From contig JAGAPA010000054.1 of NCBI GenBank assembly GCA_017623455.1, positions 1 to 38,446 of the forward strand: a stretch of DNA of 38,446 bases. The letters are read 5' to 3'. This document shows, piece by piece, positions 1-38,446 of the stretch; position 1 is the stretch's first letter, and every line of letters starts with the position of its first letter. Made by a program: the position numbers and the translations under genes. Under the pieces are notes generated by a model. The model did no database searches and was not told where the DNA came from. It saw nothing but the letters and a program-made list of their open reading frames with translations. The stretch comes from Clostridia bacterium. GTDB lineage: Bacteria; Bacillota; Clostridia; Christensenellales; Pumilibacteraceae.

Positions 1-389
1 ATCCTGAGCTCTTCTACGCTTGCTCTTGATATTATGCGCTTGTAGTCGGGGTTGTCGTAAATACTTTCCCTTACCGTTCTGTGACAAGTGGGAAGGCGTT
101 TTTCGCTATCCGTATCGTCTACGTACTCAATTCCGTATTCACACAGTATTTTACACCAGTACGCCTCGTTGTCGTCGGGATACTGTTGTATGAGCTTTTC
201 GTACTTTTCCTTGGCAATGTCGAACTTGCTGTCAAATCTGTCGGCATTAGCCTCGGAAAAAAGTTTTGCCTTGAGCGGATCTTCTGCCTTGGGCAACGTT
301 TGCTCAAGACCGCAAAAGTCGCAAACGACGGTCGTTTTGCCATTTACGTTTTCAAGCGGTGTTCCGCAACTTTTACAGTTAAACTCCAT
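1..389 (-). CDS. Zinc-ribbon protein, 3' part cut by window edge
   Basis: Start codon is the ATG at 389-387, preceded by a purine-rich SD (GGAAAG); 129 codons are visible before the left edge. The product begins MEFNCKSCGTPLENV and has two CxxC knuckles (CKSC, CDFC) within the first 30 residues, a rubredoxin-like zinc ribbon. A TPR-like helical stretch follows (FDIAKEKYEKLIQQYPDDNE). Zinc ribbon plus TPR proteins are common and poorly characterised in clostridia; no specific function can be given. The gene at 18258-19643 also starts with a zinc ribbon but continues into leucine-rich repeats, so the two are not obviously paralogues. Confidence 0.75.
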   Translation of the reverse strand, partial: MEFNCKSCGTPLENVNGKTTVVCDFCGLEQTLPKAEDPLKAKLFSEANADRFDSKFDIAKEKYEKLIQQYPDDNEAYWCKILCEYGIEYVDDTDSEKRLPTCHRTVRESIYDNPDYKRIISRASVEELR

Positions 390-668
390 AATTTCTTTCC
401 TTTGTTTTTCACTATGTTTTTTGCTTTACATGTATTTATACATATAGAATACTACACTTGCCCTGTTTTGTCAATTGAAAACGGTTATATATGTTTTTTT
501 ATGCATAAAAAAGCGTGATTTATCCTAACGGACTATTCACGCTAAACAACGATTGATTTAAGGAGGAATGACGTTACGATAGGTAATTCGTAAATACAAC
601 GTAACGTTGGATTTTATTGGAATAAATAAATTTATTGACTCAAACTTAAGCTTAGGGTTTTAACTTTT
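390..668. other. Intergenic, AT-rich, no gene seen
   Basis: Holds the terminator of the HAD gene (512-543), a loose inverted repeat ACGTTAC/GTAACGT (571-577, 601-607) and an AT-rich tract. A good SD at 561-567 is followed by a four-codon ORF only (ATG ACG TTA CGA TAG), which is not called. Confidence 0.5.
512..543 (-). terminator. Intrinsic terminator of HAD gene
   Basis: AGCGTGA and TCACGCT arms around an 18-nt loop; on the minus strand the second arm runs into TTTTTT. It lies about 125 nt beyond the HAD stop codon. Confidence 0.6.
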
Positions 669-1373
669 TTATAAAAGATACGCCAGCTTCTCTGCTACCG
701 TTGTATAATCGAGGATCTCCACGTAATTAAGACCGCCGTCTTTTACGTGGCTGTCGCCTCCGCCCACGCCGAAATCGTCGCCGACGTATAAAATTTCGTC
801 CTTACTGTAGCCGTTCTCTTTTGCGTAATCCATAATTGCATCGTACTTGTTAAAGCGTTTTGCGGAAAAGTCGAAAGAAGAAGAACCGCCTATGTATACG
901 GTAAAGTCTTTGAAAATCTCCAAAACTTCAGGATATAAAACTTTACGCTTTGCTCTGTCGGGGTCGAATGCTATTTTGTCATTTACGTCTGCTTTCGTGC
1001 CTAAAAGCGGAAAGGTTACCATACCCGTTGCGTGAAATTCTACGCCCTCGCCCTTAAACTCGGTGTAACCGTACTTTTTTCTGAGATATTCTATCTTTTC
1101 GATAAAAAACTGCTTGTCGGGCATTTCTACGATCTGTTTTACTACGGTAAACTTTCCGTCGATTATCTTAGCCTCCGCCATGCCGTAATTGCCGATAATA
1201 TCAATAGGATAGCCGTTCATTTGCTTGTAAATTCTATCAGGCGCACCGGCTCCTACCATAATAAGCTTGTACTTTTTTGAGAGGTTATCCAAAAGTTCTT
1301 TGCTCTTTTGTGAAAGTGGCGAGCGGTGCTGAGTGAGCGTTCCGTCCAAATCAAAGCAGATAAGTTTTAACAT
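669..1373 (-). CDS. HAD-IIB phosphatase, eukaryotic phosphomannomutase type
   Basis: 234 residues starting MLKLICFDLDGTLT; this ATG is chosen over an in-frame upstream start at 1460 because an SD (AAAGGATGG) and a sigma-A promoter sit just before it, and because the HAD motif should lie at the N-terminus. Motif I is DLDGT (D8, D10), with D8 the expected nucleophile. The C-terminal acidic motif reads YVGDDFGVGGGDSH and resembles the GD..PGGND signature of alpha-PMM proteins (PF03332 family). Family knowledge: such proteins are phosphomannomutases or sugar-phosphate phosphatases. Divergent from the GDPD gene with a shared 180-bp promoter region. Mutase versus phosphatase activity cannot be decided from sequence. 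Confidence 0.8.
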   Translation of the reverse strand: MLKLICFDLDGTLTQHRSPLSQKSKELLDNLSKKYKLIMVGAGAPDRIYKQMNGYPIDIIGNYGMAEAKIIDGKFTVVKQIVEMPDKQFFIEKIEYLRKKYGYTEFKGEGVEFHATGMVTFPLLGTKADVNDKIAFDPDRAKRKVLYPEVLEIFKDFTVYIGGSSSFDFSAKRFNKYDAIMDYAKENGYSKDEILYVGDDFGVGGGDSHVKDGGLNYVEILDYTTVAEKLAYLL

Positions 1374-1400
1374 AATTCTTCCATCCTTTCGTTTTTTTTC

Positions 1401-1429
1401 AGTATACACCAATAATCTGAAAAACGCAA
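1401..1429 (-). promoter_or_regulatory. Sigma-A promoter of HAD gene
   Basis: Minus strand: -35 TTGCGT (1429-1424), 17-nt spacer, -10 TATACT (1406-1401), followed by a short leader to the ATG at 1373. Confidence 0.65.
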
Positions 1430-1453
1430 GGAATGAGTAAAAATTTTTAATAA

Positions 1454-1470
1454 TGAGCAAAATATGCTCA
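1454..1470. promoter_or_regulatory. 17-bp inverted repeat between divergent promoters
   Basis: TGAGCA and TGCTCA arms separated by AAATA. It lies 16 bp before the GDPD -35 box and 25 bp before the HAD -35 box, where a shared operator would be expected. No regulator is encoded next to it; the role is inferred. Confidence 0.4.
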
Positions 1471-1485
1471 ATTTTGCATATTTAA

Positions 1486-1514
1486 TTGACACACAACTAT
1501 TAAAAGAGTATAAT
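1486..1514 (+). promoter_or_regulatory. Consensus sigma-A promoter of GDPD gene
   Basis: TTGACA (1486-1491), 17-nt spacer, TATAAT (1509-1514): a perfect consensus pair, with SD AAGGAGA at 1538-1544. Confidence 0.85.
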
Positions 1515-1552
1515 AGTACGCAAGATAATTTCTTTTTAAGGAGATAAAAAGC

Positions 1553-2314
1553 ATGCTTTCTACGATTAAATTTGACAAAAAGAACGTAAAAATGATTGCT
1601 CATAGAGGACTTTCGAGCTTTGAAACCGAAAACACGGTTGCGGCGTTTATTGCGGCGGGTAATCATTCTTACTACGGCATTGAAACGGACGTTCACAAGA
1701 CAAAAGACGGAAAGTTTATTATCACGCACGACGACAATATGAAAAGAATTTCGGGCGACGATTTAGTCGTTGAGGAAACCGACTACGAAACCTTGAGAAA
1801 CTGCAAGTTATACGCGGTTAAAGCAGGCGTTCAGGACGGAGACGCTACAGTTTTATCTAACGAAAAACGCGCTGACCTTATTCCTCCATCGCTTTGTGAA
1901 TATATTGGCGTTTGCAAAAAGTATTCTAAAGTTGCGGTGCTCGAAATCAAAAACATGATGGAAAGAGCGGACGTTGAGCAGATTATTGATATAATCGGAG
2001 AAATGGATTATTTGGATAAAACGATTTTTATTTCGTTTAGCATAGAAAACCTTATTTACGTTAAGGAGAAAAATTCGGATCTGACTTGTCAGTTCCTTAC
2101 CTACAAACAAGAAGAATTAGATGAAAAGATGCCCACTATTGTAAAGTATAAAATGGACTTGGATCTTTTTTATGGTTTGATTACTGAAGAACTCGTAAAG
2201 CAAACCCACGCGCGTGGCGCAAAAATCAATTCTTGGACACCCGGTAATCCTAAAGAGGGCGAACGCCTTGCGTCCATTGGTGTTGACTACATCACCTCTA
2301 ACTTTTTGGAGTAA
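1553..2314 (+). CDS. Glycerophosphodiester phosphodiesterase family protein
   Basis: 253 residues, PF03009-type TIM barrel. It hydrolyses glycerophosphodiesters to sn-glycerol-3-phosphate and an alcohol in known family members. Visible catalytic and metal residues are HRG (H17), ETD (E44, D46) and THDD (H59), the standard GDPD set; the C-terminal part ends in INSWTPG and VDYITSNF, as the last barrel strands usually do. No signal peptide or membrane segment, so probably cytoplasmic. A consensus promoter and strong SD suggest good expression. Transcribed alone; convergent with the MBL-fold gene across a shared bidirectional terminator. Confidence 0.9.
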   Translation: MLSTIKFDKKNVKMIAHRGLSSFETENTVAAFIAAGNHSYYGIETDVHKTKDGKFIITHDDNMKRISGDDLVVEETDYETLRNCKLYAVKAGVQDGDATVLSNEKRADLIPPSLCEYIGVCKKYSKVAVLEIKNMMERADVEQIIDIIGEMDYLDKTIFISFSIENLIYVKEKNSDLTCQFLTYKQEELDEKMPTIVKYKMDLDLFYGLITEELVKQTHARGAKINSWTPGNPKEGERLASIGVDYITSNFLE

Positions 2315-2344
2315 CATCACAATAGCAAAAACCACCTTATTAAC

Positions 2345-2374
2345 AAAAAACTGCGATACGTATCGCAGTTTTTT
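2345..2374. terminator. Bidirectional intrinsic terminator
   Basis: Perfect 30-bp palindrome: CTGCGATAC/GTATCGCAG core flanked by six A and six T. Serves the convergent GDPD (+) and MBL (-) genes. Confidence 0.9.
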
Positions 2375-2381
2375 GGTCTTT

Positions 2382-3059
2382 TTAGAGTGTGTAAGAAGTA
2401 AATTCTTCTGCTTCGATAAGTCCTTCATACTTTGTTGGATCACCTGCGTTTTGAGCGGGAGCATGAGAACAAAGCACTGTTGCTCCACTTATTTTGTGGA
2501 TATTGGATGCTTCAAGTACGGTCATATGTGGATTTTTAACGTCCTCTTTCTGCATTGCGTCGGCAAGCACTAAACCTGCGCCTTTACAAAACTCAACAAG
2601 CTCTTCCGTATACACGGTATCGCCCGTATACACAAAAGTTTTGTCGTCCGATTTGATTTTTAGCGAATACGACGTAAAGGGGTGAATGCCTTTGCAGAAA
2701 GAGAAAGACAGGTCGCCGATAGAAAACTCGGTGTTTTCGTTGTAGTATTCGATATCAAACGCGTCCGTATTAATAATAGCCGCAGCAAGGTCACCGTCTT
2801 TTGTATCGGGCATATATAACTTTATAGGCTTTTTTATTCGATATGACAAAACCAAAAGATCGGATGCGTGATCAAAATGAGTATGCGAAAGAATTATAGC
2901 GTCTAAGTTTTCGGGCGCAATATATTCGTCTATTCTGCCGTTTATTCCACAGCCGTAGTCAAGCATAATATTGACTTTGCCGTGCTGAAAAAGATATCCG
3001 CTTGTTGCTCCGCCCTCTTTGGGGAACGGACCGTATTTTCCAAGTACTGTAACTTTCAT
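2382..3059 (-). CDS. MBL-fold metallo-hydrolase (YhfI / RNase Z-like)
   Basis: 225 residues starting MKVTVLGKYGPFP; the ATG at 3059 has an AGGAG SD and begins at the first beta strand, so the longer AT-rich in-frame extension to 3155, which runs through the 6S promoter, is rejected. Zinc ligands are the HxHxDH motif (SHTHFDHASD), a His in GIHPFTSYS, an Asp in TGDTVY and a His in LCSHAP. This is the layout of small cytoplasmic RNase Z/BN-like hydrolases such as B. subtilis YhfI; the substrate is not known. Divergent from the 6S RNA gene. Confidence 0.85.
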   Translation of the reverse strand: MKVTVLGKYGPFPKEGGATSGYLFQHGKVNIMLDYGCGINGRIDEYIAPENLDAIILSHTHFDHASDLLVLSYRIKKPIKLYMPDTKDGDLAAAIINTDAFDIEYYNENTEFSIGDLSFSFCKGIHPFTSYSLKIKSDDKTFVYTGDTVYTEELVEFCKGAGLVLADAMQKEDVKNPHMTVLEASNIHKISGATVLCSHAPAQNAGDPTKYEGLIEAEEFTSYTL

Positions 3060-3116
3060 TTTATTCTCCTGATAATTCCCATAAAAAAAATTTATGAAAA
3101 AATTTTTAAAAAGGTA

Positions 3117-3145
3117 TTGAAATTTTTTAAAAAGTGTATTATAAT
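3117..3145 (+). promoter_or_regulatory. Sigma-A promoter of 6S RNA
   Basis: TTGAAA (3117-3122), 17-nt spacer, TATAAT (3140-3145), placing the start near 3150-3153, exactly where the closing stem of the RNA begins. Confidence 0.8.
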
Positions 3146-3149
3146 ATAT

Positions 3150-3355
3150 ATACAAAGGTTGCCTGCGATGTTCGAGTGGCGCATTAATTATAACCGCAAT
3201 TATAATAAGGGATTACTTGTACGCACAAGATATGTCATGCCTAATCTCGCTTTTGCGACATCAGATGGAAGACAGAATATTGTGGTCGGTTCGCCCACCT
3301 GCTTCGGCGGGTTTATAATCTGCGTGAGACGGCATTGCGGGGTATATTTGTATTT
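3150..3355 (+). ncRNA. ssrS: 6S RNA
   Basis: About 205 nt without a sensible ORF between a strong promoter and a terminator. The ends pair: ATACAAA (3150-3156) with TTTGTAT (3347-3353), and CCTGCGATG (3162-3170) with CATTGCGGG (3333-3341). The 5' arm CTGCGATGTTCG and the 3' arm CTGCGTGAGACGGCATTGCGG resemble the conserved GAUGUUCG and CUGCGGCGGCAUCUCG segments of E. coli 6S RNA. A long, poorly paired A/T-rich stretch follows the 5' arm, as expected for the open central bubble that mimics a promoter and sequesters sigma-A RNA polymerase in stationary phase. The call rests on these motifs and the pairing of the ends; it needs a covariance-model search. Confidence 0.8.
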
Positions 3356-3357
3356 AT

Positions 3358-3388
3358 AAAGGGCTTTCGGTTTTTCCGATTGCCCTTT
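3358..3388 (+). terminator. Terminator of 6S RNA
   Basis: AAAGGGC (3358-3364) pairs with GCCCTTT (3382-3388), with an inner TCGG/CCGA stem; followed by T-rich ATTATTTTGTTG. The right part (3365-3391) is duplicated at 3820-3846. Confidence 0.75.
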
Positions 3389-3399
3389 ATTATTTTGTT

Positions 3400-3860
3400 G
3401 TTGGAATAAGTTTAGATTAAAAATCTAATGGTTGTTGATTGAGATTGCCGCGTCGCTACGCTCCTCGCAATGACATATATTGTTTGATACGTTAAAGGAC
3501 AAAATTGGGAGTGCGCCTTCGCACCGTCACGCTTGCTCGCAATGACAGGCGAATTTTTTATCCAATCCTTCCGTCGACTACGTCGCCACCTTCCTTTGCA
3601 AGGACGGCTTTATGAGGATGATTAGTGGAAGATTTAGTGAGATTGCTTCGCTATCGCTCGCAATGACGTCGAGAGGAAAAACTCGCGGTAGTTGTACCTC
3701 GTTTAGTCATACGGGCGATTCGTGAATCGCCCCTACAAATAGAGTAACTAACAACTGTTGATTGTTCGATTTGCTAAAGGACAAAAATCGGGAGTGCGCC
3801 TTCGCACCGTCACGTTTCCTTTCGGTTTTACCGATTGCCCTTTATTGTTTTTTTATTGGG
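3400..3860. repeat. Repeat cluster 1 (mosaic palindromic modules)
   Basis: No gene. Modules in order: a GATTGCCGCGTCGCTACG..CGCAATGACA unit (3443-3475); linker TTTGATACGTTAAAGGACAA (about 3483-3502) followed by GTGCGCCTTCGCAC (about 3512-3525); a 50-bp unit starting CCAATCCTTCCGTCGAC (3562-3611); a shorter GATTGC..CAATGAC unit (3641-3667); the palindrome GGGCGATTCGTGAATCGCCC (3713-3732); a second linker plus GTGCGCCTTCGCAC; and a 27-bp copy of the 6S terminator (3820-3846). All but the last recur in the clusters at 12302-12796, 14922-15720 and 37975-38446. Confidence 0.85.
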
Positions 3861-5561
3861 TTAAACGTCGCGCTTAGCGAGGATTGCGATGTCGGAAATC
3901 TTGATAGTTTCGTTATCGTTGTCGTATTTACTCGATACAGTTATCTCGATTTTGGTAACTTCGAGCTCTTCGGTTACTGCTATTGCACTACCACCCTGAC
4001 GCATAAACTGCTTCTCTCTGCACACGTTCGCCTCGTCGCAAAGCACGTTTTCTACGCATACTTGCTCTCCGGACGAAAGCGTGTAGACAATCTTGTCTAC
4101 CTTATCGAAAGCATACTTATAGTCGGCGCTGTTGTATACCATAACCGCCTTAACCTTTTGTGCCTTATCAAAAGCAAGCTCAATCTGTGCCGTTTTGTCA
4201 AACTCGGCTTCCTTGTGCCAATCGAACGGCTGAGTGGTAAACAAATCGTCGTTAAGATGCTTTTCTCCGCTAACCGCGTTGCTTACAATCTTAGCGTTCA
4301 TTGCCTTGTTAAGATAGGTTGCGGTAACTCTTGCAACGGGCTGAAGCGAGGTTGTAGGACCGTTACCCATCAAAATATCATAGCCAAGTTCTTCGTTGTA
4401 AACAAAATGCATTTTGTCCACGGCAAGAACTCTGCCCTTAAATCCACCGCCCGGAACGTAAGGTTCTACAGGGTCTTTATGCGCGTGATATACCGCAATA
4501 ATTTCTCCGTCCGCGTATGCAAAGTTATGGTGTCCCGTACCTGCAATATAATCGTTTGTGGAATTAATGCCAAGCGAGGGGTTGCCAACTTCTCTTGCTA
4601 CCTTGTTAAAAGGTCCTAAGGGGTTGTCGGAAACTGCCTGCATAATGGAGTATTCTCTGCTACCGTAGCCAAACGGCGAATACGTAAGGTAATACTTACC
4701 GTTGTGATACGTCATAAACGGTCCTTCGTTTACTCCGCCCTCTCTAATCTCTTCCTCGCCCTTTTCAGCGTCTAACTCTCCGGCTTTTCCGATAACCTGT
4801 TTTACGGACGCATGGGTAAGCTTTGTAAGTGTGGAATAGTCGGGGGTTACGATGTCTTTCATCTTCATTCCGTACACGCAAATACCCTTGTGGTACTTAT
4901 CGCAATGCTTTGCAAAATAGATATAAAGACTGCCGTCGGGCGCCCAGAAGGGACTTACGTCGATAGCCGACCAAGTATGCCCGATATTAAGCTTTTTCTC
5001 AAAATTGATAGTGGGATTAAAGCGCGAAAGAACGTCGCCGTTAAGATTCACACCGCCCGGCATATCCTTGCTGTCCACCATAACGAACGGACCTGCAGGG
5101 GTATCGGAAACTGCGATGGAAAGATACAGTCCGCTCCACATATCCTCTTCGTTTGCGGTGTACTCCGTATTTTCACCTGCAAGCTTGGAGCCTGCGGAAT
5201 AGAAAATATAGAACTTCTTGTCTGCAGGGTTGTAGGTAACCTCGGGCGCCCAGAAAAATCTGTAAGCCCACGCGTCGTCTTCTACCTTAAGACATCCGCC
5301 GTTTTGAGCTTGTCCGATAACCTCCCACGTAGAAAGGTCTTTACTGCGATAGCATTTATATGCCGAAATCTTGTCGCCAACCTCTTCTTTATTGTGAATT
5401 TCACCGGTAAGGTAGATATAGAAATATCCGCCCCACTCTTCGTTCATTTCCTTACTTACCCACAACGCGCCGGGGTCTGCGCAGTTGATAGAATAGTCGT
5501 TCTTATAAAAAAGCGACTTATCGTAACTTTCGATACAATTATCAAAATTAATAGCTTTCAT
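3861..5561 (-). CDS. GH43-like glycosidase, cytoplasmic
   Basis: 566 residues. The first 330 match the five-bladed propeller of glycoside hydrolase family 43 and relatives: base Asp in CADPGALW (D29), pKa-modulating Asp in SAIDVSPFWAPDG (D201) and acid Glu in VNEGPF (E279), plus propeller strand motifs FFWAPEV and YYLTYSPFG. The C-terminal 170 residues (about 395-566) look like a beta-sandwich ending ETIKISDIAILAK, possibly F5/8-type or CBM-like. There is no signal peptide, so it should act on imported oligosaccharides. GH43 members cleave arabinose, xylose or galactose linkages; the specificity here is not readable. Monocistronic, SD AAGGAGG. No terminator was seen behind it; repeat cluster 1 starts there. 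Confidence 0.85.
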   Translation of the reverse strand: MKAINFDNCIESYDKSLFYKNDYSINCADPGALWVSKEMNEEWGGYFYIYLTGEIHNKEEVGDKISAYKCYRSKDLSTWEVIGQAQNGGCLKVEDDAWAYRFFWAPEVTYNPADKKFYIFYSAGSKLAGENTEYTANEEDMWSGLYLSIAVSDTPAGPFVMVDSKDMPGGVNLNGDVLSRFNPTINFEKKLNIGHTWSAIDVSPFWAPDGSLYIYFAKHCDKYHKGICVYGMKMKDIVTPDYSTLTKLTHASVKQVIGKAGELDAEKGEEEIREGGVNEGPFMTYHNGKYYLTYSPFGYGSREYSIMQAVSDNPLGPFNKVAREVGNPSLGINSTNDYIAGTGHHNFAYADGEIIAVYHAHKDPVEPYVPGGGFKGRVLAVDKMHFVYNEELGYDILMGNGPTTSLQPVARVTATYLNKAMNAKIVSNAVSGEKHLNDDLFTTQPFDWHKEAEFDKTAQIELAFDKAQKVKAVMVYNSADYKYAFDKVDKIVYTLSSGEQVCVENVLCDEANVCREKQFMRQGGSAIAVTEELEVTKIEITVSSKYDNDNETIKISDIAILAKRDV

Positions 5562-5684
5562 GATTTTCCTCCTTGATTACTCTGTTAAAAACTATTACTT
5601 TTTTGAATTTAGGTATGACACAATAAACGGTTGATTAGCATTCTCATATTTAACGCGTGTTTGGTCAAAGCCTAACTATTTGAT

Positions 5685-5713
5685 ATTATACCATAACTAA
5701 ACAGCTTTCGCAA
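5685..5713 (-). promoter_or_regulatory. Promoter of GH43 gene
   Basis: Minus strand: TTGCGA (5713-5708), 17-nt spacer ending TGG (extended -10), TATAAT (5690-5685). It gives a leader of about 115 nt with no recognised riboswitch. Confidence 0.65.
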
Positions 5714-5726
5714 TAGTTTTTTAAAG

Positions 5727-5757
5727 AAAAAATTGCTTTTATGCAAAGCAATTTTTT
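5727..5757 (-). terminator. Terminator of nadE-epimerase-mutase operon
   Basis: AAATTGCTTT/AAAGCAATTT stem around TATGC, with A and T tracts on both sides; about 37 nt beyond the phosphohexomutase stop. Confidence 0.85.
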
Positions 5758-5793
5758 TCTTGGTAAGGTAAATTTATATAATCTCTTGCAGTT

Positions 5794-7458
5794 TTATTTT
5801 TTTTCAAACAATACGTGAAGCTCGTCAATAATTCGAGCAATCTGTTTTTCGTTTTCTTCTTTGGTTTTACAAGCCGTTATGTACATCTTGATAAGAGGCT
5901 CGGTTCCCGACGGACGGATAATAACCTGCGATCCGTCTTCCATAAGGAAGGAAAGAACGTTGGACTTGGGCAAATCATACTTTTCCTGAGTGAGGTAGTC
6001 GGTAAACTCAACAACCGCGTTTCCGGCAAAAGAAGTGGGCTTGTTATCTCTGATTTTTGTAAGCAATCTCTTCATTGTTACACTGCCCTCTGCTCCTGCA
6101 AACTCAAAGGAAATAGTTTTGTGAGAATATAAACCGTATTTTGCATATATCTCGTTAATTCTATCAATAAGCGTCTTGCCCTGCTTTTTGTAGTATGCAG
6201 TCATCTCCGCAACAAGCATAGACGTTACTACGGCGTCCTTATCTCTTACGTACGTTCCGCTAAGATAACCGTAGCTCTCTTCAAAGCCAAGCACGTATCT
6301 GCTTTCTTCGTTTTTCTTTTCAAGCTTTGCAATAACGTCACCGATATACTTAAAGCCCGTAAGAACGTTATAAACTTCCGCGTTATACTCGGACGCAATC
6401 TTGTTGAGAAGGTTGGTTGTAACAATGGTTTTTACAAGCACGGGAACTGCAGGGAGATTGCCGTTTTCCTGCTTTTTCTTAAGGATAAAGTCAGCAAGAA
6501 GCACACCCATTTCGTTGCCCGAAACAAGCTTATATTCGCCACCGTGTAAAACTGCCGTTCCTATTCTGTCTGCGTCGGGATCGGTTCCGATAACGATATC
6601 AGATTTTACACTCTTTGCCTTTTCAATTCCAAGCTTTAATGCGTCAGCCTTTTCGGGGTTGGGGTAAGAACAGGTCAAAAATCTTCCGTCGGGATAGCAC
6701 TGCTCGTCAACGTAAGAAATATCCGTTACTCCCACTCTTTTCAAGATTTCAGGCACAAGCTTATAACCTGTTCCGTTAAGCGCGGTATACGTTACGCTTA
6801 CGCCTTCCGCATCTCCTACCGACTGCTTTTTAACCTCGGTAAGATAGTCCTCGATAACCTGATCGTCGATATACTTTGCAACACCTTTTGCGATATACGT
6901 ATCTAAGTTTTCGGTACAAACGTCAAACCCGTCCACTACTGCAAAATAGCCCGTAACTTCCATTGAAGCGCTGTCAGTAAGCTGGCATCCGTCCGCGCCG
7001 TACACCTTGTAACCGTTGTATTTTGCAGGATTGTGCGAAGCCGTTATCATAACGCCGATATCCGCTTTGTGGTATCTTGTCATATAGGAAAGGAAGGGGG
7101 TGGGCATAAGTTCTTTGGACATATAAACGGTGATGCCGTTTGCAGAGAACACTTCCGCAACGGTCTTTAGGAAAAGATCGGAATTAATTCGGCAATCACA
7201 GCTTACTGCGGCAGTCTTCATACCGTAGTTTTTCATATAGTCCGCAACGCCTTGGGTTGCTTTTCTTATGGTGTAAATATTAAGGCAGTTTGAGCCTGCT
7301 CCTATCTCTCCGCGAAGTCCTGCGGTACCAAACTCAAGATCCTTGTAAAAAGCATTGGTCTTTGCGGTTTCGTCCGTATCCATTGCCTTAAGCTGAGAAA
7401 GGATAGTTTCGTCTGTTGCTCTTTTGAGCCATAATTCGTACTTTTGCTGAACGGTCAT
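5794..7458 (-). CDS. Phospho-sugar mutase (phosphoglucomutase/phosphomannomutase)
   Basis: 554 residues, alpha-D-phosphohexomutase family, PgcA-like length. Catalytic phosphoserine loop TASHNP (VMITASHNPAKYNGYK), metal loop DPDADRIG, sugar loop GFEESYGYLSG and phosphate loop RPSGTEPLIKMY are all intact and in the right order. It interconverts hexose 1- and 6-phosphates, probably glucose. Last gene of a three-gene operon: its ATG overlaps the TAA of the epimerase gene in TAATG, with SD AGGAG inside that gene, so translation is probably coupled. Together with pgi (15794-17182) it links glycogen or UDP-glucose metabolism with glycolysis. Confidence 0.92.
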   Translation of the reverse strand: MTVQQKYELWLKRATDETILSQLKAMDTDETAKTNAFYKDLEFGTAGLRGEIGAGSNCLNIYTIRKATQGVADYMKNYGMKTAAVSCDCRINSDLFLKTVAEVFSANGITVYMSKELMPTPFLSYMTRYHKADIGVMITASHNPAKYNGYKVYGADGCQLTDSASMEVTGYFAVVDGFDVCTENLDTYIAKGVAKYIDDQVIEDYLTEVKKQSVGDAEGVSVTYTALNGTGYKLVPEILKRVGVTDISYVDEQCYPDGRFLTCSYPNPEKADALKLGIEKAKSVKSDIVIGTDPDADRIGTAVLHGGEYKLVSGNEMGVLLADFILKKKQENGNLPAVPVLVKTIVTTNLLNKIASEYNAEVYNVLTGFKYIGDVIAKLEKKNEESRYVLGFEESYGYLSGTYVRDKDAVVTSMLVAEMTAYYKKQGKTLIDRINEIYAKYGLYSHKTISFEFAGAEGSVTMKRLLTKIRDNKPTSFAGNAVVEFTDYLTQEKYDLPKSNVLSFLMEDGSQVIIRPSGTEPLIKMYITACKTKEENEKQIARIIDELHVLFEKK

Positions 7459-8333
7459 TATCGTATCTCCTGTTTGTTTATAAATTCAAGTTTGTATTCG
7501 TATTCGCATTCCTTTTGGGGTTGTAGCGAATTAATAAAGTTTTTTGTTTTAAGCTCTCTTTTTGTATCAATCCAATAATCGGGAAGTCCCCACCAACATT
7601 CCACAGCCACAAATGCACCTCGCTTATCGTCCGACCACACGCAGATTATGGGTGATGAGGATATTATCTTCACTTGTTTTCCACTCTTACGCCTTAAAAC
7701 GGTGGTGGTGTTTTTTCGGTCAAGAACTAACGAAGGGTACTTGACAAATACGTCCTTTTTCATTTCTACGCAACCCTCGATATTTTCGGGTGGCATAATA
7801 AAGTTATTGCAAAGCGTATACGTACTGTTGTTTTCGGTGCAAAAATCGAGATAGTTGCCCGAAGTATCGTCCGCGTTCTGCTCCGCTCCGTCAATCTTGA
7901 GCGCAGGGTGCGAACCTACGTAATAGTACATCGTTTGCTCGCCTTTGTTCTTTATGGTATACTTTACGGAAAGGGTTTTTCCCTCTAAAGTATACGTTAT
8001 GGAAAAGTCAAAGGTGAACGGATATATCTTTAACGTTTCGGAATTTGAGGAAAAGCCAAGGGTTATCGAGCTTTCGGACTGTTTCTTTACTTCGTACTTC
8101 TGATAAGGCGCAAGACCGTGAATGGGTACGTCGTAACGAACACCGTTATACTCGTAGTAACCGTCCTTTTGTCTACCTACGAAGGGAAAGAGAACCGCGT
8201 CGTGCTTGTCCCAAATGCTTGCATCTCCGTCGAACATTAATTCTTCGCCGTCTTCAAGGTCGACAAGCGACCATATTGCTCCGCCGTCTAACTGAACGGT
8301 AAGAGCGAGTTTTTCGTTTTTAATGGTTTTCAT
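7458..8333 (-). CDS. Aldose 1-epimerase family protein (LacX/GalM-like)
   Basis: 291 residues of galactose-mutarotase fold. Visible are DGGAIWSL near the N-terminus, the HGLAPYQKY region, and YYVGSHPALKID, which corresponds to the conserved GxHPaF of LacX/YeaD-type mutarotases. These equilibrate alpha and beta anomers of aldoses or hexose phosphates. No signal peptide. Middle gene of the operon: 1 nt after the nadE stop (TGATATG) and overlapping the next gene by 1 nt. The pairing with a phosphohexomutase fits a sugar role; the exact substrate is unknown. Confidence 0.85.
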   Translation of the reverse strand: MKTIKNEKLALTVQLDGGAIWSLVDLEDGEELMFDGDASIWDKHDAVLFPFVGRQKDGYYEYNGVRYDVPIHGLAPYQKYEVKKQSESSITLGFSSNSETLKIYPFTFDFSITYTLEGKTLSVKYTIKNKGEQTMYYYVGSHPALKIDGAEQNADDTSGNYLDFCTENNSTYTLCNNFIMPPENIEGCVEMKKDVFVKYPSLVLDRKNTTTVLRRKSGKQVKIISSSPIICVWSDDKRGAFVAVECWWGLPDYWIDTKRELKTKNFINSLQPQKECEYEYKLEFINKQEIR

Positions 8334-8334
8334 A

Positions 8335-10236
8335 TCAGTCGTTACCGCCGTTTACGTAATTATCGAGCTCTTTTTGCCACAGCTTACTAACCGCATCGGT
8401 GGGCATATTAAAATCTCCACGAGGGGAAAGCGAAACGCTTCCGATCTTTACTCCGTCGGGCATACAGGAACGCTTGAACTGCTGATTGAAAAATCTGCGG
8501 ATAAAGGTGGAAAGCCATTTATAAACCGTTTCCTTAGCATACTTACCCTCAAAGGTTTCAAGCGCGATCTTATACACTTTTGACGGGGTAAAGCCCATAC
8601 GTATGAGGTAAAACAGGTAAAAATCGTGAAGCTCGTACGGACCTACGAGATCTTCCGTCTTTTGTTGAATCTTTCCACTCTCATCGGGGGGAAGAAGCTC
8701 GGGACTAACGGGTGTGTCGAGAATATCTGCCAGCACCTTGCCAAGCTTTGCGTTTTCAGTACGTACGTAATAGGCGATAAGGTGACGGATGAGAGTTTTG
8801 GGAACGGAACCGTTTACGCCGTACATGGACATATGGTCGCCGTTATACGTTGCCCAACCAAGCGCAAGCTCGGACAGGTCGCCCGTACCTATTACCATTC
8901 CACCACACATGTTTGCAATATCCATCAAAATTTGCGTACGCTCTCTTGCCTGCGAATTTTCGTACGTGGTATCGAACGCGTTTTCATCATGCCCGATATC
9001 CTTAAAGTGTTGCTTTACCGCCTTTGCTATGTTTACTTGCTTTAGCGATACACCGAGCGCGTTGGAAAGTGCTTTTGAGTTATCGTAGGTACGCTTGGTA
9101 GTTCCAAAACACGGCATCGTTACCGCTATTACGTCTTTAGTATCTCTGCCTAAAAGCTTCATTGCCTTAACTGCAACAAGCAATGCAAGCGAAGAATCAA
9201 GCCCACCGCTTACACCAATTACCAACGCTTTTGCTCCCGTATGCTCTATGCGTTTTTTGAGTGCGTGCGCCTGCATATTGAGAATGAGGTCTGCGCGCTT
9301 GTCACTGAGCTGTTCGCCGTCGGTAAAGGGCGAGGGACTGTATTTTCTGTCAAGCTTTGTTTCGGTTTTGTCAAAGTTTACGTACACGAGAGAGCTTTCC
9401 TCTTCTATTGCGCAAAATCCCGAAAGCGATCTTTGGTGGGAGAGGAAAGAAACGTCGATATCAGTAACCGTCATACCCGTACTAAACGGCTCACTTTTTG
9501 CAAGGATTTTTCCGTTTTCCGCAATATAGTTACCTCCTGCAAATACGAGGTCGGTAGTGGATTCGCCGTCGCCTGCGTTTGCATACAGATACGCGCAAAT
9601 TCCACGTGCGCTTAAGTCCTTAACTGCTTGCTCACGGTATTCGTCCGCACCTACGATTTGAGGCATACTTGCAAGATTAACTATTATTTTTGCGCCCTCC
9701 TGAACGTGAAGCATAGAGGGCGGAACACACTCGTCCATATCCGAGCCAATCTCCACCGCTATAGCGATATCGGGATTCTCGTCGTCTGCGATTATAACGT
9801 CACTGCTAAACGGAATCTCGTCACCCTCTACGTTAAGAACAACCGCGTCCACTCCGAAATTGAACTGGACTTCGGTGCGCTTAAGGTATCTTTTAGGGAT
9901 ATAAGCAATCACTCTGCCGTCTTTTATCGCAACAGCGCAGTTATAGATATCGTCGTTGCACTTAACGGGCGCGCCAACAAACACGAGCATATCGGTATCT
10001 AAGGTGGCTTTTGCAATCTCGTCTATTGCGTTTTGCGCCCCGTCCAATAGCGTTTTTTGATAGAAAAGATCTCCGCAAGTACTGCCGGTTACGCAAAGCT
10101 CGGGGAAAACGAGAATTTTAACGTTTTTCGTTTTTGCTTCGTTTATGCCGTTGATAATCTGTTCCGCGTTGTAGTCGCAGTCCGCAACCTTGATTTTGGG
10201 AGTGTAAACTGCCGATTTGATATATCCGAAATTCAT
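8335..10236 (-). CDS. nadE: NAD(+) synthase with N-terminal nitrilase-like domain
   Basis: 633 residues: an amidase (nitrilase-fold) domain to about 260 and an NAD synthetase domain from about 320. The PP-loop SGGLDSS (343-349), GTGDLSELALGW and NGSVPKTLIRHL are typical of NadE, which amidates nicotinate adenine dinucleotide to NAD. In the amidase domain Glu (PELCVTG, E46) and Lys (IPKRY, K115) of the Glu-Lys-Cys triad are present, but the segment that reads EICED in other NadE proteins is EIGSD here (G164), so the catalytic Cys appears to be absent; the nearest Cys is C170. The synthetase may depend on free ammonia. First gene of the operon, SD GAGGT. Confidence 0.9.
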   Translation of the reverse strand: MNFGYIKSAVYTPKIKVADCDYNAEQIINGINEAKTKNVKILVFPELCVTGSTCGDLFYQKTLLDGAQNAIDEIAKATLDTDMLVFVGAPVKCNDDIYNCAVAIKDGRVIAYIPKRYLKRTEVQFNFGVDAVVLNVEGDEIPFSSDVIIADDENPDIAIAVEIGSDMDECVPPSMLHVQEGAKIIVNLASMPQIVGADEYREQAVKDLSARGICAYLYANAGDGESTTDLVFAGGNYIAENGKILAKSEPFSTGMTVTDIDVSFLSHQRSLSGFCAIEEESSLVYVNFDKTETKLDRKYSPSPFTDGEQLSDKRADLILNMQAHALKKRIEHTGAKALVIGVSGGLDSSLALLVAVKAMKLLGRDTKDVIAVTMPCFGTTKRTYDNSKALSNALGVSLKQVNIAKAVKQHFKDIGHDENAFDTTYENSQARERTQILMDIANMCGGMVIGTGDLSELALGWATYNGDHMSMYGVNGSVPKTLIRHLIAYYVRTENAKLGKVLADILDTPVSPELLPPDESGKIQQKTEDLVGPYELHDFYLFYLIRMGFTPSKVYKIALETFEGKYAKETVYKWLSTFIRRFFNQQFKRSCMPDGVKIGSVSLSPRGDFNMPTDAVSKLWQKELDNYVNGGND

Positions 10237-10292
10237 AATATACCTCGCTTTTCGACACAGCTTTAAGACTATGCCGTTCTATTTCAGTTTAC

Positions 10293-10321
10293 ATTATACT
10301 CTATTTACGCTAACTTGTAAA
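10293..10321 (-). promoter_or_regulatory. Promoter of nadE operon
   Basis: Minus strand: TTTACA (10321-10316), 17-nt spacer, TATAAT (10298-10293). The leader of about 50 nt leaves no room for a riboswitch. Confidence 0.75.
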
Positions 10322-10396
10322 GTATAAATAAATAATTTATTTATAAAGTTGCAAAAATATTTTGTGAATTTTTTACCCGTTTATCACTGTTTACTT

Positions 10397-10425
10397 TTGA
10401 CTTATATGAAAAATAGGCGTATAAT
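10397..10425 (+). promoter_or_regulatory. Promoter upstream of thioesterase gene
   Basis: TTGACT (10397-10402), 17-nt spacer, TATAAT (10420-10425), 110 nt before the start codon. A second TATAAT at 10509-10514 has no well-spaced -35 box. Between them TGGAC/GTCCA (10428-10446) precedes seven T; its meaning is unclear. Confidence 0.65.
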
Positions 10426-10542
10426 AGTGGACAGTGGACAGGTCCAATATATTTTTTTACTTGTGGATGTCGCTAAAAAACATTGATATTGTGTCAAACG
10501 ATTGACCGTATAATGCTTAATACTTAATTTAAGGAGAAGAAT

Positions 10543-11253
10543 ATGCTTTTACAATACTCTGACACTTTCACCCTTACAACGAACGATTTTTATTATGACA
10601 AGCAGATCAAGCTTTCCGCCATTCTTAATTTTTTCCAAACGGTTGCAGGCGACCACGCCGATATTCTTGGCGCGGGATTTGACGAGCTTCTTAAAAAGGA
10701 TATAGTGTGGATGTTGATCAACGTAAAATGTACTATTTATAAAAATTTACATCGAGGCGATAAGATTACGGTTACGACAATTCCGCTCCCCAAAACGCGA
10801 ATAGGGTACATAAGAGATTATTATATTTATAACGAAAACGGCGAGCTATGCATTAAAGGCTCATCTTTTTGGTGTCACGTTTCGTTCTCTCAGCGCAAGA
10901 TACTCCGTCCCACTTTTGAATACGTGGGAGAATTTGTTGACAAAAGGGCATACGAAGAGGACTTTGAGCGCCTTAAACCCTTCCCTGTGTCACAAAATCC
11001 CACATACGTATGCAAGATTTTGAACACACACATCGACGGTAACGCTCACGCAAACAATATAAAATATGCCGACTTTGCCGTTGACGGACTTGACGAAATT
11101 CCGCAGATTTCCGAGTTTGAGATAAGGTACGTATCAGAGTGCAAAAAGGGCGAAGAGCTTGCAATAGGCTATGAAAAGCAGGACAATATTATTTACGTGT
11201 GCGGAGAAAACAACGGCAAAACCTCGTTCGCAGCAAAGATAACGACTAAGTAA
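10543..11253 (+). CDS. Acyl-ACP thioesterase (FatA/FatB type)
   Basis: 236 residues, two tandem hot-dog domains (PF01643 type). The first has FFQTVAGDHADILG and WMLINVKCTIYKN; the second has the active-site segment DGNAHANNIKYADF (Asp, His, Asn), as in bacterial and plant acyl-ACP thioesterases. The enzyme releases free fatty acids from acyl-ACP, ending fatty-acid elongation. Cytoplasmic, SD AAGGAG, monocistronic, convergent with the lipoprotein gene. Chain-length preference cannot be read; no fatty-acid synthesis genes are nearby. Confidence 0.9.
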   Translation: MLLQYSDTFTLTTNDFYYDKQIKLSAILNFFQTVAGDHADILGAGFDELLKKDIVWMLINVKCTIYKNLHRGDKITVTTIPLPKTRIGYIRDYYIYNENGELCIKGSSFWCHVSFSQRKILRPTFEYVGEFVDKRAYEEDFERLKPFPVSQNPTYVCKILNTHIDGNAHANNIKYADFAVDGLDEIPQISEFEIRYVSECKKGEELAIGYEKQDNIIYVCGENNGKTSFAAKITTK

Positions 11254-11271
11254 AATTTGATTTAAGGATAG

Positions 11272-11302
11272 AAAAAAGACCTATGTGATATAGGTCTTTT
11301 TT
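11272..11302. terminator. Bidirectional terminator
   Basis: AAAAAAGACCTAT and ATAGGTCTTTTTT arms around GTGAT, between the convergent thioesterase and lipoprotein genes. Confidence 0.9.
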
Positions 11303-11316
11303 ATGTTTATCATTTG

Positions 11317-12183
11317 TTATTGCGCAACGCCTGCCTCATCATAATCATCTCCAAAAGAATCGCCTTCATATCCTACTTGAGCTACAGTCAAGCAAACGTA
11401 TACGTCAAACTCGCCGTCAGCGTACTTATTATTCGCAGTAGTTTGCATTTTTAACACAACTGCAACAATGCTGTCATCGCCCCATTCCAGCGTTCCTTCA
11501 AATATGTACTTATCGGTGGGATTTTTTACTGTTCCTTTATAATTTTCGGGAACGTAGTCGGAATTTGATACAGACTGCATTCCGTCGTCCGCTACGTCTA
11601 CAACGTAAATATCCACAACGTCCGCGATATCAATACCGTTTGTAACGTTAGATTTTATGCTTAGCTTGTACTTTAAATCTAAGGAACCTTCGTTTCTTAT
11701 TCTGAAATATCTTACAACAGTGTTGCCCGGCTCCCAGATTTCACCGTCATATATACCACCTTCGACCTTAGTCCAACTATTGTTAATATTCTTTTTATAC
11801 GCTAAAGATACATCTAAAGTTCCTGCGCTACTTCCTTTTCTATTGATAGTTACGTGGTACAAAATATCTTTTCCGTTAACGGTAGCCAGAATATAATACA
11901 AATTATTGCCGTAATTGAGAGATACTTCTTTGCCAACAAGCTCTTTGGTACACTCTAAATCCGAATACACTTTGTAGCTTGCGTTTCCCGATACGGTTAT
12001 TTTGTCGGGGAAATACAGGGTTGAAGTTTCGCTGCCTACTTGTATCGTAACGTTTCTTTCTTCTATTAAAAACTCGTCACTAAACTTAAAAACTCCGCTT
12101 GTATTATCACATGCCGTTGCGCTGAAAACAAGCAGGCAAAGAGTTAGTAGCAACGTGAAAAAAGTTTGTATTCTTTTTTTCAT
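11317..12183 (-). CDS. Lipoprotein with TasA/camelysin-like C-terminal domain
   Basis: 288 residues. The signal peptide MKKRIQTFFTLLLTLCLLVF is followed by SATAC, a slightly atypical lipobox (Ala at -3) with the lipidated Cys at 25. Residues about 45-110 look like a cadherin-like beta-sandwich (VSGNASYKVYSD, LYYILATVNGKD). Residues about 118-275 begin TLDVSLAYKK and include IWEPGNTVVRYFRIRNEGSL, resembling TasA/CalY biofilm-fibre and camelysin proteins, in which this strand precedes KYKLSI. Export and membrane anchoring are well supported; a matrix role is inference. No SipW-type peptidase gene is in the window. Monocistronic, SD GAGGAG. Confidence 0.7.
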   Translation of the reverse strand: MKKRIQTFFTLLLTLCLLVFSATACDNTSGVFKFSDEFLIEERNVTIQVGSETSTLYFPDKITVSGNASYKVYSDLECTKELVGKEVSLNYGNNLYYILATVNGKDILYHVTINRKGSSAGTLDVSLAYKKNINNSWTKVEGGIYDGEIWEPGNTVVRYFRIRNEGSLDLKYKLSIKSNVTNGIDIADVVDIYVVDVADDGMQSVSNSDYVPENYKGTVKNPTDKYIFEGTLEWGDDSIVAVVLKMQTTANNKYADGEFDVYVCLTVAQVGYEGDSFGDDYDEAGVAQ

Positions 12184-12220
12184 AACGTTCTCCTCTTTTT
12201 AATATTTTTAACGTGCTTTG

Positions 12221-12250
12221 ATTATACTACTTTCTGTATATTTATGTCAA
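12221..12250 (-). promoter_or_regulatory. Promoter of lipoprotein gene
   Basis: Minus strand: TTGACA (12250-12245), 18-nt spacer, TATAAT (12226-12221). Confidence 0.8.
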
Positions 12251-12301
12251 GGATAATTGCCAAAATAGAGATTCGATTATAATTTTGTATTGTTTAAGAT
12301 T

Positions 12302-12796
12302 AGGGATTTTTAGCCAATCCTTCCGTCGACTTCGTCGCCACCTTCCTTTGCAAGGACGGCTTTTGAGCGGTTGGTGCGAAGGCGCACTCCCAAAAACAAA
12401 AGAACCAATGGTGGTTGATTGTTTGCATTACTAAAGGACAATAATGGGTGCAGACCTGTCTGCTGGGCAGACCCACGGTCAATATGGAAAACTAACGGTA
12501 GTTGATTGTTTGATACGTTAAAGGACAATAATTGGATGCAACGTCACGTTGCTTCGTGAATCGCCCGTACATAAAAACTAGTAAAAATTTATTGTTCTTT
12601 TTACTAAAGTACAATAATCGGGGGTACGCCTGTGTGCTTGCATTGCTAAAGCACAATAATTGGGTGTGCGCCTTCGCACCGATTCATGAATCGCCCCTAC
12701 ATAATTACTGACTACACTTAATTATTTGCTTTACTCAAAGAACAACATATTGGATCCAACGTCCACGTTGGTGTGCGCCTCCGCACCACGTTGCTT
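12302..12796. repeat. Repeat cluster 2
   Basis: No gene. Starts with the 50-bp CCAATCCTTCCGTCGAC unit (12314-12363) and an inverted GTGCGAAGGCGCAC (about 12377-12390). Then five linker copies (TTGATTGTTTGATACG.. TAAAGGACAATAATTGG type) near 12415-12447, 12500-12536, 12588-12620, 12636-12664 and 12720-12754. Each is followed by a different palindromic head: GGGCAGACCC-like, GCAACGTCACGTTGC, a degenerate GTACGCCTGTGTGC, GTGCGCCTTCGCAC, and CCAACGTCCACGTTGG. It ends a few bases from the DUF4097 stop codon; no separate terminator is visible for that operon. Confidence 0.8.
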
Positions 12797-13759
12797 TTAC
12801 TCAGCTATTGATATTTTGATATTGCCCGTAGACACCGTTATTTCACAAAGTCCTGCGGTAAGAATGCTTGGGGGAACGGCAACTGCACCTGTATCTGAAG
12901 ATGCTTTGAAGTTCTTGTGTGTAAGCAAAGTTCCGCCCACATTGCCTGTTGAGGTCTTTACGTATATTTGGGAAGCATCGCACTTGTCAAATTTTACGTT
13001 GCCCGTACTTGCGGTAATAGACATTTTGCCTGTAGCAATAACGTTACTGAGGTTTATACTGCCCGTACTGCTATCAGTTGTAAAATTGTTGCATACTACA
13101 TCTCTTACACTTACGTTACCCGTAGCCACGTTAAGCTTAATATCCGCGGCTGAATTGACGTTACAAAGCTCAATATTACCCGTTGCAGTCGACACTTCCA
13201 CCGCACCTTCGCTATTCTTTACTCTTACGTTACCCGTACCCGATTTAACCTTTATGCTTTCGGTTTTCGCAAGGCTTGTAACAGCACCCGTTCCCACAGA
13301 TATATCCATGCTATTGAAGGAATATGCTTCGGGAATATTAACGTTTCCCGTACCCGATTTAACAGTGATTCCTTCGTAACTTCCTTGAGGCAGGTACACG
13401 GTAACCTTTGGACTTGTGAACGAAAAACCGATATAATCGTACCATTGTCTATTGTCAACTACGCTGATAACTATCGTATTGTTTTCCACGCAAACCGAAT
13501 GCTTTATAGTTGTTTTCTCAAAGCAAACAACTCTTGTTTCGTTGTCTTGCGAGGGGATAAGTTCTACGTTTGCTTCTGCCGTTGTAATATCGATATTTGC
13601 ATAAGTTTCACTAACCGTATGCGTGTTTGTTGTAAATTTAAAGGTGGAGATCTTTGTAAAATCCCAGTTTAATGAGGACATTACGCATACGAAAACAACA
13701 CATCCTGCAAGAATAAGAGAAACGGCTATGATAAGCCAAGTTTTAATATGTTTATTCAT
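12797..13759 (-). CDS. DUF4097 family beta-helix membrane-anchored protein
   Basis: 320 residues. One N-terminal membrane segment (about 9-29, WLIIAVSLILAGCVVFVCVM) anchors an extracytoplasmic domain from about 50 to the end. That domain is a run of short repeats with the core SGTGNV/STGNI at spacings of about 19-21 residues, as in the right-handed beta-helix of DUF4097 (adhesin-like) proteins. Its biochemical activity is unknown. Its ATG overlaps the DUF1700 stop by one base (TAATG). In other Firmicutes PadR-DUF1700-DUF4097 operons are linked to envelope stress; that role is assumed here by family and context. Confidence 0.85.
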   Translation of the reverse strand: MNKHIKTWLIIAVSLILAGCVVFVCVMSSLNWDFTKISTFKFTTNTHTVSETYANIDITTAEANVELIPSQDNETRVVCFEKTTIKHSVCVENNTIVISVVDNRQWYDYIGFSFTSPKVTVYLPQGSYEGITVKSGTGNVNIPEAYSFNSMDISVGTGAVTSLAKTESIKVKSGTGNVRVKNSEGAVEVSTATGNIELCNVNSAADIKLNVATGNVSVRDVVCNNFTTDSSTGSINLSNVIATGKMSITASTGNVKFDKCDASQIYVKTSTGNVGGTLLTHKNFKASSDTGAVAVPPSILTAGLCEITVSTGNIKISIAE

Positions 13760-14358
13760 TATGCGTTCTCCTTTTTAAGTAAAGATTTTTTAATACCCAC
13801 AAGCACTGCTTTTGCGAGTGCGATTGCGCCTTTGGTTGCAAGTTTGCTAAGATAGAACAGTAAGATTGCGCATCCTGCCAAGACAAGTGACACGCCCACC
13901 GTCCAGATTCCCGTAGGCGCAAACCCTGAAAATGCATATACTATTCCTGCAATTACTCCGCCAACGGACGATACTGCGCAAGCTACGAAAACCGCCCACA
14001 ACGAGATTACCAACGACCACAGTACTACGTAAAAAGACAGTACTATTGCAGCAGCCGCTATCAATAGCGATAGCCAAATTGGCGAACCGAGTATCAATAG
14101 AACAATTACTCCCACACTTGGTTTTTTGTTGCTTACTACTCGCTCTTTAATGAGCTTAGATATCGGGGTGTCGGAAATTATTTGGGAGATTATGTCGGAA
14201 ACGTTACCCATTTGCGCAACCGCTTCGGCTTCCGTCATTCCGTCCTCCATTCTGTCTTCGATCATTTCACGATAGAAATCTACCCGCTCCGCTCTGTCGC
14301 TTTGCGGTAAGCCCGACAAACCTTGCTCTAACTGTGTTAAAAATTCCTGTTTAGTCAT
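13759..14358 (-). CDS. DUF1700 (HAAS) membrane protein
   Basis: 199 residues. The N-terminal 60 residues form the HAAS helical domain (MTKQEFLTQLEQGLSGLP.. RMEDGMTEAEAVAQMG), the standard start of DUF1700 proteins. About four membrane segments follow at roughly 82-100, 103-125, 128-148 and 153-172, with a basic tail. It usually pairs with a PadR regulator and may sense or transmit envelope signals; the mechanism is not known. The start overlaps padR by 8 nt and the stop overlaps DUF4097 by 1 nt, so the three are one translationally coupled unit. Confidence 0.88.
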   Translation of the reverse strand: MTKQEFLTQLEQGLSGLPQSDRAERVDFYREMIEDRMEDGMTEAEAVAQMGNVSDIISQIISDTPISKLIKERVVSNKKPSVGVIVLLILGSPIWLSLLIAAAAIVLSFYVVLWSLVISLWAVFVACAVSSVGGVIAGIVYAFSGFAPTGIWTVGVSLVLAGCAILLFYLSKLATKGAIALAKAVLVGIKKSLLKKENA

Positions 14359-14668
14359 TATCTCCCTCCTTCATGATAAAGGAATATATCAGCATTATTT
14401 CTTTCCATTCTTCCTTAAACTCTTCGATTCGCTTAAGCCCTTTTTCGGTGATGTGATAATATTTTCGTAGCCGTCCGTCATGCTCGGACGTGCGTACAGT
14501 GAGCATTTGTGCCGATTCCAAGCGCTTCAAGATAGTGTACAGCGTAGATTCGGATAGCTCCACGTACGGCTTAACGTTTTTTATTATCTGATAACCGTAC
14601 GTATCTTCGTTCTTTATTGCCGTAAGCACACATACGTCTAACATTCCGCGTTTTAGTTGAATATCCAC
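14351..14668 (-). CDS. PadR family transcriptional regulator
   Basis: 105 residues with the winged-helix PadR fold: the first helix MLDVCVLTAIKNEDTYGYQI, a recognition region LSESTLYTILKRLESAQMLTV, and a wing with GRLRKYYHIT. The start is GTG, fixed by AGGAGG six nt upstream; the nearby ATG is followed directly by TAG. First gene of the PadR-DUF1700-DUF4097 operon. PadR proteins usually repress their own operon, and an imperfect palindrome covers the -10 box (see 14683-14698). Confidence 0.92.
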   Translation of the reverse strand: MDIQLKRGMLDVCVLTAIKNEDTYGYQIIKNVKPYVELSESTLYTILKRLESAQMLTVRTSEHDGRLRKYYHITEKGLKRIEEFKEEWKEIMLIYSFIMKEGDND

Positions 14669-14682
14669 TACATACCTCCTGT

Positions 14683-14698
14683 TACGGTATACATCGTA
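14683..14698. promoter_or_regulatory. Probable PadR operator
   Basis: TACGGTATACATCGTA, 12 of 16 positions symmetric, covering the -10 box of the operon promoter; similar in kind to ATGTAT/ATACAT PadR sites. Inferred from position and symmetry. Confidence 0.5.
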
Positions 14699-14721
14699 TC
14701 ACGAAGTATTGTTTTTGTCAA
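14693..14721 (-). promoter_or_regulatory. Promoter of padR operon
   Basis: Minus strand: TTGACA (14721-14716), 17-nt spacer, TACGAT (14698-14693). Confidence 0.7.
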
Positions 14722-14921
14722 GCATTTTAGAAGAAGTGAGGAAATTTTTAATTTAATTTTAAGAAAGGGGATTGTAACGGGGCGGACGAGTGGGGGCAAG
14801 ATTAGGGACTTGCGCCCAATGAAATCTGCTTGCGTGGGTGAAATTCTCGCAAGACGAGAATGAAATAACTGCGTTATGAAATTTGTTTTTAGTAAAATGG
14901 GGAATGATATTTTTATATTTA
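14722..14921. other. Non-coding spacer
   Basis: About 200 bp before repeat cluster 3. A GAATTTCACC.. hairpin-like stretch (CTCGCAAGACGAG near 14848-14860) is present, but there is no convincing gene or promoter. Confidence 0.4.
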
Positions 14922-15720
14922 TCCCTTCCACCGCTATGCGGTCCCCCTCCCCTTGATATACAAGTGGAGGTCTTGAGCGGTTTAGTTTTTAGCCAATCCT
15001 TCCGTCGACTTCGTCGCCACCTTCCTTTGCAAGGACGGCTTTATGAGGATGATTAGTGGGGAATTTATCATAGAGAATGGGTTGTCCTTTTGTTTGTTTA
15101 TAATAAAAAAGGGCGATTCGTGAATCGCCCCTACAGTTAGTTTTAAATTATTGGGATTGCTTCGCTATCGCTCGCAATGACAGGTGGGAAAGGACTAGTG
15201 GTAGTTAATTACTTGCTTTGCTAAAGGACAATAATTGGATGCAACGTCACGTTGCTTCGGGAATCGCCCCTACAAATAGAGTAACTAACAACTGTTGATT
15301 GTTTGTTTTATTAAAACACAATAATCGGGTGTGCGCCTTCGCACCGTCACGTTGCCCGTTGCAAGGACGGCTTTTAAGAGGTTGGGATTGGTGCTCAGGA
15401 GCACTGCCGAGATGAAGGAACTAACGATAGTTGATTGTTTACATTACTAAAGTACAGTAATTGGATGCAACGTCACGTTGCTTCGTGAATCGCCCCCTAC
15501 AAATAGAGTAACTAACGACAGTTGATTATTTGATACGCTAAAGAGCAATTATCGGGTGTGCGCCACGCACCGGCTTTATGAGGATGATTAGTGGGTGTAC
15601 TGTCATTGCGAGGGAATGACATGACCGTGGCAATCTCGTTGTAGTAGAGAATTTATTGGGATTGCCGCGCTATCGCTCGCAATGACGTCGGGGGAGTTAC
15701 TTTATGTAGGGAAGGGGTGC
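14922..15720. repeat. Repeat cluster 3, the longest
   Basis: No gene in about 800 bp. Order: a CCACCGCTATGCGGT..GTGGAGG unit (14922-14972) not seen elsewhere in the window; the 50-bp unit (14993-15042); GGGCGATTC..GAATCGCCC (about 15113-15132); a GATTGC..CAATGACA unit (15155-15182); linker copies near 15195-15236, 15296-15330, 15428-15465 and 15526-15558. The heads are GCAACGTCACGTTGC (twice), GTGCGCCTTCGCAC and a shortened GTGCGCCACGCAC. Two further CATTGCGAG/CTCGCAATG units in opposite orientation (15601-15638 and 15660-15687) close the cluster. Confidence 0.85.
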
Positions 15721-15743
15721 TCTTCCGTTTTTTTACATAAAAA

Positions 15744-15768
15744 ACCGAGCGAAAAACATTCGCTCGGT
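15744..15768 (-). terminator. Terminator of pgi
   Basis: ACCGAGCGAA and TTCGCTCGGT arms around AAACA; on the minus strand it runs into TTTTTTA, 26 nt beyond the pgi stop. Confidence 0.9.
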
Positions 15769-15793
15769 TAGTGGTTTGTTATTCAGTTGTTTG

Positions 15794-17182
15794 TTAGATA
15801 ATGAACTTGTCGTTCTTTACTACTGCATTAACTTCGGCAAGTTTTGCTTCGTAGCCGGTACGTCCAAGCATTGCGAAAGTTGCTTTTTTGCCTTCTTCTA
15901 CACCGGGCTGATTGTAAGCGTCGATGTTGAGAAGTGCGCCTGCAAATGCGGTATCGTACATAAAGTACATCAAAAGCTCTCCGATAGTTTCTTCATTTAC
16001 AACGGGAAGATAGATGGTAAAGTTGCTTCTGCCTGCCTTCATAAGAGCAAACTCGGTTGCTTTGCGCTCTGCGTTGATAAGCTCGTTCATGGTATGTCCT
16101 TTGAGGAAGTCGCAAGCATCAACGTCATCGTGAGGAATAGTCACGGTGCTTCTGTACTCGTCAACTGCGATAAAGGTTACTACCTTGTCAAAAGGACCTT
16201 CGGTATAAAGCTGAACCTGACTGTGCTGATCGGTAACGCCCAATGCTTTTGCAGGGGTTTGACCTGCGTTGATAACCTTGCCGGTTACGTCAACTTCTTT
16301 ACCCAAAGATTCTGCCCAAATCTGGCAGTAGAAGTCTGCCATGTACTTAAGTCCGTCTGCATAAGGCATCAAAACGGAGATGTTTTTGCCTTGCTTCATG
16401 GATACCCACTTAAGGTATGCGGACATAAGAGTGGGGTTTTTGTAGATATCGCCGTTTGCACTTGCTTCCGCCATAGTAGCAGCGCCTTTGAGCATTGCTT
16501 TAATATCCATACCCATTGCTGCAAAGGTTACAAGACCTACGGGGGAAAGAACGGAGAATCTTCCGCCTACGCCCTTTTGTACATCGTAAACCTTGAAGCC
16601 TTCCTTTGCGGAAATGTTGTAAAGAGTGCCTTTGCCTACGGTGGTGGTTACGATAATGTGCTTTTTAGCTTCTTCTACGCCGAGCTCTTTTTTGAGCATA
16701 TTGTACAAAATCAAGAATTGAGTGAGGGTTTCGCTCGTTTCTCCGCTCTTGGTAATAACGTTGAAGTATGCAGTTTTTAGGTCAAGAACGTCTAAAAGCG
16801 CGCTCATTCTCTCGGGATCTACGTTGTCTTCTACGTAGAGCTTGGGACCCTTACGCTTAGAAGCGGGAAGTTCGTTGTGGTGAAGGTGGATAAGCGAAGT
16901 TGCCACTGCAAGAGGACCAAGAGCGCTTCCGCCGATTCCGAATACTACGAAGCTTTCAGCCTTTTTGCCGATAGCGCCACAGTAGGAAATCATTTCGTCA
17001 AGATACTCTTCGCTTGCATAGGGAAGATCGCACCATTCCTGCCAGCCCTTACCGCGGTTGTCCATAACCGTCTTGAACGCAGATGCGATAACCTCTTTGT
17101 CTGCATCGATGCAATCGGGATTTACGCCGTGCTCGCCAACGTACGAGGTCATCATGTTGTTGTAATCAAATCTCAATTTCAT
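15794..17182 (-). CDS. pgi: Glucose-6-phosphate isomerase
   Basis: 462 residues, the usual size for the shorter Firmicutes type. It interconverts glucose 6-phosphate and fructose 6-phosphate in the cytoplasm. The two SIS domains show VFGIGGSALGPLA and VITKSGETSETL (phosphate binding); GGRFSVLSPVG is the PGI signature 1-like segment, and TDQHSQVQLYTEGP carries the conserved His. ATG at 17182 with a somewhat distant GGAG. It lies downstream of hpf on the same strand, but the structured element at 17235-17377 separates them and no clear promoter was found, so read-through from hpf is possible. Confidence 0.95.
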   Translation of the reverse strand: MKLRFDYNNMMTSYVGEHGVNPDCIDADKEVIASAFKTVMDNRGKGWQEWCDLPYASEEYLDEMISYCGAIGKKAESFVVFGIGGSALGPLAVATSLIHLHHNELPASKRKGPKLYVEDNVDPERMSALLDVLDLKTAYFNVITKSGETSETLTQFLILYNMLKKELGVEEAKKHIIVTTTVGKGTLYNISAKEGFKVYDVQKGVGGRFSVLSPVGLVTFAAMGMDIKAMLKGAATMAEASANGDIYKNPTLMSAYLKWVSMKQGKNISVLMPYADGLKYMADFYCQIWAESLGKEVDVTGKVINAGQTPAKALGVTDQHSQVQLYTEGPFDKVVTFIAVDEYRSTVTIPHDDVDACDFLKGHTMNELINAERKATEFALMKAGRSNFTIYLPVVNEETIGELLMYFMYDTAFAGALLNIDAYNQPGVEEGKKATFAMLGRTGYEAKLAEVNAVVKNDKFII

Positions 17183-17234
17183 TTTTATCTTTACTCCTAT
17201 AAAGTTTTGTGCATTAATTAGTATTTTTTTCTAT

Positions 17235-17280
17235 CTCACGAGGAAAAAGTTTTATATTTCGCAGTATTTTCCTGCTCACG
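17235..17280 (-). repeat. Internally deleted copy of the hpf-tail element
   Basis: Read on the plus strand it has CTCACGAGG at 17235-17243 joined directly to AAAAAGTTTTATATTTCGC..TTTTCC (17244-17272), which matches the right part of the full element at 17343-17372 with one substitution and one T fewer. It shares CTCACG (17275-17280) with the full copy. The middle (about 60 bp) is missing. Confidence 0.65.
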
Positions 17281-17377
17281 AGGAAAATACAAGATAGACG
17301 AACTTTTTTTTAAGGGCGCGTGCAGGTCGCACGTAACCGAAGAAAAAGTTTTGTATTTCGCAGTATTTTTCCGTGAG
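17275..17377 (-). repeat. 103-bp structured inverted-repeat element, copy A
   Basis: Ends two bases from the hpf stop codon. Outer stem CTCACG/CGTGAG plus GGAAAATAC/GTATTTTTCC; second stem AACTTTTT (17301-17308) with AAAAAGTT (17343-17350); central hairpin CGTGC/GCACG (17319-17333). Conserved single-stranded blocks TAAGGGCGC, GTAACCGAA and TGTATTTCG are shared with copy B (34121-34293). No ORF. It could be a transcribed 3'-UTR structure or a MITE-like mobile element. Confidence 0.7.
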
Positions 17378-17379
17378 AA

Positions 17380-17904
17380 TTATTGTCTGGTTTCGATAAG
17401 ACCGTAATCTTTGTCGTTACGCAAGTACAGAACGCAAACGTTTCCGGTTGCTTTGTTCAAGAACACGTAGAAGTCGTGTCCCAAAAGCTCTATCTCTTCG
17501 ATTGCATCGTCCACAGTCATGGGGACAAGGTCGAACACCTTTTCTCTTACTATCTTTTGCTTGGGTATTACCTTAGCCTCTTCAACAGCGTATACGTCAA
17601 GGTCTTTTACGTTACCCTTCTTTGACTTGATTTTGTTGTGATGCTTGATTATCTGCTTTTCGAGCTTGGGCAATACTAAATCGATATTATCGTACATATT
17701 ATCGCCTGACACTTCGCCTCGGATAAAGCAACCCGTAAGATTTACGGTAACTTCCATTGTTTCGATATCCTTGGTTTCTTTGAGAACGACTTTCACCGTT
17801 GTTTCGTTTTCGAAAAACTTGTCAAGTTTGTCGATTTTACGACGGATAATGTCTTTAAGTTTGTCGCTCGCGTTGTAGTTCTTACATAAAAATTCTACTC
17901 TCAT
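17380..17904 (-). CDS. hpf: Ribosome hibernation promoting factor, long form
   Basis: 174 residues. The N-terminal domain (1-95, MRVEFLCKNYNASDKLKDII.. KVVLKETKDIETMEVTV) has the S30AE/YfiA beta-alpha fold. After a linker, the C-terminal domain (about 118-174, REKVFDLVPMTVDDAIEEIE.. DYGLIETR) is the dimerisation domain that joins two 70S ribosomes into 100S particles in stationary phase. Both parts are intact, and the long form is standard in Firmicutes. Own promoter; SD AAAGGGGG. The 3' end is followed immediately by the structured element (copy A) instead of a simple terminator. No raiA-motif RNA was recognised upstream. Confidence 0.95.
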   Translation of the reverse strand: MRVEFLCKNYNASDKLKDIIRRKIDKLDKFFENETTVKVVLKETKDIETMEVTVNLTGCFIRGEVSGDNMYDNIDLVLPKLEKQIIKHHNKIKSKKGNVKDLDVYAVEEAKVIPKQKIVREKVFDLVPMTVDDAIEEIELLGHDFYVFLNKATGNVCVLYLRNDKDYGLIETRQ

Positions 17905-17939
17905 AAGAAATCCCCCTTTAGGTTTATTAACTTGATTAT

Positions 17940-17968
17940 ATTATACCACATATTATTCAAATTGTAAA
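17940..17968 (-). promoter_or_regulatory. Promoter of hpf
   Basis: Minus strand: TTTACA (17968-17963), 17-nt spacer ending TGG (extended -10), TATAAT (17945-17940). Confidence 0.75.
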
Positions 17969-18190
17969 TACCAAATTGAAAATTTTTTTGAAAATCTTGT
18001 AAAATTTTTCCCACATATTGTGTAAGCTTAATTCTCCGTGTGCAAAATACTGTTTACAAGGGAATACTGTCGCGGTCGTAATAAAAAAAAATAAAAGCAA
18101 GAATAGAATTTGATCTTTACTATTGCTCTTATCTTCTTGTATTGATTTTTTCGTGACGTTTAATTAATCATAATGCTTAAAAAACGAGCA

Positions 18191-18223
18191 ACACTCCAAA
18201 AGTCAGACTGACTTTTGGAGTGT
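18191..18223. terminator. Terminator of LRR gene, long perfect hairpin
   Basis: Two 16-nt arms (ACACTCCAAAAGTCAG and its complement) around a single A. T-runs lie on both sides, so it can work in both directions. Confidence 0.85.
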
Positions 18224-18257
18224 GTTTTTTTGCCGTTTATTTTTTGATTGTATGATA

Positions 18258-19643
18258 TCAGTAGTCTTTGGTTTTTCCGCACTCTGAGCAGTAGACAACG
18301 GATCTGCCTCTAAACGTGCCTCCGCAATACTGACAGAGATTTTGAGCTCTGTAACGCGCCTGCTCTCCCTCTAAGTCTTTAAGTGCTTCTTTATACTCCT
18401 CCTCAAACGAAAATTCTTCGCTCGGCTGCTCCTCTTTTGTTTCTTTGTTACAGTTCTGCTCAAGTACGTCATCGTATTCTTTTTCACTGTTCGACGGACC
18501 GCAGTTCCAAACCACCTTACCCACGTCTGAAGCCCAGTCTTCGTGCCAGCCCTCGGGTCTTACGACAGCCTCGCAGTATACGGTAAGATCTTTATTATCA
18601 AAGAACGCATATCCATCAATCTGCGTAACACTTTTGGGTATGGTGATGCTTTTCAGATTTTTACAGTACGAGAACGCGTTGTAACCGATTTTTTCAAGTT
18701 TTTTAGACAGGATTACATGCGTAAGGTTGGGGTTGTTTGAAAACGCGCCTTCTTCGATCGACGTTACGCAATCGTGAAGAATTACGGTTTCTAAGTTCTT
18801 GTTGTATGAAAAAACGTGCTTGCAAACGGTACTTACAGCGTTAAGCTCAACCTTGGTTACAAGCTCGCCGTTTACGTAAAATTGCGTACCCATATCGATA
18901 GGCATGGAAAGCTCGTCTATAACACTAATCTGCGCCCACTCGTTAAGCGAACCGAGATAATTGACTTTTTCTATCGAGCAACTATCAAAGGCTTCGGATC
19001 CTATAATTTTTACACTTGCAGGAATGGTTATTTCTTTCAGGCTTTCACAATTGGAAAAGGCATAATCCTTTATTTCAAAAACCTCGGGCACTTCAAACGA
19101 CGTTACAAGCTCACCGTACATATACAGGTTTGCGCCTGCGCTTAATGGGTTTGCCAAAACGTCTTCAAACTCGATATTCAACCATTGCTCTTCGTTTCCG
19201 CCGTAGTATACGTTAGATATCGAACAGTCCTCAAACGCGTTACTACCTATTTTTTTGACGGACGAAGGGATATAGACTTCCTCCACGTCCACGCAGGACT
19301 CGAACGCGTATTGCGCAAGCTCTTCCGTTCCCTCGTACACGTCGATTTTTTGGATGGATTCACTCGCAAAACAGCTATAATCCACATCGGCGATAATGGC
19401 TTTGTACGATTCAAGCACGTCCTGCCACTCGTCGCCCCAGTTGCACCTGCCTGCGCTAAACAGCACCGCTTCCACGTCTCTAAGCTGTTCGTACGTGGGC
19501 TCGCTGTCGAGGATATCCCAAACGGGCTGAAGGAAAACTTCCACGGTATCGCACTCTGCTCCGCACTCGCAACACTCTACGTACTCCGCCTCAAAATCGT
19601 CAACCTCGTTTATTGCTCCGCACTCATTACATTCCCATTCCAT
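18258..19643 (-). CDS. BspA-type leucine-rich repeat protein with two zinc ribbons
   Basis: 461 residues. N-terminal zinc ribbon (ECNECGAI, ECCECGAE: two CxxC within 28 residues), an acidic helical stretch, then about five LRR_5 repeats from 105 to 375 with the pattern AFxxCxxLxxIxIPxSVxxIGxxAF (for example CESLKEITIPASVKIIGSEA). An acidic linker follows (about 388-430) and then a C-terminal zinc ribbon (CQYCGGTF..YCSEC). There is no signal peptide or anchor, unlike surface BspA proteins, so it is probably cytoplasmic and may bind protein or nucleic acid. Function unknown. Monocistronic, with own promoter and terminator. Confidence 0.85.
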   Translation of the reverse strand: MEWECNECGAINEVDDFEAEYVECCECGAECDTVEVFLQPVWDILDSEPTYEQLRDVEAVLFSAGRCNWGDEWQDVLESYKAIIADVDYSCFASESIQKIDVYEGTEELAQYAFESCVDVEEVYIPSSVKKIGSNAFEDCSISNVYYGGNEEQWLNIEFEDVLANPLSAGANLYMYGELVTSFEVPEVFEIKDYAFSNCESLKEITIPASVKIIGSEAFDSCSIEKVNYLGSLNEWAQISVIDELSMPIDMGTQFYVNGELVTKVELNAVSTVCKHVFSYNKNLETVILHDCVTSIEEGAFSNNPNLTHVILSKKLEKIGYNAFSYCKNLKSITIPKSVTQIDGYAFFDNKDLTVYCEAVVRPEGWHEDWASDVGKVVWNCGPSNSEKEYDDVLEQNCNKETKEEQPSEEFSFEEEYKEALKDLEGEQARYRAQNLCQYCGGTFRGRSVVYCSECGKTKDY

Positions 19644-19670
19644 AATTTTACTTCCTTGATTTTTTTAGCC

Positions 19671-19700
19671 ATTATAACACATACTTAAGCGACTTTGCAA
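19671..19700 (-). promoter_or_regulatory. Promoter of LRR gene
   Basis: Minus strand: TTGCAA (19700-19695), 18-nt spacer, TATAAT (19676-19671). Confidence 0.7.
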
Positions 19701-19829
19701 TCATTTTTATAAAATTAGTATTAATTCGTCTTGCAAAAACTCTGCAATAAATTATGTCGAGAGGTAAAAAAACGACACATACATGGCTTTTAATGTTCAG
19801 TTTTGGCGCATACGTATTGCAGAAAATGG

Positions 19830-19862
19830 AACGGCACGGCAACCTCAGGCTGTCGTACCGTT
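19830..19862. terminator. Inverted repeat behind clpC, probable terminator
   Basis: AACGGCACGGCA and TGTCGTACCGTT pair with few mismatches around nine bases. The T-run is strong on the plus strand (19861-19866) and weak on the minus strand, so its use by clpC is likely but not certain. Confidence 0.55.
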
Positions 19863-19889
19863 TTTTAAAGGAGTAAATAATGAGAAATA

Positions 19890-22289
19890 TTATCTGACTG
19901 TAATCTCTCCGTTTTGATAATCTACGGTGATTGAGCTGTTGTCCTTAATAGCACCGGAAATAATACCTTCCGCTACGTTGTCCTCTATCTCTTGTTCGAT
20001 AACCCTGCGAAGCGGTCTTGCTCCGAACTCTACGTCGTAGCCCTTGTCGGCGATATACGACATTGCGCTGTCGGTGATATTGAGCGCGATATTGCGTTCT
20101 TTGAGTGATTTTTCAAATTTTCTGATAAGGATTTTTGCAATCATCGCAATCTGCTCTTTACTGAGCGGATGGAACTTACAGATAACGTCTATACGATTGA
20201 GAAACTCGGGTCTGAAATGACGTCTGAGCGCCGAATCTAAAACCTCGTCGGTATTACGGTTAACGTCGCTTTCGCTCGCGCCGAAGCCGAGAGTTTTGGT
20301 TTTTGCTTTAAGCTCGTTTACACCTACGTTTGACGTCATTATTATAATGGTGTTCTTAAAGCTTACCAATCTGCCCTGTCCGTCGGTAAGTCGTCCGTCG
20401 TCCATTATCTGGAGAAGGATATTGTACACGTCGGGATGAGCTTTTTCAATCTCGTCAAAAAGCACAACTGAATATGGCTTACGACGAACTTGTTCGGTAA
20501 GCTGACCGCCGTCGTCGTGTCCTACGTATCCGGGAGGCGCGCCGATAAGCTTGCTTACCGAATAGCTTTCCATGTACTCGGACATATCAAGACGGATAAC
20601 GGCGTTTTCGTTGTCGAACATTGCCTCGGAAAGCGCTTTGGTAAGTTCGGTCTTGCCCACACCCGTGGGTCCCATAAATAGGAAAGTACCAATAGGACGA
20701 GAGGGATCTTTAAGTCCTGCTCTTGCGCGTCTTATTGCCTTGGACACGCTTACTATTGCCTGCTCTTGACCTATTACCCTTTGGTGCAATATCTCCTCAA
20801 GCTTAAGCAAACGCTGGGATTCGTTTTCGTTGAGCTTACTTACGGGGATTTTAGTCCATTTTGACACGATTTCAGCGATGTCGTCCTCGGAAATGGAACG
20901 CGTTACTCGCTCGTTTTCTTTAGTCCAAGTAATACGAAGGTCGGTCATTTGCTTTTCTACCGCTTCACGCTCTTTCTTAAGCGCGCTACAAGCCGTGTAA
21001 TCCTCGCGCTTTCTTGCTTCTTCGATGTCGCGAACAAGCTTTTTGTACTGTTCTACGAGCTGTTTATGCTCGGGAGGAATAGTGTTTCCGCTTACCTTGG
21101 CTTTACTCATTGCCTCGTCAATAAGGTCTATTGCCTTATCGGGCAAAAACCTATCCGTGATATATCTGTCGGAAAGTTTTGCCGACGCTACGATTGCCTC
21201 GTCCGAAATTTTTACCTTGTGGAAAGTTTCGTAGTTTTCACGCAAGCCTTTAAGTATCTCGATTGTCTGCTCAACGGTGGGCGGATTTACCGTAATAGGC
21301 TGGAATCTACGCTCTAACGCCTTATCCTTTTCAATAAACTTGCGGTACTCCTCGGTTGTAGTTGCGCCGATAGTCTGTAGCTCGCCACGGGCAAGGTACG
21401 GCTTAAGGATATCCGAGGGAGAAACCTCGCCCTCTTTACTGCCGGCTTGAGCAAGAGTGTGAAGCTCGTCGATGAAGAGAATTATATTTCCGTTATCTCT
21501 TACGACGTCGATCGCGCCTTTAAGCTTTTCTTCCAATGCTCCGCGGTACTTGGTGCCTGCCACAAGCGAACCGATATCGAGAGTAAAGACTATTTTATTC
21601 TTGAGTAGCTCCGGAACGTTGCCGTCCACGATCGCCTTTGCAAGACCTTCTACTACCGCGCTTTTACCAACGCCCGGCTCGCCGATAAGCACAGGGTTAT
21701 TCTTGGTTTTTCTGCATAGGATTTGTATAATTCGCTCAATCTCTTCGCTTCTGCCGATAATGGGATCTATCTTGTTTTCGCGCGCTTTTTGCGTAAGGTC
21801 TACACCAAGATCTTTTATTTCTTCGGGAACGGTTGCATTATTGCCCGGCTCGCCCTCTACAGATCCACCCTGCATAACGTCTTCGAGCTTTCTTACAAGC
21901 ATGGATACGTCCACGCCGTACGAAGAGGCGATAAGCCAGTACGCAAGCGACGTCTGATCCATAAGAAGCGCGTACAAAAGATGCTCGGTATGCATTTTGC
22001 CCGCGCCCACGCTCTGCATTACGCGAAGTGCGTAGCGAATGGTTTCGATACTGCGTTTTGTGTAAGATATACCGCCCATAACGGATACGTGTTCGTTTTG
22101 AGAGAATACGTCGTCGGCAAAAGCGGTATTTACGCCCTCATCGCGAAGCAGTCTGCCTGCCGTACAATCTGTTTTTACAAGACCGTATAGTATATGCTCG
22201 GTACCGATTTCGGGGTTGGAATATTGAAATGCTACGTTCTCTGATTCTTTGAGAACCTTAGCTAAATTGTCTGATTTGGGGAAGTTCAT
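19890..22289 (-). CDS. clpC: ATP-dependent Clp protease ATP-binding subunit ClpC
   Basis: 799 residues, normal ClpC length. Clp_N repeats at about 1-140; AAA-1 with Walker A GEPGVGKS (203-210) and Walker B LFIDE; UVR-type middle domain near 420-450 ([19 protein letters not shown]); AAA-2 with Walker A GPTGVGKT (540-547), and an LGF loop for ClpP docking. It unfolds substrates for ClpP and, with McsA/McsB, handles arginine-phosphorylated proteins. The two N-domain glutamates in GTEHILYGL and [10 protein letters not shown], positioned like the phosphoarginine-binding residues of B. subtilis ClpC, are kept. Last gene of the CtsR operon, SD AGGAGG. Confidence 0.95.
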
Positions 22290-22322
22290 ATATTTGTCCT
22301 CCTTTCCTGTTTATAAGTGATT

Positions 22323-23312
22323 TTACAATGATTTTAACGTTTCTTTTATCTTGCTTGCTCTAAAAATACTGCGCTCCTCGCTCGTTTTGAAGCCTGTTTT
22401 TTTGTAGTCGTAGATTGCGTAGGGCATAAGCGACGAGGAAAGCGAATCGATAACGCTTACGTCGGATATCGGCAAAATTTTGTAGTACGCGCCAAGGCGG
22501 ATAAAAGCAAGAATGGAAAGCATTTCGCTACTGCCCATTTTGTATGAATTGGTTGCAATGCCGTACGAGCGCATAATTTTATCCTTAAGATCCACTTCGT
22601 TCTCTTTGTATATGCGTTCTCTTGCCTTTTCCTCATAGCTTTTTACGCTGTTTACTGCCTTTTTCACCTTGTCGATAATATCCTGTTCGCTAACGCCGAG
22701 AGTGTGAAGCGAGGAAAGTTCGTACACGTAGCCGTTGCTCGTTTCGTTATCTGCGGTGGCTTTAAGCGAGATGTTGATACGCGACAGCGCGGATGCAACC
22801 TCGGAAAGCGCGTGGGTTATATGGAGCGCAGGCAGGAACATTTTTACCGACACTTTGAGCCCCGTTCCAACGGTCGAGGGGGAAGCGGTGAGATAGCCGA
22901 GCTTATCGGAGAAAACAAACTTGAGTTTTTCTTCCAAAGCTCTTTCAATCCCGTCTGCCACTTCGTAAGCTTTTTCTACGTTGAAGCCTTTTTCAAAGGT
23001 GTTTATAACAACGTGGTCAAGCTCGTTTATCATTACGCTCACGCTCTCGTCACGCTTTAAGATAAGCGATCCGAAAGTGGTTGCCGCAAGCGCTGAAGTC
23101 ATTAGATTTTTCTCTTTTAACGTTCCTATCTGGGTTTCGCTTAAGTTGGATACGGGCTTTATTTCATAGCTTCCGTCTTTGTTTAAGGTATCGTAAACTG
23201 AGCTTGCAATAACGGAAGCGCGTTTATCGTCCATTTTGTTGGGGAACGGGTAGCCTGTAACGTTTCGGGCAATACGTATGCGTGAACTTATTACAAAATC
23301 GTTATTATTCAT
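22323..23312 (-). CDS. mcsB: McsB-like protein arginine kinase, divergent active site
   Basis: 329 residues, somewhat shorter than B. subtilis McsB (363). Typical segments remain: FVISSRIRIARN at the N-terminus, SVMINELDH, LGYLTASPSTVGTG and HTLGVSEQDI. In known McsB these kinases put phosphate on arginine to mark proteins for ClpCP. However, residues normally invariant differ: the active-site Cys of CPTN is Ser144, the Arg of DHIRIQ is Val102, the Arg of GTGLRAS is Lys153, and the RG of VRGxYGEG is Lys184-Ala185 with the following GEGxEA replaced by ADNETS. Kinase activity is therefore uncertain. SD AGGAGG within mcsA; one base separates the genes. Confidence 0.88.
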   Translation of the reverse strand: MNNNDFVISSRIRIARNVTGYPFPNKMDDKRASVIASSVYDTLNKDGSYEIKPVSNLSETQIGTLKEKNLMTSALAATTFGSLILKRDESVSVMINELDHVVINTFEKGFNVEKAYEVADGIERALEEKLKFVFSDKLGYLTASPSTVGTGLKVSVKMFLPALHITHALSEVASALSRINISLKATADNETSNGYVYELSSLHTLGVSEQDIIDKVKKAVNSVKSYEEKARERIYKENEVDLKDKIMRSYGIATNSYKMGSSEMLSILAFIRLGAYYKILPISDVSVIDSLSSSLMPYAIYDYKKTGFKTSEERSIFRASKIKETLKSL

Positions 23313-23313
23313 A

Positions 23314-23799
23314 CTATTTACCCTCCTTTTCCATCTTGCGGATTTTTTCCTGTATCTCTGCTGCTTTTTCGTATTCTTCTTCCTCTACGTACTTTGCAAG
23401 CTGTGCTTTGAGCTTATCATACTCGGGATTTTTTACCGCGGTTGCTTTTTCGCCCGGCTTTTTGCCTGCGTGCATAACCTTTGCTTGGGTGTTACGGAGC
23501 GACGGCAAAATATAGGTCGCAAACTCATCGTAACAATCCTTACATCCGAGCAAGCCGGTTGCGTAGTAGTTTTCGAGTGTGTGTCCGCACTTTGAACATA
23601 CGGACGAGGATATTTTTTGAGTGGGCGAAATACTTTCGAAGCCAAACCCGCTAAGCAACGAATCGAACAACGAAAAATCGTTTCTTACTCCTCTCTTTTT
23701 TGCGCATGCAGAACATAAATGCACGTCTGTTCTGTAGCCGTTAATTTCTCTGACCTCGTGATACGAGGCTTCGTTTCTTTTACAATCATCACATAACAT
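23314..23799 (-). CDS. mcsA: McsA, zinc-binding activator of McsB
   Basis: 161 residues. Zinc-finger pairs CDDC..CSAC at 3-34 and CSKC..CKDC at about 70-95, and a C-terminal UVR motif (KLKAQLAKYVEEEEYEKAAEIQEKI is the region, about 128-155). McsA activates McsB and modulates CtsR and ClpC. Its SD (CCTCCT on the plus strand, 23809-23814) directly touches a GTGGGG/CCCCAC hairpin (23815-23830) formed by the upstream repeat, which may affect ribosome access. Confidence 0.92.
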   Translation of the reverse strand: MLCDDCKRNEASYHEVREINGYRTDVHLCSACAKKRGVRNDFSLFDSLLSGFGFESISPTQKISSSVCSKCGHTLENYYATGLLGCKDCYDEFATYILPSLRNTQAKVMHAGKKPGEKATAVKNPEYDKLKAQLAKYVEEEEYEKAAEIQEKIRKMEKEGK

Positions 23800-23814
23800 A
23801 TTTATTGTCCTCCT

Positions 23815-24102
23815 GTGGGGCAGACCCCACTGTCATAATAGTAATTTAGCGTTTTAGTATTTACTTGATTATTTAGTGCTTTTAGACAAATTGCCTTTAT
23901 TGCTTTTTTGGGGGGCAGACCCCACTGTCGATATTTGTCAATCACGTTTATTGTTTTTTATACGTCTTATAAGTTCTTTTACTGTATTTATATTTACTTG
24001 CTCTTTTTTTGGGGCAGACCCCACTGTCAATATTGTAATTTAGTGTTTTAGTATTTACTTGATTAAACGGTATCAATTATTGGGTGCACGCCTGTGTGCC
24101 AT
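23815..24102. repeat. Repeat cluster 4, inside the ctsR-mcsA operon
   Basis: Fills the whole gap between the ctsR stop and the mcsA SD. Three hairpins of GGGGCAGACCCC (23816-23828, 23912-23923, 24011-24022) each run into ACTGTC. The first and third are followed by a shared 46-bp tract ending GTATTTACTTGATTA (ends near 23874 and 24064). The end near ctsR has a degenerate linker (CAATTATTGGGTGCACGCC at 24073-24091), like those of clusters 1, 2, 3 and 5. No ORF. Confidence 0.85.
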
Positions 24103-24564
24103 CTACGTTGATTTTAACGTTTCGCCAACAACTGATTTTAGGATGCTTAGGCGAAGAGAATCCTTTTGCAGAACGGTAGGAGCAATCAGCGCTTTATCGG
24201 ACAAGCTCGCTTTTAAGATTATTCCCTCGCGCTCGGTGAAAAGCTCGTCTGCTACCAATCTATCAATTATATGGCACGCAGTGGGATAGTTATACCCCTG
24301 AGAGAGAGGGCGTTGCATTATCTGCATTACAAGCTCGCTCTTTGGTTCGTGCAAGCGCACCACCGTTATAAAACCTCCGCCACCTCGTCTTGACTCTATG
24401 CTATACCCCTTTGCCGGAGTAAAACGAGTAGATAGTACGTAATTTATCTGGCTGGGTGCGACCGAAAAGTACGATGCAAGCTCGTTTCGCGAAATATTAA
24501 GCGAATCATCCTCGCCAAGCGTTTCTAATAAAAAGCTTTCGATAATATCACTTATGTTTGCCAC
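24103..24564 (-). CDS. ctsR: CtsR, class III heat-shock repressor
   Basis: 153 residues. Winged-helix N-terminal domain with NISDIIESFL, VAPSQINYVLSTRFT and the glycine-rich wing ESRRGGGGFITVV typical of CtsR; the C-terminal half is helical and likely carries dimer contacts and the McsA/McsB interface. It represses its own operon and usually clpP through GGTCAAA heptads. The start is GTG at 24564, fixed by AAAGGAGG eight nt before. First gene of ctsR-mcsA-mcsB-clpC, but 300 bp of repeats separate it from mcsA, whereas these genes are normally close together. Confidence 0.95.
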   Translation of the reverse strand: MANISDIIESFLLETLGEDDSLNISRNELASYFSVAPSQINYVLSTRFTPAKGYSIESRRGGGGFITVVRLHEPKSELVMQIMQRPLSQGYNYPTACHIIDRLVADELFTEREGIILKASLSDKALIAPTVLQKDSLRLSILKSVVGETLKST

Positions 24565-24625
24565 GTCTGTACCTCCTTTGAAAGTTAAACCTTCTGCTCA
24601 TTGCTTTGATCTTAGCTTGCAAAAG

Positions 24626-24649
24626 TTTGACTTTCTTTGACCTTTGACT
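24626..24649 (-). promoter_or_regulatory. CtsR operator, three heptads
   Basis: Minus strand AGTCAAA, GGTCAAA, then GAA, then AGTCAAA. The last two fit the RGTCAAANANRGTCAAA consensus exactly; a third heptad abuts upstream. It lies just downstream of the -10 box, over the start of transcription. Confidence 0.92.
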
Positions 24650-24651
24650 TT

Positions 24652-24680
24652 ATTATACACACGAAAACTCGGTTTGTCAA
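24652..24680 (-). promoter_or_regulatory. Consensus promoter of ctsR operon
   Basis: Minus strand: TTGACA (24680-24675), 17-nt spacer, TATAAT (24657-24652); full consensus. Confidence 0.92.
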
Positions 24681-24947
24681 GGGGTTTTTAAAAGTTTTTT
24701 TAAATTTTTTAGGTTTTTTTCGTAAAAACGCAATCAGAAAAAGCGATCAACACTCTTGAAGGTCAAACTTTTTATGAATAACTGACGTTACGATAAACTG
24801 CGACAAGTCTTATTGCGATTAAGCGGAAAAAACACAAGCCCACAGCTCTTTTCGCACGCGTATAAATTAGGAATACGCGCAATAACTGCAAATTCGTCCC
24901 CGCATTGCGTCACATTTGACTCAATTTTTGTTTTTGCATATAAAAAA
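24681..24947. other. Intergenic, nothing recognised
   Basis: About 270 bp between the ctsR promoter and the dCMP deaminase terminator. It contains one lone GGTCAAA heptad (24762-24768), without a partner. Confidence 0.4.
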
Positions 24948-24977
24948 GCAAGAGTAGAAAACACCTTCTATTCTTGC
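24948..24977 (-). terminator. Terminator of dCMP deaminase gene
   Basis: GCAAGAGTAGAA and TTCTATTCTTGC around AACACC; on the minus strand followed by TTTTTT. It lies about 140 nt beyond the stop codon. Confidence 0.75.
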
Positions 24978-25119
24978 CCTTATTTGCTATTCTTAATAAT
25001 TCCTCGCTAAGTCCATAATTTCAACGTGTGTCAGGCACAATTATGATCAACACTTAGAAGCACCGCTTTCAATCCATGCAACAGTTAGGTTACATTCCAT
25101 TGCGTATCCCACGCTGTTA

Positions 25120-25584
25120 TTAAATTTCCAGCTGATCGAGTTCTACGCCTGCTTCTTTGATAAGCTGAAGCGAGAAGTCGTCGGGGTAACCTTCTTTGTA
25201 TACGATACGCTTGATACCGCTGTTTATAATAAGCTTTGCACAGATAGTGCAAGGCTGATGCGTACAGTAAAGGGTTGCGCCCTCGATTGCAATACCCATA
25301 CGAGCGGCTTGAACGATTGCGTTCTGCTCGGCGTGGGTTGCATAACAAAGCTCGTGACGGGTGCCCGAAGGAATATTGAGCTTGCGTCTTAAGCACTCGC
25401 CCTTATCTTTACAAGACTCTATACCGCAACTTGCTCCATTGTAGCCCGTGGTAAGAATACGCTTATTCTTTGCAATAACCGCGCCTACCTGTCTGTTTTG
25501 CTGATAGCAAGACGACCAAGAAGCCACGTTACATGCCATTTCAAGAAATCTTTTATCCCATTTGGTGTTTTTCATCTCATCCAT
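25120..25584 (-). CDS. Deoxycytidylate (dCMP) deaminase family / ComEB-like
   Basis: 154 residues of cytidine-deaminase fold. Zinc site: THAEQNAIVQAA (His plus catalytic Glu) and TCHQPCTICAKLIINSG-like PCTIC (two Cys). An extra set GIESCKDKGECLRRK..HELCYATHAE is typical of dCMP deaminases, which hold a second metal or structural loop there. It converts dCMP to dUMP for dTTP synthesis; the B. subtilis relative is ComEB. First Met is used, with GGAG ten nt upstream. Monocistronic, divergent from groESL. Confidence 0.88.
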   Translation of the reverse strand: MDEMKNTKWDKRFLEMACNVASWSSCYQQNRQVGAVIAKNKRILTTGYNGASCGIESCKDKGECLRRKLNIPSGTRHELCYATHAEQNAIVQAARMGIAIEGATLYCTHQPCTICAKLIINSGIKRIVYKEGYPDDFSLQLIKEAGVELDQLEI

Positions 25585-25617
25585 TTTTTTGTTCTCCGTA
25601 AATTTTCTATTTTGTTT

Positions 25618-25646
25618 ATTTTATCACAAAATTTAATAATTTGCAA
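25618..25646 (-). promoter_or_regulatory. Promoter of dCMP deaminase gene
   Basis: Minus strand: TTGCAA (25646-25641), 17-nt spacer, TAAAAT (25623-25618). Confidence 0.65.
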
Positions 25647-25790
25647 CACTTAAACGTAAATATATAAATGATAACGGCTTATTTTTGAAAAAATCAGTTA
25701 AAAAGGCATAGTTTATGCGTTTTTTGCAATGTGAAAAGCGCGGTAAAAAAAATTTCTTGTTATTTTTACAAAAATTTCTCAAAGAAACTA

Positions 25791-25819
25791 TTGACAAAGG
25801 CAAAAAGCGGTTATATAAT
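25791..25819 (+). promoter_or_regulatory. Consensus promoter of groESL
   Basis: TTGACA (25791-25796), 17-nt spacer, TATAAT (25814-25819). Confidence 0.92.
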
Positions 25820-25820
25820 A

Positions 25821-25847
25821 TTAGCAGTCACAAGGCAAGAGTGCTAA
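25821..25847. promoter_or_regulatory. CIRCE element (HrcA operator)
   Basis: TTAGCAGTC, nine bases, GAGTGCTAA. One mismatch from the CIRCE consensus TTAGCACTC-N9-GAGTGCTAA, directly after the -10 box. HrcA itself is not encoded in the window. Confidence 0.95.
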
Positions 25848-25900
25848 TTTATTGCTTTTTTGACGGAATTAATATAAAAAAATTTTTGGAGGATATATAA

Positions 25901-26185
25901 ATGACTATTAAACCTTTATTTGACAAAGTTGTCATCGAACAGGTTGAGGCTGAAGAAAAGACCGTAGGCGGAATTATTCTTCTTGCCAAAGACCAAGAAA
26001 AACCTCAGATGGCTAAGGTTCTTGCGGTGGGCCCCGGTGGTATCATCGACGGAAAGGAAGTCGTTATGCAGGTTAAGGTAGGGGATAAGATCCTTTACTC
26101 TAAGTATGCAGGCAGTGAATTTAAGCTTGAGGGCAAGACCGTTACTATCTTGCGTCAGAGCGACATTCTTGCCATTGTAGAATAA
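25901..26185 (+). CDS. groES: Co-chaperonin GroES
   Basis: 94 residues, full length. MTIKPLFDKVVIEQVEAEEK start, mobile loop EEKTVGGIILLAKDQEKPQ and GPGGIIDGKEVVMQVKVGD are typical. It caps GroEL to form the folding chamber. SD TTGGAGG; groEL starts 21 nt later. Confidence 0.97.
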   Translation: MTIKPLFDKVVIEQVEAEEKTVGGIILLAKDQEKPQMAKVLAVGPGGIIDGKEVVMQVKVGDKILYSKYAGSEFKLEGKTVTILRQSDILAIVE

Positions 26186-26200
26186 TTTTCAGGAGGCTAA

Positions 26201-27844
<1,644 letters not shown>

Positions 27845-27875
27845 TTTCACTCAACTAAAAAACACGAAAATGCAC

Positions 27876-27905
27876 AAAAAACTCGCTAACGTTAGCGAGT
27901 TTTTT
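27876..27905. terminator. Bidirectional terminator of groEL and metH
   Basis: Perfect 20-bp palindrome ACTCGCTAACGTTAGCGAGT flanked by five A and five T. Confidence 0.92.
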
Positions 27906-27946
27906 GTTGTTTTATGATTATTATACTATTTTAATACGCGGGCACG

Positions 27947-30352
27947 TTACTTTAGCAAAGCATTAATTTCTTCGGCGTACCGAACTGTTTCCATTGCGTC
28001 TTTTGCGTACTTGTCCGCGCCTATTTTGTCTGCGTATTCCTGCGTTAGAACAGCTCCACCCACTACGGTTTTTACCCAAGGCGCTTTTTCTTTTAGGAGC
28101 TTTATCGCCTCTTCCATAGCAGGAACTGTGGTTGTCATAAGCGCGCTAAGACCTACAAGTGGTGCGTGCAATTTTATTGCTGTTTCCACAATCGTTTCCG
28201 CATCCACGTCGCGACCAAGATCTGTTACCGCAAAACCGTAATTTTCAAGCAAAAGCTTTACGATATTCTTGCCGATATCATGAATATCGCCCTTTACAGT
28301 AGCTATTACAAACGCGCATTTCTCTTCCGTTTTTGCGCCTTTCATACACTTCTTTATTTCGTCAAACGCGCACTTTGCAGACTCTGCGCTCATAAGAAGC
28401 TGAGGCAAATAGACCGTCTTTTTTTCAAACCCCACCCCCACTGTGTCGAGCGCAGGGATAATCTCGTTTTTGATTATATCCAAAGGATGTGCAGTTGTGA
28501 GCAATTCTTTTGTAAGCGCACCTGCTTGATCTTTAAGCCCTTTTACAATCGCTTTTTGAAGCTCAGACTTGTAATTTTCCGTCGTGCTTTGTGCAGTTTG
28601 AGTGGTTGTAACCAAATTCTCTGCCGGCAACGACGTGGCAAAATTAACGTACGAAGCGCAGTTGTCATCCATTGCCGAAAGTGCGTTAAACGCGTAATAC
28701 GTCTTTAGCATTTCGGTTGAATATGGATTCATTATAGCGCCCGAAAGACCATTGTTTAGGGCAAGAGCAAAGAACGCGGAGTTGATTATATCGCGATTAG
28801 GAAGACCGAAAGACACGTTGGAAACACCAAGCGTAACGTGACAGCCCAGTTTTTCACGGATTAGCTTTACCGCCTTTAGCGTTTCTATCGCAGAACTGTT
28901 ATCTGCGCTGATAGTGAGCGCAAGCGGATCGAAAACTATATCCTTTTTATCAATACCGTACTTTTGAGCCTGCTTTAAGATGCGCCTTGCAATCTTCAGT
29001 CGATCTTCGGCTTTTGTGGGAATACCGCCCTCGTCCAAAGTGAGCGCAACTACTACGCCTCCGTACTTTTTAGCAAGAGGAAACACGGCTTGCATGCTTT
29101 CTTTTTTGCCGTTTACAGAGTTAAGCATAGGCTTACCGTTGTACACTCTGACAGCGCTTTCCATAGCTCTTGCGTTGGACGTGTCGATTTGAAGAGGAAG
29201 AGCTGTTACCGCCTGTAATTCTTTTACCGCACTTACAAGCATTTTCTCTTCGTCAATCTCGGGAAGCCCCACGTTTACGTCCAAGATATGAACACCCTTT
29301 TCTTCTTGGGCAATGCCTTCTTTTAGGATATAATCCATATCGTTATTTTTGAGCGCTTCCTTAAATTTCTTTTTGCCCGTAGGATTTATTCTCTCTCCGA
29401 TAAGAATGGGGTTTTGCCCGAAAGTTACCGCGTGAGTATAGGACGAAACGGTTGTAAAATTCTTTTTTTGTACCGTTTTGGGCGATACGTGTTGCGTTTT
29501 TTCTTTCAAAAGCGAAATATGCTTAGGTGTTGTACCGCAACATCCACCGCACAGTCTTACGCCTTCCTCCACAAGCAAAGCAACCTCACTTGCAAACTCT
29601 TCCTCGCTCACGTCATACACTGTTTTTCCGTTTTCTACTCTCGGAAGTCCTGCGTTTGGCTCTAACAAAACGGGAACGGACGCGTACTTAAGATACTCTT
29701 TAACGATGGGAGCAAGCTGTTTTGGGCCGAGTGAACAGTTTACGCCTATTGCATCCGCACCCATTCCTTCAAGCATTGCAACCATTGCCTCTGCCGTAGC
29801 ACCCGTCATAAGCTTTCCGTCGCTTCCAAAAGCATTAGAAACAAACACGGGCAAGTCGCAATTTTCCTTTACTGCAAGGAGCGCTGCCTTTGTTTCGTAA
29901 CTGTCGGTCATAGTTTCGATAAACACTAAATCCGCGCCGTACTTAACTCCAAGACGCACGGTTTTTGCAAAAATCTCCACTGCTTCCTCAAAATCAAGAG
30001 TACCGTAAGGCGCGAGCATTTTTCCGCTCGGTCCTATATCTAACGCTATCCATTTGGGTTGATTAGTTTTGCTTTGCTCTCGCGCTTTTTTTGCGTTTTC
30101 TATTGCGTATTTTACAATCTCGTCAAGCTCGCTTTCGCTGAATTTTAACGCGTTTGCGCCAAACGTATTGGTGTTTACGATATTAGCGCCTGCGTCGTAA
30201 TAGCTTTTGTAAATGGCAGTAACGACGTTAGAGTGCGTTACGTTCCACCTCTCCGGAAGCTCTCCTGCTTTCAGACCGCTGCTCTGTAAAAGCGTGCCCA
30301 TTCCTCCGTCGAGATACACTATATTTTCTTTTAGGTACTGTCTTAAATCCAT
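27947..30352 (-). CDS. metH: Cobalamin-dependent methionine synthase without reactivation domain
   Basis: 801 residues. The start is ATG at 30352 (MDLRQYLKENIVYLDGGMGT) with GGAG six nt before; an in-frame TTG at 30364 lies before that SD and is rejected. Domains: homocysteine methyltransferase (1-280; zinc ligands GVNCSLGP and GGCCGTTP), methyltetrahydrofolate-binding barrel (about 310-570; ERINPTGKKKFKEAL), cobalamin cap (about 590-680) and cobalamin domain with the base-off motif GDIHDIGKN. The AdoMet/reactivation domain of the roughly 1,200-residue E. coli enzyme is absent, as in many anaerobes. It makes methionine from homocysteine and methyl-THF. Second gene after metF, 16 nt apart. Confidence 0.95.
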   Translation of the reverse strand: MDLRQYLKENIVYLDGGMGTLLQSSGLKAGELPERWNVTHSNVVTAIYKSYYDAGANIVNTNTFGANALKFSESELDEIVKYAIENAKKAREQSKTNQPKWIALDIGPSGKMLAPYGTLDFEEAVEIFAKTVRLGVKYGADLVFIETMTDSYETKAALLAVKENCDLPVFVSNAFGSDGKLMTGATAEAMVAMLEGMGADAIGVNCSLGPKQLAPIVKEYLKYASVPVLLEPNAGLPRVENGKTVYDVSEEEFASEVALLVEEGVRLCGGCCGTTPKHISLLKEKTQHVSPKTVQKKNFTTVSSYTHAVTFGQNPILIGERINPTGKKKFKEALKNNDMDYILKEGIAQEEKGVHILDVNVGLPEIDEEKMLVSAVKELQAVTALPLQIDTSNARAMESAVRVYNGKPMLNSVNGKKESMQAVFPLAKKYGGVVVALTLDEGGIPTKAEDRLKIARRILKQAQKYGIDKKDIVFDPLALTISADNSSAIETLKAVKLIREKLGCHVTLGVSNVSFGLPNRDIINSAFFALALNNGLSGAIMNPYSTEMLKTYYAFNALSAMDDNCASYVNFATSLPAENLVTTTQTAQSTTENYKSELQKAIVKGLKDQAGALTKELLTTAHPLDIIKNEIIPALDTVGVGFEKKTVYLPQLLMSAESAKCAFDEIKKCMKGAKTEEKCAFVIATVKGDIHDIGKNIVKLLLENYGFAVTDLGRDVDAETIVETAIKLHAPLVGLSALMTTTVPAMEEAIKLLKEKAPWVKTVVGGAVLTQEYADKIGADKYAKDAMETVRYAEEINALLK

Positions 30353-30368
30353 TAATTTCTCCAATATA

Positions 30369-31244
30369 TCAGTTAAGAATTGCGGAAAGATTTTCCAAAA
30401 TCTTTTGAGCTACGTCGGGCTTGTTCATAGAATATACGTGCACGTTTTTGATACCGTTTGCAAACAGGTCGATTATCTGATCGGTTGCATACGCAATACC
30501 TGCCTGCTTCATTGCTTCGGGCTTGTAGCCAAACTTGTCCACCAAGCTCTTAAAACGTTGTGGCATAAACGAACCTGAAAGCTTGATCGCTCTGTCTACC
30601 TGATTTGCGTTTGTGATGGGCATAATTCCCGGCATTACAGGTACTGTTATGCCTGCCTCGCGAATTTTGTAAAGGAAGTTGTAGAGAAGGTTGTTGTCAA
30701 AAAACATTTGCGTAGTCAAAAAATCGCAACCTGCATCCACCTTTTCTTTAAGGTATTTTATATCTTCCTTTTGGTTACTGCTTTCGGGATGTATTTCGGG
30801 ATAGCACGCACCGCCTATGCACATATCGGGGTCGCTTGCCTTAAGCTCGCGCACAAGCTCGATTGCATGATGGTAGTCCCACTTACTCCTGTCCTCGCCT
30901 ATCATTTCCTGTGGAATATCGCCACGAAGCGCCATAACGTTTTCTATCCCTGCTTCCTTTATGTCCGCAATGCGCTGACGAACGGTTTGACGAGTGGACG
31001 AAACGCACGTAAGATGCGCAAGCATGGGCACTCCGTATTGATCTTTGATATTCTTTGCGATATCAAGAGTGTATTTACTTGTTCCTCCGCCTGCTCCGTA
31101 CGTTACACTCATAAACGCAGGGCAAAGCTTTGCAATCTCTTCGGTTGCATGCTTTACGCTATCGAAATTGCTTTCCGTTTTGGGCGGAAAAACCTCAAAA
31201 GATACCGTGAGCTTATCTTTTGTCAACAGATCTTTTATTTTCAT
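30369..31244 (-). CDS. metF: Methylenetetrahydrofolate reductase
   Basis: 291 residues, FAD-binding TIM barrel. VSFEVFPPKTESNFDSV carries the substrate Glu; SVTYGAGGGTS, HLTCVS, ALRGDIPQE and FLTTQMFFDN are the family landmarks. It reduces 5,10-methylene-THF to 5-methyl-THF, the methyl donor for the metH product next door. SD GAAGGAG. First gene of a metF-metH operon; the short leader has no S-box or T-box. Confidence 0.95.
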   Translation of the reverse strand: MKIKDLLTKDKLTVSFEVFPPKTESNFDSVKHATEEIAKLCPAFMSVTYGAGGGTSKYTLDIAKNIKDQYGVPMLAHLTCVSSTRQTVRQRIADIKEAGIENVMALRGDIPQEMIGEDRSKWDYHHAIELVRELKASDPDMCIGGACYPEIHPESSNQKEDIKYLKEKVDAGCDFLTTQMFFDNNLLYNFLYKIREAGITVPVMPGIMPITNANQVDRAIKLSGSFMPQRFKSLVDKFGYKPEAMKQAGIAYATDQIIDLFANGIKNVHVYSMNKPDVAQKILENLSAILN

Positions 31245-31295
31245 AATTACTCCTTCCTTTGCCTACAAATACTGTTTGCGGAATATTTTAATTAT

Positions 31296-31324
31296 ATTAT
31301 AACACTTATATATAAATAATGCAA
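31296..31324 (-). promoter_or_regulatory. Promoter of metF-metH
   Basis: Minus strand: TTGCAT (31324-31319), 17-nt spacer, TATAAT (31301-31296). Confidence 0.7.
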
Positions 31325-31336
31325 GATATTGAGCAA

Positions 31337-31367
31337 AAATTGCGCCGTGAATTACACAGCGCAATTT
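31337..31367. terminator. Terminator of putP
   Basis: AAATTGCGC and GCGCAATTT around a 13-nt loop, about 20 nt beyond the putP stop, with A/T tracts on both sides. Confidence 0.85.
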
Positions 31368-31386
31368 TTTGTTTTTTAACTCTTTA

Positions 31387-32961
31387 TTAAGCTTCTTCAA
31401 CTTCAAGCTTAACATCTTCCTTTTCGGGAACGTCATACTTAAGCTCGTCGCTATTTCTAACCTCGTCGAAAAGCTCCATAACCTCGTTTGAGGGCGCTTT
31501 TGTAACAAGTGTTGCAATAACGGATACGATAAAGCCTACGATAAAGCCGGGGATGATTGCGTAAAGATTGGTGATCGTTCCAATGGTCGCGCCATCTATC
31601 TTTACAAACACCCAAATGCATGATACTACGAAACCTGCGATAATTCCGGAAACGCAACCCTTGTAGTTAAATCTCTTCCAATAAAGCGCAAGAATAATTG
31701 CAGGGCTGAATGCCGCGCCGAAGATCGCCCATGCATCGGAAACGAGCTTCATGATTGAGTCGCCGAAGAATGCGATTACAAATGCAACGATTGAAATTAC
31801 AACTACTACGATTCTGCTTACCCAAACCATTTGCTTGTCGGTAGCGTTCTTCTTAATCGTTCCCTTAAAGATATCGGAAGCAAATGCAGAAGAAGCCAAA
31901 AGAAGCTGAGAGTCTGCGGTAGACATAGACGCTGCGATAATTGCGGAAATTAAGAGTCCGCCGATAAGAGCTAAAGGACCCCACTTGAAGATTTGTCTTA
32001 CTACGTCAACAAATACCATTTCGCTTGCTGTTGCGCTCATAGATCCAACAAAGCTATGCGCAACAATTGCGAATACTGCAGCCATAACCAAAATTGCAAA
32101 CGTCCAGCAAGATCCGATAATCTGCGACTTTCTCATTTCTTTCTTGCTCTTGATAGACATATATCTTACGATAATGTGTGGCATACCAAAATATCCAAGT
32201 CCCCAACCAAGTCCCGAGAGAATATCGGAAATACTCTTCCAGTCAAAGTTTCCTGAAGAAAGAAGATTAAAGTAATTAGCATCTTCTGCAAGCCAAGGCA
32301 TAAAGCCTCCAGCAAGGTTGCCAGTACCCATCATAATAAGCATAATAATGGGAAGAAGCATAATTGCCGCGAGCATAAGCATACCTTGAATAAAGTCAGT
32401 CCAGCATACCGCGTTAAATCCACCAAGCATCGTGTATGCGATTATAATAAGTCCTGCTATTACCATTCCCCAAGTTTTATCAATAAAGCCACCTGTAAGC
32501 GTGGAGAATAAGTTTCCGCAAGCTACGAGCGAAGATGCCATATAGATACAGTATGCAACCAAAAATACGATTGCGCATACAAGTCTAAGTACCGCGCTCT
32601 TGGATAAGAATCTGTTGGTCAAAAACTGTGGAACTGTGATAGAATCGTTAGCCTTAATTGCATACACTCTAAGACGGGGGGCGATAAAGATCCAAGCAAG
32701 AATTGTTCCTATAATAAGACCTACCGAAATCCAAACCTGTCCCATACCTACAAGGTATATAGCTCCGGGCAAGCCCATCAAACACCAAGCACTCATATCA
32801 GACGCGCCTGCGCTAAGCGCCGCGATAAGTCCGCTCATCTTTCTTCCGCCAAGGAAATAGTCTTTTTCAGACTCGTCCTTTCCCTTAAAGAAAAACCAAA
32901 TACCGATTCCAAGCATTGCAATAAGGTAGATACCGAATGCAATAATTTCGTAAACGTTCAT
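31387..32961 (-). CDS. putP: Sodium/proline symporter (SSS family)
   Basis: 524 residues, about 13 membrane helices. The N-terminal KDYFLGGRKMSGLIAALSAG and the signature ASDMSAWCLMGLPGAIY are those of PutP; GGFNAVCWTDFIQG and STADSQLLLASSAFASDI (sodium-site Ser/Thr) also fit. It probably imports proline with Na+. The C-terminus is an acidic tail. SD AAGGAG. Divergent from a LysR-type gene, which may control it; no proline catabolism gene is near. Confidence 0.9.
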   Translation of the reverse strand: MNVYEIIAFGIYLIAMLGIGIWFFFKGKDESEKDYFLGGRKMSGLIAALSAGASDMSAWCLMGLPGAIYLVGMGQVWISVGLIIGTILAWIFIAPRLRVYAIKANDSITVPQFLTNRFLSKSAVLRLVCAIVFLVAYCIYMASSLVACGNLFSTLTGGFIDKTWGMVIAGLIIIAYTMLGGFNAVCWTDFIQGMLMLAAIMLLPIIMLIMMGTGNLAGGFMPWLAEDANYFNLLSSGNFDWKSISDILSGLGWGLGYFGMPHIIVRYMSIKSKKEMRKSQIIGSCWTFAILVMAAVFAIVAHSFVGSMSATASEMVFVDVVRQIFKWGPLALIGGLLISAIIAASMSTADSQLLLASSAFASDIFKGTIKKNATDKQMVWVSRIVVVVISIVAFVIAFFGDSIMKLVSDAWAIFGAAFSPAIILALYWKRFNYKGCVSGIIAGFVVSCIWVFVKIDGATIGTITNLYAIIPGFIVGFIVSVIATLVTKAPSNEVMELFDEVRNSDELKYDVPEKEDVKLEVEEA

Positions 32962-33003
32962 ATTTACTCCTTTATTATGTAAAATATTTTTGTATTAGGT
33001 TTT

Positions 33004-33031
33004 ATAATACCATTACGTATAGCACTACAAA
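33004..33031 (-). promoter_or_regulatory. Possible promoter of putP
   Basis: Minus strand: TTTGTA (33031-33026), 16-nt spacer ending TGG, TATTAT (33009-33004). Confidence 0.45.
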
Positions 33032-33065
33032 CTCATAAAATTTTATCAAAAATTGGCTTAAATGT

Positions 33066-33110
33066 CAAACGTTTGTGATAAAATTATTAAAAAGCATAGA
33101 AAAACGTTTG
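33066..33110. promoter_or_regulatory. Paired AAACGTTTG sites, candidate LysR operator
   Basis: CAAACGTTTG (33066-33075) and AAACGTTTG (33102-33110), centres about 35 bp apart. The second overlaps the lysR -35 box. Position fits autoregulation and control of putP; inferred. Confidence 0.5.
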
Positions 33111-33135
33111 ATTTTTTGCAAAAAATTGGTATAAT
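33108..33135 (+). promoter_or_regulatory. Promoter of lysR
   Basis: TTGATT (33108-33113), 16-nt spacer, TATAAT (33130-33135) with extended -10 TGG. Confidence 0.75.
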
Positions 33136-33172
33136 AGTATTAGCATATCTAATAGAATTTGGAGAAACAGAA

Positions 33173-34048
33173 ATGACGGTAAAACAGTATAGGGCGTTTG
33201 TAACAGCGGTAGACGAAGGAACGCTGTCTAAAGCAGGGCAAAAATTGGGGCTTACGCAAGGCTCTGTAACACAGCTTATTGCATCGCTCGAAAAGGAGCT
33301 TGGTTTTAGTTTGTGCGTAAGAAACAAGGCAGGGATAAAACTGAGCGAGCAAGGCGAAAAGCTACTACCCCTGATGCGTTCTATAGTGGAAAAAGAGCAA
33401 CGTCTTATTGAGGTTGTAGACGCGATGAACAACAGAGAAAACAGTATAATAAGAATTGCTACATTCTCGTCGGTTGGGGTAAAATGGCTTCCCTCTATTA
33501 TGAAAGAGTTTTCTCTCCTTTATCCAAACGTTGAGTTTGACATTAAAGACGGCGGGTACGGAGAGATTTTAGAATACGTTAACAACGGCGCGGTAGACCT
33601 TGCGTTCGTATCACTCCCCTGCTCAGTTTCCGGCGACGTTATACCACTTTTAGAAGATAGAATTTTGGCGTTAGTGCCTACCTCGCACCCTCTTGCCAGC
33701 GTAGATAAAGTACCAATAAAGGCGTTTGAAAAAGAGCCGGTAATTTCACTTGCAAGCGATACGGATCACGACTCGAGAAAGGTTTTTTCGATGCACAACG
33801 TAAAGCCGAATATCAAATACGTAACAGGCGACGACTACGCTATGATTGCTATGGTAGAGAATAATTTGGGCATTTGTATTCAGCCTGAACTTTTACTTAA
33901 TAACGTATCTAAAAAGGTAAAAGTTATGGAATTATATCCGCCGTGCAAACGAAGTATAGGGCTTGTCGTTACGCTTGGTGCATACGCGTCGGACAAGGTA
34001 AAGAAGATGGCGGAATTTATTGTGGACTGGGTAAAAAATAACGCGTAA
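33173..34048 (+). CDS. LysR family transcriptional regulator
   Basis: 291 residues from MTVKQYRAFVTAVDEGTLSK, the normal LysR beginning, with GGAG nine nt upstream; the in-frame extension from 33062 runs back through the promoter and is rejected. HTH at 3-60 (KAGQKLGLTQGSVTQLIASLEKELGF), then a periplasmic-binding-like effector domain from about 90. Effector unknown. Divergent from putP, with palindromic AAACGTTTG sites between. Followed by its own terminator. Confidence 0.92.
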   Translation: MTVKQYRAFVTAVDEGTLSKAGQKLGLTQGSVTQLIASLEKELGFSLCVRNKAGIKLSEQGEKLLPLMRSIVEKEQRLIEVVDAMNNRENSIIRIATFSSVGVKWLPSIMKEFSLLYPNVEFDIKDGGYGEILEYVNNGAVDLAFVSLPCSVSGDVIPLLEDRILALVPTSHPLASVDKVPIKAFEKEPVISLASDTDHDSRKVFSMHNVKPNIKYVTGDDYAMIAMVENNLGICIQPELLLNNVSKKVKVMELYPPCKRSIGLVVTLGAYASDKVKKMAEFIVDWVKNNA

Positions 34049-34061
34049 AAACAGTAATTAA

Positions 34062-34099
34062 AAAACACGCATTGTTCAAAAATGAGCGATACGTGTTTT
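34062..34099 (+). terminator. Terminator of lysR
   Basis: AAAACACGCAT pairs with ATACGTGTTTT (one bulge) and is followed by GTTTTTTG. Confidence 0.75.
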
Positions 34100-34120
34100 G
34101 TTTTTTGATACATTTTTAAT

Positions 34121-34293
34121 GGCTATGTCACAACAAATGGTTGATAAATATTATTATGTTTTGACGAGAAAAACACAAGAAAGACAAGTGTTCTTGTAAG
34201 GGCGCATACTTGCAAAGTCTGTAACCGAACAAAACACGCTGTATTTCGTAGCGGCTTTTCAGTCAAATATAAACCTACTGTTGTGTCAGAGCC
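34121..34293 (-). repeat. 173-bp structured inverted-repeat element, copy B
   Basis: Terminal inverted repeats GGCTATGTCACAACA (34121-34135) and TGTTGTGTCAGAGCC (34279-34293) match at 13 of 15; a further imperfect inverted match continues through TTTGAC..AAAA. The inner 100 bp aligns with copy A: CACAAGAAAGAC, TAAGGGCGC, GTAACCGAA and TGTATTTCG. The second stem is GTGTT (34188-34192) with AACAC (34233-34237), where copy A has AACTTTTT/AAAAAGTT. It ends 8 bp from the stop codon of the DMT transporter gene, in the same orientation as copy A to hpf. Confidence 0.7.
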
Positions 34294-34301
34294 TTTTATT
34301 T

Positions 34302-35171
34302 TTATACAGACAAAAGCACGGTTGCAATTATGCCCAAGCCTATACCTATCCATTGCCACCACTTAAGTTTTTCTTTGAAAACAAATAGTGAGAATATGCT
34401 TATCGCCATAAGCGTACACACGGATATAACAGGAAATCTGACGGACGCGGGAATAATTTCGGATGTTGCAAGAATGATATTAAAGGTGTTTATTACAAGA
34501 TTGCTTACACCCGAAATAATCGGAAAATGCACTGCCTTTTTAAGCATTAGCTTTGTATCTGTTTTATCGCTTCTGATATAATTTATGATAATAACGATAA
34601 GAGCAAGTGCGGTAGCGAAAAACATAAACATATCGCCGTGATTACCGCCAAAATCCTTTTGTTGCTGAGCTTGAGAAATTACGCAAGCAGCGTTTCCGAC
34701 AAATGCAAGCGTCATAAATATCGCCCACTTTATCGTTATTTTTTGTTCACTCTTTTTGCCAGTAAATAAGCACAATGCAATAGATACAGCCGTTAGAACT
34801 ATGCCTATTATTACAAATACGGTCAGCGGTTCACCCCAAAATATCAAGCCCCAAATACCGGACACAACCAAAGACAGGTTGATAAATAAATTTGTAAGCA
34901 TTATCGGGCCTATTTTGAGCGCAATTATAAGCGCGGAAATTGCTACTGCATACCCTACAGCAAAGATTGCAATATACGGAAAAACCGCTACGTCAAACGA
35001 CGGATTTATTGCGTACTTTATTCCCCATCCAAGAACCACAACCGACACCAAGATGAGATTATAAAACGCGGACGTGTCTTTTTTTCCATCGGTTTTACGA
35101 TTGAAAAAGCTTCCGCTTAAACTATATATTATATTCAGTACCGTTACAGATATCAGATAAAAATAATCCAT
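34302..35171 (-). CDS. DMT superfamily (EamA-like) transporter
   Basis: 289 residues from MDYFYLISVTVLNIIYSLSG; this ATG has CGGAG eight nt before and a promoter upstream, and the longer in-frame start at 35240 lies on the -35 box. About ten membrane helices in two halves (EamA-like repeats); PIMLTNLFINLSLVVSGIWGL and IIPASVRFPVISVCTLMAIS are the paired helix 3-4 regions, followed by WGEP and FKEKLKWWQWIG, as in DMT proteins. Substrate unknown (amino acid, sugar or nucleotide-type metabolites). Downstream sits the copy B element rather than a simple terminator. Confidence 0.85.
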   Translation of the reverse strand: MDYFYLISVTVLNIIYSLSGSFFNRKTDGKKDTSAFYNLILVSVVVLGWGIKYAINPSFDVAVFPYIAIFAVGYAVAISALIIALKIGPIMLTNLFINLSLVVSGIWGLIFWGEPLTVFVIIGIVLTAVSIALCLFTGKKSEQKITIKWAIFMTLAFVGNAACVISQAQQQKDFGGNHGDMFMFFATALALIVIIINYIRSDKTDTKLMLKKAVHFPIISGVSNLVINTFNIILATSEIIPASVRFPVISVCTLMAISIFSLFVFKEKLKWWQWIGIGLGIIATVLLSV

Positions 35172-35211
35172 TGCGTTGCTCCGTTTTTTGCTGTTTTTTG
35201 TATGCTTTAAT

Positions 35212-35240
35212 GTTATATACCAATCAATATTAAAAGTCAA
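35212..35240 (-). promoter_or_regulatory. Promoter of DMT transporter gene
   Basis: Minus strand: TTGACT (35240-35235), 17-nt spacer, TATAAC (35217-35212). Confidence 0.7.
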
Positions 35241-35282
35241 GCGATTTTTTAATTTTTGGAAATTAATACACGCTGTTTTTTA

Positions 35283-36116
35283 CTACTGCTCTAACTGTAA
35301 AATCTTTTTACGGTAGACAAGAGGAGAAATACCCGTAAATTTTTTGAACGCGGTACAAAAATGATTACGCGTGGAAAACCCGACGTTATACGCGATCTCT
35401 TCTATTGAAAGATCTGTTTTTTCGAGCCATCTGCAAGCAAGCTTTATACGTTCGGAAAGTATGGCTTTGTGCAGAGTTTCGCCCGTACGTGTCTTGAAAA
35501 GCGTTGCAAGATATACGGAATGATAGCCAAAAGCCTTTGCTACGTCTTCGTTGCTTTCTATCTCGCTACAGTACAGTTTTATGTGACGCTTTATGCGCTC
35601 TATAAGCCTATCGGACGCCTCTTCGCTTCCGATTTTAGGTCTGAAAATTTCCGCTAAAAGCTTTTTTAGCATTGCGGAGGTTTGCGCGTCGGCGTACGCT
35701 TCGTTTTTACAAAACGTATGCACGATCTCCAAAACGTCGCTACGAAGATTGCTGTTCTTTATGACGGTATCGTATCCACCGTCTACGGTTTGCGTATCAA
35801 ACAAAAAGCGTTCGTCAAACTCGGCAACGGGCGGTGGACAAATGGGTTTCGTTTTGTCGGAGCAGGCGCGAGTTACGTCAAAGTTAAGCACCGCAACTTT
35901 GAGCTTGCCCTTGAAGTGGTATGGCGTTTGCGGAATGAAATACAGTAAACAGTCCGCCCCTACGGTATGCACGGAATTGGAAAGGATAAGAACGCCTTCT
36001 CCTTCAAGTATATAAAAAAGTCTGTGGTCGTATGCTTTTCGTAAACCCTCGCCTTCAAGCACGGCAGGTTGGATCTCGGCGGCGCGTACGTAAGGGTTGC
36101 AATCCTGTATTTTCAT
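35283..36116 (-). CDS. AraC family transcriptional regulator
   Basis: 277 residues. Cupin-like sensor domain at 1-110 (DHRLFYILEGEGVLIL, LLYFIPQTPYHFKG) and two HTH motifs at about 180-277 (EDVAKAFGYHSVYLATLFK; LSIEEIAYNVGFSTRNHFCTAFKKFTGISPLVYRK). AraC proteins of this build usually activate sugar-use genes on binding a saccharide. Divergent from the TIM-barrel glycosidase-like gene, its likely target. SD AAGGAGG. Confidence 0.92.
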   Translation of the reverse strand: MKIQDCNPYVRAAEIQPAVLEGEGLRKAYDHRLFYILEGEGVLILSNSVHTVGADCLLYFIPQTPYHFKGKLKVAVLNFDVTRACSDKTKPICPPPVAEFDERFLFDTQTVDGGYDTVIKNSNLRSDVLEIVHTFCKNEAYADAQTSAMLKKLLAEIFRPKIGSEEASDRLIERIKRHIKLYCSEIESNEDVAKAFGYHSVYLATLFKTRTGETLHKAILSERIKLACRWLEKTDLSIEEIAYNVGFSTRNHFCTAFKKFTGISPLVYRKKILQLEQ

Positions 36117-36162
36117 ACTCCCTCCTTTAATTTTTGAACTTTTACATTGTTTTTTTGACTAT

Positions 36163-36191
36163 ATTATACAGCAAATTTATGCTAAAATCAA
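36163..36191 (-). promoter_or_regulatory. Promoter of araC-type gene
   Basis: Minus strand: TTGATT (36191-36186), 17-nt spacer, TATAAT (36168-36163). On the plus strand TTGACT (36155-36160) with TATGCT (36178-36183) may serve the divergent gene; GCTAAATTAGC (36200-36210) is a possible operator. Confidence 0.65.
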
Positions 36192-36236
36192 TTATATACG
36201 CTAAATTAGCAAAAAAACTTACCGAGGTGAATTTTT

Positions 36237-37961
36237 ATGACTCAAAATCGATTTTTTGCAACAGACGAAACGGGCATAGAATATGAATTCGATCAGCTTT
36301 GCACAGGCTCTTCCATTTTGTTGACATTAAAAAAAGAAACTATTGTCAACTGCAAGCAACTGAGGATATTACCCGAGCTTGGCAAGGCGCAAGCAGGGGA
36401 TGAGGGGTATTGGATCTTGCCCCGCAATCTTAATATGATAGGCGATATTCAAACGCTTTTTACTAAAAGAGCGGACTGCGACCAGATTTACGGCAATCCC
36501 ATAATGTCCTGGTACGGCATTAAGAAAAAGGATTTTTGCTGTATTGTGCGCATTGAACGCAACTATAAATACAAGTTTGAATGTTCGGTTAAAAACAGTG
36601 TATACACGGTTACTCCGCTTTTTGATTTTACCGTCAACGATAAGGTTTATGATGATATCAGGGTAGAAATAGTGGTTTTGCCAATCAACGCGGATTATAA
36701 CGATATGGCAAAAGCGGAAAGAGAGATAAGACTAAAAAGAGGCGAGATCCGCACTCTTAAGGAAAAATGCGTTAACCCTGCCGTTGAGTATGCGCGCAAA
36801 TATCCGCTTATTCGTATCCGTATGGGCTGGAAACCAAGCCCATCTCCCATTCTTCATCAAACGGAAGCAACGGAACCGGAAATGTTCGTAGCTTGCGATT
36901 TTAAGCGCGTACAAGATATTGCGGACGAACTGAAAAGGCAGGGCGTTGAGGGTGCAGAGCTTCAGCTTGTAGGCTGGAACAGAAGCGGTCACGACGGACG
37001 TTTTCCTCAGCTTTTCCCCTCAGATCCAAGACTGGGCGGAGATGAGGGCTTAAAAGAAACCATAGAGTATGTAAAGAAGCTCGGTTACCGTATTTCTACA
37101 CACACCAATACCATTGATGCGTATGAGATTGCGGATACTTTTAGTTGGGATGATATCGTGGTAAACCGCGACGGACAGTATAATCAGAACGGACATTATA
37201 GCGGTGGATACGCTTACCACGTTTGTCTTGAACAGCAATGGAAAAACACGTTGCGCGACCTGCCCAAGCTTGCCTCGTTTGGCGAGAACGGCTTGCATTT
37301 TACCGACGTTATTTCTATCGTTGTGCCCGACGACTGCCACTCGCCTGCCCATCCGTCTTCAACTGCCAACGGAATAATTTACGCGCAAAAGATTATAGAG
37401 TATACCAACGGACTGTTCGGAGGCTTTTCATCAGAGGGCTGTATGGACTTTGCTATGAAGTATTTAGACTACGCGCTCTACACTACTTTCGGCTATGCTT
37501 TTGGGAAAACCGAAAGACCGCTTGCAAACAGGTTTTTACCTATTTTCGAGATAACGTATCACGGAACTTTGTTATATAACCCCTCTTCTGCAACCGTTAA
37601 CTACACTGCTCAGCCTCCAAAAGATCGCTTGGAATTTATTATGCGCGGAGGCAAACCGTCGATGTATTTTTATTCTAAATTCCGTACGGGCAACGCGCTT
37701 AACTGGATGGGCGAAAACGACCTTACGTGCAATAGCGACGAGGCGCTTTGCTGGAGTGCTTCGAAAATAAAAGAGGCTCTGGACGAATACGCTCCGCTTG
37801 CAGATAAACAGTTTTTGTATATTGCAAGATACGACGTTGTAAGCGATGGAATTGAGGTTTGCACGTATGAGGACGGAAGCAGAATAATAGGTAATTTTAG
37901 TGATAAGCAGGCTACGTTTGAGGGCAAGGAAATTGCGCCGTACGGATATATTGTGGTGTAA
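36237..37961 (+). CDS. Uncharacterised TIM-barrel glycosidase-like protein
   Basis: 574 residues, no signal peptide. Residues 1-170 look like an N-terminal beta-sandwich (carbohydrate-active enzyme type), 185-440 like a TIM barrel and 500-574 like a C-terminal beta domain ending in IIGNFSDKQATFEGKEIAPYGY, as in many glycosidases. Barrel motifs: LQLVGWNRSGHDGRFPQLFP, YRISTHTNTIDAY, LHFTDVISI (D357) and GGFSSEGCMDF (E400); the last two are candidate catalytic acids. It resembles the GH101/DUF5696-like group from memory only; no family is claimed. Divergent from an AraC regulator. The 3' end runs into repeat cluster 5 and no terminator was seen. Confidence 0.7.
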   Translation: MTQNRFFATDETGIEYEFDQLCTGSSILLTLKKETIVNCKQLRILPELGKAQAGDEGYWILPRNLNMIGDIQTLFTKRADCDQIYGNPIMSWYGIKKKDFCCIVRIERNYKYKFECSVKNSVYTVTPLFDFTVNDKVYDDIRVEIVVLPINADYNDMAKAEREIRLKRGEIRTLKEKCVNPAVEYARKYPLIRIRMGWKPSPSPILHQTEATEPEMFVACDFKRVQDIADELKRQGVEGAELQLVGWNRSGHDGRFPQLFPSDPRLGGDEGLKETIEYVKKLGYRISTHTNTIDAYEIADTFSWDDIVVNRDGQYNQNGHYSGGYAYHVCLEQQWKNTLRDLPKLASFGENGLHFTDVISIVVPDDCHSPAHPSSTANGIIYAQKIIEYTNGLFGGFSSEGCMDFAMKYLDYALYTTFGYAFGKTERPLANRFLPIFEITYHGTLLYNPSSATVNYTAQPPKDRLEFIMRGGKPSMYFYSKFRTGNALNWMGENDLTCNSDEALCWSASKIKEALDEYAPLADKQFLYIARYDVVSDGIEVCTYEDGSRIIGNFSDKQATFEGKEIAPYGYIVV

Positions 37962-37974
37962 GAATAATAGTGGA

Positions 37975-38446
37975 TTCATTTGTAGGAAAGGGGCTGTCCT
38001 TCCATGTTTTTAGGGATGTGAAAAAGGGCGGTGCGCAGGCGCACTCCCAATATAGGGAATTAGCGGTAGTTGATTGAGATTGCTTCGTCGCTACACTCCT
38101 CGCAATGACAAAAGGATTGAAAGACTATCAGTGGGCTGACCCACTCTCGATATGGGGAATTAGCGATAGTTTGTTGAGATTGCCACATCGCTACGCTCCT
38201 CGCAATGACGTATATTGTTTGATACATTAAAGGACAATAATTGGATGCAACGTCACGTTGCCTTGATTTTCAAATGGGAATTTTATGTGTCGGTTTGGTG
38301 CTTCGGAGAAAATTTCGGGCGATTCGTGAATCGCCCCTACAGTATATGAAGAACTATTAGGTTTGATTGCTTGCTTTATGGAAGAACAATTGCGGATACA
38401 AGATCACGTTGCAAAACGGGTCAAATGCGAGTTAGAGAAAAAAAAG
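37975..38446. repeat. Repeat cluster 5, cut by window edge
   Basis: Modules: inverted GTGCGCAGGCGCAC (about 38031-38044); two GATTGC..CGCAATGAC units (38078-38110 and 38178-38210); GTGGGCTGACCCAC between them (about 38131-38144); a linker near 38215-38245 with head GCAACGTCACGTTGC; GGGCGATTCGTGAATCGCCC (about 38317-38336); then a degenerate linker ending at GATCACGTTGC. No ORF. Confidence 0.8.

Follow-up and report, generated by a model that had tools for sequence, protein, structure and literature searches.

Two stretches of a clostridial genome, here called copy A and copy B, lie at the ends of two protein-coding genes and carry a similar predicted hairpin. Are they regulatory RNAs of the genes that they follow, or elements that settle at gene ends? 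Both possibilities were raised by an earlier reading of the letters (the sequence-only reading), which took A and B to be two copies of one element under selection for structure. The window, meaning the whole stretch of DNA that was analysed, comprises 38,446 nucleotides of a Clostridia bacterium (Pumilibacteraceae; GCA_017623455.1, contig JAGAPA010000054.1, positions 1-38,446, forward strand). The genome to which it belongs is assembled in 96 contigs totalling 2.40 Mb and is 77.6% complete.

Two palindromic elements with a common hairpin core

Much of the earlier description is borne out. The shared blocks occur in A and B in the same order and at similar spacing, and the extent given for copy B is exact (Table 1). 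The block TAAGGGCGC is found at 17311 and 34197 (0.38 occurrences expected in the window, at least two in 6 of 100 shuffles), and GTAACCGAA is found at 17333, 34221 and an unrelated site, 3969 (0.44 expected in the window, at least three in 1 of 100 shuffles). A single shared block is weak evidence; the common order and similar spacing of the blocks in A and B are not. The proposed compensating arms, which are AACTTTTT/AAAAAGTT and CGTGC/GCACG in A and GTGTT/AACAC and ACTT/AAGT in B, all pair in the minimum-energy folds of the + strand, and the longer terminal inverted repeats ascribed to B match at 13 of 15 positions. Both elements are indeed close to stop codons, with the right end of A touching that of hpf (17380-17382) and the right end of B lying 8 nucleotides from that of a transporter gene (34302-34304). 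They also have the same orientation relative to the preceding gene, which in each case is encoded on the - strand. A and B are not, however, two copies of one element: their ends and flanking duplications differ, and what they have in common is a hairpin core.

Table 1. Positions in the window of the two elements, their parts and the adjoining genes
Feature	Position	Strand	Basis or remark
Copy A, 159-bp insertion at the hpf stop codon	17221..17379	+	Absent in sister species G001
Copy A hairpin core, tip GGGCGC (17314-17319) ... GTAACCGA (17333-17340)	17300..17352	+	Model R1, folding z-score
TTA, left flanking duplication of copy A	17218..17220	.	Empty-site comparison; neighbouring A differs, exact boundary uncertain
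TTA (the TAA stop codon of hpf), right flanking duplication of copy A	17380..17382	.	Empty-site comparison
hpf before copy A, ribosome hibernation factor (Ribosomal_S30AE and C-terminal domain)	17380..17904	-	Pfam PF02482 6.8e-19, PF16321 2.3e-23
Copy B, 173-bp MITE (palindromic, non-autonomous)	34121..34293	+	Multi-copy, target duplications
Copy B left terminal inverted repeat GGCTATGTCACAACA	34121..34135	+	Present elsewhere in own genome
Copy B hairpin core, tip GGGCGC (34200-34205) ... GTAACCGA (34221-34228)	34186..34240	+	Covariance model R1
Copy B right terminal inverted repeat GGCTCTGACACAACA	34279..34293	-	13/15 against left repeat
EamA/DMT transporter gene before copy B	34302..35240	-	Pfam PF00892 2.4e-10

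The insertion of copy A at the end of hpf produced a TTA/TAA duplication, which left the TAA stop of that gene intact. In G001, a species of the same genus whose hpf protein is 99% identical, the insertion is missing and the flanks align at 97.5% (121 nucleotides) and 94.1% (221 nucleotides). The filled site reads TTA-[159 bp]-TTA, with the second TTA being the hpf stop, so that 162 bp including one TTA are absent from G001. The empty site is one base off a clean excision, and could alternatively be a deletion in G001. The insert consists of one full hairpin (about 17275-17377) and a shorter adjoining hairpin that has no tip; by eye, its ends do not pair cleanly and the hairpin arms begin further in. 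Against shuffled sequences, copy A folds with a z-score of -4.13 on the + strand and -1.81 on the - strand. Its core scores 49.1 bits (E 1.1e-12) with covariance model R1, whose training set included copy A itself.

Copy B belongs to the class of miniature inverted-repeat elements (MITEs), with many near-identical copies, inverted repeats and duplications of fixed length. A 201-bp query retrieves 19 further copies from its own genome, each 96-99% identical across 139 bp or more; contig ends truncate 14 of these. With copy B included, there are 20 copies. The terminal inverted repeats recur in the same genome and in G001, where a sister family is present and the left repeat has one change (GGCTATGTCACAAAA). 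Thirteen complete members could be compared at both flanks: six of 173 bp and six relatives of 263-350 bp from the own genome, plus the 171-bp member from G001. Five of the 13 (one of the six 173-bp copies, three of the six longer relatives and the G001 copy) are flanked by a perfect target duplication of 8 bp, a raw count taken in flanks of 88-100% A+T, in which eight matches of eight would arise by chance at about 1/256 each if the flanks were pure A+T (by arithmetic). The flanks of copy B itself agree at five of eight positions. The sequence-only reading held that exact target duplications would mark a plain MITE; because such duplications exist, this applies to the family of copy B. The core of copy B scores 46.5 bits (E 8.7e-12) with model R1, the training set of which included a B-type core from the own genome (L001), and it folds only marginally better than shuffles (z -1.72 for either strand; 11 of 200 shuffles folded equally well).

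The longer relatives of copy B share its outer 95 bases and differ in the middle. Loci L042-L050 of the own genome hold copy B relatives that are mostly longer (263-350 bp where both ends were found), and whose centre contains another repeat, GTACGCAGGCGTACTCCCAATATT, so that repeats are nested. Other dispersed repeat families with small GC-rich hairpins form intergenic clusters in the window at 3434-3820, 12300-12740, 14986-15690, 23801-24100 and 38020-38368, examples being GTGCGCCTTCGCACC, GGGCGATTCGTGAATCGCCCCTACA and GATTGC...GCAATGAC. A 6S RNA at 3157-3347 (51.9 bits, above the Rfam threshold) is near these repeats.

Structure, strand and placement of the hairpin tip

On the + strand, the tips of A and B have the form GGGCGC-stem-loop-stem-GTAACCGA. 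In order, the parts are a stem, a GA/GA-type mismatch, GG/CC, a GC/AA mismatch, a short stem of GCGTAC/GTACGT and a small loop; in B the short stem is ATAC.../...GTCTGT. Further out, clostridial members share a second internal loop in which AAGACAAGG is opposite ACGCNGTATT, and the strands of this loop seem to be swapped between the arms in members from Thiodiazotropha and Family XIII (both by eye). Arms have diverged far more than tips.

Selection for structure, which two sequences such as A and B are insufficient to establish, is supported by covariation across 69 cores (alignment A2, made from 73 non-redundant cores after L058, L060, L073 and L229 were left out as likely chance matches). 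The covariation score of these 69 cores is 0.369, compared with 0.136 +/- 0.011 in shuffles, none of which scored as high in 500, and with a maximum of 0.196 when partners were slid. Cells changed on both sides number 257 versus 124 +/- 10 (again 0 of 500 shuffles as high), and 78.3% of cells are paired over the whole structure versus 63.9 +/- 1.0% in shuffles; the number of pair types in the 69 cores is not above shuffles (51 versus 49.9). The outer stem, which no search pattern fixed, covaries. The invariance of the tip is partly a matter of ascertainment, because the search pattern fixed 20 tip bases. Among 13 model-found variants inspected in the own genome, four have changed on both strands, from GGGCGC/GTAACC to GGGAGC/GTGACC. 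One-sided variants also occur there (GGGCAC or GGGTGC with GTAACC, and GGGCGC with GCAACC), as do decayed forms.

The two strands are not equivalent. Comparing RNA energies for the 97 of 125 hairpins left after removal of near-duplicates, we find that folding favours the + strand over the - strand in 92, and in 78 of the 97 when the tip is removed and only the arms are folded. The mean difference is -4.5 kcal/mol, as against -1.3 with shuffled arms. Copy B, unlike the majority, exhibits no strand difference in folding. At Rfam 15 gathering thresholds, A, B and L041 match no family, and neither do the hairpins of 16 loci from other taxa; elsewhere in the stretches searched, only 6S and 5S RNAs exceed their thresholds, two 5S rRNAs coming from the 16 loci. 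Matches obtained on A, B and a third copy at a lax threshold were rejected, all being far below the thresholds of their families.

Stop codons lie near the tip mainly on its 3' side. Across 175 places outside the own genome, a stop codon lies within 90 nucleotides of the tip in 65 cases on the 3' side and 10 on the 5' side, and a start codon in 17 and 14, respectively. In the own genome, a complete 3' gene is available for 13 of 14 non-B places (two tandem pairs included), and all 13 genes end towards the hairpin, 10 of them within 90 nucleotides. B-type copies resemble these on the 3' side, where 11 of 12 genes end towards the copy, and are mixed on the 5' side, where seven genes start and five end towards it; stop codons within 90 nucleotides number five and three, respectively. 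Related copies were not fully removed from these counts, so that a p-value drawn from them is optimistic, and the pattern misses some tip variants of the own genome. Because stop codons are far commoner on the 3' side, the folded strand usually runs antisense to the preceding gene, clearly so for non-B elements, and this orientation bias may in part reflect the location of genes on the leading strand. The alternative of random placement with decayed arms is not the pattern found, though some decayed copies are present.

Tips also occur in other contexts. In a Family XIII clostridium, tandem hairpins of the tip class immediately precede apparent rpsL and rpsG genes (L199, 1500-2760; names assigned by eye), and a tip hairpin precedes a gene that reads as guaB (also by eye). 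At L168, a copy of the tip (1724-1751) is beside a 5S rRNA, after the apparent end of a 23S rRNA recognised by eye.

Distribution and mobility

The tip element is rare and patchy. A pattern for the ends of the A/B tip has matches in 17 of 41 genomes (own included), compared with two matches in all for the reversed pattern; several matches in the more distant genomes are stemless and look like chance. In a scan of one genome for each of 84,980 species with 20 fixed tip bases, at least 116 stretches were found where about four would be expected by chance (257 Gb x 2 strands x 8 gap lengths / 4^20, by arithmetic). Among the matches listed, those on the side of the Clostridia include Christensenella hongkongensis and Pumilibacter muris, and others come from Bacteroidaceae, Alistipes, Thiodiazotropha, Dyella, Arenicella, a betaproteobacterium, Alphaproteobacteria, Rickettsiales, Bdellovibrionaceae, Campylobacter showae and Verrucomicrobiales. 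Many copies with common ends are present in Clostridia, Thiodiazotropha and Bacteroidaceae, which represent three phyla. Several other taxa have a single long hairpin each, so the claim of mobility is limited to the multi-copy groups, and some single matches (Paenibacillus) look like chance. The pattern has no match in a viral collection. When 398 genomes were sampled from the phylum of the window, leaving out the rest of its family, only the own genome matched, and a control pattern gave no match.

Within the family, 27 of 61 genomes (own included) are positive and copy number ranges from 0 to 53. It differs even within a genus, with 23 copies in G011 and 0 in its congener G041. The own genome, G013, L145 and L217 contain tandem arrays, the periods of which are 107-148 bp. 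The arrays at L217 (3400-3947, period 148 bp) and L145 (6976-7222, 110 bp) reach or approach contig ends, and their lengths are lower bounds.

Elements with the same tip have different ends. Those of Thiodiazotropha end in GGGCC[TG]CGG and are flanked on both sides by identical TTA or TAA in seven of eight copies, and those of Bacteroidaceae end in GAAGCTGTTTAAAT and are so flanked in four of the seven copies for which both ends were found (11 loci tried). Two copies in G013 lie between direct repeats, of 11 and 9 bp. Around 146 instances, direct repeats of at least 9 bp number 34 compared with about 7 expected, several of which are tandem neighbours rather than target duplications. The differing ends and duplication lengths suggest that different transposases probably act around the same tip, and flanking duplications of MITE types, those of 8 bp included, we take to point to DDE transposases.

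Candidate helpers do not track the element. Y1_Tnp matches are found in six of 10 copy-rich genomes (two of them below the cut-off and one with fragments only) and in five of 12 copy-free genomes, and the domain is absent from G002, G006, G022 and G062, which carry 35, 14, 20 and 11 copies, respectively, and are 87-94% complete. RVT_1 is found in four of 10 copy-rich and three of 12 copy-free genomes. These were the two families searched for; inspection by eye of the 30 largest clusters of 1015 proteins from the fetched loci revealed no helper transposase, the largest cluster (17 loci) reading like ABC ATPases. In G013, a tip match on contig C43 (4189-4241) is about 200 bp from a reverse transcriptase domain (4448-5008), which may be chance, since that genome has 53 copies.

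Explanations and relation to known systems

A and B are very likely mobile palindromic elements, and they are probably non-autonomous palindromes of MITE type that are moved in trans and bear a strand-specific tip. Transposases supplied in trans would move them, and the + strand of the tip, folded as single-stranded DNA or RNA, would be bound by a factor that aids the spread or the tolerance of the element. Where an insertion at a gene end places the folded strand antisense to the gene, it might survive because the reading frame is spared and the active strand is kept out of the mRNA. A strand-specific hairpin with a trans-acting factor is favoured, being consistent with the mismatches, with the asymmetry between strands and with the bias in orientation. 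We regard a strand-specific function of the tip itself as somewhat likely, and whether the active form would be folded single-stranded DNA rather than RNA is an even call.

The proposal that such hairpins are 3'-UTR regulators or built-in terminators, co-transcribed with the preceding gene and controlling its termination or mRNA decay, gains from their placement directly behind stop codons, from the fact that the - strand folds too, and from two pairs of near-identical own-genome copies that have the A-tract...T-tract ends typical of bidirectional terminators. Hairpins of like kind, with the tip altered (G013) or the hairpin shortened and the tip altered or missing (G006), were also seen by eye behind hpf, although among 30 hpf loci (36 genomes have hpf) only the own genome gives a match to model R1. 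The proposal is nonetheless improbable. It is the antisense strand that folds better, copy A is missing from the closest sister species, copy number varies as described, and no common function is evident among neighbouring genes: beyond a few loci no family recurs, and clusters of the 296 neighbour proteins have six members at most. A minority of tips occur before genes or beside 5S rRNA; 17 of the 175 places have a gene start within 90 nucleotides on the 3' side. Hairpin ends show no overall enrichment of T or A runs (6 and 20 of 114, compared with 14 and 17 at control ends), with the hairpin ends poorly defined because the minimum-energy fold overextends them. The regulatory RNA of the preceding gene that the sequence-only reading entertained is not supported; the other suggestion of that reading, an element at gene ends, agrees with the stop-codon counts.

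An identity as REP- or REPIN-like elements, in which a Y1 (HUH) transposase of the RAYT/TnpA-REP type mobilises single-stranded hairpins, is a more remote prospect still. REPINs, in the available text of PMC3116915, are likewise multi-copy, extragenic, strand-specific hairpins with compensatory changes, and the GC/AA mismatch of the tip recalls the conserved AA-GC stem mismatch of Escherichia coli REPs, which, in the available text of PMC8266576, is required by the transposase and abolishes activity when repaired. Some Y1_Tnp match exists in six of 10 copy-rich genomes, but its absence from the other four and its presence in five of 12 copy-free genomes, in assemblies that are incomplete, argue against dependence on it. 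The conserved part of the element is moreover its tip and not its ends, and its MITE-type flanking duplications presumably reflect DDE transposases.

Alternatively, the tip might be common only through horizontal passage of one hairpin that was captured by different transposon ends, and be functionless, with its conservation an artefact of the search. Invariance among matches to a pattern that fixed 20 tip bases is ascertainment, model-found copies of the own genome vary more and include one-sided changes, and the distribution is patchy. This explanation is unlikely, however, as outer stems that no pattern fixed covary, model matches missed by the patterns keep most of the tip and in some cases change both strands together, and the arms have diverged much more than the tips. 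Function rather than descent or exchange may account for the common tip. Extending the preferred reading, of trans-mobilised palindromes with a strand-specific tip, one could suppose a selfish hairpin module that sits at the centres of MITEs served by unrelated transposases in at least three phyla, and whose folded + strand recruits a conserved host factor. Such a factor might belong to replication, or be RNA polymerase or an RNA-binding protein, and unrelated mobile elements would repeatedly acquire the tip. This extension is doubtful, the more so because multi-copy tip elements are shown in three phyla rather than six and the mismatch of the tip does not change only as a set.

MITEs are usually distinguished by their ends, and their centres pass for filler; in the present elements it is the centre that varies least. 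Its recurrence across different ends, duplication lengths and distant bacteria predicts a binding partner common to the hosts, which would make the success of bacterial palindromic repeats directly testable. The case also cautions against automatically reading covariation beside a stop codon as the sign of an RNA that regulates the gene. Among the matches listed in full-text searches with tip fragments there was no relevant title, and topic searches returned papers on MITEs, REPs and REPINs and nothing on the tip.

The rod-like hairpin, internal loops and covarying stems resemble those of Rfam structured RNAs, with the difference that no family matches at threshold. The attC sites of integrons are imperfect hairpins directly behind stop codons, with an active strand that is antisense to the gene and a structure kept in preference to sequence. 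The tip elements are alike in these three respects, and differ in that the known core boxes were not noticed and that copies in the fetched loci are dispersed or in tandem rather than in gene cassettes. From REP, BIME and REPIN elements with their TnpA-REP (RAYT) transposases, they are distinguished by a conserved centre instead of conserved ends and by Y1 transposases that do not track them. Compared with a REP sequence, AA and GC are on opposite arms, and no GTAG-type tag was noticed by eye beside the palindrome in the listed flanks. With bacterial MITEs, as the available text on ERIC/RU-1 (PMC2759123) and Thiomargarita (PMC4853749) describes them, they have in common a size of 100-400 bp, terminal inverted repeats, target duplications, multiple copies, a long hairpin and no transposase gene. 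They differ from these MITEs in having one central mismatched tip common to elements with different ends and duplication lengths, and an orientation bias relative to the adjoining gene. What is new here is an element of the MITE or REP kind whose centre, and not its ends, is common to several phyla.
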